This document shows, in pieces, positions 1-64,000 of a stretch of 64,000 nt of DNA. The stretch comes from Bacteroidota bacterium (lineage in GTDB: Bacteria > Bacteroidota > Bacteroidia > 2-12-FULL-35-15): contig CANNHN010000004.1 in assembly GCA_947504725.1 (NCBI GenBank), positions 199,203 to 263,202 of the forward strand. The letters run 5' to 3'. A program made the translations under genes and the position numbers. The stretch's first letter is position 1. Every line of letters begins with the position of its first letter. The notes under the pieces are model-generated. The model did no database searches and was not told the origin of the DNA. It saw nothing but the letters and a program-made list of their open reading frames with translations.

Positions 1-1128
<1,128 letters not shown>

Positions 1129-1260
1129 TTATTTAGAATATTATTGATAGAATTTTTATGTTGGAAATAACGCCCCAAAAGTAGAAATAAAACCAGACCA
1201 GAAGGTCGATTTTTATAAACAATTCGTTAATAGTTGTCAAAAAACGGTCGGAAGGATAGC

Positions 1261-2196
1261 TTAACTATTTTTTGCAGAAGGCTTTTGACCGCGCATATAT
1301 AACTGATCGCCAACTTTGGGTTCTTCACTCGGCTTCATATTGTTTTTCTTATACAGTTTTTTTAGTTTAATTCCATGCAATTGGGAAATCGATTTCATGG
1401 TTTCGCCTTTTTTTACTGTATGAAAAGGTTCTTTTGCTTTGTTGCGTTTTGGTTGTAAATAAAGTTTTTGTCCAGCAATTAATTTTGCATCTGGTTCTAA
1501 ATCATTGAACTTGTATAGTTGCCATAAATCTTTATCTGTATCTACAGCAATTTTATAAAATGAATCACCTGGTTTTACAATGATGTATTTAATGAAACGA
1601 AAACGTAAAATTTCTCTTGTTTCCATTGTTTCAGGGTGGTGTGGCTTGTCGGCAGAAACAGTGATGTTCGGTAATTCATCTACTTTGTCGTATTGGTAAA
1701 GTTTGTAAGTATCTATTATTTCTAATAAACGTTGTGTGTATTTTGGGTCGGTTGCATAACCTGTTTCTTTTAATCCCTTTGCCCAACCTTTGTAATCGGT
1801 TCTTTTTAATTCAAACAATCCCGAATATCTACTACGTGTTTTTAAAAAATTAGAGTGATCGGTATAAGAATCTAAAACGGAAGAATATTTTCTAAAACAT
1901 TCGTCTTTTGCATCGTCATCTTTTGTAAATGTTGGTCCTTCCCAGCCTTTATGACATTTTATTCCAAAATGATTGTTTGCATAAACAGCTAAGTCGCTGT
2001 TTCCATTGCCACTCTCTAGCATTCCTTGTGCTAGAGTTATACTCGCTGGAATATTATACATCAACATTTCTTTGATAGCTTCATCTTTATAGCTCTCAAC
2101 ATATTGGATGGAAGTCATTTTGTGCTCAGCTGGTTGAGCAGACAATAACAAAGTTGTAACTGTAAATAAACTTAATATGGATAAGTGTTTCAGCAT
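1261..2196 (-). CDS. Secreted glucosaminidase (GH73) with two LysM domains
   Basis: Predicted peptidoglycan hydrolase of the periplasm or cell surface. An N-terminal signal peptide (about residues 1-20, ending near LLLSAQ) is followed by a GH73 N-acetylglucosaminidase domain (about 28-170). This holds the family's AQGMLESGNGNS motif, whose Glu61 is the expected catalytic acid, and the NNHFGIKC and DSYTDHSNFL segments. Two LysM peptidoglycan-binding repeats follow at about 205-251 and 258-304. The 311-residue length fits FlgJ/LytG-like enzymes of Bacteroidota. It is oriented like eno and the ACC-deaminase-like gene. A TAATTTTG box lies at 2202-2209 on the reverse strand, almost against the start, which would make the mRNA leader very short. 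Confidence 0.9.
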   Translation of the reverse strand: MLKHLSILSLFTVTTLLLSAQPAEHKMTSIQYVESYKDEAIKEMLMYNIPASITLAQGMLESGNGNSDLAVYANNHFGIKCHKGWEGPTFTKDDDAKDECFRKYSSVLDSYTDHSNFLKTRSRYSGLFELKRTDYKGWAKGLKETGYATDPKYTQRLLEIIDTYKLYQYDKVDELPNITVSADKPHHPETMETREILRFRFIKYIIVKPGDSFYKIAVDTDKDLWQLYKFNDLEPDAKLIAGQKLYLQPKRNKAKEPFHTVKKGETMKSISQLHGIKLKKLYKKNNMKPSEEPKVGDQLYMRGQKPSAKNS

Positions 2197-2264
2197 TGTT
2201 TCAAAATTACGAATTATTTCAGAAAAATAAAACGTATTAGTATCTACTTTTTAACATTGGGATG

Positions 2265-3152
2265 TTAATTCTCAAAACCCTTATTTCCCTGCAATCCGCC
2301 CGTATGAATGGCTATTATTTTGTCGCCTTTTTTGAATTTACCTGTTTTGATGAGCTCGATTATTCCAAACATTATTTTTCCTGTATAAATATAATCGAGT
2401 TGAATTGAATTTTCTTTTTCGAACTGCAACATGAAATTTAATAACTCAGGTTTCAATTTTGCATATCCGCCAAAATGAAAGTCCTCGTTAATTTCCCACT
2501 TTTTTTCACTCGACTTAAAATGACTCAACCATTTTTCGACTTCTCTCTTAATATAATTTTCTCCTTTTAAAACTTGAAATCCAATTGCATGTTGATGTTC
2601 TTTTAACGAAAGTGCAATGCCTGTTATTGTTGACCCAGTTCCACACGCACAACATACGTAATCGAAATCAATCGGAATGTTTTTTGTAATTTCTTTACAG
2701 CCTATTATTCCTAATTCATTTGAACCTCCTTCAGGAATAGAATAGTAATTTAGCGATGAAAAATGCTCTTCCACATACTTATCTAACTCCTCTTTGTTTT
2801 GATACAACTCACGACTAACAAAATGCAATTGCATTCCGCATTCTTTTGCAAATTTTAATGTTGGATTTGATTCAGCAACTTTTTCGCCTCGAATAATTCC
2901 AATCGTATCAAATCCATATTCTTTCCCTGCAGCAGCGCATGCAGCAATATGATTAGAAAAGGCGCCTCCAAAAGTTAATATTGTTGTTTTGTTTTGTTTT
3001 TTAGCTTCTGCTAAATTGTATTTTAATTTATACAATTTGTTTCCGCTGATGTGTGAATGATTCAAATCCAATCGATAAACAAAAAGTTCAACACCTTTGC
3101 TTGTGATATAATCGGAATTTACTCTAGTGAGAGGAATTTCTTTTTCAATCAT
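2265..3152 (-). CDS. PLP-dependent ACC deaminase / D-cysteine desulfhydrase family protein
   Basis: Fold-type II PLP enzyme of the family holding 1-aminocyclopropane-1-carboxylate deaminase and D-cysteine desulfhydrase. The SGNKLYKLKYNL motif carries the presumed PLP lysine (Lys39). TFGGAFSNH is the substrate and cofactor loop, CGTGSTITG is the phosphate-binding loop and HTGGLQG lies near the end. At 295 residues it is somewhat shorter than characterised ACC deaminases (about 330-340), so D-cysteine desulfhydrase or an uncharacterised specificity is as likely. Its ATG overlaps the stop of the upstream cytochrome peroxidase gene by 4 nt, so the two are probably translationally coupled. Substrate cannot be settled from sequence. 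Confidence 0.82.
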   Translation of the reverse strand: MIEKEIPLTRVNSDYITSKGVELFVYRLDLNHSHISGNKLYKLKYNLAEAKKQNKTTILTFGGAFSNHIAACAAAGKEYGFDTIGIIRGEKVAESNPTLKFAKECGMQLHFVSRELYQNKEELDKYVEEHFSSLNYYSIPEGGSNELGIIGCKEITKNIPIDFDYVCCACGTGSTITGIALSLKEHQHAIGFQVLKGENYIKREVEKWLSHFKSSEKKWEINEDFHFGGYAKLKPELLNFMLQFEKENSIQLDYIYTGKIMFGIIELIKTGKFKKGDKIIAIHTGGLQGNKGFEN

Positions 3153-4270
3153 CGGAACGGATCAGAAAAACGAACATCAGTTAAAAATGTTTGGTCTGTC
3201 AACGTTTTTAAAAATGCGACCAAAGATGCTTTTTCGTATGTAGTTAAAAAGTATTGTTTAGGTGGGCCACCTGTCATTCCATTTGTTGTCAAGCGATCGT
3301 CTAAATTAGGATGTTGTTGAATTCCGCTGTTATAATGTTCCACTACTTGGTCTAAAGTTGAAAACCTTCCATCGTGCATATAAGGGGCTGTCATTTCAAT
3401 GTTGCGTAAAGTAGGCACTTTGAATTGTGCTATATCAGCGCTATCTCCTGTTATGATTCCTCTGCCATTGTCTGCATAAATCGAATCCAATCCATTGTTA
3501 ACAGCTTGTGTATCATAAAAGTTTTCGGTAGTATGACAATGATTGCAATTTACGGTTCCGCTAAAAAATAAAGTTTTACCATCTGATTCCAAACTCGAAT
3601 AATCTACAAATCCATTTTGTAAACCAATATCATATTTTGAACGATAAGATGTTAGTGAATGAGCAAATTGAGATAGAGCAATACTTATTTTTTCTATTGT
3701 GATTTCTGTTGAACCAAATGCATTTTCAAAAAGAGTCGGATAATAATCTGCCAATTGTAATTTGCTTGGTAAGTCTGCCAAATTCATTCCCATTTCAATG
3801 TGGTTCTCAATGGGCATAAGCACTTGCTCTTCCAAATATGTTGCTCGTTGATCCCAAAAATAGCGAAAGGAATACCGAGTATTTATAATAGCCATAGAAT
3901 TTCTATTGGTGATTGCGCCTTCAAATCCAACGCTAAATTGATTGGGGTCCGAAAAACCTTTTGACTGAACATGACAAGATCCACAAGAAATGGTGTTGTT
4001 TACAGATAGTTTTTTGTCGTAAAACAATACACGACCTAATGTTGCACCAGCACTCGTAATCGGGTTTTGAATTGAATTGATAAATGACAGTGGTGGAGAG
4101 CTAAAATTCGATGGAAGTGTGTCTGTCCCATAAGAATAAGGTGTTTCTGGTAAAACAGGTTTTAATTCTTTTTCTCCTAAGTCGAAAGGAATGAGCGGAT
4201 CCTTGGAACATGCTATAAAGAAGCACAATCCAGCCGATAAAGAGAATAAAATTATTCTTTTGGAACACAT
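3149..4270 (-). CDS. Di-haem cytochrome c peroxidase (MauG/CcpA family) lipoprotein
   Basis: Periplasm-facing peroxidase that would reduce H2O2 with electrons from cytochrome c. Two CxxCH haem-binding motifs are visible: CGSCH at residues 96-100 and CNHCH at 242-246. The first is followed by a region with GFSDPNQFSVG and an FWDQRA segment. The C-terminal APYMHDGRFSTLDQVVEHYNSG stretch is diagnostic of the family. The N terminus is a lipoprotein signal with lipobox FIAC and Cys21 as lipidation site. The length of 373 residues is normal. It is first in a two-gene unit with the PLP enzyme (4-nt ATGA overlap) and has a good promoter immediately upstream (4275-4304). Confidence 0.92.
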   Translation of the reverse strand: MCSKRIILFSLSAGLCFFIACSKDPLIPFDLGEKELKPVLPETPYSYGTDTLPSNFSSPPLSFINSIQNPITSAGATLGRVLFYDKKLSVNNTISCGSCHVQSKGFSDPNQFSVGFEGAITNRNSMAIINTRYSFRYFWDQRATYLEEQVLMPIENHIEMGMNLADLPSKLQLADYYPTLFENAFGSTEITIEKISIALSQFAHSLTSYRSKYDIGLQNGFVDYSSLESDGKTLFFSGTVNCNHCHTTENFYDTQAVNNGLDSIYADNGRGIITGDSADIAQFKVPTLRNIEMTAPYMHDGRFSTLDQVVEHYNSGIQQHPNLDDRLTTNGMTGGPPKQYFLTTYEKASLVAFLKTLTDQTFLTDVRFSDPFR

Positions 4271-4274
4271 ACTA

Positions 4275-4304
4275 CAAAGATATAATTTTTGTTAGGGTAT
4301 CAAA
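4275..4304 (-). promoter_or_regulatory. Bacteroidota-type promoter of the cytochrome peroxidase gene
   Basis: On the reverse strand TTTG (4304-4301), an 18-nt spacer and TATCTTTG (4282-4275) match the TTTG / TAnnTTTG consensus. The -7 box ends 4 nt before the ATG, implying a nearly leaderless transcript. Confidence 0.65.
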
Positions 4305-4339
4305 ATTATTCCTGTAAAAAGATGTAGTTAATAAATACT

Positions 4340-4370
4340 TTTGGGAATTCTGTTTAGCACACTATCTTTG
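4340..4370 (+). promoter_or_regulatory. Bacteroidota-type promoter of the DUF5522-hutU unit
   Basis: TTTG at 4340-4343, a 19-nt spacer, and TATCTTTG at 4363-4370. The ATG of the DUF5522 gene follows at 4375, so the transcript would be almost leaderless. It is back to back with the promoter of the divergent peroxidase gene. Confidence 0.65.
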
Positions 4371-4374
4371 TTGT

Positions 4375-4563
4375 ATGGCAGATGATTTTGGCTTTTCAAA
4401 CAACAAACAACTAGACCCTGACGATTTTTATTATAGTGAGCAAGGGTACATTGTTTTTACTGAAAAGTATTTATTAAAACGTGGTTATTGTTGTCAGAAT
4501 AGTTGCAAACATTGTCCGTATGGTTTTAATAAAGACAAAGGACGAATTGAGAAGAAGAAGTAA
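4375..4563 (+). CDS. DUF5522 small Cys-rich protein
   Basis: A 62-residue protein matching the DUF5522 family pattern: DPDDFYYSEQGYIVFTEKYL, then RGYCCQNSCKHCPYGF with four cysteines (CC-x3-C-x2-C) and a basic tail. The cysteine cluster suggests a small metal-binding (zinc or iron-sulfur) knuckle, but no function is established that I know of. No signal peptide is present, so it is cytosolic. It lies 22 bp upstream of hutU in the same direction and shares the promoter at 4340-4370, which suggests co-expression with histidine catabolism. Homologues in other genomes can be fused to or beside unrelated genes, so the link is only positional. Confidence 0.85.
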   Translation: MADDFGFSNNKQLDPDDFYYSEQGYIVFTEKYLLKRGYCCQNSCKHCPYGFNKDKGRIEKKK

Positions 4564-4585
4564 ATTGAAAATATAAAAAATATTT

Positions 4586-6589
4586 ATGAGTACTGATTTT
4601 AAAGAACAAATATTACTAGGAATCCCTTCTGAACTTCCAGAAGTTAAAGCTTACGATGCAGCAATAAATCATGCACCAAAGCGAAAAGATATTCTTAACA
4701 CAGAAGAAAAAAAATTGGCGCTCCGTAATGCACTTCGTTATTTCGATAAAAAGCATCATCCTGTTTTAGCAAAAGAATTTGCACAAGAGTTAAAAGAATA
4801 TGGTCGTATTTACATGTATCGTTTTCGTCCCGATTATAAAATTCACGCCCGACATATCAACGAATATCCACATCAATCCAAACAAGCAGCAGCAATTATG
4901 TTGATGTTGCAAAACAATTTGGATTATGCTGTTGCACAACATCCGCATGAATTGATCACGTATGGTGGTAACGGAGCTGTGTTTCAAAATTGGGCTCAGT
5001 ATCTTCTCACAATGAAATATTTGGCAGAGATGACCGATGAACAAACATTGGCAATGTACTCCGGTCACCCAATGGGATTGTTTCCTTCGCATAAAGATTC
5101 TCCACGAGTAGTCATCACAAACGGAATGATGATTCCGAATTATAGTAAACCAGATGATTGGGAAAAATTTAATGCATTGGGTGTAACGCAGTACGGTCAG
5201 ATGACTGCGGGTTCATACATGTATATCGGTCCGCAAGGAATTGTACATGGAACAACCATTACGGTGATGAATGCTGCAAGAAAAATTTCTAAATCAGAAG
5301 AAGATAGAAAAGGGAAGTTGTTTGTGACTTGCGGTTTAGGTGGCATGAGTGGTGCGCAACCAAAAGCTGGAAAAATTTCTGGATTGGTTTCTGTAGTTGC
5401 CGAGATAAATCCGAAAGCAGTAAAAACAAGACATTCACAAAATTGGGTAGATGAAGTGTTTGAAGATTTAGCTTTATTAATTACTCGAATAAAAAAAGCA
5501 CAAGCTTCAAAAGAAGCAGTTTCATTAGCATATCAAGGAAACATTGTTGATTTGTGGGAATACTTGGTGAAGGAAAATATCAAAGTAGATATCGGAACAG
5601 ATCAAACATCCCTTCATAATCCTTGGGCAGGTGGTTATTATCCAGCAGGATTTTCGTTGGAGCAATCCAATGATATGATGGCAAAAAATCCAGAGCAATT
5701 TAAAAAAGAAGTTCAAAAAACATTGGTTCGTCATGCCAATGCAGTTAATGAATTAGCAAAAAATGGAATGTATTTTTTCGATTATGGAAATGCATTTTTA
5801 TTAGAAGCTTCTCGTGCAGGTGCCGCAATCGTTAATTCTGATGGTACATTTATTTATAAATCGTATGTGCAAGATATTCTTGGACCGATGTGTTTTGATT
5901 ATGGATTTGGTCCTTTTCGATGGGTTTGTACTTCCTGCGATCCAAAAGATTTAGCTACGACTGATAAATTAGCTTTGAAAGTATTGGAAGAAATGTATAA
6001 AACTTCTCCAAACGAAATTAAGCAGCAAATAAGTGATAACATCGTTTGGATAAAAGATGCGATGCAAAATAATTTAGTGGTGGGTTCACAAGCACGTATT
6101 TTGTATGCCGATTCGGAAGCAAGAGTGAAAATTGCAGAAGCATTTAATAATGCGATTAAATCTGGTGAACTTTCTGCACCGGTTGTATTGGGAAGAGATC
6201 ACCATGATGTTTCAGGAACGGATTCTCCTTATCGTGAAACTTCTAATATTTATGATGGGTCCAGTTTTACTGCGGATATGGCAGTCCAAAATTTTGTAGG
6301 AGATGGATTTAGAGGAGCAACGTGGATTTCACTTCACAATGGAGGCGGAGTTGGTTGGGGCGAAGTAATAAATGGCGGTTTTGGGATGGTTTTGGACGGC
6401 ACTGCCGATAGCGATAGAAGGTTAAAATCGATGTTATTCTGGGATGTAAACAACGGAATTGCTCGTAGAAGTTGGGCGAGAAACGAAGAAGCCGTATTTG
6501 CCATAAAACGTGAAATGGCGCGCACTCCCGAGCTAAAAGTGACTTTGCCTAACCTGGTAGACGATGGTTTACTCGACAATTTGTTTTAA
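4586..6589 (+). CDS. hutU: Urocanate hydratase, long Bacteroidota form
   Basis: Converts urocanate to 4-imidazolone-5-propionate, the second step of histidine degradation, using tightly bound NAD+ as electrophile. The NAD-binding loop GLGGMSGAQ lies at about residues 250-258. ITYGGNGAVFQNWAQY, YSGHPMGLFPS, TDQTSLHNPWAGGYYPAGF and the FRWVCTSCDPKD segment (about 445-455) are family signatures. At 667 residues it is about 110 longer than the roughly 555-residue proteobacterial enzyme. This longer form is usual in Bacteroidota. No hutH, hutI or hutG gene lies beside it here, so the rest of the pathway must be elsewhere. Confidence 0.95.
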   Translation: MSTDFKEQILLGIPSELPEVKAYDAAINHAPKRKDILNTEEKKLALRNALRYFDKKHHPVLAKEFAQELKEYGRIYMYRFRPDYKIHARHINEYPHQSKQAAAIMLMLQNNLDYAVAQHPHELITYGGNGAVFQNWAQYLLTMKYLAEMTDEQTLAMYSGHPMGLFPSHKDSPRVVITNGMMIPNYSKPDDWEKFNALGVTQYGQMTAGSYMYIGPQGIVHGTTITVMNAARKISKSEEDRKGKLFVTCGLGGMSGAQPKAGKISGLVSVVAEINPKAVKTRHSQNWVDEVFEDLALLITRIKKAQASKEAVSLAYQGNIVDLWEYLVKENIKVDIGTDQTSLHNPWAGGYYPAGFSLEQSNDMMAKNPEQFKKEVQKTLVRHANAVNELAKNGMYFFDYGNAFLLEASRAGAAIVNSDGTFIYKSYVQDILGPMCFDYGFGPFRWVCTSCDPKDLATTDKLALKVLEEMYKTSPNEIKQQISDNIVWIKDAMQNNLVVGSQARILYADSEARVKIAEAFNNAIKSGELSAPVVLGRDHHDVSGTDSPYRETSNIYDGSSFTADMAVQNFVGDGFRGATWISLHNGGGVGWGEVINGGFGMVLDGTADSDRRLKSMLFWDVNNGIARRSWARNEEAVFAIKREMARTPELKVTLPNLVDDGLLDNLF

Positions 6590-6687
6590 AATTCACACAT
6601 TTCTGAAATTTTTCAATTATTTGGAATGATTTTGGCATAAAGGATTAAACCATCCCCGGAATAATTAGTCTATAAATAAAAGACAGT

Positions 6688-7860
6688 ATGAAAAAATTAA
6701 CACTTTTGCTTTTTTTGTCTACGATAGTTTACACTCAAAGCGCATTTTCGCAAACAACTGCAAAAATGGATTCTCTTGGTTTGCCAGGAGACAATTTAAA
6801 TTTATATTCTGTTTTAGATTTGTTTCAAAAATCCGAGACATTTGAAGCTTTCGAAAAAAGTTTAAATGCAGAAGATTCGAAAATTAATAACCTTGATTTA
6901 AACAACGATGAAAAAACCGATTACATAAAAGTAATTGATAATCAAAAAGGAGAATCACATGCAGTTGTTCTTCAAGTCATAGTAAGTGAAAAAGAAACAC
7001 AAGATGTCGCAGTTATCGAAATTGAAAAAGATAAAGATGGAAAAGTAGTTGTACAGATTGTTGGTGACGAAGAATTATATGGTAAAGATTATATTGTAGA
7101 ACCAGCAGAGAATGATCCAACTGCAAAAGCTTCTGAGACAAAAACTCCTGAATCAGAAAAAACAACTGTTATTAATAATACGACCAATAACTATTACAAT
7201 ACTTCATTACCAAATTCGCAATATGTTGTAGTAAATCAATGGCCAATTGTTCATTATGTTTACGGACCATCTTATATGGTTTATTCTTCTCCGTGGTATT
7301 GGAATTCATATCCAATGTGGTGGAGACCATGGAGACCATGGTATTGGCATAATTATTATTGGCATCACCATAACCACAATCATTTTAACCATTACGGTCA
7401 TTACCATAGAACTAGTTTTTATCGTGCTCCAGGAGCTCACAATCATTATGGTCCTCATCGCACGGCTTCTGTAACTGTTAGTGCTCATAGAAAAGACAAT
7501 GTTTATCATAAAACATATACGTCAGTAAGTAGAAAAGGTGATGGAAAAGTTGGTGGAGGAAAAGCAAACCCAGCTTATAATAGTAAAGCAGGGAATACTT
7601 CAGATGCGAAGCGTGATAACAATAACAGTGGAGCAACTAAATCAAATCCAGGAACATCAAAATCAGATCGTAATGATAATAATGGTGGTGCAAGCAAATC
7701 AAAGCCAAATAATAAGCCAGCAAGTAGCAGTGGAAATACATCTCGACCAAAAAATAATTCATCGTCAAGGGCATCAACTAAGCCAGCACAAAGATCAACT
7801 GGAGGTGCCAAGTCAAGTACGTCATCAGGAAAGAAAAGTGGAGGCGGAAAAGGTAGGTAA
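6688..7860 (+). CDS. Secreted protein with His/Trp/Tyr-rich core and Ser/Asn/Lys-rich tail
   Basis: Function unknown. The 390-residue protein has a clear signal peptide (MKKLTLLLFLSTIVYTQSAF, cleavage near SQT). Residues about 25-155 form an ordinary acidic region with a NNDEKTDYIKVIDNQKGESH segment that suggests a small globular domain. Residues about 185-255 are extremely rich in Trp, Tyr, His and Asn (PWYWNSYPMWWRPWRPWYWH, then HHHNHNHFNHYGHYH), a plausible metal-binding or surface-adhesive patch. The last 130 residues are low complexity (Ser, Asn, Lys, Gly, Pro) and probably disordered and basic. Large ORFs in other frames over the tail reflect base composition. A rho-independent terminator follows directly. 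Confidence 0.8.
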   Translation: MKKLTLLLFLSTIVYTQSAFSQTTAKMDSLGLPGDNLNLYSVLDLFQKSETFEAFEKSLNAEDSKINNLDLNNDEKTDYIKVIDNQKGESHAVVLQVIVSEKETQDVAVIEIEKDKDGKVVVQIVGDEELYGKDYIVEPAENDPTAKASETKTPESEKTTVINNTTNNYYNTSLPNSQYVVVNQWPIVHYVYGPSYMVYSSPWYWNSYPMWWRPWRPWYWHNYYWHHHNHNHFNHYGHYHRTSFYRAPGAHNHYGPHRTASVTVSAHRKDNVYHKTYTSVSRKGDGKVGGGKANPAYNSKAGNTSDAKRDNNNSGATKSNPGTSKSDRNDNNGGASKSKPNNKPASSSGNTSRPKNNSSSRASTKPAQRSTGGAKSSTSSGKKSGGGKGR

Positions 7861-7885
7861 TGTTTGTTTATTGATTAAAATGAAA

Positions 7886-7920
7886 AGAGTCTCGAGCATT
7901 TTCTCGGGACTCTTTTTTTT
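7886..7920 (+). terminator. Rho-independent terminator
   Basis: Stem AGAGTCTCGAG / CTCGGGACTCT with one G-U pair and a CATTTT loop, followed by eight T. It lies 26 nt after the stop of the His/Trp-rich protein gene. Confidence 0.85.
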
Positions 7921-7937
7921 ATAACTCATTTTTTATT

Positions 7938-8579
7938 TTATTCAACGTAAGTTGGCGTATTACAGCTTTCTCTTTGTTCGCCAAATTGATACTTCACACC
8001 AACTCTTAGTTGAATGTTTTTGTTTTTGATAAGCAAGTTTGGTCCAATATAAGCAGGCATCATATCTGGGTTGTAAAATGCTTCTACCAAAAACTTGAAC
8101 CGGCTATAGCTTATGAATTCAACGCCACCACCAAAAGAACCGCTTACATGAAGTGGTAAAAAACTACCTGTGATAGGAGGCGAACTTGTTCCTTGCGTCA
8201 ATCGGTATTCCAATTTTGGTCCAACCATAATATATGGAATGATGCTATACATTTCATAACGTAACTTTAAATAATTATTCCACGAAAGATATTGTAAAGA
8301 ATTTCCATAATTCCCTTCAGGTTGCTTGTCGATGGATCCTTTTTGATCGTATTGAATTTCGGTTACCCATCTAGCATAATCGTGACTAAAAAATTCTCCG
8401 AATATACTGGCGTTAAATCCAACGATGTATTTTTTTCTGGAAATTGAAAGTGGTTCAAGAAACAAAAATTTTTGATTCCCCGCAGAAACACCTGCAGTAA
8501 TACCAATACTATTTACGAATTGTGCTTTTGTTTGCACAATTAATAAAATAGTAACTGAGAATAAAATTAATTTTTTCAT
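7938..8579 (-). CDS. Outer-membrane beta-barrel-like protein
   Basis: A 213-residue protein with a signal peptide (MKKLILFSVTILLIVQTKAQ). The rest is built of short amphipathic segments alternating with Gly and turns, such as YLKLRYEMYSIIPYIMVGPK and FKFLVEAFYNPDMMPAYIG. It ends in a strand with NIQLRVGVKYQFGE. This is typical of the PorT/OmpX-like outer-membrane barrels common in Bacteroidota. I cannot assign a specific function. It is monocistronic, convergent with the preceding gene across a terminator. Confidence 0.65.
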   Translation of the reverse strand: MKKLILFSVTILLIVQTKAQFVNSIGITAGVSAGNQKFLFLEPLSISRKKYIVGFNASIFGEFFSHDYARWVTEIQYDQKGSIDKQPEGNYGNSLQYLSWNNYLKLRYEMYSIIPYIMVGPKLEYRLTQGTSSPPITGSFLPLHVSGSFGGGVEFISYSRFKFLVEAFYNPDMMPAYIGPNLLIKNKNIQLRVGVKYQFGEQRESCNTPTYVE

Positions 8580-8665
8580 GATTTCTTTTTATTGAATAAC
8601 GCCCTTCTGAAAAGGATAGTATTTAAACAGTCAATCGGTAAATACACTATAAGTTGAGGTCACAA

Positions 8666-9553
8666 TTAAACAGCACTTGCTGCTTCCATTGTTGGATTTA
8701 CTTTCTTAACCAATCCTTGTAATACTTTACCTGGACCAATTTCTGTAAAAGAAGATGCTCCATCTGCTATCATTTGTTGAACCGTTTGTGTCCATCTTAC
8801 CGGAGCCGTCAATTGTGCAATCAAATTCTTTTTAATCTCATCTGGATTTGAAACTGCAGATGCTGTTACGTTTTGGTAAACGGGACAAATAGGTTGATTA
8901 AAAGTTGTTGCGTTAATAGCGGCTTCCAATTCTACCGCAGCAGGCTGCATCAATGGTGAATGAAATGCTCCGCCAACTGGTAATACCAAAGCACGTTTTG
9001 CTCCAGCAGCTTTTAATTTTTCACAAGCAATGTTTACTCCGTTTATTGAACCTGAAATAACAAGTTGTCCCGGACAATTATAATTAGCAGCAACAACAAC
9101 ATCTCCACCTTTTGTAATTTCCGCACAAATTTCTTCGGTGATTTTATCATCTAAATTTAAAACGGCAGCCATGGTTGATGGATTCATTTCACAAGCTTTT
9201 TGCATTGCCAAAGCACGTTTAGAAACCAACACAAGAGCATCTTCAAACGATAATGTTTTGTTTACTACTAAGGCAGAAAACTCTCCTAAGCTATGTCCAG
9301 CTACCATTTCAGGTTTCACGCTTTCTCCTAAAGTAGCCGCTAAAATTACTGAGTGTAAAAAAATAGCAGGTTGCGTTACTTTGGTTTGTTTCAATTCTTC
9401 ATCCGTTCCAGCAAACATAATATCTGTTATTCTGAATCCTAAAATGGTGTTCGCTTTTTCAAATAGTTCTTTTGCCAAGGGAGACGTTTCGTATAACTCT
9501 TTTCCCATTCCTACAAATTGGGAACCTTGTCCCGGAAATACATATGCTTTCAT
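8666..9553 (-). CDS. fabD: Malonyl-CoA:ACP transacylase
   Basis: Loads malonyl groups onto acyl carrier protein at the start of fatty-acid elongation. The N-terminal FPGQGSQFVGMG motif, the nucleophile elbow GHSLG with Ser88, the conserved Arg113 (SKRALAMQ) and the catalytic His198 (GGAFHSPLM) are all present. At 295 residues it is of normal length. It is not in a fab cluster: the upstream gene is a Bax-inhibitor-1 protein, separated by a strong terminator hairpin (9596-9629), so fabD probably has its own promoter between that hairpin and its start. Confidence 0.97.
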   Translation of the reverse strand: MKAYVFPGQGSQFVGMGKELYETSPLAKELFEKANTILGFRITDIMFAGTDEELKQTKVTQPAIFLHSVILAATLGESVKPEMVAGHSLGEFSALVVNKTLSFEDALVLVSKRALAMQKACEMNPSTMAAVLNLDDKITEEICAEITKGGDVVVAANYNCPGQLVISGSINGVNIACEKLKAAGAKRALVLPVGGAFHSPLMQPAAVELEAAINATTFNQPICPVYQNVTASAVSNPDEIKKNLIAQLTAPVRWTQTVQQMIADGASSFTEIGPGKVLQGLVKKVNPTMEAASAV

Positions 9554-9595
9554 TCTTTTGATTTTTTAATGTTTATGTATCAATATTAATAAAAT

Positions 9596-9629
9596 AAAAA
9601 GAGTCTCAAATTGCTTTGAGACTCTTTTT
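9596..9629 (-). terminator. Symmetrical rho-independent terminator
   Basis: A perfect 15-bp stem (AAAAAGAGTCTCAAA and its complement) around a TTGC loop, with A and T runs on both sides. It sits 20 nt past the stop of the Bax-inhibitor-1 gene and would stop that transcript before fabD. Confidence 0.85.
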
Positions 9630-9649
9630 ATTCACAATGAAATGTGTGC

Positions 9650-10372
9650 TTATTTTTTGTCGCCAAAAATGCGCAATAAAAAAAGGAATAAGTTTATGAA
9701 ATCTAAGTATAAATTTAATGCACCCATAATTACGAGTTTGCTGGTGGACTCAACTCCAAATTCAACACCAGCACCAATACGTTTTAGTTTTTGTACATCA
9801 TATGCTGTTAATCCAGTGAAAACCAACACCCCAATACAGCTGATGATATAACCCATGCTGTCACTTTGTAAAAAGAAGTTTATAAGACTAGCGATAATAA
9901 TACCAACTAGGCCCATCATCATAATAGAACCAAATTTTGTCAAATCAGTTTTTGTTGTATAACCTACAACTGCCATTAATCCAAACATTCCAGCCGCTGC
10001 TAAAAATGTTCCGAAAATTGACCCTGAAGTGTAAATCAAAAAAATGAAACTCAAACTAGCTCCCATCACTCCTGCATATACCAAAAACAACAGTAACAAT
10101 ACGGGGTAAGAAAATTTATTGTATCCTAAAGACATAGCAAGAACAAATCCTATTGGAGCAAACATTACTACATAACCTAATATACTAAGTCCGCCACCTT
10201 CTACATTAATGAGTAAAGAAAGTAATTCCATATTATTTCCGAAGTAATAAGCTACGATAGATGTTATTACTAAGGCAGCTGACATCCAAGAAAAAACACT
10301 TGCAATAAATGTTTTTGACATTGCAGATGTTTCTTGTTCTGATTGAACGTAATTAAAATTGTTAGTTTCCAT
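9650..10372 (-). CDS. Bax inhibitor-1 / YccA family membrane protein
   Basis: Integral membrane protein of the TMBIM (UPF0005) family, whose bacterial members include a pH-gated calcium leak channel. After a short polar N terminus (about 30 residues) seven hydrophobic segments can be seen, including a GLMAVVGYTTKTDLTKFGSI segment and the closing LNLYLDFINLFLFLLRIFGD, a family signature. The 240-residue length is normal. It is monocistronic: a good promoter lies 29 bp upstream and a terminator 20 bp downstream. Confidence 0.93.
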   Translation of the reverse strand: METNNFNYVQSEQETSAMSKTFIASVFSWMSAALVITSIVAYYFGNNMELLSLLINVEGGGLSILGYVVMFAPIGFVLAMSLGYNKFSYPVLLLLFLVYAGVMGASLSFIFLIYTSGSIFGTFLAAAGMFGLMAVVGYTTKTDLTKFGSIMMMGLVGIIIASLINFFLQSDSMGYIISCIGVLVFTGLTAYDVQKLKRIGAGVEFGVESTSKLVIMGALNLYLDFINLFLFLLRIFGDKK

Positions 10373-10400
10373 TTTTTTATTTTTTATAAAATATACATTG

Positions 10401-10432
10401 CAAAGATAATACCGATTGAAGGATTATGCAAA
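10401..10432 (-). promoter_or_regulatory. Bacteroidota-type promoter of the Bax-inhibitor-1 gene
   Basis: On the reverse strand TTTG (10432-10429), a 20-nt spacer and TATCTTTG (10408-10401). The start codon lies about 29 nt downstream. Confidence 0.65.
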
Positions 10433-10465
10433 ATTGTCAGTGTTCTTAACGTTTTTTGACAAATT

Positions 10466-11089
10466 TTAGTGCAATTTCGACCCAATCAAGCTAATAAACT
10501 CCTTGCGAGTGGTGTCTTTCAAGAACTCACCCGTAAATGCCGATGTTGTTGTAACGGAGTTCTGTTTTTGAATTCCGCGCATCTGCATGCACAAGTGAGA
10601 ACATTCAATAACAACTGCTACTCCTATCGGATTTAGAGTATTTTGAATACAATCACGAATTTCATTTGTCAATCGTTCCTGTACCTGCAATCTGCGAGCA
10701 TATGCATCAACAACACGTGGAATTTTACTCAATCCAACCACGCTACCATTTGGAATATATGCTACATGAGCTTTTCCAAAAAAAGGAAGCATATGATGTT
10801 CACACATCGAATACACTTCTATGTCTTTTACGATTACCATTTGACTGTAGTCTTCCTTAAACATTGCAGACTTAAGAATTTCTTCCGGATTCAAGTCATA
10901 GCCATGCGTTAAAAATTGCATAGCCTTTGCTACTCGTTCTGGAGTTTTTAAAAGACCTTCACGTTCTGGGTTTTCACCCATGTCTAATAAAATATTTTTG
11001 TATTTAGAAGCTATACTTTCAACAGATTTTGCATTGTATCTGTCAATTTTTTTGTAGCCTTCAACATCATCAAATTCATCGTGTCCCAT
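10466..11089 (-). CDS. folE: GTP cyclohydrolase I
   Basis: Converts GTP to 7,8-dihydroneopterin triphosphate, the entry to folate, tetrahydropterin and queuosine synthesis. The zinc site is intact: Cys96 and His99 in [19 protein letters not shown] and Cys167 in [11 protein letters not shown]. The [20 protein letters not shown] helix is characteristic. At 207 residues it is normal. It lies 28 bp downstream of the PTPS-like gene in the same direction, so the two probably form an operon that supplies a reduced pterin. Confidence 0.96.
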
Positions 11090-11117
11090 GTTATTTTAAA
11101 GTTAAAAGTTCTTTACG

Positions 11118-11534
11118 TTATTCTTCTCCGAAATATTCTACGTAATTGTTTTCTGTTTCGTATAGTTTTATGCAATGTAATTTGCAATCCATTGCATTTA
11201 CATGAGGCAACAACTCTTTCCAAATAGCAATGGCTACATTTTCTGTTGAAGGCATTAAACCTTTCATAAATGGAACATCTAAATTCAAATTTTTATGGTC
11301 TAATTTATCAGTAATATGAGTTCTAATAATTGAGCTCAAATCTTTTAAATTCACCGAATATCCCATATCTGGATTTACTTTTCCTTTTACAGTTACAAAT
11401 AAATTGTAATTGTGACCATGCCAATTTGGATTCGCACATTTGCCAAACACTTCAGTGTTTTGTTCATCAGTCCAGTTTTCATTGTGCAACTTATGAGCTG
11501 CGTTAAAATGCTCTTTTCTTGTTATATAAATCAT
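11118..11534 (-). CDS. 6-pyruvoyl-tetrahydropterin / 6-carboxytetrahydropterin synthase
   Basis: Acts on the product of FolE. Zinc ligands are His14 (HFNAAHKL) and His39 and His41 in CANPNWHGHNYNL, with Cys33 as catalytic base and the typical Glu near the C terminus (CIKLYETENNYVEY). The Cys is separated from the HGH by five residues, the spacing known from animal-type pyruvoyl-tetrahydropterin synthase, not the three-residue spacing of QueD. The product may therefore be 6-pyruvoyl-tetrahydropterin and not, or not only, the queuosine precursor. It is the first gene of a PTPS-folE unit. I leave the symbol empty because queD would overstate what can be seen. Confidence 0.88.
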   Translation of the reverse strand: MIYITRKEHFNAAHKLHNENWTDEQNTEVFGKCANPNWHGHNYNLFVTVKGKVNPDMGYSVNLKDLSSIIRTHITDKLDHKNLNLDVPFMKGLMPSTENVAIAIWKELLPHVNAMDCKLHCIKLYETENNYVEYFGEE

Positions 11535-11552
11535 AGTTTTTTAAATAGTATG

Positions 11553-11560
11553 CAAATATA
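11553..11560 (-). promoter_or_regulatory. Probable -7 box of the PTPS-folE unit
   Basis: The reverse strand reads TATATTTG, a match to TAnnTTTG, 18 nt upstream of the start. No clear TTTG -33 element is seen at the right distance. Confidence 0.45.
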
Positions 11561-11642
11561 CTACGAATTACGAATTTTACCGAATTACATGTATTCTTAG
11601 TAATACTGCAACAAACAACCTTTTCATTTGTTCAGAAGATGT

Positions 11643-11650
11643 TATATTTG
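11643..11650 (+). promoter_or_regulatory. Probable -7 box of the mqnB gene
   Basis: TATATTTG ends 5 nt before the ATG of mqnB. The nearest TTTG (11627-11630) is only 12 nt away, too close for a standard -33 element. Confidence 0.4.
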
Positions 11651-11655
11651 TTCTA

Positions 11656-12312
11656 ATGAAAATCTTAATTGTTTCCGCTACCAAATTTGAGATAGACCCA
11701 TTATTATCTAAAATGGAGTCAATGAACTCACCAGTTGGGCGAATAATTTCGTGTAAATTTAAAAATCTGGAGATTGATTTTTTGATTACTGGAGTTGGAA
11801 TGGTAGCAACTGCTTACCATACAGGAAAAGTATTGAATGAAACGTATGATGGTGCATTCAACTTGGGAATTTGCGGAAGTTTTAATCAGAATTTTGAACT
11901 TGGTACCGTTGTAAATGTTTATCAGGATTCTTTTTCTGAACTAGGAGCCGAGGATGATGATAAATTTTTGACGCTAGAAGCATTGAATCTACAAGGAGTT
12001 TCCAAAATCGAAAACAAAAGTGGTGCCATGCATGCTTTTATTGAAGCACTTCCAAAAGTTAACGGAATAACTGTAAATACTGCCCATGGAAATGATGCGA
12101 GTATCAAAAAAGTATACGAATTGTTTCATCCCTATGTTGAAAGTATGGAAGGTGCTGCATTTATGTTTGCCTGCGAAAACGAAAATATTCCATACGTTCA
12201 AATAAGAGCTGTTTCTAATTTTGTAGAAAAACGAAATCGCGATGCATGGAACATTCCTTTGGCGATAGAAAATTTAAACAAACAGGTTTTTGAAATTTTA
12301 AATGCATTATAA
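11656..12312 (+). CDS. mqnB: Futalosine hydrolase
   Basis: Removes the base from futalosine to give dehypoxanthine futalosine in the alternative menaquinone route. It has the nucleoside phosphorylase/hydrolase fold: ILIVSATKFEIDPLL at the N terminus, the LITGVGMVATAYHTG and NLGICGSF loops, and the SMEGAAFMFAC motif with the substrate-binding Glu. At 218 residues it is close to known MqnB proteins and is placed directly upstream of mqnD, which supports futalosine over other nucleosides as substrate. The intergenic space to mqnD is filled with a tandem repeat. Confidence 0.9.
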   Translation: MKILIVSATKFEIDPLLSKMESMNSPVGRIISCKFKNLEIDFLITGVGMVATAYHTGKVLNETYDGAFNLGICGSFNQNFELGTVVNVYQDSFSELGAEDDDKFLTLEALNLQGVSKIENKSGAMHAFIEALPKVNGITVNTAHGNDASIKKVYELFHPYVESMEGAAFMFACENENIPYVQIRAVSNFVEKRNRDAWNIPLAIENLNKQVFEILNAL

Positions 12313-12341
12313 AGGATTTCTCCGCTGCGGTCGAAATGACA
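12313..12341. repeat. Dispersed repeat unit of the type with a TCTCCGCTGCGGTCGAAATGA core
   Basis: A GGATTTCTCCGCTGCGGTCG unit directly after the mqnB stop. A related unit in the other orientation is found at 34222-34250 (TTTCGACCGCAGCGGAGAAA). Confidence 0.6.
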
Positions 12342-12395
12342 AAAGAGTAGAGTCGAAATGACAAAAGAGTAGAGTCGAAGTGACAATAAAATAAT
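12330..12395. repeat. 22-nt tandem repeat, three copies
   Basis: Two identical 22-nt units (12330-12351 and 12352-12373, beginning GTCGAAATGACAAAAGAG) and a third diverged unit (12374-12395) fill the space to the ATG of mqnD. They seem to have grown from the end of the adjacent dispersed repeat. Confidence 0.85.
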
Positions 12396-13265
12396 ATGAG
12401 TCAACCAACAACCAATAACCAACAATCTACAGTTATCACACTTGGTTTTAGCCCTTGTCCTAACGACTGTTTTATTTTTGATGCGATGTTGCATGGGAAA
12501 ATAGATCCGGAAGGTTTGGAATTTAAAGTGTTTATGGAAGATGTAGAGACGTTGAATCAAAAAGCATTTAAAGGCGAGTTGGATGTTACAAAATTGAGTT
12601 ATCACGCTTATGCTCATCTTGTAAAAGGATATCAGTTGTTAAATGCAGGAAGTGCTTTGGGAAATAACTGTGGTCCATTACTAATTTCTAAAAAAGAAAA
12701 TGTCACCCTGAGCGGAGTCGAAGGGTCACATCTCAAAATAGCTATTCCTGGAAAGTATACAACTGCTAATTTTTTATTATTACTAGCATATCCTGAAGCA
12801 AGAAATAAAGTAGAAATGGTATTTTCTGAAATAGAAAATGCTGTTATATCTGGAAAAGTAGATGCTGGTTTAATCATTCATGAAAACAGATTTACCTACG
12901 AACAAAAAGGATTGAAAAAGATTATTGACTTGGGTGAATATTGGGAAGATTTGGCAAAAGCTGCAATTCCATTGGGAGGAATTGTGATTAAAAGAAATTT
13001 TCCAGACGAAGTGAAACAGAAATTCGATCGTGTTTTGCGAAAAAGTGTGGAATATGCATTTGCAAACCCTAAATCTAGTCTTAACTTTGTAAAAGCAAAC
13101 GCTCAAGAGATGAGCGAAGAAGTAATGTATAAACACATCGATTTATACGTAAATAAATATTCGGTGGATTTAGGAGCAGAAGGAAAACGTGCAGTCAAAT
13201 TATTGTTTGATAAAGCACAAGAGTTGGGAGTCATTAATAAGATTGAGCACGACATATTTTTATGA
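12396..13265 (+). CDS. mqnD: 1,4-dihydroxy-6-naphthoate synthase with repeat-derived insertion
   Basis: Converts cyclic dehypoxanthine futalosine to 1,4-dihydroxy-6-naphthoate in menaquinone synthesis. Its fold resembles a periplasmic binding protein. Family marks are LGFSPCPNDCFIFDAMLHG, KLSYHAY, AGSALGNNCGPLL and KIAIPGKYTTANFLL. Two stretches look foreign to the family. Residues 2-12 (SQPTTNNQQST) are encoded by a CAACAACCAATAACCAACAA simple repeat. Residues 103-111 (VTLSGVEGS) are encoded by a dispersed palindromic repeat (12702-12729) in frame between two conserved motifs. Both keep the frame, so the enzyme is probably active. The start might be later, but no other ATG lies before the conserved LGFSPCPND. 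Confidence 0.92.
   Translation: MSQPTTNNQQSTVITLGFSPCPNDCFIFDAMLHGKIDPEGLEFKVFMEDVETLNQKAFKGELDVTKLSYHAYAHLVKGYQLLNAGSALGNNCGPLLISKKENVTLSGVEGSHLKIAIPGKYTTANFLLLLAYPEARNKVEMVFSEIENAVISGKVDAGLIIHENRFTYEQKGLKKIIDLGEYWEDLAKAAIPLGGIVIKRNFPDEVKQKFDRVLRKSVEYAFANPKSSLNFVKANAQEMSEEVMYKHIDLYVNKYSVDLGAEGKRAVKLLFDKAQELGVINKIEHDIFL
12702..12729. repeat. Dispersed palindromic repeat inside mqnD
   Basis: A 28-nt unit beginning GTCACCCTGAGCGGAGTCGA and ending GGGTCAC. Its core CTGAGCGGAGTCGAAG also forms the right arm of the palindrome at 43691-43705, so the same repeat family is present in an intergenic site of this window. Confidence 0.85.
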
Positions 13266-13266
13266 A

Positions 13267-13344
13267 CGTCAATGCGAGCGTAGCGCGGCAATCTCACATT
13301 TGCAGAAATGAGATTGCTTCAGTCGTTCCTCCTTCGCAATGACG
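13267..13344. repeat. Palindromic dispersed repeat with nested stems
   Basis: Outer arms CGTCAATGCGA (13267-13277) and TCGCAATGACG (13334-13344) pair with one mismatch. Inner arms GCAATCTCA (13288-13296) and TGAGATTGC (13309-13317) pair perfectly. The element fills most of the gap between mqnD and hldD and could fold into a cruciform or an mRNA hairpin. Confidence 0.8.
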
Positions 13345-13373
13345 GTTTGAAACAAATATTTAATTAGTAAACC

Positions 13374-14339
13374 ATGATCATAGTAACAGGCGCAGCAGGT
13401 TTTATTGGAAGTTGTTTGGTGAGTAAACTCAACCAAGAAGGGTTTACTGATTTAATATTGGTAGATGATTTCTCGGATGCAGAAAAGATGAAAAATTTAG
13501 AGAATAAAAAATATTCTCAAAAAATTCACCGCGATGAGTTCATTGTCTGGTTAAAAGAGAACCAACGTTTGGTGCAATTTATTTTTCACATAGGGGCTCG
13601 TACAGATACCACCGAATTCAATAAAGAAATTTTTGACAGATTGAATTTGAATTATACAAAAGACATCTGGAAAATTTGTGTGGAGTTTGGATTGCCCTTA
13701 GTGTATGCATCTTCGGCAGCGACTTATGGTTTGGGTGAATTTGGATATGACGATAACGAAGAAATAATCGAAAAATTAAAGCCATTAAATCCATACGGAG
13801 ATTCTAAAAATGATTTTGATAAGTGGGCTTTGAAGCAAGAAAAGAAGCCTTACTTCTGGGTGGGTTTAAAATTCTTTAATGTGTACGGACCAAATGAATT
13901 TCATAAAGGCAGAATGGCATCGGTAATTATGCATGCTTTTAATCAGATTCAGGAAAAAGGTTCCGTAAAATTATTCCGTTCTCACAATCCGAAATTTAAA
14001 GATGGTGAGCAGCTCCGTGATTTTGTATATGTGAAAGATGTGGTGGAAGTATGTCATTTTTTATTGCACCACCGAAAAGATTCTGGAATTTATAATCTTG
14101 GTTCAGGAAAAGCACGGACGTTTTTAGATTTAGTGAAAAACACATTTGCGGGAGTTGATAAAACACCACAAATTGATTTCATGGATACACCCATTGATAT
14201 TCGTGATAAATACCAATATTTTACTGAAGCCAATATGACTAAGATGAAATCCATTGGTTACTCAAAACCATTTCATACGTTGGAAGAAGGGGTGAAGGAT
14301 TATGTGAAAAATTATTTGGTGGGGAAGAAGTACTATTAA
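13374..14339 (+). CDS. hldD: ADP-L-glycero-D-manno-heptose-6-epimerase
   Basis: Epimerises ADP-D-glycero- to ADP-L-glycero-manno-heptose for the LPS inner core. It is an extended short-chain dehydrogenase: NAD(P) loop GAAGFIG at residues 6-12, the acceptor DDFSDAEKMKNL that is specific to this family, Ser113/Ser114 in YASSAATYG, and Tyr141/Lys145 of the YxxxK catalytic pair. FFNVYGPNEFHKGRMAS and GEQLRDFVYVKDVV complete the signature. At 321 residues it is full length. Its stop overlaps the stop of the convergent MerR gene by 3-4 nt. Confidence 0.95.
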   Translation: MIIVTGAAGFIGSCLVSKLNQEGFTDLILVDDFSDAEKMKNLENKKYSQKIHRDEFIVWLKENQRLVQFIFHIGARTDTTEFNKEIFDRLNLNYTKDIWKICVEFGLPLVYASSAATYGLGEFGYDDNEEIIEKLKPLNPYGDSKNDFDKWALKQEKKPYFWVGLKFFNVYGPNEFHKGRMASVIMHAFNQIQEKGSVKLFRSHNPKFKDGEQLRDFVYVKDVVEVCHFLLHHRKDSGIYNLGSGKARTFLDLVKNTFAGVDKTPQIDFMDTPIDIRDKYQYFTEANMTKMKSIGYSKPFHTLEEGVKDYVKNYLVGKKYY

Positions 14340-14695
14340 AGTGAAGCTCTAATCTCCATTAAATTACTCTTAATGGCTTTCAGTTTATTTTCGATTTCTG
14401 AAAATTGATTTTTCTCAATCTTCATTTCGTGTTTTACGGTTTTGCGGTTTTCTTTCAGGTATTTTTTTGCTCCATCCAAAGTCAAGCCTTGTTCTTTCAC
14501 AAGGTTGTAAATCACTTTAAAATTATCAATGTCTTCGGGAGTGAATAAACGATTGCCTTTTTTGTTTTTCTTAGGTTTGATAATATCAAATTCCTTTTCC
14601 CAAAAGCGAATCAGGGAAGTGTTTACTTCAAACATTTCCGAAACTTCACCAATGGTGTAGTACAATTTAACGGTATCGGTTTCTTTATAAGGCAA
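14336..14695 (-). CDS. MerR-family transcriptional regulator
   Basis: A 119-residue DNA-binding protein. The winged-helix MerR domain occupies residues about 10-80 (YYTIGEVSEMFEVNTSLIRF, WEKEFDIIKPKKNKKGNRLF, TPEDIDNFKVIYNLVKEQG), followed by a short coiled-coil dimerisation tail. No cysteine-rich effector loop is present, so it is not a typical metal sensor. Small MerR proteins of this form are common in Bacteroidota beside the M23 peptidase gene. Function unknown. It is convergent and slightly overlapping with hldD and lies downstream of the M23 gene in the same direction. Confidence 0.87.
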   Translation of the reverse strand: MPYKETDTVKLYYTIGEVSEMFEVNTSLIRFWEKEFDIIKPKKNKKGNRLFTPEDIDNFKVIYNLVKEQGLTLDGAKKYLKENRKTVKHEMKIEKNQFSEIENKLKAIKSNLMEIRASL

Positions 14696-14791
14696 TGCGT
14701 AGAGAAATTATAAATTGAAAATTATGAATTATAAATGAAAGATACTAATATTTTTAAATCTTGATACTTGTGTCCTGATATCTGATACTTC
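14696..14791. repeat. Simple A/T-rich repeats between merR and the M23 gene
   Basis: Imperfect copies of AATTATGAATTATAAAT and of GATACTTGTGTCCTGATATC follow each other. They are low-complexity direct repeats. No promoter or gene is evident. Confidence 0.5.
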
Positions 14792-15763
14792 TTAATCGAA
14801 AGACTGTGATGACTGTTCTGATAATTCGATTAACTTTTGATACTGTTCTGGTGTTAAGTCGTTGTAATAATAATTAATTGGATTCATTTTTTCGCCACCT
14901 TTCATTACTTCATAATGCACGTGCGGAGCAGTTGATAATCCAGTGCTTCCTACAAATCCAATTAGTTGTCCGCGTTTTACTTTTTGTCCTGGTCGAACTA
15001 CAAATTTCAACATGTGGCCATACAATGTTTTGTAACCGTAACCATGATTTAAAACAACGTGATTTCCATAACCTTGAGCTGCAGCATCGGCTCTTTCAAC
15101 GGTTGCATCACCAGTCGCGCGGATTTCTGTTCCTTGCGGTGCTGAAAAATCCATTCCAGGGTGAAACTCGGGAGTTTTATAAATTGGGTGCGTTCTCCAT
15201 CCGAATCCAGATGGTTGATGTCTTAAATCTTCGTTGGAAATAGGTTGAATTGCAGGAATAGCAGCTAAAAGTTGAGCTTTCCCTTTAACTAATTTTACAA
15301 CTTCATCAAAGGATTTCGATTGAATATAAAGCTGTTTGCTTATTCTATCTAGTCGCTTGCTGGTTTCTACCATCAATTCAGAATTCTGGTACCCTTGTAA
15401 TTCTTTATAGCGATCCACTCCTCCAAAACCAGCCTTTCTTATACTTGCAGGGATTGGTTCTGCTTCAAAAATGGTACGATAAATATTATTATCTCGTGTT
15501 TCAATATCGTCCAAAACTTCTGCTACTTCATTCATTCGGCTGTTTAGGAGCTCATACTGAAGTGTTAGTTCCTCTATTTCACGTTGTTTTTGCTTCTCTC
15601 TTGGTGAAGGGAAATATTTAAAGGCAATAATGATAGTAATGGTAGCAAACACCAATCCGGTAGCCAAATACGACAATACTTGCCATACGCGTTTGCGCAC
15701 AGGCACAGTCACCTTTTCGTAGGTAAGAGACTTAGTGTTGAATTTATAACTGATTTTGCTCAA
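14792..15763 (-). CDS. Membrane-anchored M23 (LytM) peptidoglycan endopeptidase
   Basis: Predicted cell-wall hydrolase or activator. A basic N terminus leads to one transmembrane helix (about residues 27-50), then a coiled coil (about 55-95) with the pattern of divisome-associated M23 proteins, a linker, and an M23 domain (about 180-300). Zinc ligands are His201 and Asp205 in FHPGMDFSAP and His283 in HVHYEV, with His250 (LYGH) and His281 as catalytic histidines, so the enzyme looks active. At 323 residues it is complete. It is divergent from alaS, an arrangement often seen in Bacteroidota. Confidence 0.93.
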   Translation of the reverse strand: MSKISYKFNTKSLTYEKVTVPVRKRVWQVLSYLATGLVFATITIIIAFKYFPSPREKQKQREIEELTLQYELLNSRMNEVAEVLDDIETRDNNIYRTIFEAEPIPASIRKAGFGGVDRYKELQGYQNSELMVETSKRLDRISKQLYIQSKSFDEVVKLVKGKAQLLAAIPAIQPISNEDLRHQPSGFGWRTHPIYKTPEFHPGMDFSAPQGTEIRATGDATVERADAAAQGYGNHVVLNHGYGYKTLYGHMLKFVVRPGQKVKRGQLIGFVGSTGLSTAPHVHYEVMKGGEKMNPINYYYNDLTPEQYQKLIELSEQSSQSFD

Positions 15764-15912
15764 TTTTCTTGGCTTTGCTTAATGCGAATTTACGCAAAAA
15801 AACTAAATTTGCAATCTTGTTACAGGGAATAAGGAATAGCCAATAGATAATATTTATGTCTTTTTTCTAAAACCTTGAACTTTGAACTTTCAAATATTGA
15901 ACTGAATAAAGA

Positions 15913-18567
15913 ATGGAATCAAGTAAAGTACGCCAAGCATTTTTAGATTATTTTAAATCGAAAGGACACGAAATTGTGCCGTCATCACCTATGGTTGTGA
16001 AAAACGATCCAACGTTGATGTTCATCAATTCGGGGATGGCGCCTTTCAAAGATTTGTTTTTAGGGAATGCTCCCATCAAATTTCCGCGTGTGGTGGATAC
16101 ACAGAAATGTTTGCGCGTAAGTGGAAAACATAATGACTTAGAAGAAGTAGGTGTAGATACATATCACCATACAATGTTTGAGATGTTGGGGAATTGGAGT
16201 TTTGGCGATTACTTTAAAAAAGATGCAATCACTTGGGCTTGGGAATTATTGACTGAAGTGTATAAGATTGATAAAAACAGATTGTACGTTACCGTCTTTG
16301 AAGGTAGCAAAGAAGATAATTTAGGATTCGATCAAGAAGCGTATGATATCTGGAAGCAATTTATTCCGGAAGAAAGAATTTTACGCGGAAACAAAAAAGA
16401 TAACTTTTGGGAAATGGGTGATATTGGTCCGTGTGGACCCTGTTCTGAAATTCATTACGATGGAAGAACAGAAGAAGAAATTGCAAAAGTAAGTGGAGCA
16501 TCAAGAGTGAACAATGACGACCCACAAGTGATAGAAGTGTGGAACAATGTGTTCATGGAATTTGAACGCAAAGCAGATGGTTCGTTGGTAAAACTTCCAA
16601 AACAGCATGTGGATACAGGAATGGGTTTTGAGCGATTGGTGCGCGTGTTACAAGGCAAACAATCCAATTACGATACCGATGTTTTTAAGCCGGTTATCGA
16701 TAAAATTGAAGAGCTTTCCGGATTGCGTTACAAACCGCAAGACGAAGAAAATCATCCCAAACAACTTATTGTAAACATTGCAATGCGTGTGATTGCCGAT
16801 CATATTCGCGCCATTTCATTTAGTATTGCTGATGGACAGTTGCCATCAAACACCGGTGCCGGATACGTGATTCGCAGAATTTTACGAAGAGCGATTCGTT
16901 ACGGATATCAATCGTTGAATTTGAAAGAACCTTTTATGTATCGTTTGGTTCCAGTGTTGGCACATCAAATGGGACAAGCATTTCCAGAATTGGTTTCTCA
17001 GAAATTGTTGATTGAAAAAGTAATCAAAGAAGAAGAAGCTTCATTTTTCAGAACATTGGAAAATGGTTTGAAACGAATTGATCAAGTGTGTGCGAATACA
17101 ATAAAAGAGAAGAAACAAATTGTAGATGGAGCAATCGTTTTTGAATTGTATGATACGTTTGGTTTCCCAATCGATTTAACATCTTTGATTGCTCGCGGTT
17201 ATGGATTGAGCATTGATGAAGAAGGATTCCAAAAAGAATTAGAAAAACAAAAAAATCGTTCACGTGAAGCAACTGCTGTTGATACAGGAGATTGGATTTT
17301 GGTAGAAGGAAGAAAGGCTGAAGAAGGCGGAAGGTTGTTTGTTGGATACAAAGAACTAGAAGCTGAAAGTAAAATCATTCAATACCGTAAAGTAAAAGCA
17401 AAAGGAAAAGAACAATTTCAAGTGGTGTTGGACAAAACGCCTTTTTATGCTGAGAGTGGCGGACAAGTTGGAGACATTGGAGTGTTAGAGTCAGCAAACG
17501 AAACCATTTCGATTACCGATACAAAAAAAGAAAACGGAATCATTATTCATTTTGCAGATAAACTTCCTGAAAATTTTACAAAAATATTTGTAGCAAAAGT
17601 AAATGCAGAAAGACGCGTATTAACGGAAAATAATCACAGTACTACCCATTTGATGCACGCTGCTTTGCGACAAGTATTGGGAACGCACGTTGAACAAAAA
17701 GGAAGTTTGGTAAACGATGAACAATTACGTTTCGACTTTTCACATTTTTCGAAAGTAACAGATGAAGAAATTGCACAGATAGAAGCAATTGTAAATCAAA
17801 AAATTCGCGAAAATATTGCAGTTGATATAAAAGAAATGGCAATTGATGAAGCTCGCAAAACTGGAGCAATGGCATTGTTCGGAGAAAAATATGGGGATTT
17901 GGTTCGTGTAGTTACAATAGATAAAAAATTCTCAATAGAGTTGTGCGGAGGAACACATGTTCCTGCAACTGGACAAATTGGTTTATTCAAAATTGTTTCA
18001 GAAGGAGCAGTTGCGGCTGGTATCAGACGGATTGAAGCAATCACTTCTGTGAAAGCAGAGGAGTTTTTTAATCAACAAATTGCTTTAGTAAACGAAGTAA
18101 AAACACTTTTGAAAAATCCGAAAGATGTTTTAAAGAGTTTGCAAGGTTTGGTGGAGCATAATTCTGAATTGCAAAAACAAATTGATCAGATGTTTCGCGA
18201 AAAAGCAAAAGGATTGAAAATAGAATTGTTGGCGAAGAAACAATCGATAAACGGAATTAATTTTATTGCTGAGAAAATTGATTTGGATTCGGCTGATGCA
18301 ATTAAAGATCTGTTGTACGAAGTAAGAAGTCAGGTAGATAATTTATTCATGGTGATAGGTGCTGAGGTGAAAGGGAAACCAAGTTTATCGATTATCATTT
18401 CTGATAATTTGGTGACAGAGAAAAACTTAAATGCTGGAACCATCATGCGTGATATCGCAAAAGAAATTCAAGGTGGTGGAGGCGGACAGCCGTTCTATGC
18501 AAATGCAGGAGGAAGTAATTTGCAGGGTATTGCTAAGGCGTTGGAAAAGGCGAAGACATATGTTTGA
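15913..18567 (+). CDS. alaS: Alanyl-tRNA synthetase
   Basis: Charges tRNA-Ala. The class II catalytic core starts at [20 protein letters not shown] and includes [15 protein letters not shown] and the TGMGFERL motif 3 region. The editing domain carries the zinc ligands [13 protein letters not shown] (HxxxH) and [15 protein letters not shown] (CxxxH). The C-terminal DHHA1-type domain ends with [14 protein letters not shown]. At 884 residues it has full family length. The leader contains AACTTTGAACTTTC-type simple repeats (about 15874-15900), so the true promoter is probably further upstream. Confidence 0.98.
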
Positions 18568-18638
18568 AATGGAAGATGGAAAATGTGAAATATATTATGT
18601 AACTCTAATGCCACCTTTTCCCTTTGCCATTATACATC

Positions 18639-18995
18639 TTACCTCTTAGTATACAACCAAGCCATCCAAATCAAAACACCTTGCAAGGGTAACCTCGCAA
18701 TCGCCATCCAAAGAGATGAATTATTTTTTTGCCAAAAGGTAACAGCCATTTGAATGTTTGCAGGAAAAATGGCAATCAGCATTGCAATAATTAACCAAGC
18801 TGCAATGGTACGTGTTTCTTCAGGAATCAATAAAACTCCCAACACAATTTCTATAACGCCACTGATGTATATTAATTGCAAATGCCAAGGAAGGTAAGTC
18901 GGCATAATCTTTAAGTATAATTTGGGATTCACGAAATGATAAATTCCTGCCGCTACATAGATTAATGCCAAGAAGTATAGCAATGCAATTCTCAT
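18639..18995 (-). CDS. DoxX-like small membrane protein
   Basis: A 118-residue protein with four hydrophobic helices (about 3-20, 40-58, 64-84, 98-115). The motif YFLALIYVAAGIYHFVNP and the GVIEIVLGVLLIPEETR segment are typical of the DoxX/MauE-like family found in Bacteroidota. The function of this subgroup is not established. Its start codon overlaps the stop of the upstream helical protein gene by 4 nt, so translation may be coupled. Confidence 0.8.
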   Translation of the reverse strand: MRIALLYFLALIYVAAGIYHFVNPKLYLKIMPTYLPWHLQLIYISGVIEIVLGVLLIPEETRTIAAWLIIAMLIAIFPANIQMAVTFWQKNNSSLWMAIARLPLQGVLIWMAWLYTKR

Positions 18996-20506
18996 TTAGT
19001 TGTCTTGATTGGAATGTCATAATGGTCTACCATATCCGTTATGAAACTTTTTAAATGGCAGAGTGTTTCGCTTTCAGAGGTTTTGTCTGTAATGCTTTGT
19101 AATTTTTCTATGTATTGTTTGCGTTGAGTTGAATTCCATTGTGAAGCGTAATACATCGCTTTTATAGTTAAGTCATTTTCAATGTTCTTATTCACATTAG
19201 CTGTTAGCTTTTCATAACGCTTATAGCATTCTTGAATGCTTTCATTGTCGCCCAAAAAGAAATATCCAAGTATTAAAGTAGCAAATAGGGCATCATATAA
19301 ACGTTGAAATGCAATTTGTTGAAAGTTAACTAAAAGGTGTTCTAGTTTTTCTACAGCTATTTTAATGTCTTCTCTCGTACCTAAGATTAAGAATCCACAA
19401 TAAATATTGTTTAAGTTGATAAAACGCACATGCATCCCTTCGTTCCAGATTGGTTTCGTTAAAATTTCTTCGCATTTCTTTTTATAAAACTCAATTTGCG
19501 ATTTGATTTCTTTTGGTAAACTTTCGTTATAACCAGCTTTGTATCCTTGACAATAATGCGTCATAAAATAACTTGCCTGAATACTTAAATATATAATTTC
19601 AGGAGTATTTACATAATTTTTCCAGAAGCGTAAGGGTTCACGTTGTTTGATTAAAAAAGCAGTTTCTTTTTGCAGTTCATCTCTACTCATTGACCCAATT
19701 AGATGTTTCAGTTTCAAATAGTCAACATTTAATTGAATGTCGTCAGAAAAAGAGAAAATTACATAGGCGTTCTTTTCTAAGTCATAAATTAATGTATTGA
19801 TTTCTGATAATATTTCTTTACTATAAAAACGAGGATCATTCAAATAATTTAATGTGTGAAAATAAGCATAGCTGCTCAACATTTGAATGCTAAGCGATTC
19901 ATTGTTTCTATACTTGTCGTAGAAGCTTAAATGTTCTGACATCTCTTTGTCAGAGAGAACGCTTTTGCCTTTAAAATTGAGGTTTTGGCGCATGTACAAA
20001 TACATTGAATTTATAATGTGCTCGTTTTTTAAAAGCTCCGAAATGCGTTGGTGATGTTTAACAGATGCATTTTTATTTTCTAATACAAATGCCTGTTGTG
20101 CAAAATATTTCAATACAGCAATGGCGGTTGGGAAGTCTTCTGTTTTTTCAGCAATGTCTAATAGTATTTCAGAAAGTTGATTTGCTTTTTCTAATTCACC
20201 TTTGTTTATTAGTTGCTCAATTTTCGAAATGTTATTGGTCAGATAGGAAGGGTGATTTCTACTTAAGTATGAAGTTAACCGAAAAGTATAATGAACTAAT
20301 TGAAAAAATTTCTTTTTACTCTTTTCGTCTTTTGTGCCATACACCTCTTTGCAAAGATCGTCCGACTCTTTTTGATTCCAGCCATCTTTGTGAATTTGTA
20401 TAATTAATTTTAGTGGCAATTCAGCATTACTATTTTTCAAATGAAGTTTGAATTCTTCAAAATGAAAATCGTCTAATAGTAATATTGTTCTTTGAATGCT
20501 TAGCAT
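18992..20506 (-). CDS. All-helical cytosolic protein of unknown function
   Basis: I do not recognise a characterised family. I start the gene at the second Met (20506) because MLSIQRTILLLDDFHFEEFK looks like a real N terminus while the 18 residues before it are Phe/Arg-rich and unlike coding sequence. That gives 504 residues. It has no signal peptide and no membrane segment. The predicted content is helical throughout, with pairs of helices about 35-40 residues long that resemble degenerate TPR repeats. Its plan (about 60-residue head, an ISKIEQLINKGELEKANQLS repeat, long helical body) matches that of the protein at 27385-28872. It is followed by the DoxX-like gene and is divergent from a T9SS-secreted hydrolase. 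Confidence 0.7.
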   Translation of the reverse strand: MLSIQRTILLLDDFHFEEFKLHLKNSNAELPLKLIIQIHKDGWNQKESDDLCKEVYGTKDEKSKKKFFQLVHYTFRLTSYLSRNHPSYLTNNISKIEQLINKGELEKANQLSEILLDIAEKTEDFPTAIAVLKYFAQQAFVLENKNASVKHHQRISELLKNEHIINSMYLYMRQNLNFKGKSVLSDKEMSEHLSFYDKYRNNESLSIQMLSSYAYFHTLNYLNDPRFYSKEILSEINTLIYDLEKNAYVIFSFSDDIQLNVDYLKLKHLIGSMSRDELQKETAFLIKQREPLRFWKNYVNTPEIIYLSIQASYFMTHYCQGYKAGYNESLPKEIKSQIEFYKKKCEEILTKPIWNEGMHVRFINLNNIYCGFLILGTREDIKIAVEKLEHLLVNFQQIAFQRLYDALFATLILGYFFLGDNESIQECYKRYEKLTANVNKNIENDLTIKAMYYASQWNSTQRKQYIEKLQSITDKTSESETLCHLKSFITDMVDHYDIPIKTTK

Positions 20507-20695
20507 TGTTTTTTTTCTAGGTCTAAAGTATCTAAAAAATATTGAAATAAAAATTCTCATTCTGATTTTTTGCTTTGAATGGGACTCGAAAATGAATCAA
20601 AATTCAATATTCCTCTTGTTTATTGTCTTTTTTGCAGTCATTTATTGTCTGATACGACTATTTATTACATCCTTTTATTCCTTTGAAGAGCAGAA

Positions 20696-20703
20696 TATAT
20701 TTG
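20696..20703 (+). promoter_or_regulatory. Probable -7 box of the secreted hydrolase gene
   Basis: TATATTTG, 16 nt upstream of the ATG at 20720. No TTTG at standard distance. Confidence 0.4.
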
Positions 20704-20719
20704 TAGAAAAATATAAACC

Positions 20720-22138
20720 ATGAAAAATATAAAATTCAAAAATTCTTTAACAGTAATATCCAAAAGAAGTAAAGTAATAGTTTTGTTTTTTGCTTTGATC
20801 TTTTCTTTTATACTTAATGCTCAGCCTTATGCAGTTGGTCATTCGCAAATTACCTATACTGACCCAGCTCGAGCAGGAAGAAGTATTCAAACTGAAATAT
20901 ATTATCCTGCTACAACTGCAGGAACGAGTGTTCCAGTTTCGTCTGGAACTTACCCAATAATTATTTTCGGGCACGGTTTTGTGATGTCTTGGGATGCGTA
21001 TCAAAATATTTGGGATGATTTGGTGCCTCAGGGATATATAGTAGCTTTTCCAAGAACAGAAGGAAGTTTTAGTCCTTCGCATGCTGAGTTCGGTAAAGAC
21101 TTGAAATTTTTGGTCTCTAAACTTCAAAGCGAAAGCGCTACAAATGTTGCATCTATTTTCTATAACCATATTAATGCAAAGTCTGCAATTATGGGACATT
21201 CTATGGGAGGTGGTAGTGCATTTTTAGCGGCAGAAAGCAATTTAAACATCACAACATTGGTAACATTTGCTGCAGCAAATACAACTCCACCATCAATTGC
21301 GGCTGCTCGAAATGTTACAGTTCCTTCGTTGGTTTTTGCAGGAGAAAATGATTGTGTTGCTCCTCCAATTGATCATCAAATTCCGATGTATGATTCTCTT
21401 GCTTCAGCTTGTAAAACTTTTATTAGTGTAAAAGGAGGTGCGCATTGTGAATTTGCAAATAATAATTTCAATTGTTCTTTTGGACAATCTACTTGTACTC
21501 CAACTCCCACAATTACTAGAACACAGCAGCAAGATGCCGTTTCAGATTTATTGAAATTATGGTTAGAATATTATTTGAAAGACAATTGTAATTCATGGAA
21601 TATTTTTAATGATTCTTTAGCAGTTTCGTCACGAATTACCAATGAACAACAATGTTTGATCAATTCGCCAGTTATTTCTCAATCTGGATTAGTATTGACT
21701 TCTACTATTGCTTCTACCTATCAATGGTATTGGAATGGCACTTTGATACCAGGTGCTACATCACAAAGTTATACAACAACTACTGGAGGCAACTTTTATG
21801 TAATAGTTACATATTTTAACACTTGTCCTTATCAATCGAACACGATTAATATGACGACAACAAGTACTTTAAATAGCTCATTTGTAACTGAAATAAAAAT
21901 TTATCCAAATCCAGCAAATAGTCAAGTTGCAATTGATTTCTTATCTCAAAAACAAGAACAAATTGTTATCCGTTTCAAAAATGTGATTGGGCAATTATTG
22001 CTTGAGCGTTCTTTTGATGTAATAGCGAATCAGAATGTTTTAGTTAATCAAGATATATCTGAATTTGATTCTGGAATATATTTTGTAGAAATTGAATTTG
22101 AATATTCTAAACTCGTTCGAAAAATAATTAAGGAGTAG
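20720..22138 (+). CDS. T9SS-secreted alpha/beta hydrolase resembling polyester hydrolases
   Basis: A 472-residue extracellular hydrolase. A long N terminus carries a signal peptide (hydrophobic about 18-33, cleavage near NAQ). The alpha/beta hydrolase domain (about 36-290) has the triad Ser161 (MGHSMGGGSAF), Asp211 (VPSLVFAGENDCVAP) and His242 (KGGAHCEFANNN). The PETase/cutinase group has closely similar motifs at all three positions: WSMGGGGS, FACENDSIAP and NGGSHSCA. An Ig-like stretch (about 310-380) and a type IX sorting domain (about 395-472, from IYPNPANS to GIYFVEIEF and KIIKE) follow. Many Cys in the middle suggest disulfides. Esterase activity is likely. Polymer activity is only an inference. 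Ordinary triacylglycerol lipase is the alternative. Confidence 0.85.
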   Translation: MKNIKFKNSLTVISKRSKVIVLFFALIFSFILNAQPYAVGHSQITYTDPARAGRSIQTEIYYPATTAGTSVPVSSGTYPIIIFGHGFVMSWDAYQNIWDDLVPQGYIVAFPRTEGSFSPSHAEFGKDLKFLVSKLQSESATNVASIFYNHINAKSAIMGHSMGGGSAFLAAESNLNITTLVTFAAANTTPPSIAAARNVTVPSLVFAGENDCVAPPIDHQIPMYDSLASACKTFISVKGGAHCEFANNNFNCSFGQSTCTPTPTITRTQQQDAVSDLLKLWLEYYLKDNCNSWNIFNDSLAVSSRITNEQQCLINSPVISQSGLVLTSTIASTYQWYWNGTLIPGATSQSYTTTTGGNFYVIVTYFNTCPYQSNTINMTTTSTLNSSFVTEIKIYPNPANSQVAIDFLSQKQEQIVIRFKNVIGQLLLERSFDVIANQNVLVNQDISEFDSGIYFVEIEFEYSKLVRKIIKE

Positions 22139-22158
22139 CTTATTTGTTAGGACGAATT

Positions 22159-22189
22159 GCCTGTAGTTCATTTTGAACTATAGGCTTTT
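22159..22189 (+). terminator. Rho-independent terminator
   Basis: A 12-bp stem (GCCTGTAGTTCA with TGAACTATAGGC, one G-U pair) with a TTT loop followed by TTTTCTATTTTT. It separates the secreted hydrolase gene from the convergent ung and may serve both. Confidence 0.75.
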
Positions 22190-22870
22190 CTATTTTTCTA
22201 ATCGCCAATCGATTGGTAAATTACCTTGGTGTTCTAGTAATTTATTAGTTTTTGAAAAATGTCTACAACCAAAAAATGCACCTCTTGCCAAAGGAGAAGG
22301 GTGAGCTGCAGTTAAAATGAAGTGCTTTTCTTTGTCAATTAACTCAGCTTTTGTTTGAGCGAAGTTGCCCCACAATAGAAAAATAATTCCTTTTTTATTG
22401 TCTGACACAGCCTTTATAACCGCATCAGTAAATGTTTCCCACCCTTTTTTTTGGTGTGACCCTGGTGTGCTAGCTCTTACAGTTAATGTAGCGTTGAGCA
22501 ACAAAATACCCTGGTCCGCCCAAGCTTCCAAGTTTCCATCTTGAGGAATCGGTATATTTAAATCGGATTGTAATTCTTTAAATACATTGACTAATGAAGG
22601 TGGTTTTCGTAGTCCAGAATTTACAGAAAAGCAGAGCCCATTTGCCTGTCCTGGACCGTGATATGGATCTTGCCCAATAATTACAACCTTTATTTTTTTA
22701 AACGGGGTACGATTAAAAGCTGAAAATATTTGATTCCCGGGTGGAAATACGACATGCTTTTTCTTTTCATCTTCGAGAAATGCCTTAAGGTTTACAAAAT
22801 AGGGTGCTGTAAATTGTTCTTTTAAAACATTTTTCCACCCATCTTCTATTTCTACCTCTGTTTTAGCCAT
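22190..22870 (-). CDS. ung: Uracil-DNA glycosylase, family 1
   Basis: Excises uracil from DNA in base excision repair. Signatures are GQDPYHGPGQANGLCFS with the catalytic Asp68, LLWGNFAQTK, and AAHPSPLARGAFFGCRHF with the catalytic His of the HPSPLA motif. At 226 residues it is full length. It is a single gene with a TACTTTTG box at 22890-22897 (reverse strand) as a possible -7 element. Confidence 0.97.
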   Translation of the reverse strand: MAKTEVEIEDGWKNVLKEQFTAPYFVNLKAFLEDEKKKHVVFPPGNQIFSAFNRTPFKKIKVVIIGQDPYHGPGQANGLCFSVNSGLRKPPSLVNVFKELQSDLNIPIPQDGNLEAWADQGILLLNATLTVRASTPGSHQKKGWETFTDAVIKAVSDNKKGIIFLLWGNFAQTKAELIDKEKHFILTAAHPSPLARGAFFGCRHFSKTNKLLEHQGNLPIDWRLEK

Positions 22871-22946
22871 ATTTCTCGCATTTTGGTCTCAAAAGTAGTG
22901 TAAATTATGGTTTTTGCCGTTTTGTTAAAAAAAATCTTTTAAATGG

Positions 22947-22977
22947 TTTGTTTAAATCTATATTTATTATAATTTTG
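22947..22977 (+). promoter_or_regulatory. Bacteroidota-type promoter of the small lipoprotein-ytxJ unit
   Basis: TTTG at 22947-22950, a 19-nt spacer and TAATTTTG at 22970-22977. The first small lipoprotein gene starts at 23024. Confidence 0.65.
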
Positions 22978-23023
22978 TAGTTCATCATTTTGATGTTTTG
23001 TAGAACTAATTATATTCAACAAT

Positions 23024-23176
23024 ATGAAAAAAATATTTGTAATTCTTTTGTCAGTCGTTTTTGTTGGAGCTACATTATCATCTTGCAGAAGCCATGAGCG
23101 TTGTGCTGCGTATGGAAAAATTAATAAAATCGACTCAGGTAAAACGTATAGCGATAAATCAGAAAAAGCAATCTAA
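23024..23176 (+). CDS. Small Cys-containing lipoprotein (50 aa)
   Basis: A 50-codon gene reading MKKIFVILLSVVFVGATLSS, then CRSHERCAAYGKINKIDSGK and a 10-residue tail. The signal peptide ends in a lipobox (LSSC), so Cys21 would be lipidated. The mature protein has only 30 residues, with a second Cys at position 7 of the mature chain. The next gene encodes a related peptide with the same C-x-S-H-x-x-C-A pattern, so the pair is a tandem duplication. It is the first gene after a good promoter and precedes ytxJ. Function unknown; a thiol-based role is only an inference from the conserved Cys and the neighbour. Confidence 0.75.
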   Translation: MKKIFVILLSVVFVGATLSSCRSHERCAAYGKINKIDSGKTYSDKSEKAI

Positions 23177-23189
23177 AACTTAATATACC

Positions 23190-23333
23190 ATGAAAAAACT
23201 TGCATTAATCTCTCTTTCATTTGTTTTTTTTAGTTCAATTTTAGTTTCTTGCAAGTCTCATGGTAATTGTGCTGGTATGACTACTCAAAAAGTAGAAAAA
23301 GTAAAAGTTAGCGCATTACCTCGCTCTATTTAA
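23190..23333 (+). CDS. Small Cys-containing lipoprotein (47 aa), paralogue of the preceding gene
   Basis: Reads MKKLALISLSFVFFSSILVS, then CKSHGNCAGMTTQKVEKVKV and a short tail SALPRSI. The lipobox is LVSC with lipidation at Cys21, and the second Cys follows at the same distance as in the neighbour (CxSHxxCA). It starts 13 nt after the first lipoprotein gene and ends 12 nt before ytxJ, so the three genes form one tight operon. Function unknown. Confidence 0.75.
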   Translation: MKKLALISLSFVFFSSILVSCKSHGNCAGMTTQKVEKVKVSALPRSI

Positions 23334-23345
23334 TCCCTTATTTTC

Positions 23346-23702
23346 ATGAATTGGTTACCTCTCATCACTGAGCAACAGTTGATGGATATTGATTTGTTGT
23401 CTCAAAATGACGATATCAAAGCCATTTTTATTCTAAAGCATAGTACACGCTGTTCCATTAGTATTTCAGCATTGGGTAGATTGGAGCGATCATGGAAGTT
23501 ATCTGAAAAGGAAGTCCCGACTTATTTTTTGGATTTATTAAACTATCGAGGAGTTTCCAATGCTATTGCAGAGCATTATGGAATTAGTCATGAATCACCG
23601 CAGGTACTCGTTATAAAAAAAGGGAAGTGTATATATGTGGCTACACATTCAGATATTTTTTCAGCTGATATTGAAGAAGCTATTAATGCCGAAATTCGAT
23701 AA
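23346..23702 (+). CDS. ytxJ: YtxJ-like monothiol bacilliredoxin
   Basis: A 118-residue thioredoxin-fold protein of the YtxJ family, which is linked to bacillithiol redox chemistry (de-bacillithiolation of proteins). The motif FILKHSTRCSISISALGRLE holds the single active-site Cys36, and the ESPQVLVIKKGKCIYVATHS segment is the cis-Pro strand and following helix. It has no signal peptide, so it is cytosolic, unlike the two lipoproteins encoded just upstream. Bacillithiol synthesis genes are not in this window, so the thiol used here cannot be confirmed. Confidence 0.88.
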   Translation: MNWLPLITEQQLMDIDLLSQNDDIKAIFILKHSTRCSISISALGRLERSWKLSEKEVPTYFLDLLNYRGVSNAIAEHYGISHESPQVLVIKKGKCIYVATHSDIFSADIEEAINAEIR

Positions 23703-23770
23703 GTTTTCCTCAATTATCACCCTTTCTTTATTAATTATAGGAATTAAATAACTGCTTGACAAACAAGTGT

Positions 23771-24175
23771 TTAGTAGTTAAAAATCACTGTCTGCTTTAA
23801 TTCTGGACTCAAGCTTTTGGCAACAGGACAAGTATTTGCCGCATGTTCTAAAAGGCTCTTATCTTTATCTGAATAGTTGTTTTTTGGTAATGTAAATTCT
23901 ACAATAATTTCACCCACTCTTCTAGGATCAGCGAGCATAATTTTGGTAATTTCAATACTTGTTCCTTCAATATTTATGTTGTGTCGTCCAGCAACAATTC
24001 CCATAATCGTGAGCATACAACAGCCGAGTGAAGTTGCCAAAAGATCAGTTGGCGAAAAAGCTTCCCCTTTCCCATTGTTATCTATTGGAGCATCCGTAAT
24101 AATTGTAACTCCTGATTGTAAATGAGTAGATTCTGTTCTCAAATTACCTTTATATACTATTTTAGATGTTTTCAT
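23771..24175 (-). CDS. OsmC-family peroxiredoxin-like protein
   Basis: A 134-residue protein of the OsmC/YhfA group. The two redox cysteines are present: Cys52 or Cys53 in ATSLGCCMLTIMG and Cys116 in ANTCPVAKSLSPE. The doubled Cys at the first site is common in the YhfA-like branch. OsmC relatives reduce organic hydroperoxides with lipoyl or thiol donors, and lipA lies about 1 kb away on the other strand, though a link is not shown. It is convergent with ytxJ. Confidence 0.9.
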   Translation of the reverse strand: MKTSKIVYKGNLRTESTHLQSGVTIITDAPIDNNGKGEAFSPTDLLATSLGCCMLTIMGIVAGRHNINIEGTSIEITKIMLADPRRVGEIIVEFTLPKNNYSDKDKSLLEHAANTCPVAKSLSPELKQTVIFNY

Positions 24176-24260
24176 CGTTTTTAGGTATGGTATAAATGTG
24201 TTTTGTTTCGTATATTTGTTTAACGATTCTTTCTAGAAAGCTAAATAGATTAAAATCGTA

Positions 24261-24280
24261 AATCCCGATGCTTCGGGATT
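24261..24280. repeat. Small hairpin AATCCCGA-TGCT-TCGGGATT
   Basis: A perfect 8-bp stem with a TGCT loop upstream of the envelope protein gene. It looks like a dispersed palindrome and not a terminator, because no T run follows. Confidence 0.7.
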
Positions 24281-24330
24281 CAATATTTGAATGTAAAGAT
24301 AATCGAATCAATAATACCAAAGGTAGGCGA

Positions 24331-25104
24331 ATGCATAAGAAAGTATATATATTAATTTTAATTTCTCTTTTTTCCTTTCCAATTATTGGGCAGGAATTAA
24401 AAGATTCTCAATCGCGATTAGATGCAGGTGAGGATTTGAAGATGCTATATCGCAATGAATCCACTTTTGCTTTGTATGCACATTCAGGTGGTGGAATTGG
24501 GTTGGCTTATCGCAGAGGTTATCATGTTCATGGAACACGAAAAAGAATGTTAGAAGTAGAAGTTCAGAATTTCAAACATCCAAAGGAAATTAAAAGTGTA
24601 AATTCTTATTACGACAATTCTAAAGGGTTTATCTACGGAAAATTAAATTCTTTTTTATTGATTCGTCCAGGAATTGGTTTTCAAAATATTCTTTTCGAAA
24701 AACAAGAGAAGAAAAATGTTGAAATTCGTTTCTCATATTTTGTGGGAGCGACTATCGCATTTGCGAAACCTGTTTATTTAGAAATCATAGTTCCTACTGC
24801 TGATCCAGGCTTCAACACTATTTCTCAGGAAAGATATGACCCAAATAAACATTTTCCATCTGATATTTATGGTAAAGCACCATTCTTTAGAGGATTTGAC
24901 CAAATGCGTATTATTCCTGGTGGGTATGGAAAGATTGCATTGAGTTTTGAATATGGAAAACGTTACAATGTGATTAAAGCAATTGAAACAGGAGCTACAC
25001 TTGATGTTTATCCAACTCATCTTCCAATGATGGCATTCGCTCCAAAACAACAAGTCTTCGCAACTTTATATTTGAAGATAGTTTGGGGAAAGAAGTGGTT
25101 TTGA
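24331..25104 (+). CDS. Predicted outer-membrane or periplasmic protein, unknown function
   Basis: I start it at 24331 (MHKKVYILILISLFSFPIIG), which opens with a clear signal peptide. The longer reading frame begins inside the hairpin at 24261-24280 and adds 21 polar residues. The 257-residue product has repeated amphipathic segments (FALYAHSGGGIGLAYRRGYH, GKLNSFLLIRPGIGFQNILF, RFSYFVGATIAFAKPVYLEI) and ends VFATLYLKIVWGKKWF, with an aromatic C-terminal residue as in outer-membrane barrels. I do not recognise a named family. It is monocistronic. Confidence 0.7.
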   Translation: MHKKVYILILISLFSFPIIGQELKDSQSRLDAGEDLKMLYRNESTFALYAHSGGGIGLAYRRGYHVHGTRKRMLEVEVQNFKHPKEIKSVNSYYDNSKGFIYGKLNSFLLIRPGIGFQNILFEKQEKKNVEIRFSYFVGATIAFAKPVYLEIIVPTADPGFNTISQERYDPNKHFPSDIYGKAPFFRGFDQMRIIPGGYGKIALSFEYGKRYNVIKAIETGATLDVYPTHLPMMAFAPKQQVFATLYLKIVWGKKWF

Positions 25105-25199
25105 TGATTATGTTAATTTTGTGCAATAAAATTTTATATATGCACACCCCGATAAAAATCGAGATTTTATGTATTTAAATCTAGAACACTTACAACGCG

Positions 25200-25217
25200 C
25201 TTCGATTCAGATCGAAG
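25200..25217. repeat. Small hairpin CTTCGAT-TCAG-ATCGAAG
   Basis: A perfect 7-bp stem with a TCAG loop in the leader region of lipA. No T run follows, so it is not a classical terminator. Confidence 0.6.
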
Positions 25218-25249
25218 TGGCTTTATAAATAAAAAGTGCAATAAAGAGT

Positions 25250-26119
25250 ATGTCTGATACAATTATAGAAGAGAGAAAATTTCAAAAAAAGCCTGATTGG
25301 TTAAGAGTGAAATTACCAATAGGAAAAGAATATGCGCAAGTTCGCGAAATTGTTTCCAAACATAAATTACATACTATCTGCGAAAGTGGAAATTGTCCAA
25401 ACATGGGTGAATGCTGGGGAGCAGGAACGGCAACGTTTATGATTCTCGGAAATATTTGTACACGCTCGTGCGGATTTTGTAATGTGGCAACAGGAAAACC
25501 ATTGACTGTCGATTTGCAAGAACCAGAACGAGTTGCTGAATCTGTTCGATTGATGAATGTAAAGCATTGCGTAATTACTTCTGTTGACCGTGATGATTTA
25601 AAGGATGGTGGTTCTGTCATTTGGGTGGAAACCATTAACGCAATTCGTAAAGCAAGTCCTCTAACAAAATTTGAAACCTTAATTCCCGATTTTCAAGGTA
25701 AATGGGAAAACTTGCAACGCATCATTGATGTGAAACCAGATATTGTTTCTCATAATTTAGAAACTGTAAGAAGATTAACTAAACAAGTCCGCATCCAAGC
25801 AAAATACGACAGAAGTTTAGAGGTATTAAAACGTTTGAAAGATGCAGGTGTAAAAACAAAATGTGGCGTGATGCTAGGATTGGGTGAAACGGAGGCTGAG
25901 ATACTTGAAACTATGGATGATTTACGTGCAGTAGGATGTGATGTTTTGACGCTAGGTCAGTATTTACAACCTACTCCAAAACATTTGCCTGTAGTAGAGT
26001 TTATCCGTCCTGAAGTTTTCGCGAAATACAAAGAGATTGGTTTGTCAAAAGGTTTTAGGTTTGTGGAGAGCGGGCCGTTGGTAAGGTCTTCTTATCACGC
26101 TGAAAAGCACATCTTCTAA
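25250..26119 (+). CDS. lipA: Lipoyl synthase
   Basis: Radical SAM enzyme that inserts two sulfurs into protein-bound octanoyl groups to make the lipoyl cofactor. The auxiliary cluster ligands Cys44, Cys49 and Cys55 ([13 protein letters not shown]) and the radical SAM cluster ligands Cys70, Cys74 and Cys77 ([10 protein letters not shown]) are intact. [13 protein letters not shown] and [15 protein letters not shown] are family signatures. The C-terminal [12 protein letters not shown] holds the Ser that binds the auxiliary cluster. At 289 residues it is normal. The octanoyltransferase gene is not adjacent. Confidence 0.98.
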
Positions 26120-26130
26120 TCAACAAAAAA

Positions 26131-26349
26131 TTTAAACACATAGACACATAGAAAAAACGGAAAAAGGGTTGTGTGTTATTACATAGAAAAATAAATTTTT
26201 TACAGAGACATCTCTCTATCCTTGAAGCTTGCTTCAAGCCTATGAAAATCCACAGAAAAAAAGAGTAAACAAATTAGAATAATTGTAATTTTACAGCACA
26301 AGCACATTCGTTACTTAAAAACAAAAAACTATGTGTCTATGTGTTTGAA
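26131..26349. mobile_element. Decayed copy of a GxxExxY inverted-repeat cassette
   Basis: An 18-bp perfect inverted repeat, 26134-26151 (AAACACATAGACACATAG) and 26329-26346, bounds this lipA-gap intergenic region. The ends match those of the intact cassette at 51927-52416 except for one position in the repeated unit. Inside, 26175-26208 (GTTATTACATAGAAAAATAA and on) matches 52085-52119 of the intact GxxExxY gene with one substitution and a 1-nt deletion. The remnant is about 219 bp against 490 bp and no longer encodes a protein. A separate hairpin (26221-26238) is embedded in it. Confidence 0.8.
26221..26238. repeat. Small hairpin CTTGAAGC-TT-GCTTCAAG
   Basis: A perfect 8-bp stem inside the decayed cassette. 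It has no counterpart in the intact copy, so it was probably inserted after the cassette. Confidence 0.7.
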
Positions 26350-26362
26350 ATTTCATGAATAA

Positions 26363-27373
<1,011 letters not shown>

Positions 27374-27384
27374 ATTACATCTTA

Positions 27385-28872
27385 TTAAATACATTTTTCA
27401 TCTACCCAAACTAAAAAATCGAAATATTCAAATACATTTTTTCCGAACTTCGTGTTCTTGATTTTGTTCAATTGATTTGATAGTTGACTAAATTCCTTTT
27501 GTAATTCTTGTTTTGAATTCGATTTTAGAGCTTTTTGTATAAAATTTAAAATTGTTTTCTCAAAGTCATACATTCTTTTTTTTGATTTTAGATAACGTTC
27601 TACAGATGTTAGCTGATATTCTATTAGATCTTTGTTGTCTAATTCAAAGTGAATGAACAAATTTAAAATTATCGCTATAGTATATAAATCCTCCTTAAAA
27701 GGGGCTTTGTCTTTGTTTAAATAACTGTTCATTAATGTTAAAGCCTTCTTGTATTCGCCCGCATACATAAAGGAGGAGATGGATTGAAAAATGACATAAC
27801 TTCTTTCGTTGTCCATAATATTTTGTTCAAAAAACCATTTCTCGATTGTTGTTATCCATTCACTGTTTTTTGAAATGTATTGAGTTGCATTTTGGTATTT
27901 TGATTGAGCGTTAAATTCCATCAATTCAAATAAGTAAATGGTATAGGCCACATAGTTCTGTACCTGTTCATTTTGTTTTTTTATTTGTTTTAATGTCTCA
28001 ATTCCTAGTTTAATCTTGTCGCAGTTATTCAATTTTAAATTAAGCAGGGTGAAATTACTTAGGCATTTGACATATTGAAACATTTCATCCTTTCGAAATC
28101 CATCGTTTTTATTTAGCAAATTAAGTTGTTTTGAAAAGTGGTTTTCACTTAATTGGAAATCTCCTATAAAGAAGTAATAAAGCCCTTTTATGTAGTGGAA
28201 ATTTATTTTGGCAGACAAGGAAAGAGCAGTATTTTCATTTTTGAATATTTTCTGATTTAGGATTGTTTGTAATTCCTGAAGTTCTTGTTCGTTTCTGATA
28301 AATTCGATTTTTTTATTCCAATTGATGATATTTAAATATTCTTTTTCAAAACTAATTTGATTTTCTATGATCTGTACCAACTTCTTTGTTTCTCTTTTAT
28401 AAGAAGTAATATGGTTACTCAATGCAGGGATGTTATTCTCTGTCCAATATAGCTGAGATTCTAATTTGTTAATTTTTATAGTGTCGGTATATCTTTCGTT
28501 AGCGATGGCTAAGTTTTTGGCTTTGTACAATACTTTGGATGCTTGCTGTATAAGTGATTTATTCATTAGGATATTAAAATCGCTTAAGTAGGAGGTGATT
28601 TCTGAATCTACTGTTTTTAAAGAATGAAATAATCGTAAGCATTCCATTAACTTTTTATATAAATGAAGTTTTTGTTGTGCAAAATACTTTGGTGAAGTAA
28701 TCTGTTGCAATTTTTCTTCACTATAGACTTCTTGATGCTCTATTGCATTAAATAGTTTGACGTACCCATTTTGTTCAGAGTCCTTTTGGAGCTTTGAAAA
28801 CTGTTTAAAGTACCTTTTTTCATTTTGACTCAATGATTTTATGAGTTCAAATAGTGGTTCCTTTTTTGCCAT
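27385..28872 (-). CDS. All-helical cytosolic protein of unknown function, same plan as 18992-20506
   Basis: I start it at 28872 (MAKKEPLFELIKSLSQNEKR), giving 495 residues. An 18-residue upstream extension is hydrophobic and lies across the -7 box. The protein has no signal peptide and is helical throughout, with the pattern of TPR-like helix pairs (KSLIQQASKVLYKAKNLAIA and KGLYYFFIGDFQLSENHFSK are the clearest). The head module about residues 1-65 (LSQNEKRYFKQFSKLQK, then a YFAQQKLHLYKKLMECLRLF helix) recurs in many Bacteroidota proteins of about 500 residues with unknown role. It is divergent from the DUF1028 operon. Confidence 0.7.
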   Translation of the reverse strand: MAKKEPLFELIKSLSQNEKRYFKQFSKLQKDSEQNGYVKLFNAIEHQEVYSEEKLQQITSPKYFAQQKLHLYKKLMECLRLFHSLKTVDSEITSYLSDFNILMNKSLIQQASKVLYKAKNLAIANERYTDTIKINKLESQLYWTENNIPALSNHITSYKRETKKLVQIIENQISFEKEYLNIINWNKKIEFIRNEQELQELQTILNQKIFKNENTALSLSAKINFHYIKGLYYFFIGDFQLSENHFSKQLNLLNKNDGFRKDEMFQYVKCLSNFTLLNLKLNNCDKIKLGIETLKQIKKQNEQVQNYVAYTIYLFELMEFNAQSKYQNATQYISKNSEWITTIEKWFFEQNIMDNERSYVIFQSISSFMYAGEYKKALTLMNSYLNKDKAPFKEDLYTIAIILNLFIHFELDNKDLIEYQLTSVERYLKSKKRMYDFEKTILNFIQKALKSNSKQELQKEFSQLSNQLNKIKNTKFGKNVFEYFDFLVWVDEKCI

Positions 28873-28893
28873 TGAAATCCTATAAACTATAGT

Positions 28894-28927
28894 CAAATAT
28901 ATTGAAAATAATGGATAAAGTGACAAA
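28894..28927 (-). promoter_or_regulatory. Bacteroidota-type promoter of the helical protein gene
   Basis: On the reverse strand TTTG (28927-28924), a 22-nt spacer and TATATTTG (28901-28894). The chosen start at 28872 is 22 nt downstream, which supports that start over the longer one. Confidence 0.5.
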
Positions 28928-28964
28928 TATGTATATTATGAAATATTATATATTGGTTATTTTG

Positions 28965-28997
28965 ATTGTATTAGAATTGATCATTAAAATACATTTG
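28965..28997 (+). promoter_or_regulatory. Probable promoter of the DUF1028 operon
   Basis: ATTG at 28965-28968, a 21-nt spacer and TACATTTG at 28990-28997. The chosen start at 29007 is 10 nt downstream. Confidence 0.5.
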
Positions 28998-29006
28998 TCT
29001 CATAAT

Positions 29007-29720
29007 ATGAAAACAAGACTATTAATACTATTCTTTATTCTTGCTTTAAACCAATTTGCTTTTGGTCAGCATACTTTTTCTATCATAGCAATTGATCCTA
29101 TTACTAATCAAGTTGGTGGTGCAGGAGCAACATGTTATCAAACCGTTAATGATATTGCAGACGTTCATCCTGGTGTTGGTTTTGTTCATACTCAATCCTA
29201 TATGAATTCTGAAAATCAAAAATTAGCTAAAAATTTAATGGACAAACATTATTCTCCCAAGCAAATAATGGATTCATTAAAGAAAGGAGACGTTGAACAA
29301 AATCCTTCAATTCGACAATATGCAGCAATTGATTTAACAGTAGGTAGCTGTGGTGCAGCATTTACTGGAGAAAATTGTTTTGATTATAAGGGTAGTAGGA
29401 TAGGAAGAAACTATGTTATTGTTGGAAATATTTTAGCAGGACCTGAAATTTTAGATTCGATGGAAGTATGTTTTAATAGATGCAAAGGAAAGTTAGATGA
29501 AAAATTAATGTCTGCTTTACAAGGTGCTAAGGTTCCAGGTGCAGATAAACGATGCCTAGAAAAAAATGTTTCCTCTTTATCAGCTTTTATTATTGTTGCT
29601 AATCCAGCTGATAAAACAGCGGAATATTACCTGAATTTGAATGTTGAAAATGTTTATCCATCAGACCCTATTGATATTCTTCAATTAAATTATAACACTT
29701 GGAAAGCAAAAAATAAGTAA
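29007..29720 (+). CDS. Secreted DUF1028 (Ntn-hydrolase-like) protein
   Basis: I start it at 29007 (MKTRLLILFFILALNQFAFG), a good signal peptide just behind the -7 box. The 35-residue upstream extension has several Met and crosses the promoter. The mature protein begins QHTFSIIAIDPITNQVGGAG, the DUF1028 signature, followed by PGVGFVHTQSYMN, GNILAGPEILDSM and SAFIIVANPADKTAEYYLN. DUF1028 proteins have an Ntn-hydrolase-like fold and are often linked to peptide or amide hydrolysis, but no reaction is established. It is the first gene of a four-gene operon with a dipeptidase (1 bp gap), a serine hydrolase and a transporter. Confidence 0.88.
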   Translation: MKTRLLILFFILALNQFAFGQHTFSIIAIDPITNQVGGAGATCYQTVNDIADVHPGVGFVHTQSYMNSENQKLAKNLMDKHYSPKQIMDSLKKGDVEQNPSIRQYAAIDLTVGSCGAAFTGENCFDYKGSRIGRNYVIVGNILAGPEILDSMEVCFNRCKGKLDEKLMSALQGAKVPGADKRCLEKNVSSLSAFIIVANPADKTAEYYLNLNVENVYPSDPIDILQLNYNTWKAKNK

Positions 29721-29721
29721 G

Positions 29722-31131
29722 ATGAAGAAGGAAATAAATAGATACATTGATTCAAATAAAGATCGTTTCATTTCAGAATTATTCGATTTTTTGAGAATTC
29801 CATCCATCAGTTCTAATTCATTACATCAATCTGACATGAATAAGGCTGCTGGTTTTGTAAAATCGCATCTAGTTGCTGCAGGTGCAGATTTTGCGGATAT
29901 AATTCAAACAAATGGTCATCCTGTAGTTTATGCTGAAAAATTTGTTTCAGAAGAGCTTCCTACTGTTTTGATTTATGGTCATTATGATGTTCAACCAGCT
30001 GATCCAGTCGAGTTATGGAATAGTCCACCTTTTGAACCTATAATTAAAGACAATAAAATTTATGCCCGTGGAGCTTGCGATGATAAGGGACAAATGTTTA
30101 TGCATATTAAGGCACTAGAATATCTAGTTGCTTCTAATAATCTGAACTGTAATTTGAAATATTTATTTGAAGGGGAGGAAGAAATTGGTTCGGTATCGTT
30201 GGAAAATTTTATTGTAAATAATAAAGAAAAGCTCAAAGCTGATTTGGTGCTTATTTCTGATACCGCAATGATTGACAATGAAACGCCTTCCATTATTTAT
30301 GGACTAAAAGGAATAACTTATTTTGATATTACAATTACGGGCCCATCTAAAGATTTACATTCAGGAATAAATGGAGGGACAGTTTCAAATCCAATTAATG
30401 TTTTATGTGGTATAATTGGAAAATTGAAAGATGAACAGAATAAAATCACAATACCTGGTTTTTATGATGACATTCTAACTCCTTCTGAAAATGACAAACG
30501 TTATCTTGAGCAAGTTGACTTTGACGTGGAGCAATATAAATCGGAGTTTGGCTTAATTGAAACCTCTGGAGAAGATGGGTACAGTACTTTGGAGCAGATT
30601 TCTTTTCGTCCAACACTTGACGTAAATGGTATTTGGGGAGGGCACAACGGACAAGGTGCTAAAACTATTATTCCTTCTAAAGCACATGCGAAAATTTCTA
30701 TGCGTCTAGTTCCAGGTCAATCTGCTGAAAAGGTGATAAATTCTTTTGTAGATTATTTTAAATCGTTGACTCCAAGTTCAGTTTCTGTTGAAATAAATGC
30801 CATCGCTTCTTGTGAAAGTGCTTTAACTCCAACTGATTCGATTGCTTTTAAAGCAGCTGAACTTGCAATGTTTGAGACCTTTGGAAAGAAACCAATCCCA
30901 ATGCGAATTGGCGGAAGTATTCCAGTTGTTTCACTGTTTGAAAAACATTTGAATGCTAATTCCATACTCATGGGTTTTGGATTGAATAGCGATGATATCC
31001 ATAGTCCAAATGAGCATTTTGGTGTTTTTAATTTTTTAAAAGGCATAGAGACGCTTCCAATTTTTATTAATAAATATGGTATACTATTTCAAAAGGAAGA
31101 ATTTTCTCAATTAGAAACTAAGCATAATTAA
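29722..31131 (+). CDS. M20-family dipeptidase (CNDP/DapE-like)
   Basis: Metallopeptidase expected to cleave dipeptides. The first metal motif is LIYGHYDVQPADP with His87 and Asp89, then Asp120 in GACDDKGQ, and the catalytic Glu152 with Glu153 in FEGEEEIGS. The dimerisation lid domain (about 200-370, GPSKDLHSGINGGTVSNPIN) and the closing DIHSPNEHF motif are present. No signal peptide, so it acts in the cytosol. The 469-residue length fits carnosine-dipeptidase-like enzymes. It follows the DUF1028 gene by 1 bp, so the two are probably co-translated. Confidence 0.92.
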   Translation: MKKEINRYIDSNKDRFISELFDFLRIPSISSNSLHQSDMNKAAGFVKSHLVAAGADFADIIQTNGHPVVYAEKFVSEELPTVLIYGHYDVQPADPVELWNSPPFEPIIKDNKIYARGACDDKGQMFMHIKALEYLVASNNLNCNLKYLFEGEEEIGSVSLENFIVNNKEKLKADLVLISDTAMIDNETPSIIYGLKGITYFDITITGPSKDLHSGINGGTVSNPINVLCGIIGKLKDEQNKITIPGFYDDILTPSENDKRYLEQVDFDVEQYKSEFGLIETSGEDGYSTLEQISFRPTLDVNGIWGGHNGQGAKTIIPSKAHAKISMRLVPGQSAEKVINSFVDYFKSLTPSSVSVEINAIASCESALTPTDSIAFKAAELAMFETFGKKPIPMRIGGSIPVVSLFEKHLNANSILMGFGLNSDDIHSPNEHFGVFNFLKGIETLPIFINKYGILFQKEEFSQLETKHN

Positions 31132-31156
31132 ATATCTATAACCTAAATTTAAAAAT

Positions 31157-32551
31157 ATGAAAACAAAATTAATTTTTCTAGCTTTATTTTATTTGTTTAC
31201 TATTACAATAATAAAGGCGCAAGCGCCTCCTGTGATTATAAGTGATTCTTTGCAATCCATATTTGATTCATCCATGCCTACTTCTTTTACTAATTCTGGA
31301 GGAGTTATTGGGATTGTTGTTCCAGGAAAGTGGTCGTGGTATAGCTCAAATGGAAAAGCAATTGCTGGAATTACCGCAGGGCAACCAATGACTTTAGCAA
31401 CACCAACAACGCAATTTCGTGTTGGTAGCATCACAAAATCGATGGTTGCAACTTGTATTCTAAAGTTAGAACAAGCTGGATTTCTTTCTATCGAAGATCC
31501 TATTAATATGTATTTAAGGCCAACTATTATTACAGATACTATTGCACCAAGTGATACTGTTCGGATTCGTCATCTTTTAAATCATACAAGCGGAATTGCA
31601 AATTCTGGTGATAATGTTTCTTGTCAAACGGATGTGCTTACAAATCCACTAAATCCCCGTACACTTGAATATGCAATTTACTGTGGTGGTAGTCAAGGTG
31701 AATTATTTCCTCCTGAATTTGCTTGGGGATATTCAAATACAAATTATTCTATTCTTGCGATGATAATTGAAAATATAACAGGGCAATCCTATCAAGATTA
31801 CCTAACTCAAAATATTATTACTCCTTTAGGTTTGACACAAACTGAGATTCCAACAACTAATCAAATAATGAATCCTCACATGGGATGTTATTGGAATATT
31901 GGTTCTTGGGTAGACCTTACTATTATTAATCCTACAACATACACTGGTTGGGCAGATGTGGTTTCAACAACATCGGATTTAATAATTTTTTATAATGCAT
32001 TATTAAGTGGTGGATTGATTAATTCTGTTGAATTGGCTAAAATGAAAACAATTGATCCGGCATCCTTTGATTATGGGTTGGGTTTAGATTTTTATACTAT
32101 TGCAGGAGTCGACTATTATGGACATTATGGAGAAGTAGCAAATACGAGTGGAATGATGTTCGCAAATATAAATAGTGTTATTGCACCTAATGGATATTAT
32201 ATAGCATACAATTATAATACGCAAGGTGTGGATATGCAAAATTTGTTGGATGTTCCAGTATTTCAACTTTTAAACAGTAATTTTTCAGAAATCGATGAAA
32301 ATGCAAATAAAACTAAAATCCGTATTTTCCCTTTACCAGCAAGTGAAAATTGCACAATCGAAATTATAGATGGCTTTGAAGAAATGAACTTAGTTATTAC
32401 GGATATTCAAGGACGTGAATTATATACTTCTAAAGTTTCCTTAGGAACAGAAAATATACACTTGAATTTAAAAGGATATTCGAAGGGGATGTATCTCGTT
32501 AAATTGTTTGGAAAAACAATTTCTAAAACTCAAAAGTTGATAGTAGAATAA
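31157..32551 (+). CDS. T9SS-secreted serine hydrolase of the beta-lactamase (class C) fold
   Basis: Secreted penicillin-binding-protein-like hydrolase, probably a D,D-peptidase or esterase. It has a signal peptide (about 1-22, ending KAQ). The SxxK motif is Ser91-Ile-Thr-Lys94, the YxN motif is Tyr192-Ser-Asn194 in WGYSNTNY, and the third motif is His323-Tyr-Gly325 in YGHYGEV, so the active site is complete. A type IX sorting domain occupies about 385-464 (IRIFPLPASENCTIEI to LIVE). The His-x-Gly third motif is usual for esterases and peptidases of this fold, so a true beta-lactamase is unlikely. It is the third gene of the DUF1028 operon. Confidence 0.9.
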   Translation: MKTKLIFLALFYLFTITIIKAQAPPVIISDSLQSIFDSSMPTSFTNSGGVIGIVVPGKWSWYSSNGKAIAGITAGQPMTLATPTTQFRVGSITKSMVATCILKLEQAGFLSIEDPINMYLRPTIITDTIAPSDTVRIRHLLNHTSGIANSGDNVSCQTDVLTNPLNPRTLEYAIYCGGSQGELFPPEFAWGYSNTNYSILAMIIENITGQSYQDYLTQNIITPLGLTQTEIPTTNQIMNPHMGCYWNIGSWVDLTIINPTTYTGWADVVSTTSDLIIFYNALLSGGLINSVELAKMKTIDPASFDYGLGLDFYTIAGVDYYGHYGEVANTSGMMFANINSVIAPNGYYIAYNYNTQGVDMQNLLDVPVFQLLNSNFSEIDENANKTKIRIFPLPASENCTIEIIDGFEEMNLVITDIQGRELYTSKVSLGTENIHLNLKGYSKGMYLVKLFGKTISKTQKLIVE

Positions 32552-33421
32552 ATGAAAAATTCTGGCGAATTTAAAATTATCCTTGGTTCTACGCTTTTTT
32601 CTTTAATACCTGTTTGTGTGTTATATGGAAACGAGTTAAGTATCCAAGGATTACTTTTCGGTCGCTTATTTATTGCGTGCTTAATTTTATATTTGGCTGA
32701 TAGGAATAGAAGTAAGCTTCTAAAGATTCCACTTAAAACTTTTTTGAAACTAACATGTTGGTCATTGTTAATGCTCGGAGCAATGGTTTTTTATTTTCTT
32801 GCAATTGAGTTTTCGAATATGTCAATTTCTTCTACTTTATTGGGAACTCAACCATTAATAATAATATTACTAGCCGCACTTATGTTAAAGGAAAAAATTT
32901 CTAAACAAACTATTCTCGCTGGTGTAATAACGCTTGTTGGGGTAATGTTAGTAACCGGAATTTCCGATTTATTTACTTATAGATATTTTCTTGGTGAGAT
33001 GTTTGCAATAATTTCAGCTATTTTGTTGAGCTTGAATTTTGTTATTCAGAAAAAATACTTTAATCAATTTAATGGTCACGAGCTTGTTTTTTATCAATGT
33101 TTGTTTCAATTACCATTTCTGTTACCATTTTTGTTTTTTAGTCCTGGAAAATTTGGAATTTCTTCATTTGCTAGTATTTTAATTCTTGGTGTAGTATGCA
33201 CTGTCTTTTCATATACATTGATTTATAATGGCATAAAAAAGGTTTCAGCTCAAAAAATAGGTGTGCTTCAAAGCGTTGAATATGTTATTCCAATACTTAT
33301 TGGGTTTTTATTCTACAATGAAAAACAAAATTTATTCGGATTTGTTGGGATGTTATTAATTATTGGTGCGTGCATTATGGTTGGTTTTCAAAAAAATGCA
33401 ACGATTCATTCAGATATATAA
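32552..33421 (+). CDS. EamA (DMT superfamily) transporter
   Basis: A 289-residue inner-membrane protein with ten hydrophobic segments in two EamA repeats (about 5-130 and 145-280). Marks are LLFGRLFIACLILYLADRNR in repeat one, LLGTQPLIIILLAALMLKEK closing it, and LQSVEYVIPILIGFLFYNEK in repeat two. DMT proteins export amino acids or other metabolites; the substrate is unknown. The ATG directly follows the stop of the serine hydrolase gene (TAAATG), so it is co-translated in the operon that also encodes a dipeptidase. Export of excess amino acids from peptide breakdown would fit but is inference. Confidence 0.9.
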   Translation: MKNSGEFKIILGSTLFSLIPVCVLYGNELSIQGLLFGRLFIACLILYLADRNRSKLLKIPLKTFLKLTCWSLLMLGAMVFYFLAIEFSNMSISSTLLGTQPLIIILLAALMLKEKISKQTILAGVITLVGVMLVTGISDLFTYRYFLGEMFAIISAILLSLNFVIQKKYFNQFNGHELVFYQCLFQLPFLLPFLFFSPGKFGISSFASILILGVVCTVFSYTLIYNGIKKVSAQKIGVLQSVEYVIPILIGFLFYNEKQNLFGFVGMLLIIGACIMVGFQKNATIHSDI

Positions 33422-33440
33422 AAGAACATAAACTGTAGAA

Positions 33441-34187
33441 TTACTTATACTCCTTCAACTCCAAATTCTCTCCATCAAATACTGCATAGGTGTTGTAATT
33501 GATCCATTCGCCTAAATTAATATAGCGGCTTTTTTCGGATAGTTTGATGTCTAGCGGTAAATGTCTGTGCCCAAAAATAAAATAATCGAAATGTTCTTTT
33601 TGAAGAATTTCTTTTGCATAAAGTGCTAGCCATTCATTTTCTTCGCCTTTAAACTGTTCGTCTTTTGGAGCATTGGATGCTCTACTTTTTTTCGACCAAA
33701 AGCTTGCTATGCCTGCCCCAAAATTTGGATGAATGCGAGCAAACAACCATTGGCAAGTAGAAGAAGTAAATATTCTTTTGATGAATTTGTAGCCATTGTC
33801 ACCAGGGCCTAAGCCATCGCCATGCCCTAAGTAGAATTTTTTACCATAATATTCACGTGTAATCGGATTTTTGTGAACAGTTACTCCCAATTCTTTTTCA
33901 AGGTAACCAAACATCCATAAATCATGATTGCCAGTAAATAAAGTAACAGGAATTCCTGAATCAACTATTTCAGCAATTTTCCCAAGCAAACGAATAAAGC
34001 CTTTTTGGACAACGTATTTGTATTCAAACCAAAAGTCAAACATGTCGCCCATCAAATATATTTCTTTGGCATCGTGTTTTATTTCATCTAACCACTTTAC
34101 TACACGTTTTTCACGCTCTAAACTTTTTTCATAGCTTGGAACACCTAGATGGAAATCGGATGCAAAGTATATTTTTTTGTTGGTCAT
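33441..34187 (-). CDS. lpxH: UDP-2,3-diacylglucosamine diphosphatase (LpxH-like)
   Basis: Calcineurin-like phosphoesterase that makes lipid X in lipid A synthesis. Metal motifs are FASDFHLGVP (Asp11, His13), LMGDMFDFW, FTGNHDLWM, HGDGLGPGDNGYKFIKRIF and FGHRHLP. The HGDG segment with the following Lys is characteristic of LpxH in Bacteroidota. The 248-residue length is normal. lpxK lies about 9 kb away in the same orientation. It is convergent with the EamA gene with 19 bp between. Confidence 0.92.
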   Translation of the reverse strand: MTNKKIYFASDFHLGVPSYEKSLEREKRVVKWLDEIKHDAKEIYLMGDMFDFWFEYKYVVQKGFIRLLGKIAEIVDSGIPVTLFTGNHDLWMFGYLEKELGVTVHKNPITREYYGKKFYLGHGDGLGPGDNGYKFIKRIFTSSTCQWLFARIHPNFGAGIASFWSKKSRASNAPKDEQFKGEENEWLALYAKEILQKEHFDYFIFGHRHLPLDIKLSEKSRYINLGEWINYNTYAVFDGENLELKEYK

Positions 34188-34221
34188 TTGGTTTATTTAT
34201 ACTGTAATGTCCGTTGTTTGT

Positions 34222-34380
34222 TATTTCGACCGCAGCGGAGAAATCTTGTTAAATTATTTACTCGCTAGTTCTCTCCACTTCGGTCTTGAGAACATTTTAG
34301 TAAGTACTGTCATTTTACGCTACAGCGAAATCTTTTTCAATTATTAACTTTTTAGTTCTCTCCACATCGGTCGAGAAGAA
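34222..34380. repeat. Two dispersed repeat units in tandem
   Basis: Unit 1 (34222-34300) runs from TTTCGACCGCAGCGGAGAAA to CTCTCCACTTCGGTC, and unit 2 (34308-34380) from ACGCTACAGCGAAATCTTTT to CTCTCCACATCGGTCGAGAA. Both contain AAATCTT, TTAATTATT and TAGTTCTCTCCAC in the same order. They make up most of the 226-bp gap between the M1 peptidase and lpxH genes. Confidence 0.75.
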
Positions 34381-34413
34381 ATTTGAGTATGTATAATTAT
34401 TTAGTCCCAGTTG

Positions 34414-37400
34414 TTACATAGAGAAATTTCTAATCAACCCAAATGGATTAATCAAATTCAAATTTAATGTAAAACGTATAGATTCTAAATAACTAATATT
34501 ATTTGCTTTTTGATAATCTTGAATGTTTTTCGACATCACTATTGGAAAATAAATTTCAAAAAAGTTTTTTCTGAGGGAAAGACAAACTCCTGCATCATAT
34601 AAAACATCTTCTGTGCTCAATGATTTTTTGTCAGCAGTTGCGATGTCGGCATACAAGTTAATTGGCAGTTTCATGTTGCCTAAGGATGCTTTTAAGTTTA
34701 GGGCAGCAATCCATGTGGATGATTGTCCAAGTGGTGAATACACTTTCATTCCTCCATCGGTATCTGTAAATTGGTTGGATATAATTTCTCCGGTTCCAAT
34801 TGCTTCACTTCTTCCTAAAAATACATTGTCGAACAGATAATCCTGTGAGCCAATTTGTCCGCTCATTCTAAAACGATACGGACCTGCATCTATAGCTTCG
34901 GTTCCAATAAATGTTCCTGCAAAGAAACGCACATCAACTCCTTTGTTTTTATTTTTAAAGTTGTAGGAATAATTTGCAGTCAATGCTGCTTTCATCATTT
35001 TTTCTCCTTGCTGAAAATTGAAATTCAAATTGTAAGGAGTGATAGCATCCTCTTTCGAAAAAACAAATGTTAAGTCATTGAAGTTTGTAAAAGTTGTATC
35101 GCTCGAGTAGATAGTTGGTTTTACAGAAAAATTTGCTTCTGGTGTTTGTTTTAATATGCTAATGTTTCGGAAACGAATAGTCAAGTCGTAAGGGCTTCTC
35201 AATTCGGATTTTTTTAATTTTATAAAAAGTTCAGGTGCTATTTTGTTGAAATTAAAACCCATCAAATCTCCTCTTCCATCATCTGCAATATTGAAGTAAG
35301 CATATCTAGTTGCCGTCATTCCTAGTGAAACGTGTTGTAGCCTGTTTTTAGGAAACATGTTAATAGCAAAATGTCCGTATCCAGCAAAGTCTTCTGTTGT
35401 TGTGCTATACAATGGCATCAATTCAAATTCAAATTTCTTTTGTGGAATAATGTTGTTGTAAAGTGCTAGTCCGAACATCCATCTGTTGTAGTTGTTCCAT
35501 GCAGCTACAGGTGTCCAAAATAGTTGTGTTTTATCGGGATTGTCTAAACTGCCTAAGAATTGAAATTTAATTTTCTCCGTCTTTTTAAAAAGTCCAGTTG
35601 TGCGAATTTTATTATTATTTCTGTTGATTTCTGGCATGTCTTCGCGTGCATCAATCTTAAAATAATCAATTTCAGATTTCGGAAACGTTAAAGCTTGTTT
35701 GCCAGTAAATCCATCGTATACAACTTCCCCAACTATTTTATCATCTTTATATCCTTGAATAAAAACAGGACCAGGAATCTCACCTACGTTTTTTATTCCA
35801 ATATCCCAAGAACCATCAGGCGTTTTGTTTGCAAATGTAATTTTGTAATCTAATTTTTTTGTTGAGTTTATTAATCCATCAAACAACCAAGATAAATTTT
35901 TTCCAGTTGTTTTTTCTACAGAGTTTTTAAAGTCTTGTGGTAACGGGTGCTTAAAATGCCATTCATTAAAGTAAGCTTGCATTACTCTGTCCATTTCTGC
36001 TTCTCCTAAGTATGCCATCAAATAATCCATAACAATAGCTGTTTTGGAATACATCACTCCAGCATAATTAAGTTGTGTAAAATCTTGTGAGCGTGTTTCT
36101 AAAGCTTGATCTTCATTTTTAGCAGCAGAAAAAACATAAGGCAATTCGTATTGGCTTTTATGTTTGTATCTATATAAATCGAATGCTTTGCCGATAGGTC
36201 CATCCGCCAAATCACCCAGTAATTTTTGATCAGGATATTTTGTTTCAATGTAACGGTGTTCGTTAAAGGAATTGAATCCTTCATCCATCCAACCGTGTTC
36301 ACGTTCATTTGACCCTAACATTCCATAAAACCAGTTGTGACCAACTTCGTGTGTGATAACAACGTCCAATTGAAAAGCACTTCCGCTTCCACCAATTACT
36401 GTAATGTTTGGATATTCCATTCCGCCACCAGCGCTAATAGTTCCATCTACTGCAGTGCAATGTGCATATGGATAATCTCCATTCCATAATGAGTAATAAT
36501 AAACAGCATCATTTAGATAATTTATACTGTTCTTCCAAAGGTGTGCTTCAGAATTGGTAAACATAGCCCAAGTGGTGACTTTGTTTTTTGTATGTGGTGT
36601 TATTATTTCTCCTTTTAAAACATGGTATCGCTTGTCGCAAAACCAGGCAAAATCGTGCACGTTTATTTGTTTGAAGCGTAATGTTTTTGTTTCAGCATCT
36701 GACGGAGGAAATGTTAAATCTTCTTTATTAAACGTTTTTAAGGCTTCTGTAGCTTTTACATTTTGTTCGAGCCAGGCAATTTCTTTTTCTCCATCTACCA
36801 TATCACCAGTTGCACCTACTACATAATTTTTTGGTAGTGTAATACTTACATCAAAACTTCCGAACTCCGAATAAAATTCACCCTGATTTAAATACGGCAT
36901 TTGATTCCAGCCAGTTCTATCAAACACAGCAGGCTTTGGGTACCATTGTGTTATTTGGTACGACTGACCGATATGTCCCATTCTGGAAATTGCTCCTGAA
37001 GGAATTTTTACGTGGAAGGGAGTTGTGATGATTATCTTGCCTCCACTTTTTAATGGTTCGTTTAAAATGAGTTTGCAAATATCGATACTGTCTTTTAGGT
37101 ATTCCCATTTCACAGTAACATCATTTACTTTAAAATCAAGTTGATCGATGTATCCTTTTTCATCTTCTTTTGCGTAATACAATTTTTTTTCTCCACCTTC
37201 TAGTAATTGTTTTGCAAGAGCAGTGTTGTTGTCTTTATATGCATTTGGCCAAAGATGCATATATATGAATGTAAGTGTAGTGGGAGAATTGTTGATGTAT
37301 TCTATTTTTTCATCACCAGAGAATTCATGTTTTACATCATCTAGCTTTACATTGATGGTGTAATTGACTTCTTGTTGAAAATAGGTTTGTGCTTTCGCAA

Positions 37401-37449
37401 TGGTTGCAAATGCACAAAGTATAAATAGAGTAGGATATTTAATTTTCAT
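34414..37449 (-). CDS. M1-family zinc metallopeptidase with C-terminal barrel-like region
   Basis: A 1011-residue exported gluzincin. It has a signal peptide (1-20, ending AKAQ), an N-terminal beta-rich M1 domain, the GGGMEYPNITV exopeptidase-type loop (about 341-351), and the zinc site His367-Glu368-x-x-His371 (THEVGHNWFYGMLGSNEREH) with Glu390 (WMDEGFNSF). After the helical domain (to about 560) and a beta module, residues about 630-1011 are strand-rich with alternating hydrophobic residues (RWMFGLALYNNIIPQKKFEF, YSYNFKNKNKGVDVRFFAGT) and end in FGLIRNFSM. This part looks like an outer-membrane barrel, which would tether the peptidase at the surface or periplasmic face. The barrel is an inference. 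It lies 9 bp after the TlpA-like gene. Confidence 0.9.
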   Translation of the reverse strand: MKIKYPTLFILCAFATIAKAQTYFQQEVNYTINVKLDDVKHEFSGDEKIEYINNSPTTLTFIYMHLWPNAYKDNNTALAKQLLEGGEKKLYYAKEDEKGYIDQLDFKVNDVTVKWEYLKDSIDICKLILNEPLKSGGKIIITTPFHVKIPSGAISRMGHIGQSYQITQWYPKPAVFDRTGWNQMPYLNQGEFYSEFGSFDVSITLPKNYVVGATGDMVDGEKEIAWLEQNVKATEALKTFNKEDLTFPPSDAETKTLRFKQINVHDFAWFCDKRYHVLKGEIITPHTKNKVTTWAMFTNSEAHLWKNSINYLNDAVYYYSLWNGDYPYAHCTAVDGTISAGGGMEYPNITVIGGSGSAFQLDVVITHEVGHNWFYGMLGSNEREHGWMDEGFNSFNEHRYIETKYPDQKLLGDLADGPIGKAFDLYRYKHKSQYELPYVFSAAKNEDQALETRSQDFTQLNYAGVMYSKTAIVMDYLMAYLGEAEMDRVMQAYFNEWHFKHPLPQDFKNSVEKTTGKNLSWLFDGLINSTKKLDYKITFANKTPDGSWDIGIKNVGEIPGPVFIQGYKDDKIVGEVVYDGFTGKQALTFPKSEIDYFKIDAREDMPEINRNNNKIRTTGLFKKTEKIKFQFLGSLDNPDKTQLFWTPVAAWNNYNRWMFGLALYNNIIPQKKFEFELMPLYSTTTEDFAGYGHFAINMFPKNRLQHVSLGMTATRYAYFNIADDGRGDLMGFNFNKIAPELFIKLKKSELRSPYDLTIRFRNISILKQTPEANFSVKPTIYSSDTTFTNFNDLTFVFSKEDAITPYNLNFNFQQGEKMMKAALTANYSYNFKNKNKGVDVRFFAGTFIGTEAIDAGPYRFRMSGQIGSQDYLFDNVFLGRSEAIGTGEIISNQFTDTDGGMKVYSPLGQSSTWIAALNLKASLGNMKLPINLYADIATADKKSLSTEDVLYDAGVCLSLRKNFFEIYFPIVMSKNIQDYQKANNISYLESIRFTLNLNLINPFGLIRNFSM

Positions 37450-37458
37450 TTGAGTAGA

Positions 37459-38595
37459 TTACTTTAAGACTTCCGCTAGTTTTGCTTCCAATGCTTCTCC
37501 TCGCAAATTTTTCGCTAATATTTTTCCTTCTCCATCAATTAAAACGTTTGTAGGAATTGAATTAAAATTATACAATTTAACAACAGGCGATTGCCAAAAT
37601 TTAAAATCACATACATGATTTTTCCAAGTCAATCCATCTGCTTTAATAGCTTGTTTCCATTTATCCATGTCTTTATCCAACGACACACTGTAAATGTCAA
37701 ATCCTTTTGATTTGTATTTGTTATATGCTTTCACAACATTTGGATTTTCTGCACGACATGGTCCGCACCAAGATGCCCAGAAATCAATCAGCACTACTTT
37801 TCCTTTTAAAGCGGAAAGTGCCAATGGTTTTTCTTCTGTTGTGTTCATGCTAATTTCAGGTGCCATTGTTCCAGGTACTAATTTTCTGCTTGATGAAACG
37901 CCCTCGTGAAAAGCTTTAATATATTTTGAATATGGATATTTTGAAAACAGGCCATCATCTAGTTTGAAATAAGTATCCATAAATTCATCTGGTTGCAATT
38001 GTTGGATAGCAGCGAGTGATGCAAACGATGAAGAGTGCTTCTCTATAAAATTTTTCAGGTATTCGTTGTGTTCATTTACAAGTTGTGTATATGGTTTTTC
38101 TAACTCATTACTCATGGAATCGATTCGCAAAGAATCCATTTGTGTAAGGTTTACAAATGCTTGAAATATTTTTTGAAGTGAATCTCGTTTTCGATAACTT
38201 TCAGCTGATGCAGTGTTGATTTCCCAAAATAATTTTGAATCGTCCGAACCTTCTACAGTATATGAGTTTCCTAAATCAACAGCATTACCAGTGATGGAAA
38301 CATTTTGGTTTGTATCAAAAATGAAAGTGCAGAAATTTTTGTCTGATGTTTTTAAGCGATAGAATCCAATTTCATTGATATTCGGATTCATTGTGAATTC
38401 TCCATTCTCATCTAGTATTGCAGTATCTACACCAACTAATCCATCTGTTCCCATTTGTTCTAAAAACAAGGTGTCGCCATGCGCATTACTCAATTTTCCT
38501 TTCAACTCAAAGTTGGAAGAAGACTCAGGATTAGAATCAGAGCAAGCCGAGAAAAGAAGAACACTAACTGCAATAAATATGTTTATTAATCTCAT
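37459..38595 (-). CDS. TlpA-like thioredoxin lipoprotein with DUF4369 domain
   Basis: Envelope thiol-disulfide oxidoreductase, probably a reductase in cytochrome c or other extracytoplasmic thiol maturation. It has a lipoprotein signal (LLFSAC, Cys18), an N-terminal DUF4369-type beta domain (about 28-120), a helical linker, and a C-terminal thioredoxin domain (about 240-378) with FWASWCGPCRAENP, whose Cys277 and Cys280 form the active CxxC. The closing SIPTNVLIDGEGKILAKNLR contains the cis-Pro. The arrangement is typical of Bacteroidota TlpA-like proteins. It is co-directional with the M1 peptidase gene (9-bp gap). Confidence 0.93.
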   Translation of the reverse strand: MRLINIFIAVSVLLFSACSDSNPESSSNFELKGKLSNAHGDTLFLEQMGTDGLVGVDTAILDENGEFTMNPNINEIGFYRLKTSDKNFCTFIFDTNQNVSITGNAVDLGNSYTVEGSDDSKLFWEINTASAESYRKRDSLQKIFQAFVNLTQMDSLRIDSMSNELEKPYTQLVNEHNEYLKNFIEKHSSSFASLAAIQQLQPDEFMDTYFKLDDGLFSKYPYSKYIKAFHEGVSSSRKLVPGTMAPEISMNTTEEKPLALSALKGKVVLIDFWASWCGPCRAENPNVVKAYNKYKSKGFDIYSVSLDKDMDKWKQAIKADGLTWKNHVCDFKFWQSPVVKLYNFNSIPTNVLIDGEGKILAKNLRGEALEAKLAEVLK

Positions 38596-38656
38596 GTTTT
38601 ATTTTTTTAATAATCTTTTTTATTTTCTTCTCAGCTGCCTACTAAAAAACTGACAA

Positions 38657-40105
38657 CTATTTCTCCAGCATCTCCTTTACCAAATCAGTAGCCACTTTTG
38701 GGTCCGCTTTCCCTTTCGAAAGCTTCATTACTTCACCCATAAATAGTCCAAGCAAGCTTGTTTTTCCAGCTTTGTATTCTGCAACTTTATCAGGATATTT
38801 TGCGATTGCTTCTTTAACGAATTCGTTAATTGCTCCGCTATCACTTTCCTGAATCCAATTATTTTCTTCAGCAATTTCTACAGGTGATTTAGAATTGTTT
38901 CCCAACATCATTGGAAATATTTTTTGAGTAGCAATTGTATGACTTACTTTTCCGCTGTCAATAAAATTAACTAAGTCAGCGATGCGTTCAGGTGTGATTG
39001 AAAAATCAGAAATGTGTAATGCGCTATCATTTAAATGTGATTTGATTTGCACTGTCAGCCAGTTGGAAGCAGATTTTGCATTTTTTGTTTTTGCAATAAT
39101 TTTTTCGAAATATAAAGCAATTTCTTTCGAATCTGTTAACACCCCAGCATCATATTCCGACAGACCAAGTGTTGTATATTTTTTAAATAACTCGTTTGGA
39201 AGCGGAGGTAATTCTTTTTTTACTTTCTCGATGTATTCTTTTGTAACAACAACAGGTTGTAAGTCTGGTTCAGGAAAATAGCGGTAATCGTTAGCCATTT
39301 CTTTACTACGCATCAAATAAGTGGAACCCGCAACAGCATCAAATCCCATCGTGTCTTGTGTAATTTCTCCGCCACTTTCGATCACATCAATCTGACGTTT
39401 TATTTCAAATTCGATAGCGCGTTGCACATTTCGAATCGAGTTCATGTTTTTTGTTTCGGTGCGTTTGCCAAATTCTTTTGCACCTTTTAATCTTACGGAG
39501 ACGTTTGCATCACAACGCATACTTCCTTCTTCCATGTTGCCATCACAAATGTCGAGGTAGCGGACCAGTTTACGAACTTCAGTTACGTATTGATACGCTT
39601 CTTCACCTGAACGAATATCTGGTTCACTAACAATTTCTAAAAGAGCAACACCAGCACGATTTAAATCGATGAGTGTGTCAAATGGATCAATATCGTGAAT
39701 ACTTTTTCCAGCATCTTCTTCCATGTGAATGCGGGTGATGTTGATTTGTTTTTCAGAACCATCTGCTAACTTAACAGTGATGTAACCACCTGTACAAATT
39801 GGAGTTTTATCTTGAGTAATTTGATAGCCTTTTGGTAAATCGGCATAAAAATAATTTTTGCGGGCATACTCATTTACTTCGCGAATAGTGCTTTTGCATG
39901 CGAGTCCTAAACGAACAGCATATTCAATAACACGTTTGTTCGATTTGGGTAATGTGCCTGGGTGTCCTAAAGTAATTGGACTAACATTGGTATTCGGTAA
40001 AACTCCGAACTCAGTTGAATCGCTGGAATACGCTTTGCTTTTGGTGGATAATTGCGTGTGAACTTCCAATCCAATAACGGCTTCGTATTTATCGTAAATG
40101 TTCAT
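38657..40105 (-). CDS. gatB: Aspartyl/glutamyl-tRNA amidotransferase subunit B
   Basis: With GatA and GatC amidates Glu-tRNA-Gln (and Asp-tRNA-Asn). The N terminus YEAVIGLEVHTQL and the motifs SPITLGHPGTLPKSN, YFYADLPKGYQITQ, RIHMEEDAGKSIHD and GSMRCDANVSVR are diagnostic. The C-terminal YqeY-like tail (about 330-482) ends LGLFMGEVMKLSKGKADPKV. At 482 residues it is full length. gatA and gatC are not adjacent. Presence of GatB implies at least one of glutaminyl- or asparaginyl-tRNA synthetase is missing or supplemented in this organism. Confidence 0.98.
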   Translation of the reverse strand: MNIYDKYEAVIGLEVHTQLSTKSKAYSSDSTEFGVLPNTNVSPITLGHPGTLPKSNKRVIEYAVRLGLACKSTIREVNEYARKNYFYADLPKGYQITQDKTPICTGGYITVKLADGSEKQINITRIHMEEDAGKSIHDIDPFDTLIDLNRAGVALLEIVSEPDIRSGEEAYQYVTEVRKLVRYLDICDGNMEEGSMRCDANVSVRLKGAKEFGKRTETKNMNSIRNVQRAIEFEIKRQIDVIESGGEITQDTMGFDAVAGSTYLMRSKEMANDYRYFPEPDLQPVVVTKEYIEKVKKELPPLPNELFKKYTTLGLSEYDAGVLTDSKEIALYFEKIIAKTKNAKSASNWLTVQIKSHLNDSALHISDFSITPERIADLVNFIDSGKVSHTIATQKIFPMMLGNNSKSPVEIAEENNWIQESDSGAINEFVKEAIAKYPDKVAEYKAGKTSLLGLFMGEVMKLSKGKADPKVATDLVKEMLEK

Positions 40106-40205
40106 TTTTTCGTATGCTGATTAAAGCGCGAAAGATACGAAAAAAATGGATGGTATAATGGGTAAAAATGGACGGAGATTTCCCAATATCTTGTAAAAGG
40201 CGGAT

Positions 40206-41633
40206 TTATTTCTTAATTACTTTCTGATTGTAATTAATGTTTTTACCAGTAATTTTCAAAATATACATTCCGCTGGTATATTGCTCCAAATGAACTGATT
40301 TAGTTGTGTTTCCAGCTCCGACATTTTCTTTTTTGCTAAATATTTTCTTTCCTGTTATATCAAACATTTCAAAAACGAGGTCTTCAGCTTGGAGTAATTT
40401 AATGGTGATGTATACATTGTTACTAGTTGGATTCGGAAAAACACTAATATCATTTTCAGAAAATGCATTTTCATTCACACCGAGTGCTAAAGTAGCATCT
40501 AAAACATATAAGCCATTCTGCATATCACCTACCAAAAATAAACCACTTGGTAAATCAATGTAGGCTCCCCAAGCACCATGATATGTGAAAGGTCCTGGGA
40601 ATCCGTCATTCAATCCATGTAAAGTATCTGTGTCGAAAAATCCAGTTCTTACTACATTCGCAGGATTGCTGATGTCGAAAATCTGTAAGCCATCTTGGTA
40701 ATATGCAATAACTGCTCTGTCTGTTCCCCATAAATAAGGATTATGGGCCGTTGCACCTTGATTGGATTTTATTGTATCCATCATGTTCACATTTGTAATG
40801 TCAGTTACATCTAAGATTTTAACAGTTGTATTTGCAGGAACTTCATCACAAAAAACAAGCGTTTTGCCATCGGGAGTTAAAGCACTACTGTGGTTGTATC
40901 CTTGATCAACGTATGAAGTAAGTGAATTGAGTGTTGTGTAATTATTGGTACTCACATTGTATTTGTAAAAATACAATCCTTGAAATCCGCATGAAGCATA
41001 AACGGTATCGTTACGAACTAACATATCATGAACCCAAGTAATAGAAGGATCGTCCTGATTTAGTGCTCGAAGAAGAGTTGGTGCTTCGGGGTTTGCTAAG
41101 CTATATACAGCCATTGAATAAACACCTCCTAATGGTGGATGTTCTTTCACACTTCCAACATGTAATTTGTCGCCATCAATAAACAATGTATGTGCTCTTT
41201 CAAAAATAGTTGTATCATCATGAACCACATGAACAGAATCTGGTAAATAACTTAAATCAATAATCTGAAAACTATTTGGAATAGCATCATCACTAATTGC
41301 GTACAAATATTTTCCATACGTTTTATATTCTCTCCAAATGCAACCACTTCTTCTTCCAGCAACAAAATCGATTTCTACTGGATTCGTTGGCGTTGAAACA
41401 TCAATAATGTGAGTGCCGGAGCCTGAGCCTAAAATTGCGTATTCGCGAAATGAATCAGCGGTATCTACCCAGCCCCAAACACTATTGTATTTTATTCCAT
41501 AAGTAGGCTCTGGAGCTTGCAGTGGATTGTACCATTGTCCTACAAAATAAATATTTTGAGAACTATATTGAGCTGATGAATTTACATTCAACAATACGAT
41601 TGACATTAGAATTAAAAAAAATATTTTTTTCAT
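40206..41633 (-). CDS. Choice-of-anchor B family protein with T9SS sorting domain
   Basis: A 475-residue secreted beta-propeller-like protein. The signal peptide (about 1-22) is followed by the family signature NSVWGWVDTADSFREYAILG, GTHIIDVSTPTNPVEIDFVA and GCIWREYKTYGKYLYAISDD. LVIP-type repeats such as IDLSYLPDSVHVV and ISNPANVVRTGFFD follow. A type IX sorting domain covers about 395-475 (ISVFPNPTSNNVYITI to KVIKK). The family name records that its members carry different surface anchors; no enzyme activity is known. It is probably surface-exposed. It stands alone between gatB and the nucleoside phosphorylase gene. Confidence 0.9.
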   Translation of the reverse strand: MKKIFFLILMSIVLLNVNSSAQYSSQNIYFVGQWYNPLQAPEPTYGIKYNSVWGWVDTADSFREYAILGSGSGTHIIDVSTPTNPVEIDFVAGRRSGCIWREYKTYGKYLYAISDDAIPNSFQIIDLSYLPDSVHVVHDDTTIFERAHTLFIDGDKLHVGSVKEHPPLGGVYSMAVYSLANPEAPTLLRALNQDDPSITWVHDMLVRNDTVYASCGFQGLYFYKYNVSTNNYTTLNSLTSYVDQGYNHSSALTPDGKTLVFCDEVPANTTVKILDVTDITNVNMMDTIKSNQGATAHNPYLWGTDRAVIAYYQDGLQIFDISNPANVVRTGFFDTDTLHGLNDGFPGPFTYHGAWGAYIDLPSGLFLVGDMQNGLYVLDATLALGVNENAFSENDISVFPNPTSNNVYITIKLLQAEDLVFEMFDITGKKIFSKKENVGAGNTTKSVHLEQYTSGMYILKITGKNINYNQKVIKK

Positions 41634-41701
41634 GATAATATATTTGAAGTATAAATGTAATGAATTTACCGCATAAAAGCTAGGTTTTAGGAAATAGCAT
41701 T

Positions 41702-42514
41702 TTATAGCTCCTTCATCAACTCTTTCATTATTATGGTCATTTTTTTCTCAGCATGCGCTGCAACTTCTTGAACTTCTTCATGTGTTACTTCCACAATTTT
41801 TCCAGGAACACCTAAATCAGTAATAATCGACATAGCAAAACATGGAATGTCCATATGGCGAGCAACAATCACTTCTGGAACTGTGCTCATTCCAACTGCA
41901 TCAGCACCCAACACTCTTACCATATTGTATTCTGCAGGCGTTTCAAATGTAGGTCCGGATAGACCCAAATAAATTCCCTCCTGTACTTTAATGTTATTTG
42001 CAGCGGCTACTTTTTTTGCTTTTGCAATAATTACTTTACTATATGCTTCACTCATATCTGGGAAACGCGGTCCCATTTCTTTAATATTTTTTCCAATCAA
42101 TGGGTTGGAAGGAAAAAAATTAATATGATCGTTGATGATCATCAAATCGCCAATTTCAAAATTTGGATTTACTCCTCCAGATGCATTTGAAACAAATAAA
42201 TTTTTTATACCAATTAATTTCATAACACGAACAGGAAATGTAACTTCTTGCAATGTGTATCCTTCATAATAATGAAAACGGCCCTGCATTGCAACTACAT
42301 TTTTTCCACCCAACTCACCGAAAATTAATTTGCCTGAATGGCCTTCTACAGTTGAGACAGGAAAGTTTGGGATTTCTTCGTACGGAATAGTATGCTTTAT
42401 ATTAATTTCTTTAACCAATCCCCCTAAACCTGTTCCTAAAATAATTCCCACTTCGGGAGTAAAAGAAATTTTACTTTGAATGAATGCTGCTGTGTTTTTG
42501 ATTTGCTCTAACAT
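41702..42514 (-). CDS. Purine-nucleoside phosphorylase
   Basis: Trimeric (class II) purine-nucleoside phosphorylase that splits inosine and guanosine with phosphate. I start it at 42514 (MLEQIKNTAAFIQSKISFTP), giving 270 residues. The longer frame to 42565 only re-reads the end of lpxK. Signatures are VGIILGTGLGGLV, TVEGHSGKLIFGELGG, MQGRFHYYEGY, FVSNASGGVNPNFEIGDLMI with the phosphate and base contacts, and VGMSTVPEVIVARH. The gene overlaps the 3' end of lpxK by 44 nt, so the two form one unit. Confidence 0.95.
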   Translation of the reverse strand: MLEQIKNTAAFIQSKISFTPEVGIILGTGLGGLVKEINIKHTIPYEEIPNFPVSTVEGHSGKLIFGELGGKNVVAMQGRFHYYEGYTLQEVTFPVRVMKLIGIKNLFVSNASGGVNPNFEIGDLMIINDHINFFPSNPLIGKNIKEMGPRFPDMSEAYSKVIIAKAKKVAAANNIKVQEGIYLGLSGPTFETPAEYNMVRVLGADAVGMSTVPEVIVARHMDIPCFAMSIITDLGVPGKIVEVTHEEVQEVAAHAEKKMTIIMKELMKEL

Positions 42515-43565
42515 AATGGAGTATTTTTTCGTTGAATGCTTCTTTGTCTTTATTGTGAAATTCAATTTCTATTGGAATGTAAAAAAGAGGAAGATTTTTT
42601 ATTGCTTCTGCGTATTCAGGATTTTTAAGTCGCATCGCATCTTTTTCAGTAGTCAATATAATTTTATTAGCGGTTACAATATTATTAAATATTTTTTGAA
42701 TATTTCCAATATCCGCTTTTGTAAAGTGATGATGGTCGTTATATTTTATTGGAATGATGTTTTTTATTTTATCTTTTAAATAATATTCCAACGGTTTTGT
42801 GTTTGCAATGCCAGTCAATAAAGCCATTGAAAAATTGCGTTCGAAATAGTATTCTTTTGCCAGTGGATTTGTTCCTTCTCCAATCACAGGAATAAAATCG
42901 CCATATTTAATAAATGAGAAATAAACATGTTGGTGGGGCTTAGGGTTTATTTCCGTTAATAAACGTTTGCGTTCAATGGGTAATAATATTTCAGGACATT
43001 TTGTAACGATGATAATGTCAGCTCTCTGAATTCCTGATTTGAATTCTCGTAAGCTGCCACTTGGCATAATATTATCATTCAAATATAGTTTACTGAAATC
43101 GGTAAGAATAATGTTGAGTCCAGGTTTTACAGCTCGATGCTGAAATGCATCATCTAATAAAATAGTTTGTAAAGAAGGAAATTCTTTTAATAAATTTTTT
43201 ATTCCTCTAACTCTGTTTCCATCTACAGCAACTCTTAATCCGCTGAATTTTTTTTTAAATTGTAAGGGTTCATCACCAATATCTTTTGCAGTTGATTGTG
43301 TGTCAGATAAAACAAAGCCCTGTGTTTTTCTGCCGTAACCCCTACTTAATGTTGCAATGTAAAATTCTTTTTTCAAAAGAAGTATTAGGTATTCGATGTG
43401 CGGTGTTTTCCCTGTTCCACCAACAGAAAGATTTCCCATGGAGATGGTCGGTATTGAGAATTCTTTAGAAGAAAATATACCAAAGTCGTAGCATTTGTTT
43501 CGCAAAAACACAATACATCCATATAATATGGAAACGGGAAATAATATGATTCGCAGAAACTTCAC
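42471..43565 (-). CDS. lpxK: Tetraacyldisaccharide 4'-kinase
   Basis: Phosphorylates the 4' position of the lipid A disaccharide at the inner membrane. A hydrophobic N-terminal helix (about 5-22) precedes the Walker A loop ISMGNLSVGGTGKTPHIEYL with Lys53. LSRGYGRK, DEPLQFKKKF, the DDAFQHRAVK segment and the TTEKDAMRLKN motif follow, all typical of LpxK. At 364 residues it is normal. Its last 44 nt overlap the start of the purine-nucleoside phosphorylase gene. With lpxH this shows a complete late lipid A route is likely. Confidence 0.95.
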   Translation of the reverse strand: MKFLRIILFPVSILYGCIVFLRNKCYDFGIFSSKEFSIPTISMGNLSVGGTGKTPHIEYLILLLKKEFYIATLSRGYGRKTQGFVLSDTQSTAKDIGDEPLQFKKKFSGLRVAVDGNRVRGIKNLLKEFPSLQTILLDDAFQHRAVKPGLNIILTDFSKLYLNDNIMPSGSLREFKSGIQRADIIIVTKCPEILLPIERKRLLTEINPKPHQHVYFSFIKYGDFIPVIGEGTNPLAKEYYFERNFSMALLTGIANTKPLEYYLKDKIKNIIPIKYNDHHHFTKADIGNIQKIFNNIVTANKIILTTEKDAMRLKNPEYAEAIKNLPLFYIPIEIEFHNKDKEAFNEKILHYVRANQKHSSIHSK

Positions 43566-43661
43566 AGCCCTAAAATACGAAATGAATGTGACAATTTGAT
43601 GATGTGCAGATGTTCAGATTCAAAAATGTTAAATAGATTCGTAAATTCGCGATTCAAAACA

Positions 43662-43705
43662 CTTCGACTCCGCTCAGTGTGACGTCAGTCTGAGCGGAGT
43701 CGAAG
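43662..43705. repeat. 44-nt near-perfect palindrome
   Basis: Arms CTTCGACTCCGCTCA (43662-43676) and TGAGCGGAGTCGAAG (43691-43705) are perfect 15-bp complements. The centre is itself palindromic (TGACGTCA). It lies between the divergent lpxK and Nif3-like genes. The arm sequence is the same family as the unit inside mqnD. Confidence 0.9.
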
Positions 43706-43725
43706 AAAAGGAAAATAAGTACACC

Positions 43726-44820
43726 ATGAAATTAAGAGAAATTACCAACCATTTAGAATCCTTTGCTCCATTGGCATACCAAGAGAGTTATGACAATTCG
43801 GGATTAATATGTGGACATCAGGATATGGAAATTACGGGAGCTATAATTTGTTTAGATAGCACCGAAGCTGTTATAGATGAAGCTATTGCCAACAAATGTA
43901 ATTTGGTAATTGCACATCATCCAATTGTTTTTTCAGGAATTAAAAAGTTCAATGGTAAAAATTATGTGGAAAGGGTTATTATCAAAGCGATTCAAAACAA
44001 CATTGCCATTTATGCAGCTCATACCAATTTGGATAATGTACACAATGGTGTAAATGCCAAAATCGCAGAAAAGATTGGATTAATTAATTGTAAGATACTA
44101 GCCCCACAAAATAATACGTTAAAAAAACTGATAACACTTTGTCCGGATGATAAAGCTTCAATAGTTAGAAATGCTTTATTTGAATCAGGAGCTGGGGCGA
44201 TAGGAAATTATGATGAATGTAGTTTTAATACAAGCGGGACTGGTACTTTCAAGGCGGGAGAAGGAACAAACCCTTATGTTGGTGAAAAGGGCAAGCAACA
44301 TCAGGAAAAAGAGACAAAAATTGAAGTGATTTACCCTGGATATTTAGAGTCAAAATTACTAAAAGCCTTGTTTTTATCACACCCATATGAGGAGGTTCCA
44401 TATGATTTGATTCCATTAACTAATGCCAATAATATGGTGGGTGCTGGAATGGTAGGTGAGTTGGAAAAAGAGATGGACGAAACGGTATTTTTAAATCATT
44501 TGAAGAAAGTGATGAAAGCGGAGGGAATTCGATATACGGCTTTACAAGGTAAAAAAGTTAAAAAAGTAGCTGTTTGTGGCGGATCAGGCAGCTTTTTATT
44601 GGGGAATGCTAAAAGCTCGGGGGCAGATGTATTTGTCACAGCCGATTATAAGTACCATCAGTTCTTTGATGCTGAAAATCAGATTGTTATTGCTGATATT
44701 GGGCATTATGAGAGTGAGCAATACACGATGGAATTATTTTATGAGATTTTAAGCGGAAAATTTACTACATTTGCACTCCATTTATCAAAAATCAATACAA
44801 ATCCGATAAACTATTTATAA
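43726..44820 (+). CDS. Nif3-like dinuclear metal centre protein (DUF34)
   Basis: Hexameric metal-binding protein of the Nif3/YbgI family, sometimes labelled GTP cyclohydrolase 1 type 2 but without an agreed reaction. Metal ligands His64 and His65 (VIAHHPIVFSGIKKFNG), Asp103 (AAHTNLDNVHNG) and the C-terminal IADIGHYESEQYTMELF are present. An insertion domain (about 130-235), the PII-like module found in the longer members, explains the 364-residue length against about 250 for E. coli YbgI. It is 2 bp upstream of the zinc-ribbon gene, a pairing widely seen in Bacteroidota. Confidence 0.93.
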   Translation: MKLREITNHLESFAPLAYQESYDNSGLICGHQDMEITGAIICLDSTEAVIDEAIANKCNLVIAHHPIVFSGIKKFNGKNYVERVIIKAIQNNIAIYAAHTNLDNVHNGVNAKIAEKIGLINCKILAPQNNTLKKLITLCPDDKASIVRNALFESGAGAIGNYDECSFNTSGTGTFKAGEGTNPYVGEKGKQHQEKETKIEVIYPGYLESKLLKALFLSHPYEEVPYDLIPLTNANNMVGAGMVGELEKEMDETVFLNHLKKVMKAEGIRYTALQGKKVKKVAVCGGSGSFLLGNAKSSGADVFVTADYKYHQFFDAENQIVIADIGHYESEQYTMELFYEILSGKFTTFALHLSKINTNPINYL

Positions 44821-44822
44821 AA

Positions 44823-45584
44823 ATGGCAAAAACTAAGACTGACGAAATTTCTGTAGAGGAAAAGTTAAAAGCCTTGTTTGAATTACAACAAGTTGATTCA
44901 AAGATTGATAAAATCAAAACTGTTAGAGGTGAATTACCTTTGGAGGTTCGAGATTTAGAAGATTTAGTTGCAGGTTTAGAAACCCGTATTACTAACTTGA
45001 CTGAAGAGTTGAAAACATTAGAAGAATCAATCACTGAAAAGAAAAATGTGATTAAAGATTCTCAAGCGTTAATTAAAAAATACGAAACTCAGCAAGGTAA
45101 AGTGCGTAACAATCGTGAGTACGATGCTATCACTAAAGAAATTGAATTCCAAAATTTAGAGATTCAATTGGCTGAAAAGCGTATCAAAGAATACAAAGCA
45201 AATATCATTTCTAAAAAAGAAGTGATTGATGCATCAGAAGAGGATTTCAAAGACAGACAAAAAGACTTGAAAATCAAAAAGAAAGAGTTGGATGAAATTG
45301 TTGCTGAAACTGAAAAAGAGGAAGCATCGTTGCTGAAAAAATCTAAAGCATCTGAAAGCATTATCGAAGAAAGATTATTAAATGCCTACCACCGTTTACG
45401 TTCAAACGTAATGAATGGATTAGGTGTTGTAACAGTAGAGCGTGATGCTTGTGGCGGATGTTTTAATAAAATTCCACCTCAACGTCATTTAGATATCAAA
45501 ACGCATAAGAAAGTAATTGTGTGTGAGCATTGCGGTAGAATTTTGGTTGATGCTGATATCTTAACTGGAAAAATTAAAGCATAA
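44823..45584 (+). CDS. Coiled-coil protein with C4-type zinc ribbon
   Basis: A 253-residue protein. Residues about 10-190 form a long antiparallel coiled coil rich in Glu and Lys (ELQQVDSKIDKIKTVRGELP at the start). The C terminus is a C4 zinc ribbon with CGGC (in RDACGGCFNKIPPQ) and CEHC (in VIVCEHCGRIL). The family (zf-RING_7, related to a Helicobacter protein of known structure) has been suggested to bind nucleic acid; no role is proven. It follows the Nif3-like gene by 2 bp and ends at a terminator, so the two make a two-gene operon. Confidence 0.92.
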   Translation: MAKTKTDEISVEEKLKALFELQQVDSKIDKIKTVRGELPLEVRDLEDLVAGLETRITNLTEELKTLEESITEKKNVIKDSQALIKKYETQQGKVRNNREYDAITKEIEFQNLEIQLAEKRIKEYKANIISKKEVIDASEEDFKDRQKDLKIKKKELDEIVAETEKEEASLLKKSKASESIIEERLLNAYHRLRSNVMNGLGVVTVERDACGGCFNKIPPQRHLDIKTHKKVIVCEHCGRILVDADILTGKIKA

Positions 45585-45605
45585 TATTCAGAATAATAAA
45601 AATTG

Positions 45606-45640
45606 AAAAGCCCTTCGTTAGTCACGGAGGGCTTTTTTTT
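45606..45640 (+). terminator. Rho-independent terminator
   Basis: Stem AAAAGCCCTTCGT / ACGGAGGGCTTTT with one G-U pair, TAGTC loop and eight T. It ends the Nif3-zinc ribbon operon and touches the stop codon of the convergent gene. Confidence 0.85.
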
Positions 45641-46097
45641 ATAATTCTATAAGACTATTCACATGCTTTTTTAAAACACTATCAGCTAGCATTTTTGTTT
45701 TAATTTCTTCTATAATGGATTTATCTAATTTGCTGTTCTTGCTTATGATGTCAACACCTTCGGGAGTAAATAAGGTTTTAGAAAACCAGATGACTGCCCA
45801 TTCATTCTTCTCATCTATTAATTTTATTTCCCAATGACTTTTTGCAATTGCTAAAAATCCTTTTCCTTGCCAAGTAAATGCTTTATCGTTGTTTGGATTT
45901 AAATAATCGAATCCATTAATGGTTTTTGTTTTTTTGTTCTTAATGTACTTCACTTCATCAATTAAAAATGTTTTCCCATTTTTTTTAGTGATAGTATAAT
46001 TGAAAGTCGGATTTGTTTTTGTTCCATCTAACCACATCGGAAAATTTGTGCTGATGATAAACCACGTGCCAGAAAGAATATTTAAAATGGAATTCAT
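45639..46097 (-). CDS. Lipocalin-like conserved hypothetical protein
   Basis: A 152-residue protein without a signal peptide. It opens with ILSGTWFIISTNFPMWLDG, and the LxGTWxI pattern followed by eight or nine alternating strand segments (NPTFNYTITKKNGKTFLIDE, FTWQGKGFLAIAKSHWEIKL, WAVIWFSKTLFTPEGVDIIS) looks like a lipocalin or calycin barrel. A short C-terminal helix follows (SIIEEIKTKMLADSVLKKHV). I know no specific function. It is monocistronic between two terminators. Confidence 0.65.
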   Translation of the reverse strand: MNSILNILSGTWFIISTNFPMWLDGTKTNPTFNYTITKKNGKTFLIDEVKYIKNKKTKTINGFDYLNPNNDKAFTWQGKGFLAIAKSHWEIKLIDEKNEWAVIWFSKTLFTPEGVDIISKNSKLDKSIIEEIKTKMLADSVLKKHVNSLIEL

Positions 46098-46110
46098 TCA
46101 CACAAGATAC

Positions 46111-46148
46111 AAAAAAACGTCTCGAGTAGATAGCTCGAGACGTTTTTT
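46111..46148 (-). terminator. Symmetrical rho-independent terminator
   Basis: Stem AAAAAACGTCTCGAG and its complement with a TAGATAG loop. On the reverse strand it lies 18 nt after the stop of the FadL-type gene. Confidence 0.85.
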
Positions 46149-46166
46149 GCAAAACAAATTATGAAA

Positions 46167-47615
46167 TTAAAATCGAACTCCAAGAGAAAGCATGAAGCTG
46201 GAATTTTTATAACTATTTTCTACAATTGTAGAAGTAGGAGTGGAGTATAAATAATTAAATTCAGAATAGTTAGTGAGTACATAAGCAAAATCAATGTAAT
46301 AATGATCTTGTCTGTAACCAATGCCAGCTGTATAGCTAGAACGTTTCGCATTTTTATTTTCGTTGCTTTTGAAAGGGCTGCCATACAATGCATATCCTAA
46401 ACGCACCGCGATTGGATCCAAGCGAACTTCGCCACCTACTCTTAAGTTTCCAGTACTTGTATATTTTGAACGAATGAGTGTATTGACTTCACTAAACACA
46501 TTCGGAGTTGAATGTAATTGCGAATAAGAATAATCAACATATTCATATTCTGCATTAATAAGGCCGATTTTATTAATAACAAAACCAACACTTCCAATTG
46601 CTCTAAATGGAGTTGTTACACGATAATCAAATTCACCTTCAGGCGAAACGGTATCGTATTTAATTCCATTTTCTAAATCTGATTTCATAGAACTGCTATA
46701 CTTGTCGTTTAAACTAATTGATGTTGGTGTGTGAATTGCAACGCCAACTCTGACCCAATCATTTGGGCGAACAATTGCACCTAATTTTAGATTTACACCA
46801 TTTCCACTGGTTGCTAAATATTGTCCATAGGTAAATGACTTGAAATTTGCTATCGTATCCTTTTCATCAATCTCTTCAAATGTAGATTCTTCATTGTAAC
46901 GAACTCTCACAATTCCAAAAGTTCCACCTAAGTATAATTTACTTTTATAATTAGCACCAAAACTAATAACAGTTTCTCCCATTGAACCAGTTGTTTCTAC
47001 TAGTTTTCTTTGTTTTGTTCCATAGTTTGGAATTACATGATTGTATTGGTATGTGCCATTTGTGTCGGGGTTAATCAAGTAGGTTTGCCAAGCAAGGTCG
47101 GTTGAGAAAGCGTCAAAATCTGTTGGCGCATTTCCATTTGCGTTTGCAACAAAAACATCCAACATGGAACTTGTTTTATTAGTTGCTTGAATATCCATTC
47201 GGTTATGAAAATTATTAGTTCGATTATGGCCAAAGCCAAAATTTATATTTTCCCAACCGGTTGTGTTTTTATCATTAATTAAATTAATACTTGCTACTAA
47301 TCCAATGTTGCCAATATTAAAATTTAATTTTCTATCACTTGAAGTAGTTGCATTATAAACCGAACTTGTTGTTTGTGAAAATATCGCAGGTGAAATTGTA
47401 AGTTCTGTTTTTTTGAAAATAGCTATTCCCGCAGGATTGAAACTTAAAGTAGAAATGTCCCCTCCTAAAGCTCCCATCGATCCTGCCATTGAGGCAAATC
47501 GTGCAGTTCCTCCAAAAGTGATTTGTGAATATCGCATTGCATCGATATCGTTTTGTGCAAATGTAGAGCACGCAGATAACAGTCCAATCCCGAGTATAAA
47601 AATTTGTTTTTTCAT
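46167..47615 (-). CDS. OmpP1/FadL-type outer-membrane transporter
   Basis: A 482-residue outer-membrane protein when started at 47615 (MKKQIFILGIGLLSACSTFA), a clear signal peptide; the longer frame adds a polar 13-residue leader. The plug-like N terminus DAMRYSQITFGGTARFASMA, GSMGALGGDISTLSFNPAGI is the signature of the Bacteroidota branch of the FadL/TodX family, which move hydrophobic compounds. The rest is a 14-strand-type barrel ending SYKNSSFMLSLGVRF with the terminal Phe needed for outer-membrane insertion. Substrate unknown. It is followed by a terminator and preceded by the Tyr-rich lipoprotein gene (78-bp gap), so they may be co-expressed. Confidence 0.88.
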   Translation of the reverse strand: MKKQIFILGIGLLSACSTFAQNDIDAMRYSQITFGGTARFASMAGSMGALGGDISTLSFNPAGIAIFKKTELTISPAIFSQTTSSVYNATTSSDRKLNFNIGNIGLVASINLINDKNTTGWENINFGFGHNRTNNFHNRMDIQATNKTSSMLDVFVANANGNAPTDFDAFSTDLAWQTYLINPDTNGTYQYNHVIPNYGTKQRKLVETTGSMGETVISFGANYKSKLYLGGTFGIVRVRYNEESTFEEIDEKDTIANFKSFTYGQYLATSGNGVNLKLGAIVRPNDWVRVGVAIHTPTSISLNDKYSSSMKSDLENGIKYDTVSPEGEFDYRVTTPFRAIGSVGFVINKIGLINAEYEYVDYSYSQLHSTPNVFSEVNTLIRSKYTSTGNLRVGGEVRLDPIAVRLGYALYGSPFKSNENKNAKRSSYTAGIGYRQDHYYIDFAYVLTNYSEFNYLYSTPTSTIVENSYKNSSFMLSLGVRF

Positions 47616-47693
47616 ATCAATATTTTTAAAGTTGGATGTATTTTTAGTTTTCACATTGGTGTATGTGAAAACTAAAAATGCATTCAGAATAAA

Positions 47694-49001
47694 TTATCTT
47701 CTTGGAGGCTTTGAACCAGATGGAGCACTAGAACCACCTCTGCTTGCTGGAGCTGAAGAAGGAGTAGCCTTTGGTTGTTCAACTACTCTTAGCGATTCAT
47801 TACGAGGTTTTTCGTATTTCGGTTGTTCAACTGGTTTCTCTCTTTTGATACTTGGTGTTTCTTTATAAGCTGGTTTTTCTTCGTAAGCCGGTTGTTCCTT
47901 ATAGGCAGGCTTCTCATTAGAAGGTTGTTCTTTATAAGAAGGTTGCTCCTTATTATAAGATGGTTTTTCTTTGTAAGCTGGATTTTCGGTTTGTGTTGGT
48001 TTGCTTGTGTTTTCAGGTTTGTAAGCAGGATTCATCGGACCAGTAGGTTTAATACCACTGCCAATACTTATGCTAGTTGGTTTATATGTTTCCGTTGAAC
48101 TTGTATAAGCGGGTTTGATGCGACCGTAATCATCTTTTGTCCAATTTTCAGGATTTGCTTTTGCTTGCGACTCCAATTCATTAACCATTCTAGAAGCAAG
48201 TGTAGGTTGAGCGGTTTCTCTTCCATTTGATCCCGTTGTACCTCTTGGTCCATAATAGTAACTATTGTTATCGTAGCTATTAAAGTAATTGTTGTTATAC
48301 ATTCCTGAATAATATCCATCCCAATATCCGTTGTTATAACCTGCACCATATGGGTTGTATCCGAAACCATTTCCATAACCATATCCATATGGATTATATC
48401 CGTATCCATAAGGATCGTAACCATATCCGTAAGGATTGTAAAAAGGATCGTATCCCCAACCTTGGTTTCCATACCAATAATAGCTTGGATTATAAGAGTA
48501 GGTATTGTAACTCGGTCCCCAGAAATTATAACCCATATATATGCTAGAACCATAGTTGTAAGGATTGCCACTATAGAAGTAAGAATTGGTATAGTAGTTA
48601 TCATAATATCCATAGTTTATAACATTGCCACCATGGAAACGTCTTAAACGAACAGCATACGCGTCATCGTAATAATCATCATAGTCGAATTCCGAATTAT
48701 CGTAATAATTATTTGTAGTATTGTTGACAGCGGTTTTTCCATCAGACGGAGTATAATAATCGTCAGAGGTTGTTGTGCTTGTTTTACTGTTTTCAGAGGC
48801 TTTAGCCATTTCCTCTAGTTGCTTTTTATTTTCCTCATTTTGTTTAGCTTCTGCTAACACACGTTTTTCGTTGTCGGCTACTTTGTCTTTTGATGAATAA
48901 TAAATATCATCGTTGTAAGCCCTAGATTGAGCACCTTCGGGTGATTTACATGCACTAAATGCGAGTAAAACAAATGCTAGAATGCTTAAATAAGTTTTCA
49001 T
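47694..49001 (-). CDS. Tyr/Gly/Asn-rich lipoprotein with PAYKE repeats
   Basis: Unknown function. The 435-residue protein has a lipoprotein signal (LLAFSAC, Cys18). Residues about 25-95 are charged and partly coiled coil. Residues about 100-240 are a prion-like low-complexity region of Tyr, Asn, Gly and Asp with a GYDPYG / GYNPYG six-residue period. Residues about 300-390 carry a second repeat of the type KPAYKEQP (about nine imperfect copies). The tail is Ser/Pro/Arg-rich. Such a sequence would be disordered and Tyr-rich, apt for cross-linking or surface interaction, but this is inference. Several long ORFs on both strands over this gene are composition artefacts. Confidence 0.78.
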
Positions 49002-49143
49002 TTTTTTTTATTTAAAATATAATGGGGATGATTTAAATCTTTTAAAATATACAATTAGGATTAAGAAAAGGTTTAATTTTCTATTTTTACAGTCCTTTAC
49101 AGTTAAATATAAAATTACAAATACTATACCACAAAAAAAAATT

Positions 49144-50616
49144 ATGAGCAACGAGTTATCAACGCGAGAAGGAAATTATTCAGAATGGTACAACGAATTG
49201 GTTGTGAAGGCTGATTTAGCAGAACATTCGGCAGTTAAAGGGTGTATGGTTATTAAACCTTATGGATATGCTATTTGGGAGAAAATGCAACAAGCATTGG
49301 ATAAAATGTTTAAAGATACAGATCACGTAAATGCCTATTTCCCTTTATTTATACCTAAATCATTCTTTAGTAAAGAAGCAAGCCACGTAGAAGGTTTTGC
49401 AAAAGAATGCGCTGTTGTGACACATTATCGATTAAAAACGGCTCCAGATGGAAGTGTAGTAGTTGATGAAACTGCAAAATTAGATGAAGAATTAATCGTT
49501 CGTCCTACTTCGGAAACCATTATTTGGAATACTTATAGAGGATGGATTCAGTCGTATCGTGATTTACCAATATTAGTGAATCAATGGGCGAATGTTGTTC
49601 GTTGGGAAATGCGTACTCGCTTATTTTTAAGAACTACTGAGTTTTTATGGCAAGAAGGACATACTGCTCATGCAACATCTGCTGAAGCAGTTATTGAAAC
49701 AGAAAAAATGTTGCACGTATATGCTGATTTCGCTGAAAACTGGATGGCGATGCCTGTGATTAAAGGAATAAAAACTCCAAACGAGCGCTTTGCAGGTGCA
49801 ATTGAAACATATTGTATTGAATCATTGATGCAAGATGGAAAGGCTTTACAGGCAGGAACATCGCACTTTTTAGGTCAAAATTTCGCAAAAGCATTTGACG
49901 TAAAATTTGCAAACAAAGAAGGCAAGCAAGATTATGTGTGGGCTACATCTTGGGGTGTATCAACACGTTTGATGGGTGCTTTGATTATGTCTCATTCAGA
50001 TGATAAAGGATTGGTTTTGCCTCCGAAATTGGCTCCATTTCAAGTTGTGATAGTTCCAATTTACAAGAGTGAAGAGCAATTGGGTCAAATAAGTGAGGTT
50101 GTAGCTAAGATGAAGAAAGCCATGGAAGCGAAAGGGATAAGCGTAAAATATGATAATAGAGATTCACAACGTCCAGGGTGGAAATTTGCTGAATACGAAT
50201 TAAAAGGGGTTCCAATTCGTATAGCGATTGGGGGAAGAGATTTAGAGAATGGTACAGTTGAGGTGGCTAGACGAGATACGATGGAAAAGGAAACGCTTCA
50301 ACAAGCTGATTTAGAAAATAAGATAGAGCATTTGCTAGCTCAGATTCAGGACAACCTTTATCAAAAGGCAAAATCCATGACAGAGGCTAAAACCTATTCT
50401 GCAGATACGTACGAAGATTTTAAACGTATTTTGGATACCACTCCAGGTTTTGTCATGGCGCATTGGGATGGAACACCTGAGAGTGAGCAAAAGATAAAAG
50501 AAGAAACAAAAGCGACTATCCGTTGTATTCCTTTAAATAATAAACAAGAGGCAGGAAAATGTATTTATAGTGGAAATCCATCGAGTCAACGGGTGGTTTT
50601 TGCAAGAGCATACTAA
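49144..50616 (+). CDS. proS: Prolyl-tRNA synthetase, archaeal/eukaryotic type
   Basis: Charges tRNA-Pro. The [20 protein letters not shown] start and the [63 protein letters not shown] and [20 protein letters not shown] motifs mark the shorter type 3 (archaeal-like) enzyme without the editing domain of E. coli ProS. The anticodon domain (about 285-390) and the C-terminal zinc-binding-like domain end [10 protein letters not shown] with the characteristic Tyr carboxyl end. At 490 residues it is normal. This type is usual in Bacteroidota. Confidence 0.97.
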
Positions 50617-50643
50617 AGCTAAGAATTACGAACGTACTAGAAA

Positions 50644-51336
50644 ATGGAAAAGAAAACATCACGAGAGTTGATTATAAAGACTCTTAAAGAGAAGTCGAGT
50701 ATGAAGCAAGATGTATATTCAAATACACTAAATGCTTTTCTGACGCTTAAAAAAACAGCAAAACAAGTCGTTTTAGAGCTTTCTAAAGAGGCAAATGCAA
50801 TTGATAAAAGGGTAATAATTGAATACAAAGAGAAAGGCGAATTTGAGTTTGAGTTAAGAGTTGCAGGTGATTTGTTGATTTTTGCGATGCACACGAATAT
50901 TTTTGAGTTTGACAAAGGACATCCGGTTTGGAAGAGTTCATATATTAAAGAAGACCATACACGCACATTTTGTGGAATGATCAATATCTATAATTTCTTG
51001 AATGATTCATTTAAATATAGCAGAATCAATGATTTAGGGTATGTGATTGGTAGAATATTCATAAATAAGGAAAACCATTACTTTGTGGAAGGTAAAAGAC
51101 AATTAGGTTTCTTGTATAACGACTTTGTACATGCTGTAATTGACGAAAAAGCAATTAAGGCGATGCTTGAATCAACTATTCTGTATTGTCTCAATTTCGA
51201 CCTGTATACCCCGCCATTTGATGCAATTAAGGAGATTAGTGTCCAAGATATGCAATCAGTAAGCGAAAGCATGCAAATAAAAACGGGAAAACGCTTAGGC
51301 TTTCGTTTTCAGGCAGATAATGACACAATTGATTGA
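50644..51336 (+). CDS. Conserved hypothetical protein following proS
   Basis: A 230-residue cytosolic protein that I cannot assign to a characterised family. A helical N terminus (about 1-50, MKQDVYSNTLNAFLTLKKTA) is followed by a beta-rich segment (RVIIEYKEKGEFEFELRVAG, LLIFAMHTNIFEFDKGHPVW) and a mixed part with YVIGRIFINKENHYFVEGKR, then a helical end. The conserved-looking FDKGHPVWKSSYIKEDHTRT with His and aromatic residues might be an active or binding site. It begins 28 bp after proS and ends 26 bp before the promoter of tRNA-Glu, so it is probably co-transcribed with proS. Confidence 0.8.
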   Translation: MEKKTSRELIIKTLKEKSSMKQDVYSNTLNAFLTLKKTAKQVVLELSKEANAIDKRVIIEYKEKGEFEFELRVAGDLLIFAMHTNIFEFDKGHPVWKSSYIKEDHTRTFCGMINIYNFLNDSFKYSRINDLGYVIGRIFINKENHYFVEGKRQLGFLYNDFVHAVIDEKAIKAMLESTILYCLNFDLYTPPFDAIKEISVQDMQSVSESMQIKTGKRLGFRFQADNDTID

Positions 51337-51361
51337 TTTTTGCGGAAAGTATCGAAAATAT

Positions 51362-51392
51362 TTTGCAGAAATAGAATTTTCATTTACATTTG
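51362..51392 (+). promoter_or_regulatory. Bacteroidota-type promoter of tRNA-Glu
   Basis: TTTG at 51362-51365, a 19-nt spacer and TACATTTG at 51385-51392, with the tRNA starting 29 nt downstream. Confidence 0.7.
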
Positions 51393-51420
51393 CACTCCCA
51401 AAATTGTGGGTAATTAATTT

Positions 51421-51492
51421 GGCCCGTTCGTCTAGGGGTTAGGACGCCAGGTTTTCATCCTGGTAAGAGGGGTTCGATTCCCCTACGGGCTA
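51421..51492 (+). tRNA. tRNA-Glu (anticodon TTC)
   Basis: A 72-nt cloverleaf: acceptor GGCCCGT/ACGGGCT (first pair G-U), D arm GTCT...GGAC, anticodon stem CCAGG/CCTGG with loop TTTTCAT (anticodon TTC), T arm AGGGG-TTCGATT-CCCCT, discriminator A. CCA is not encoded. Confidence 0.97.
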
Positions 51493-51557
51493 CAAATAGT
51501 AAAAAGTAAGAATAGGTATTGATTAATTTTGATTACTACCTTAAATAAATAGAAAAA

Positions 51558-51815
51558 ATGGCAAATCACAAATCGAGTATCAAAAGAATTCGTTCTAACG
51601 ATGCTAAAAGATTAAGAAATCGCTACCAAGCGAAAACAATGCGTAATGCAGTAAAGGAATTAAGAGCAGACGATAGTAAAAAATCGGCTTCTGAAAAATT
51701 ACCTAAAGTTGTTGCTATGGTAGATAAATTAGCTAAGAAAAGCGTTATTCACAAGAATAAAGCAGCTAACTTGAAATCAAAGTTGACTAAAAAAGTAAAC
51801 GCGCTTAAAAAATAA
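51558..51815 (+). CDS. rpsT: 30S ribosomal protein S20
   Basis: An 85-residue, Lys-rich helical protein that binds 16S r[23 protein letters not shown] and the C-terminal [20 protein letters not shown] are typical of S20. It lies 65 bp after tRNA-Glu and has a strong terminator 36 bp after its stop. A TAATTTTG box at 51524-51531 may be its own -7 element, though no -33 partner is clear. Confidence 0.97.
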
Positions 51816-51850
51816 TAGCGTAAAAAATATACGTTAATACATTTAAATTG

Positions 51851-51879
51851 AGGCTCCGCAATTATGCGGAGCCTTTTTT
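51851..51879 (+). terminator. Rho-independent terminator of rpsT
   Basis: A perfect 10-bp GC-rich stem (AGGCTCCGCA / TGCGGAGCCT) with an ATTA loop and a run of T. Confidence 0.92.
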
Positions 51880-51926
51880 ATGTTCAATAATCTGGATAAA
51901 AACAAAGCCTATTCTGTGTAAAAAGG

Positions 51927-52416
51927 TTTAAACACATAGAAACATAGTTTTAATGAATTCAAATGTTGTCACAGAAGTATTTAGATGATTTGACTTACGA
52001 AGTCGTAGGTGCTGCTATTGAGGTGCATAAAACATTGGGAAGAGGGTTGCTAGAAAGTGCATATCATCAATGTTTAAAGGAGGAGTTATTGCATAGAAAA
52101 ATAAATTTTTTAACAGAGATGAAAGTTCCTCTGATATATAAGAATAGAGAACTTGATGTTGATTTTAGATGTGATTTATTTGTTGAACAATGTTTGGTTG
52201 TTGAATTAAAATCCGTGAACGAAATGTCTAGTGTGTTTGAAGCACAGCTTCTAACCTATATGAAACTTTTGAAAGCACCTAAGGGTATTCTAATCAATTT
52301 TAATTGCAAAAATATTTTTCAGGACGGACAGAAAACATTTGTTAACGAGTATTTTAGATTATTACCTTGAAATTTTATCGTAATAATATTTTAAACTATG
52401 TTTCTATGTGTTTAAA
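51927..52416 (+). mobile_element. GxxExxY cassette bounded by perfect 24-bp inverted repeats
   Basis: Left end 51927-51950 and right end 52393-52416 are exact 24-bp reverse complements. Each end holds two iterated 8-mers, ACACATAG followed by AAACATAG when read inward. The single gene (51963-52370) starts 12 nt after the left repeat and stops 22 nt before the right one, so the whole unit is 490 bp with no other content. No transposase is present and I see no convincing target-site duplication. A decayed copy with matching ends and matching internal sequence lies at 26131-26349, which is the main reason to call it mobile. Confidence 0.75.
51963..52370 (+). CDS. GxxExxY protein (PD-(D/E)XK-like nuclease fold)
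   Basis: A 135-residue cytosolic protein of the GxxExxY family (PDDEXK_3). The naming motif is GLLESAY at residues 28-34. Nuclease-fold residues are visible as Glu20 (AAIEVHKTLG), Asp71 (DFRCDLFVEQ) and the Glu81-x-Lys83 pair in VVELKSV, so the catalytic core looks intact. The role of the family is not established; the fold suggests DNA cleavage. The gene fills a cassette with 24-bp inverted repeats, 12 nt from its start, leaving no room for a normal promoter inside the cassette. It sits between the rpsT terminator and radC. Confidence 0.92.
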   Translation: MLSQKYLDDLTYEVVGAAIEVHKTLGRGLLESAYHQCLKEELLHRKINFLTEMKVPLIYKNRELDVDFRCDLFVEQCLVVELKSVNEMSSVFEAQLLTYMKLLKAPKGILINFNCKNIFQDGQKTFVNEYFRLLP

Positions 52417-52454
52417 AAAAGTAGCTAACTCAAATCACTATAGTAGAAAAATGT

Positions 52455-53147
52455 ATGGAGGAAAACAAATTAGGAATAAAATCATGGGCAGAAGAAGATC
52501 GCCCGAGAGAGAAGTTGATGGAGAAGGGGAGACATGTGTTAACAGAAGCAGAATTAATAGCCATTTTGATTGGTTCGGGAAGTAGAGATGAAACAGCAGT
52601 TGAGCTTTCAAAACGCATATTAGCTAGTGTTGGAAATAATTTAAACGATTTAGGAAAACTGGGTGTTAGTGAACTTGTTAAATTTAAAGGAATAGGAGAA
52701 GCCAAAGCAATAAGTGTTATGGCAGCCATGGAATTGGGAAGACGGAGAAAAGAAACAGAATTAGTTAAGCGAAATAAAATTTCTGTAAGTAAGGATGTTT
52801 ACGATATTATGAAGCCTATTCTTTTAGATTTACCACATGAAGAATTTTGGTTGTTGATTTTGAATCGTGCGAATTTGGTTATTAAAAAAGAATTGATTTC
52901 TCGTGGAGGTGTTTCCGGAACAGTGGTGGATACAAAAATTATTTTTAAAGCAGCTGTGGAAAATTATGCCTGTTCCATTATCATTTGTCACAATCATCCT
53001 TCTGGAAATTTAAAGCCCAGTGAAGCAGATGTTCGGATTACTAAAAATATTAAAGATGCAGGAAAATTAATGGAAATTCCATTGTTGGATCATTTGATAA
53101 TAACTGAAAATGGATTCTATAGTTTTGCAGACGAAGGAATGATGTAA
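52455..53147 (+). CDS. radC: RadC-family JAMM-domain protein
   Basis: A 230-residue protein with an N-terminal helix-hairpin-helix region (about 30-95, LVKFKGIGEAKAISVMAAME) and a C-terminal JAMM/MPN domain with the zinc motif His179-x-His181-Pro-Ser-Gly...Asp192 (ICHNHPSGNLKPSEADVR) and the upstream Glu in LPHEEFWLL. The JAMM motif predicts a metalloprotease or related hydrolase. A direct role in DNA repair, from which the name comes, is doubtful. The GxxExxY cassette ends 38 bp upstream of the start and probably replaced or displaced part of its leader. Confidence 0.93.
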   Translation: MEENKLGIKSWAEEDRPREKLMEKGRHVLTEAELIAILIGSGSRDETAVELSKRILASVGNNLNDLGKLGVSELVKFKGIGEAKAISVMAAMELGRRRKETELVKRNKISVSKDVYDIMKPILLDLPHEEFWLLILNRANLVIKKELISRGGVSGTVVDTKIIFKAAVENYACSIIICHNHPSGNLKPSEADVRITKNIKDAGKLMEIPLLDHLIITENGFYSFADEGMM

Positions 53148-53175
53148 GTGTTTGTTATTGAAAAGACTGCTTTTT

Positions 53176-54597
53176 TTAATTTTCGTTTATCTTTTTCAAA
53201 ATCATTTTAAATTCTTCCGTGTCTTTTATTCGAATAAACGTGTTGTCGTTCTGTAAACGTACATTGTCCTTAAAGCCATTTTTAACAGCTTCGTCTAAAG
53301 CAGCAGTTGCGGCTTTGTCTTTTCCTTCGATAGCTAAAATAGTTGCATTTAAATAATGTGCCTCATTATTTATTGGGTCTACAATTAAATAAATCTGACT
53401 AAACATTTTTGAAGCTGGAAGATTTTGTTTTTGCATAGCATTTGTAGTTTGCAAATATGCAACCAAACTTAAATAGTCACTTATGCGTTTGTACATTTGT
53501 TCTTCTTCAATATTTCCCGATTTAGTTTTTTTTAGGATTGAGTTAGTCTCTTGTTTCCACCAATCAATATTTTTTGTTTGTAGGGCACTGTTATAAAATG
53601 ATTTTAATTCTTCTTCTTGTTTCCAAATCTGCTCTTCTTGCTTTAGCTTTTTATCTACTGTTGCATTTTCTTTTAATGGTTTGTAGATGTCGAAATATGG
53701 TTTTAAATCGACCAATCCATCAAAAAAATTAATTGTTTTTCTTACAAGATTGTACACCTCAAATGTATTATTGGTTTGCTGTGCTAATTTAATTTGTTCT
53801 GAATAAATTAAAATATTCTCATTTATAAAAGCATCGTTTTTTAATTTAGGTTCTTTTCGTATCGCGCCCAATTCTGTCCATAAAAATGCTTCTCTCATAA
53901 TCTCTTCCTTTGGCCATTCGTGTTTTCCATCAAATTCAATAAAAGCATGTTTTACTGGTCTGCCAGCAAGCTCAACCATGTCGTATTTTCTCATTTCTAT
54001 ATAATTGAAATCCTGATTACCACAAATCCCTAAAAAAGTATAATTACTTCTTGGATCTTTATTATTAGCAGCAGGAGAAGCAGCACCACAACAAATCGCT
54101 CCGGCAATTGCTCCATTGGTAATACAAAGTGCATTAGCAACACGAGCTCCACCAGAAAATCCTAATACATAAATGCGTGCAGTATTTATTGATAAACGTT
54201 GTTGTGAGTCGGAAAATAAATTGTTTGCAATTACTTGTGTTTGATCCCAGGGTGTGCCATTTTTTGAATTGTTGGAACCAATAAGGATGTAGCCATATTT
54301 TTCCGCTAAATTTTTATACATCGATACAGGAAGTTTTCCTGTTCCCTTTGCATCAAAAATATAAATAACAGGATAAGTTTTATTTGCAGAATATGAAGAG
54401 GGTAAATAAAGAGCATATGATTCTGAAGGATCTGATAAGTTAATCAGGTTTTCAATTACTTGTCCTGTTGCAAAATTTTCTTTAGCAGGAATTGAATCTT
54501 TTGTTTCAGCTATAGTAGTTGTTTTGTTGTTTTCAGATGAGCAAGAACAAAATGTTATCATTAACAATATAACGAAAAAGGAAAAATATTTTTGCAT
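53176..54597 (-). CDS. Esterase-like lipoprotein with C-terminal helical repeats
   Basis: A 473-residue lipoprotein when started at 54597 (MQKYFSFFVILLMITFCSCS; Cys19 is the likely lipidated residue). The alpha/beta hydrolase domain (about 50-250) opens with ESYALYLPSSYSANKTYPVI and has the nucleophile elbow LGFSGGARVANALC, a Gly-Phe-Ser-Gly-Gly pattern like feruloyl or polyhydroxybutyrate esterases. A late HEWP motif (DGKHEWPKEEIM) supplies the His. Residues about 260-473 are helical and TPR-like. It may act on a surface or periplasmic ester; the substrate is unknown. It starts 1 bp after the stop of the GT2 gene, so the two are co-translated. Confidence 0.82.
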   Translation of the reverse strand: MQKYFSFFVILLMITFCSCSSENNKTTTIAETKDSIPAKENFATGQVIENLINLSDPSESYALYLPSSYSANKTYPVIYIFDAKGTGKLPVSMYKNLAEKYGYILIGSNNSKNGTPWDQTQVIANNLFSDSQQRLSINTARIYVLGFSGGARVANALCITNGAIAGAICCGAASPAANNKDPRSNYTFLGICGNQDFNYIEMRKYDMVELAGRPVKHAFIEFDGKHEWPKEEIMREAFLWTELGAIRKEPKLKNDAFINENILIYSEQIKLAQQTNNTFEVYNLVRKTINFFDGLVDLKPYFDIYKPLKENATVDKKLKQEEQIWKQEEELKSFYNSALQTKNIDWWKQETNSILKKTKSGNIEEEQMYKRISDYLSLVAYLQTTNAMQKQNLPASKMFSQIYLIVDPINNEAHYLNATILAIEGKDKAATAALDEAVKNGFKDNVRLQNDNTFIRIKDTEEFKMILKKINEN

Positions 54598-54598
54598 G

Positions 54599-55468
54599 TC
54601 AAACAATTTTATAATTTTTATGTTCACCAATTTTCAAACCAGTTAGTTTCTCAATGAACATCAATACTTTAACTTTTATTGATAATTTTTTTTGAGTTGG
54701 ATCGAAGGTGAATTTCCAATTCATTTTATTGATTCGCTCTTGCATTACCTTTGGGTGTGTTCCTTCAAACAATGCAACCGAATCGGTTTGTGAATAATCA
54801 AATTTATCTACGTTAGGAATATTTTTTTTCATCCATTCGTCATCGTGCCAAAGCTTGTTGAAGGTTTGTTGTTTTGCTTGTTGAGCTTCAGGCGGCTTTA
54901 CCCAGCCGTAGTGATACACAAAGGCATCGATGTGTTTTACTTTTAATTTTTCGCCTTCTTTTCTAAATCCTTGTGCATCCAAATAAGAAGAAATTGATTT
55001 ATCATTTTTGATAACACGAATTTCTCTTCTGTACCATCTTCTGGAATCGCCAACGTAATCATAAGAACCATAAAAGTGTGTGTAATTAAATAACAAACCT
55101 TCTACATTTTTATCGTCTTTGAATTTTTCCATCGCTTGTTTGATGGTTGGTAAATATTTTTCATGAATTACTTCATCTCCTTGAATGTAAAAAGCCCAAT
55201 CGCTGTCTTTTGAAACTGCTGCAAATGCTTTGTTTGTTTCATCGGCCAATACTTTTCCGCCCTTACGGAGAGTTTCATCCCAAACGGTTTCAATGATTTT
55301 AATTTTCGGAGAGTTAATCGACTTGATAAGCGCCAATGTGTCATCTTCAGATTTGCCCACAGCTACTATTACTTCATCGCATAAAGGAAGAATAGAAGTA
55401 ATCGCCTCAACGATTGGGTAATCGTATTTGACAACATTTCGAGCGATAGTGAACCCACTAATTTTCAT
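54599..55468 (-). CDS. Family 2 glycosyltransferase
   Basis: A 289-residue cytosolic glycosyltransferase with a GT-A fold. The N terminus KISGFTIARNVVKYDYPIVE and ILPLCDEVIVAVGKSEDDT is the nucleotide-binding half, DWAFYIQGDEVIHE holds the metal-binding acidic motif, and GLLFNYTHFYGSYDYVGDSR with VKHIDAFVYHYGWVKPP follows. The sugar and acceptor are not known. No other sugar genes are adjacent. It lies 5 bp after the purB stop, so purB, this gene and the esterase-like gene form one operon by spacing, an odd functional mix. Confidence 0.9.
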   Translation of the reverse strand: MKISGFTIARNVVKYDYPIVEAITSILPLCDEVIVAVGKSEDDTLALIKSINSPKIKIIETVWDETLRKGGKVLADETNKAFAAVSKDSDWAFYIQGDEVIHEKYLPTIKQAMEKFKDDKNVEGLLFNYTHFYGSYDYVGDSRRWYRREIRVIKNDKSISSYLDAQGFRKEGEKLKVKHIDAFVYHYGWVKPPEAQQAKQQTFNKLWHDDEWMKKNIPNVDKFDYSQTDSVALFEGTHPKVMQERINKMNWKFTFDPTQKKLSIKVKVLMFIEKLTGLKIGEHKNYKIV

Positions 55469-55473
55469 TGCGG

Positions 55474-56820
55474 TTATATTCCAGTAAAGTTACTTGGGGA
55501 TATTTTTTTCAATTCCGATTTAATAGCATCACTCACATTTAATGTATCAATAAATGCAGAAATACTATCTTTTGTAATGTGTGAATTCGTGCGTGTCAAT
55601 TCTTTCAATGCTTCGTAAGGTTTTGGATAACCTTCTCTGCGTAAAATAGTTTGGATAGCTTCAGCAACTACTGCCCAATTATTGTCTAAATCTTTTTCGA
55701 ATGCTTCTTTGTTCAAAATTAATTTATCTAATCCTTTTATTAAAGATTTGTAAGCAATTAAACTATGAGCCAATGGAACGCCAACATTTCTTAAAACAGT
55801 TGAATCGGTTAAGTCGCGCTGTAAACGCGAAATAGGTAATTTTGCAGAAAGGTGTTCAAAGATGGCATTTGCAATCCCTAAGTTCCCTTCGGAGTTCTCA
55901 AAGTCGATAGGATTTACTTTGTGTGGCATTGCAGATGAACCAATTTCTCCTGCTTTTATTTTTTGCTTGAAATAGTCCATGGATATATACGTCCAAATAT
56001 CACGATCCAAATCAATCAAAATATTGTTGATGCGTTTTAATGCATCGCAATATGCAGCAAAATTATCGTAGTGTTCAATTTGAGTTGTCGGATAAGAACG
56101 TGACAACCCTAAATTTTTATTTACAAAGTTGTTGGCGAATGTTAACCAATCAATTTGAGGATAGGCAACATGGTGTGCATTTAAATTTCCAGTTGCGCCA
56201 CCAAACTTCGCTCCGTAAGGAACACTCTTCAACATTGCAATTTGATTTTGTAAACGAACCACAAAAACCATGATCTCTTTTCCTAATCGAGTTGGAGAAG
56301 CTGGTTGTCCGTGTGTACGAGCCAACATCGAAACATTTTTCCATTCTTCAGCATAACCAGAAAGTTTGTTTACTACTTCTTCCAAAACAGGCAATAAACA
56401 TTCGTTCATCGAATCTTTTAACGAATAAGGAATAGCTGTGTTGTTAATGTCTTGAGACGTCAATCCGAAATGGATGAATTCTTTTTGTTCGTTTATTTTT
56501 AAAGCATCAAATTTTTCTTTGATAAAATACTCAACAGCTTTCACATCGTGATTGGTAATTTTTTCGATGTCTTTTATTTGTTGTGCATCCGCTTCCGTTA
56601 ATTCAGAATATATTTTTCTTAATGCAGGATATAAATTTTTATCGAAGCCTGTTAATTGAGGTAAAGGCAATTCACAAAGTGCGATGAAATATTCAATTTC
56701 AACTAAAACTCTGTATTTGATAAGTGCCGCTTCCGAAAAATAATCGGCAAGTTTTTCGGTCGTGTTTCTGTAGCGACCATCTACAGGAGATATAGCAGTA
56801 AGTTTATTTAATTCGCTCAT
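55474..56820 (-). CDS. purB: Adenylosuccinate lyase
   Basis: Catalyses two fumarate-releasing steps of purine synthesis. I start it at 56820 (MSELNKLTAISPVDGRYRNT), giving 448 residues. The longer frame runs back through a hairpin (56888-56905) and is unlike the family. Motifs: EFIHFGLTSQDINNTA, MLARTHGQPASPTRLGKEIM, GKFGG-type KFGGATGNLNAHHVAYP and the signature GEIGSSAMPHKVNPIDFENS that includes the catalytic Ser. The fumarase-fold length is normal. It heads a tight unit with the GT2 and esterase genes. Confidence 0.96.
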   Translation of the reverse strand: MSELNKLTAISPVDGRYRNTTEKLADYFSEAALIKYRVLVEIEYFIALCELPLPQLTGFDKNLYPALRKIYSELTEADAQQIKDIEKITNHDVKAVEYFIKEKFDALKINEQKEFIHFGLTSQDINNTAIPYSLKDSMNECLLPVLEEVVNKLSGYAEEWKNVSMLARTHGQPASPTRLGKEIMVFVVRLQNQIAMLKSVPYGAKFGGATGNLNAHHVAYPQIDWLTFANNFVNKNLGLSRSYPTTQIEHYDNFAAYCDALKRINNILIDLDRDIWTYISMDYFKQKIKAGEIGSSAMPHKVNPIDFENSEGNLGIANAIFEHLSAKLPISRLQRDLTDSTVLRNVGVPLAHSLIAYKSLIKGLDKLILNKEAFEKDLDNNWAVVAEAIQTILRREGYPKPYEALKELTRTNSHITKDSISAFIDTLNVSDAIKSELKKISPSNFTGI

Positions 56821-56887
56821 TGAAATAGATGTTTTTAAAAGAGTAGCGAAGATAAGAAAAATTCTTGTGTTGGAAGCAGAACTGGTG

Positions 56888-56905
56888 ATTGGGCTAAAGC
56901 CCAAT
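56888..56905. repeat. Small hairpin ATTGGGCT-AA-AGCCCAAT
   Basis: A perfect 8-bp stem between purB and the EVE gene. No T run, so it is a dispersed palindrome more than a terminator. Confidence 0.7.
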
Positions 56906-56922
56906 TATAAATGAAAGATGGT

Positions 56923-57333
56923 TTATTTCATCTCCGATAAAGCCAATATTCTATCGAACTCCTCCACTTTGATTGAAGCAACTGACAAACGACTCAAACG
57001 TACAAGTTGAATTCCTTCTAATTGCTTGTCTGCTTTTATTTCGGCAAGGGAAACGGGGCGTTTTAATGTTTTGAAAGGAGCAATTTCAACAACACTCCAA
57101 GCTGTATCGTCCGTAGTTGGGTCTTGGTATGCTTCTTTTACCACTTTTGCAATTCCAACAATGTTTAATCCTTCGTTGCTGTGATAAAAGAAAACCAAGT
57201 CTCCTTTTTTCATTGCACGCATGTTGTTACGGGCAGCATAATTTCTTACACCATCCCAAACCGCTTTTTTATCTTTTAAAAATTGTTCCCAGCTGTATTT
57301 GAAGGGTTCTGATTTAACTAACCAATGTTGCAT
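56923..57333 (-). CDS. EVE-domain protein
   Basis: A 136-residue protein of the EVE/PUA-like family, homologous to human thymocyte nuclear protein 1. Motifs are HWLVKSEPFKYSWEQFLKDK, WDGVRNYAARNNMRAMKKGD, FFYHSNEGLNIVGIAKVVKE and YQDPTTDDTAWSVVEIAPFK. EVE domains bind modified bases (methylated or hydroxymethylated cytosine) in DNA and possibly modified RNA. No restriction genes accompany it here, which points to a housekeeping role. It is 40 bp downstream of holA, probably in one operon. Confidence 0.95.
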   Translation of the reverse strand: MQHWLVKSEPFKYSWEQFLKDKKAVWDGVRNYAARNNMRAMKKGDLVFFYHSNEGLNIVGIAKVVKEAYQDPTTDDTAWSVVEIAPFKTLKRPVSLAEIKADKQLEGIQLVRLSRLSVASIKVEEFDRILALSEMK

Positions 57334-57373
57334 ACCAATGAATTACTATTATAAAACGAAATGCGAAATTAGC

Positions 57374-58411
57374 TTAATGCATTATTTTAAAAACCAATTC
57401 TTTCAATAACTCTCCCTCAGTAGCAGAACCTCTATCCACGCCTTTTGATTTTAAATCGTACTCTCGAAGGTAGCCGAATATCGATTTTAGTTTCCCTACC
57501 GAATAATTTTTGGCGCCTAATTCATAATCTTTTACAAAAAATGGATTTACTCCCATTGCAGAAGCCGCTGTTTTTTTATCTGTAAGAAATTGGTAGATCA
57601 AGATTTTGCAGAAGTATCCGTAAAGCGAAGCAACAGTCATGACCATCGGATTGTCTTTCGTGTTCGCATTAAAATAATTAATGATACGATTAGCTTTTAA
57701 TACTTCTTTTTTGCCGATTGCTGAATGTAATTCAAACACATTGTAGTCTTTACTAATCCCAATATTTGTTTGAATGTGTTCGGTTGTGATTTCAGATTTT
57801 GCAGGTAAATTGATGATTAATTTATCCAACTCATTCGTCACTTTACTTAAACTCGTTCCAAGATATTCGCTCAATAATCCAGCTGCACGTTGGTTGATGG
57901 TATAATCCTTTGATTTTAAATAATTGTTGATCCAATCCGCTACTTGATTGTCGTATAATTTTTTCGACTCAAACATTGCTGCATTTTTCTGAATCAATTT
58001 TGCAAGAGCCGTGCGTTTGTCAATTGTTTTGTATTTATAACAAAACACTAAAATAGTTGAAGGTAAAGGATTTTCGAGATAGGCTTCAAAGGGAGTTTTG
58101 ACTTTATCTTTTTCCTTTTTATCTTCTTTTTCTTTTTTTACTAAATCTTTTATGTCTTGTGCTTCTTTGATAATAACGACTTGATGTTCGCTCATCATCG
58201 GAAATCTTTTTGCTGCACCAATTATTTCAGAAGCAGAAACATCGCGACCATACAAAACTGTTTGATTGAATTCTTTTTCAGATTCATCCAAAACATTGTT
58301 CTCGATATAATCAGAAATCATATCAATAAAATAGGGCTCTTCTCCCATTAAAAAATAAATGGGGCGATACGTTTTCTTTTTGAGTTCTGATATTATTTCG
58401 TTGTATTCCAT
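57374..58411 (-). CDS. holA: DNA polymerase III subunit delta
   Basis: Clamp-loader delta subunit of the replicase. The YRPIYFLMGEEPYFIDMISD start, an EKEFNQTVLYG segment, VVIIKEAQDI, a charged KKEKEDKKEKDKVKT insertion common in Bacteroidota, and AGLLSEYLGTSLSKVTNELD in the AAA+ lid are visible; the C-terminal helical domain ends KGVDRGSATEGELLKELVFK. At 345 residues it is full length. Its start is directly after the stop of the AMP nucleosidase gene (0-bp gap), so the two are co-translated. Confidence 0.94.
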   Translation of the reverse strand: MEYNEIISELKKKTYRPIYFLMGEEPYFIDMISDYIENNVLDESEKEFNQTVLYGRDVSASEIIGAAKRFPMMSEHQVVIIKEAQDIKDLVKKEKEDKKEKDKVKTPFEAYLENPLPSTILVFCYKYKTIDKRTALAKLIQKNAAMFESKKLYDNQVADWINNYLKSKDYTINQRAAGLLSEYLGTSLSKVTNELDKLIINLPAKSEITTEHIQTNIGISKDYNVFELHSAIGKKEVLKANRIINYFNANTKDNPMVMTVASLYGYFCKILIYQFLTDKKTAASAMGVNPFFVKDYELGAKNYSVGKLKSIFGYLREYDLKSKGVDRGSATEGELLKELVFKIMH

Positions 58412-59185
58412 TTATTCGAAACGTAAATGTTTTACTGTTAATCCGTTATTAATAAGCTCATAAAGCGAATCAATTCCAATTTGTAAATGTTCGTCAACAA
58501 AGTTTTGTGTTACTACTTTATCACTTTCTGAAGTTTTTACTCCAGTAGAAATCATCGGTTGATCACTAACTAAAAGTAAAGCACCAGTAGGAATTTCATT
58601 GTGAAAACCAGTTGAAAATATTGTGGCAGTTTCCATGTCAATTCCCATTGCACGAACAGAACGAAGGTATTCTTTAAATTCCTCATCATGCTCCCAAACT
58701 CTACGGTTGGTAGTGTATACTGTTCCCGTCCAGTAGTCTTTGTTGTGATTACGTATTGTTGTAGAAATCGCTTTTTGCAAACTGAAAGCTGGTAAAGCTG
58801 GAACTTCTGGTGGAAAATAATCATCAGAAGTACCTTCTCCACGAATTGCCGCAATTGGCAAAATTAAATCGCCTAATTCATTTTTCTTTTTTAATCCTCC
58901 ACATTTTCCTAAAAATAAAACCGCTTTTGGTTCTATTGAACTCAGCAAATCCATAATAGTTGCTGCATTAGCGCTTCCCATTCCGAAATTAATAATTGTA
59001 ATTCCATTCGCTGTTGCATTCGGCATTGGCATATCTTCACCTTTTATCTCAACATTATTCCATTCGGCAAATTTTTTCACATACTTATTAAAATTAGTAA
59101 GTAGGATATATTTACCAAATTCGTTTAATGGAGTTCCTGTATAACGAGGCAACCAATTTCGAACAATCTCTTCTTTGTTTTTCAT
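58412..59185 (-). CDS. amn: AMP nucleosidase
   Basis: Splits AMP to adenine and ribose-5-phosphate. The 257-residue protein matches the short Bacteroidota AMP nucleosidase without the N-terminal regulatory domain of the about 480-residue E. coli enzyme. Motifs are EIVRNWLPRYTGTPLNEFGK, ITIINFGMGSANAATIMDLL, AVLFLGKCGGLKKKNELGDL and MGIDMETATIFSTGFHNEIP with the Glu for ribose binding. The nucleoside phosphorylase fold is shared with MqnB and PNP in this window. It is the first gene of amn-holA-EVE. The control of AMP in this organism is likely by this enzyme. Confidence 0.92.
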   Translation of the reverse strand: MKNKEEIVRNWLPRYTGTPLNEFGKYILLTNFNKYVKKFAEWNNVEIKGEDMPMPNATANGITIINFGMGSANAATIMDLLSSIEPKAVLFLGKCGGLKKKNELGDLILPIAAIRGEGTSDDYFPPEVPALPAFSLQKAISTTIRNHNKDYWTGTVYTTNRRVWEHDEEFKEYLRSVRAMGIDMETATIFSTGFHNEIPTGALLLVSDQPMISTGVKTSESDKVVTQNFVDEHLQIGIDSLYELINNGLTVKHLRFE

Positions 59186-59272
59186 TCGCTTTTTTAGCTT
59201 TGAGCGAAATTACAAATTTGGTGTTGTGAATAGACTTTTTGTTAAGAAATTTTAATAAGTATAATAATCAGA

Positions 59273-59746
59273 ATGCCATTAAAATTTTCGTACTTCGTGA
59301 AAGCGATGCAAGCACTCAATTTGCCCGAATATCAGTTTAAGTATAAAGAAGTAGCCAAAAAAATTCAAATTTTTGATGCTTTTAGGAAAAAGTATGTGGT
59401 ATTGACTCCAGAAGAGTGGGTGCGTCAGAATTTTTTGCAATATCTGGTAACAGAAAAAAACTATTCAGCATCCTTAATAGCTGTTGAAGCAGGTTTAAAA
59501 TACAATGAGCTTCAAAAACGAGCAGATATTCTAATATACAATAAACAAGGTAGTCCTTATTTATTAGTAGAATGCAAGGCTCCAGAAGTAAAAATATCCC
59601 AAGATACGTTTGATCAGGTTGCCCGTTATAATATGGCCTTTAAAGTCTCGTATTTGGTTGTTACCAATGGCTTAGATCACTTTTGTTGTAAAATGGACTA
59701 TTCGAATAATTCCTATCAATTTTTAGAAGAAATTCCTGCCTTTTAA
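59273..59746 (+). CDS. Stand-alone HsdR N-terminal (HSDR_N_2) nuclease-domain protein
   Basis: A 157-residue protein that consists only of the PD-(D/E)XK-type domain found at the N terminus of type I restriction HsdR subunits. The catalytic pattern Asp85 (KRADILIYN) then Glu100-x-Lys102 (LLVECKAPEVKI) is intact, with QVARYNMAFKVSYLVVTNG following. No HsdM, HsdS or helicase gene is nearby and the protein ends where the translocase would begin. It is widely conserved in Bacteroidota next to holA as here, which suggests a house-keeping DNA function and not phage defence. An N-terminal Met at residue 12 is a possible later start. Confidence 0.88.
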   Translation: MPLKFSYFVKAMQALNLPEYQFKYKEVAKKIQIFDAFRKKYVVLTPEEWVRQNFLQYLVTEKNYSASLIAVEAGLKYNELQKRADILIYNKQGSPYLLVECKAPEVKISQDTFDQVARYNMAFKVSYLVVTNGLDHFCCKMDYSNNSYQFLEEIPAF

Positions 59747-59812
59747 CGGGTATTTTTTTTTTTCAAAATCTTTCCTATATTGCAGTATATTAACAATTTA
59801 AATGTTCCCTAA

Positions 59813-62689
59813 ATGCTACAAATTAAAAAAATCTCTCTAGCGATTCTTGCAGGTGTGATAAGCACTACAGCAATGATTGCACAAACAAAAGCTGGTGTTA
59901 ATTCATCACTACCTCAGTTTAGAATGGCAAATAATGTTGTTCCTGGTGATTACCTTGAAAACACTATTATTATCAAAGTTAAACCTGAGTACCGTTCTAA
60001 TTGTTCGGATACAAAAATCGAGAATCTTATTTTTAATAAATTGTTTGCCGAATTGGGTGGGACAGATTTGAAAAAAGTATTCCCTTTTGTAAAAGCACCA
60101 CAAAGAGAAGTGAATGAAAGAGGTGAGCATTATGCTGATTTGACATTAATTTATCAATTCTCTTATTCTTCAGCAGTAGGATTAGAAAAAGCAATCAATA
60201 TAATTGGTGCAGCAGGAATTTTTCAATATGTTGAACCTTATTATATTCCAAAAGTAAGTTATACTCCAAACGATCCTTTGTTTTCTACACAATGGGGAAT
60301 GACAAATGTACAAGTTGAAGCGGGTTGGGGTGTAAATACTACAACAGCTCGTGGAGATACTAACGTAGTTGTTGGAATTACTGATACAGGAACAGAGCTT
60401 ACACACGATGATTTAAAAAATCAGCTAAAAGTAAATGTTGCCGATCTTCCTGGTGGTGGTGATGGTGATGGCGATGGTTACGTAGATAATTTCCGTGGAT
60501 GGGATTTAGGAGATAACGATAATAATCCAACTTGGACTGGTGATTCACATGGTGTGCACGTTTCAGGAATTTCAAGTGCTAAAGTTGATAATTCAATTGG
60601 TGTTGCTGGTGTTGGTTTTAAATGTAAATATTTGCCAGTAAAAATTGCAAATACTGCAGGAACTCTAACAATGGCTTATCAAGGTATTGTTTATGCAGCG
60701 GATCATGGATGTGATATCATCAATTGTTCTTGGGGAGGAGCAGGTGGAGGAACATTTGGTCAAGATGCAGTTACTTACGCTACTATTAATAAAGATGCTT
60801 TGGTAATTGCAGCTGCTGGTAATGGTGGTGTTGATGAACTTCAATATCCAGCATCATATACTTATACAATTAGTGTAGTAAATACAAAAACAGATGATAG
60901 AAGAAATACTGGTTCTAGTTATAATTTTACTGCAGATGTTTGTGCTCCAGGAACAGGAATCAACTCTACATATCCTACAAACGCATATTCTTCTTTAACA
61001 GGAACATCAATGGCATCTCCTTTTGCTGCTGGTGTTGCAGCTATTATCAAATCGTATTTCCCAACTTATACTGCTTTACAGGTTGGTGAAAGATTGAAAG
61101 TGACATGTGATAATATTTATCCATTACACAGTCCGATTTATGCAAACAAATTAGGAACCGGTCGTGTCAACTTATTCAAAGCGTTAACGAATGCAAATAC
61201 TCCTTCAGTTGTAATGACAAGTCGTACGATTGTTGACAACAACGATAATACTTTTGTTGCAAATGATACTTTGCGTATTTCAGGAAACTTTACAAACTAT
61301 TTGGCACCAACTGTAAATTTAACTGCAACACTTTCTTCAACTTCTCCTTTTGTAACTGTGCTTGATGGTTCAAGTACATTGGGTGTTGTTGGAACATTAG
61401 GAGTAGCTAACAATAACGCTGACCCTTATGATGTTCGTATTTTGGCAACAGCTCCATTGAATTCAAGTATTTTATTTAAAATCACTTATTCTGATCCTGC
61501 AACATCTTACACAGCTGTAGAACATTTTTATGTAACTGTAAATGTGGATTATGTGAACATTACTATTAATGATGTATTTACTTCGATTGGAAGTAACGGA
61601 CGAATTGGATATAGCCAAAATGGACAAACAGGTGGATTGGGGTTCAACTACATGGGAACAGCATTGTTATATGAAGCTGGTTTGATGATTGGAAGAGATA
61701 CTGGTCGTGTTTCGGATGGAGTTCGTTCTTGGTCAACTCCTTCCATGGATTGGAGTTCATTGGTTTCAGCTCATCCAGTTATTCCATCCGTATATTCTGA
61801 ATTTGATGTAGATGGAACTTTTAGAGATAACTTGGCTACTTTGCCATTGCCAATAACTGTTCACCACAAAGCATTTGCATGGAGTACAGCTGGAAACAGA
61901 AAATATGTAATTGTACAATATACCATTTCAAATACAGGTGCTTCCAGTTTATCTAGTATGTATGCCGGAATTTTTGCCGATTGGGATATAGATGCAACAA
62001 CATTTGGTGAAAACCGTGCTGCATTTGATGCTGCAACTAAAATGGGATACGTATGGTATACAGGTGCGGCAGGAAAATATGCCGGAATTAAGTTACTTAC
62101 AACTTCTGCTCCTGTTGTTCACTATGCGGTGGATAACGTAGCTGGTGGTGCTGGCGGACAAGATTTAACAAATGGTTATAGCGGACAGGAAAAATACCTT
62201 ACTATGTCTACTAACCGTGCAACTGCCGGAGTAGCTGGTTTAGGTGCTGACGTTTGTGATGTTGTAAGTACTGGTCCATATACTATCGCATCAGGCGATT
62301 CAATTAAAGTTGCTTTTGCATTATTGGCAGGAGATGACTTAGCTGATTTGATTATTAGTGCTGGAAATGCACAAGTAATGTACGATGGATTGGGCGTGAC
62401 TACAGATGTCAATTCGGTTGCTTTGGATGGCGACAATGCGTTAACAATCTTTCCTAACCCTACTAGTGGTGAGTCTTTTGTAGATTTAACACTTACAGAA
62501 TCTAGCAAAATTGATTTGCGTGTTTTCAATGTTTTAGGGGAAGAAATCAGTGTAATTGCTTCGGAGCAAATGGCTGCAGGTAAACATCGTTTTGTTTATG
62601 AAACAGCTTCTTTAAGCAGTGGAATGTATTATTATCAATTAACGGTTGGGAACAAAAAGTTTACACAAAAATTGATGGTGACTAAATAA
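59813..62689 (+). CDS. T9SS-secreted subtilisin-like (S8) serine protease
   Basis: A 958-residue extracellular protease. Signal peptide about 1-23, an N-terminal prodomain-like region (about 45-145), then the subtilase domain (about 150-460) with Asp191 (VVGITDTGTELTHDD), His246 (GDSHGVHVSGISSAK), the oxyanion Asn337 (AAAGNGG) and Ser399 (LTGTSMASPFAAGVAA). An Asp/Gly loop GGGDGDGDGYVDN (about 214-226) looks like a calcium site. Beta-sandwich domains (about 460-870) follow, then a type IX sorting domain (about 878-958, LTIFPNPTSGESFVDLTLTE to KLMVTK). It is likely to digest proteins outside the cell. Confidence 0.95.
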   Translation: MLQIKKISLAILAGVISTTAMIAQTKAGVNSSLPQFRMANNVVPGDYLENTIIIKVKPEYRSNCSDTKIENLIFNKLFAELGGTDLKKVFPFVKAPQREVNERGEHYADLTLIYQFSYSSAVGLEKAINIIGAAGIFQYVEPYYIPKVSYTPNDPLFSTQWGMTNVQVEAGWGVNTTTARGDTNVVVGITDTGTELTHDDLKNQLKVNVADLPGGGDGDGDGYVDNFRGWDLGDNDNNPTWTGDSHGVHVSGISSAKVDNSIGVAGVGFKCKYLPVKIANTAGTLTMAYQGIVYAADHGCDIINCSWGGAGGGTFGQDAVTYATINKDALVIAAAGNGGVDELQYPASYTYTISVVNTKTDDRRNTGSSYNFTADVCAPGTGINSTYPTNAYSSLTGTSMASPFAAGVAAIIKSYFPTYTALQVGERLKVTCDNIYPLHSPIYANKLGTGRVNLFKALTNANTPSVVMTSRTIVDNNDNTFVANDTLRISGNFTNYLAPTVNLTATLSSTSPFVTVLDGSSTLGVVGTLGVANNNADPYDVRILATAPLNSSILFKITYSDPATSYTAVEHFYVTVNVDYVNITINDVFTSIGSNGRIGYSQNGQTGGLGFNYMGTALLYEAGLMIGRDTGRVSDGVRSWSTPSMDWSSLVSAHPVIPSVYSEFDVDGTFRDNLATLPLPITVHHKAFAWSTAGNRKYVIVQYTISNTGASSLSSMYAGIFADWDIDATTFGENRAAFDAATKMGYVWYTGAAGKYAGIKLLTTSAPVVHYAVDNVAGGAGGQDLTNGYSGQEKYLTMSTNRATAGVAGLGADVCDVVSTGPYTIASGDSIKVAFALLAGDDLADLIISAGNAQVMYDGLGVTTDVNSVALDGDNALTIFPNPTSGESFVDLTLTESSKIDLRVFNVLGEEISVIASEQMAAGKHRFVYETASLSSGMYYYQLTVGNKKFTQKLMVTK

Positions 62690-62710
62690 ATCACCAAGCA
62701 ATATTTTATT

Positions 62711-62718
62711 TACATTTG
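62711..62718 (+). promoter_or_regulatory. Probable -7 box of the DUF5606 gene
   Basis: TACATTTG, 22 nt upstream of the ATG. No clear TTTG -33 element. Confidence 0.4.
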
Positions 62719-62740
62719 TTGCTCAAATTTTAAAAGAACT

Positions 62741-63274
62741 ATGGATTTAAGTGGAATTATTTCAATCGCAGGAATGAGCGGACTTTTTAAAGTAATCGCT
62801 CAAACAAAAAACGGATTAATCGTAGAATCATTAATCGACAAAAAAAGAGTGCAAGCTTTTTCTACCAATAAAATTAGTGCGTTGGAAGATGTAAGTATTT
62901 ATTCAACTGGTGATGATGTGCCTTTGAAAGACGTATTTCAAAAGATTTACGAAAAAGAAAAAGGTGGAGCATGTATCGACCACAAATCTGCAGATGCAGA
63001 GCTGAAGAAATATTTCAAAGCCGCTTTCGCAGAATACGATGAAGAAAGAGTATACGTTTCTGATATTAAAAAAGTGTTGAATTGGTACAATTCACTCCAA
63101 AAAGATGGATTGTTAGAGAAGAAAGAAGAATCAGAAGCTGATAAATCAAAAGTTAAAACTTTAGCTGATGCAAAAGGAGCTGTTAAAACTGTTAAGGATA
63201 CAGGTCCCAAAACTGTAAAGACAGCTAGTTCAAAAGTTAAAGTTCAAGGTGTTAGAAAATCCGGAGTTGCCTAG
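62741..63274 (+). CDS. DUF5606 family protein
   Basis: A 177-residue protein of a Bacteroidota-specific family of unknown function. The conserved part is the first 125 residues: MDLSGIISIAGMSGLFKVIA, SLIDKKRVQAFSTNKISALE, VSIYSTGDDVPLKDVFQKIY and VYVSDIKKVLNWYNSLQKDG. The tail (about 130-177) is Lys/Ala/Thr-rich, probably disordered and basic, so nucleic-acid contact is possible. The stem of its terminator overlaps the last codons, so the C-terminal residues RKSGVA are partly fixed by the hairpin. Confidence 0.9.
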   Translation: MDLSGIISIAGMSGLFKVIAQTKNGLIVESLIDKKRVQAFSTNKISALEDVSIYSTGDDVPLKDVFQKIYEKEKGGACIDHKSADAELKKYFKAAFAEYDEERVYVSDIKKVLNWYNSLQKDGLLEKKEESEADKSKVKTLADAKGAVKTVKDTGPKTVKTASSKVKVQGVRKSGVA

Positions 63275-63300
63275 GCACCGGATTTTCTTTTAATTTTTTT
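63254..63300 (+). terminator. Rho-independent terminator overlapping the DUF5606 stop
   Basis: Arms AGAAAATCCGG (63254-63264, within the coding region) and CCGGATTTTCT (63278-63288) with an inner GCCTAGGC palindrome, followed by a T-rich run. The stop codon TAG lies in the loop. Confidence 0.8.
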
Positions 63301-63365
63301 CAAATATTAAAATACTTTTTTCTCGCTCCGTTTTTTTTAAAAGTATTTAAATCAATTTTTTTCGA

Positions 63366-64000
63366 ATGAAAACTAAACAGGTTGCTATTCCAACAAAACC
63401 TATTCGAAATTTCCTGCCTCAAGATTTAATAATCGACTCGTGGAAAAGAATAGAATCTTTTTTTATTGATCTGAAAGAACGAAATATTTCTTCAGCAAAA
63501 GAATTAGAGCAATGGATGTTAGATCGAAGTGAGCTGGAGGCAGTCTTAAGTGAAGATTTTGCTTGGCGTTACATTAAAATGACGTGCGATACTACAAGCC
63601 AGGAATTAACGGACTCCTATAATTTTTTCGTTTCCGAAATTGATCCACACATTGCTCCTTATAGTAATGAACTGAATATTAAATTAATTGAATCTCCTTT
63701 TTTAAAAGATCTTGATTCGGAAAAATACCGCATTTACATTCGAGGAATAAAAAAAGCACTTGAATTGTACCGTGAAGAAAATATTCCTTTGCATACAAAA
63801 GTTGGAATTGAATCACAAAAGTATGGAGCGATTTCAGCGGCAATGACTATTGAATGGGAAGGCAAAGAAATTACCTTGCAGATGGCATCTAGCTTGATGA
63901 AAGATGTGAATCGTAAAATTCGAGAAGAGGTGTATCAGAAAATTCAACAAAGAAGATCTGTTGATACAAATGCGCTCAACGATTTATTTACCGAACTTAT
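63366..64000 (+). CDS. M3-family oligoendopeptidase (PepF-like), 3' end outside window
   Basis: A partial gene: 211 codons from the ATG at 63366 are present of about 560-600 expected. The sequence MKTKQVAIPTKPIRNFLPQD, WKRIESFFIDLKERNISSAK, IAPYSNELNIKLIESPFLKD and REEVYQKIQQRRSVDTNALN is the N-terminal helical region (Peptidase_M3_N) of PepF/M3B oligoendopeptidases. The zinc motif HExxH lies beyond the window and cannot be checked. No signal peptide, so it is cytosolic. Its leader region carries no clear promoter. Confidence 0.88.
   Translation, partial: MKTKQVAIPTKPIRNFLPQDLIIDSWKRIESFFIDLKERNISSAKELEQWMLDRSELEAVLSEDFAWRYIKMTCDTTSQELTDSYNFFVSEIDPHIAPYSNELNIKLIESPFLKDLDSEKYRIYIRGIKKALELYREENIPLHTKVGIESQKYGAISAAMTIEWEGKEITLQMASSLMKDVNRKIREEVYQKIQQRRSVDTNALNDLFTEL

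Follow-up and report, generated by a model that had tools for sequence, protein, structure and literature searches.

The window, a 64,000-nt stretch of a Bacteroidota genome, holds a compact one-gene cassette that is probably the gene-bearing, autonomous form of a family of small mobile elements. The nuclease it encodes would act in trans on the cassette's own ends and on those of gene-less relatives elsewhere in the genome. This element family is apparently widespread and undescribed. The literature searched, from which subscription papers and preprints were mostly absent, contained no description of such a system and only incidental mentions of GxxExxY (PF13366/TIGR04256).

The cassette is intergenic, with rpsT (51558-51815) on one side and a RadC-family gene (52455-53147) on the other. 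The earlier note had described an intact GxxExxY gene between exact inverted repeats, and the coordinates, translation and profile matches all agree with that description (Table 1), including the 12 nt between the gene and the left arm and the 22 nt between the gene and the right arm. The arms also pair over 27 nt at 96% identity (51927-51953 with 52390-52416). Each contains the two iterated 8-mers that had been reported, ACACATAG followed by AAACATAG, which occupy positions 51932-51939 and 51940-51947 of the left arm. Only one gene fits between the arms, that of the PDDEXK_3 nuclease, and the claim that no transposase is present there was correct. The 8-mer ACACATAG occurs six times in the window against a chance mean of 1.3, a count reached in 1 of 100 shuffles, and all six copies sit in two elements, the cassette and the ends of the stretch at 26136-26344.

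Table 1. Positions of the cassette, its parts and related features in the window, with the S23 loci used for comparison.
Feature	Position	Strand	Remark
Left terminal inverted repeat, TTTAAACACATAGAAACATAGTTT	51927-51950	+	Exact 24-bp inverted repeat
GxxExxY gene, 135 aa	51963-52370	+	Predicted PD-(D/E)XK nuclease fold, RecB/Cas4-like
Internal segment 1, GTTATTGCATAGAAAAATAAATTTTTTAACAGAGA	52085-52119	+	Coding DNA common to gene-less elements; blastn
Internal segment 2, GTGTTTGAAGCACAGCTTCTAACCTATATG	52233-52262	+	Match by eye
Right terminal inverted repeat	52393-52416	-	Exact reverse complement of left arm
Gene-less element, 209 bp (locus L012)	26136-26344	.	Same end type, ACACATAGACACATAG...CTATGTGTCTATGTGT
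L012 segment matching the gene's coding DNA	26175-26208	+	94% over 35 columns
Perfect hairpin CTTGAAGCTTGCTTCAAG of the conserved inner core, L012	26221-26238	+	
S23 loci L173-L202			e.g. L175 (own genome), L176, L178, L198, L201

The encoded protein matched the TIGR04256 GxxExxY profile (E 1.5e-38; 131.8 bits against a curated cut-off of 35) and PF13366 PDDEXK_3 (E 5.4e-37; 127.2 bits against a cut-off of 22), the only Pfam family that it matched. A sequence search of the PDB returned no relative. An AlphaFold2 model built from 45 sequences (pLDDT 96.6, pTM 0.90) had its best solved-structure match in the Cas4 protein SSO0001 (Foldseek E 2.5e-4; VIA Z 9.4 over 100 residues, rmsd 4.0), followed at Z 5.5-7.6 by restriction enzymes, RecB-type nucleases of AdnAB/AddAB and Hjc. 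A PADLOC Cas4 profile also matched, weakly (E 3.7e-4). In the 45-sequence alignment, E31, D71 and K83 never vary and E81 and Y99 hardly do, while at least 90% of the first alignment has Q95. The nuclease that had been predicted from the fold is consistent with this confident model and its conserved D71, E81 and K83; the modelled fold and D...ExK catalytic residues are those of the PD-(D/E)XK superfamily. We confidently model the protein as a minimal Cas4/RecB-like nuclease with intact catalytic residues and predicted activity. A dN/dS of about 0.11 (0.11/0.97) relative to the homologous locus L024 points to purifying selection on the protein.

GxxExxY was found in 53 of the 59 relatives sampled, often in many copies. 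Among plasmid records it occurred in 8 of 72,556, and among 50,697 phage records in none, a pattern unlike that of ordinary insertion sequences. Carriage by phages or plasmids was rejected as the spreading route, since the family is essentially absent from both record sets. The few GxxExxY genes of viral contigs (L139-L142) are flanked by repeats of another kind, AAATTTTACTTAAAATTT, in direct and inverted orientation.

The same end type as that of the cassette's left arm recurs at 22 further elements of the genome. Our genome-wide statements rest on pattern searches and retrieved sites in an assembly of 3.40 Mb (99.6% complete), in which 23 paired inverted sets were detected. One of these, present as a single copy, carries the gene and has 480 bp between its outer 8-mers; the other 22 are gene-less and measure 123-241 bp, so that every pair except the gene-bearing one is shorter than 250 bp. 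The pattern search of these 23 sets revealed no other gene or transposase between CATAG-type ends. An insertion sequence or other transposase as the autonomous partner was therefore rejected, as the genome holds no longer element with these ends. One further strong arm, unpaired (C13), was considered as a transposase end and discarded: it belongs to a decayed gene-less element, of which it forms half, and the ORF next to it is sigma-factor-like. The earlier note had also reported a second, decayed copy in the window. This was a misreading: the stretch in question is one of the 22 gene-less elements, with intact ends and about 34 bp in common with the gene's coding DNA.

The 22 gene-less units have the features by which MITEs are described, being short, non-coding and multi-copy, with common terminal inverted repeats and presence/absence polymorphism. 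Their outer flank reads TTTWA in nearly all copies, with A at -1 in 46 of 46 and T at -4 in 46 of 46; flanks that read TTWA form part of a palindrome and may come from the element or from the target. At three loci of this genome (L008, L009 and L020), a long palindrome, CACATAGCCC...GGGCTATGTG with ACACATAG nested in it, replaces the usual inner core.

That inner core ties the gene-less elements to the gene itself. It is recognizable in 17 of the 22 and reads roughly CATAG-AAAAATAAATTTTT-ACAGAGA...TCTCTATG-TGAAGC..GCTTCA-CTATG; gene-less elements of other species (G008, G015 and G035) contain the same core. In 14 of the 22, the DNA matches internal segment 1 of the coding sequence (blastn E 2.6e-10 to 1e-3), and by eye the second part of the core, the TGAAGC/GCTTCA hairpin with CTATG, has its counterpart in internal segment 2. 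In a comparison with the closest homologues (L024, L025 and L028), the synonymous codons of segment 1 stay the same at 26 of 27 positions and those of segment 2 at 16 of 18, against 136 of 236 elsewhere (both segments 42 of 45; Fisher p 7.5e-7), and the two segments are the best and second-best windows of synonymous conservation in the gene. Since the gene-less elements had already defined segment 1 when we turned to synonymous sites, the conservation is an independent test for it. The limits of segment 2 were set by eye while the codon alignment was visible, and this segment is therefore less strongly supported. RNAalifold folded the inner core into a 4-pair stem with modest covariation, in an alignment that is poor outside the conserved parts. 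In the G028 gene, a 27-bp insert with the palindrome CAAATGTGTAGTACACATTTG lies in the loop of the segment-2 hairpin, and a nearly identical palindrome occurs in a gene-less element of G015; from these sequences, we infer that the G028 gene may be turning into a gene-less element.

We then asked how general such boundaries are among GxxExxY genes. Loci were drawn from the 59 related genomes, about 85,000 scanned species genomes and 6 viral contigs, and, with one genome per species, the best inverted match between the 300-bp flanks was scored at 117 distinct loci. A score of at least 14 was reached at 59% of the 117 loci, compared with 2.7% for mispaired flanks of different loci and, among 181 other ORFs from these loci, 1.7% (p 9e-32 against GxxExxY); about 40% of the homologues have no clear inverted repeat. 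The arms of the homologues consist of iterated CACNNAG-like units (for example, ACCACATAGGCACATAG, ACCACTAAGGCACTAAG, ACCATTAAGGCATTAAG, ACCACAGAGGACACGGAG, ACCACGAAGGACACGAAG and GGAACGCAGAT) and occur in Bacteroidota, Planctomycetota, Chloroflexota, Pseudomonadota and other phyla. The expectation that inverted repeats would bound most homologues was thus confirmed, but the core of ACACATAG, which had been expected throughout, is one of several variants, the others being CTAAG, TTAAG, ATAAG, AAAAG, GGAG/AGAG, GAAG and GAT.

Mapped onto a tree of the proteins from 69 loci, the unit type shows 14 changes, where the minimum is 7 and the shuffled mean 41.3 (0 of 200 shuffles as low), and the five GxxExxY genes of the window's genome have five different ends. 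Both observations argue that the ends follow the gene, not the host. The agreement between end type and protein clade could also reflect plain co-inheritance. Another reading takes the protein for a defence or housekeeping nuclease and the repeats around its gene for unrelated local terminator hairpins that fall within a repeat family by chance; it would account for the weak Cas4 profile matches, the chromosomal distribution and the purifying selection. Given the excess of inverted repeats over other ORFs, this view is already hard to hold, and with the unit variant tracking the protein and the coding segments recurring in dispersed elements, we consider it very improbable.

Other arrangements of the units were seen at individual loci. 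At L047, a tandem array of GGAG/AGAG-type gene-less elements of about 80 bp, separated by the 11-bp spacer AATAAAAACTA, adjoins a GxxExxY gene. Nested within the CTAAG-type elements of L223-L227 (G032) are further elements, whole or partial, with other unit types, as if elements inserted preferentially into one another. The CTAAG-type elements of L232-L234 (58-69 bp) are two arms back to back, that is, pure hairpins. At L144, L146, L147 and L221, a stretch of about 30 bp (CCCCGCGACTGCGCTCGGGATAAACTCCG-like) splits the left arm between two ACAC copies; judging by its recurrence at the same arm position in several species, it would be another small repeat family.

The rpsT-radC site is polymorphic between species. 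The gene is present there only in the window's genome. In the two closest genomes (G035 and G003, with RadC 95% and 93% identical), the site holds a gene-less element with the same ends; other relatives have decayed remains or one arm, and in most distant same-genus genomes the interval is roughly 85-130 bp with no element. The comparison of occupied and empty sites that the earlier note had called for thus found distant relatives unoccupied and sister species with the gene-less form alone. The joined flanks of the 22 elements likewise match unoccupied orthologous sites in relatives at several loci (for example, L008 in G035, G003 and G016; L017 and L011 in G003; L019 in G035) and occupied ones at others. 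Among 16 homologous cassettes, 5 of 120 pairs share a neighbour that is even distantly similar.

The elements at two related loci are flanked by long direct duplications of host DNA. At L028, 60 bp (95%) are duplicated abutting both arms, and at L250, a truncated element, 110 bp (95.5%); in both, the duplication covers the start of a host gene, so that an intact start stays downstream. None of the 22 gene-less elements of the window's genome has a long flanking duplication. Reading target-site duplications from empty sites was abandoned, because the intergenic DNA of the relatives is too diverged. The long duplications, in these two cases, suggest repair synthesis at a break rather than the short staggered cut of a transposase.

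An RNA-level element resembling the 23S rRNA intervening sequences was also considered, in which the arms pair in the transcript with the gene in the loop and the hairpins serve RNA processing, termination or stability, not DNA mobility. RNA copies of the arms and inner hairpins would fold, the elements examined are intergenic, and the Coxiella intervening sequence, an S23 gene with upstream tandem heptamers, is a close architectural parallel (PMC4990558). However, the elements occupy many unrelated sites and are gained and lost between species, which requires a DNA step, and the modelled protein resembles DNA nucleases best. We regard this explanation as distinctly unlikely.

Repeat numbers across genomes bear on what moves the elements. 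CACATAGRNACATAG was found in 27 and CACTAAGRCACTAAG in 23 of the 59 genomes, with reversed-pattern controls at or near zero. CATAG repeats are present in 13 of 13 genomes with a CATAG-type gene or fragment, a status that we assigned from sequence identities, compared with 14 of 46 without one (p 5e-6 over the 59 genomes and 0.0026 within the genus, both ignoring kinship). Many CATAG repeats also occur in genomes without a CATAG-type gene (30 matches in G035 and 27 in G008), so the gene-less elements outlive the gene, or something else moves them. The latter would be the case if a different enzyme (transposase or host repair system) mobilized the ends and the nuclease gene were cargo captured once. 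The persistence of gene-less elements in genomes without a matching gene fits this passenger role, as do the unrelated 23S_rRNA_IVP/S23 genes, which are bounded in the same genomes by iterated-unit inverted repeats of their own, so that small genes between such ends would be a general pattern. Nevertheless, CATAG ends enclosed no other gene in the window's genome, nor in the listed short-range pairs of several relatives; across phyla, end variant and protein clade are associated; the gene-less elements keep two segments of the gene; and the units of the S23 genes are of a different kind. A passenger role is accordingly an unlikely one, in our judgment.

Returning to the trans-acting nuclease that we favor, we propose the following putative mechanism. 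The GxxExxY protein would recognize the terminal iterated 8-mers, possibly along with the inner hairpins, and would process or cut the DNA there. It would thereby copy or move its own cassette and, in trans, gene-less derivatives with the same ends, and insertion might proceed by repair synthesis at a break, if the long duplications are typical. These data support the earlier note's suggestion of a minimal mobile element that has bounded ends and a nuclease, but not its homing-like copying. Since the gene-bearing form is single-copy and the gene-less forms are multi-copy, the pattern resembles a trans-acting enzyme and its satellites more closely than a self-copying cassette.

We speculate more tentatively, and with less than even expectation, about a further transposase-free mechanism. 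A lone Cas4/RecB-like nuclease might break DNA at the iterated-motif ends, with repair copying the element to new sites and leaving long host duplications behind, and with gene-bearing and gene-less forms being swapped at an occupied site, as the rpsT-radC site might illustrate; the coding sequence would then double as a cis-acting structure that gene-less copies keep, and S23 would perhaps be a second case of a general one-gene class. If this mechanism holds, mobility could be driven by a lone Cas4-like nuclease without a transposase, and the gene of the enzyme would contain its own cis signal. The role of a mobile-element enzyme would explain why GxxExxY, a very widespread and unexplained family, is multi-copy and scattered in its distribution, and it would also explain a large set of otherwise unexplained short ACCACNNAG-type repeats in Bacteroidota and other phyla.

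Several known systems share parts of this organization. Similar to Cas4/RecB-type nucleases (SSO0001 and 4ic1), the cassette protein has the predicted fold, the D...ExK...QxxxY motif order and a weak profile similarity, but it is a 135-aa core without the extra Cas4 elements, it is bounded by its own inverted repeats, and no cas gene is directly beside it, the adjoining genes being rpsT and the RadC-family gene. The PD-(D/E)XK homing endonuclease I-Bth0305I (3r3p) resembles it in nuclease fold and, in concept, as a single-gene mobile unit. However, the Foldseek match is weak (E 0.066), the cassette has no intron or intein, and its homologues have no conserved insertion site: their neighbourhoods are unshared, whereas homing inserts into the cognate allele of one conserved site.

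With insertion sequences and MITEs mobilized by DDE transposases, the cassette shares terminal inverted repeats, internally deleted relatives with common ends and TTWA-like flanks. Nonetheless, no transposase of the DDE, serine or tyrosine type lies between its ends, and the host duplications of 60-110 bp, in two cases, differ from the 2-14 bp that usually flank insertion sequences.

The 23S intervening sequence is likewise a short cassette with one small gene, inverted repeats and tandem units by the start codon; in Coxiella, where it carries an S23 gene, these units are tandem heptamers (PMC4990558). Its S23 (IVP) protein is an unrelated four-helix bundle, its units are of another type, and the intervening sequence is located inside 23S rRNA genes and excised by RNase III, whereas the cassette carries a GxxExxY gene between rpsT and radC. 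In the same genomes as the GxxExxY genes, genes for S23 four-helix bundles are flanked by inverted repeats with iterated units (TTAGATATGAGATTTGAGAT, AGTATCAGGTATCA and GTTTCAGGTTTCA) unlike those of GxxExxY, and 60% of them reach a score of at least 14 compared with 7.7% of mispaired flanks. S23 is possibly a second, independent family of one-gene elements, and cassettes of this kind may thus extend beyond a single protein family.

RAYT-REPIN offers the closest working model. RAYT genes are located next to REPs, and the GxxExxY genes of L067, L071, L135 and L063, each flanked by two complete gene-less elements in direct orientation, are somewhat similar. In RAYT-REPIN, one enzyme, present in single copy, serves a whole population of short hairpins (PMC8049555). 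Both systems combine a single-copy chromosomal gene for a DNA-processing enzyme with many short, hairpin-forming, non-autonomous units, here 22 dispersed units that have the same ends as the gene and match gene-side sequence; in both, gene-bearing genomes tend to hold more units, and units persist without the gene (PMC8049555). In contrast, the enzyme here is of the PD-(D/E)XK Cas4/RecB-like type and not an HUH/Y1 tyrosine transposase, the ends are iterated 8-9-mers and not a REP palindrome, and the units retain segments of the enzyme's coding DNA. By analogy, the cassette would work like RAYT-REPIN without being one, because the enzyme is unrelated. As an independent parallel, it would make general rules for gene-plus-satellite systems testable.
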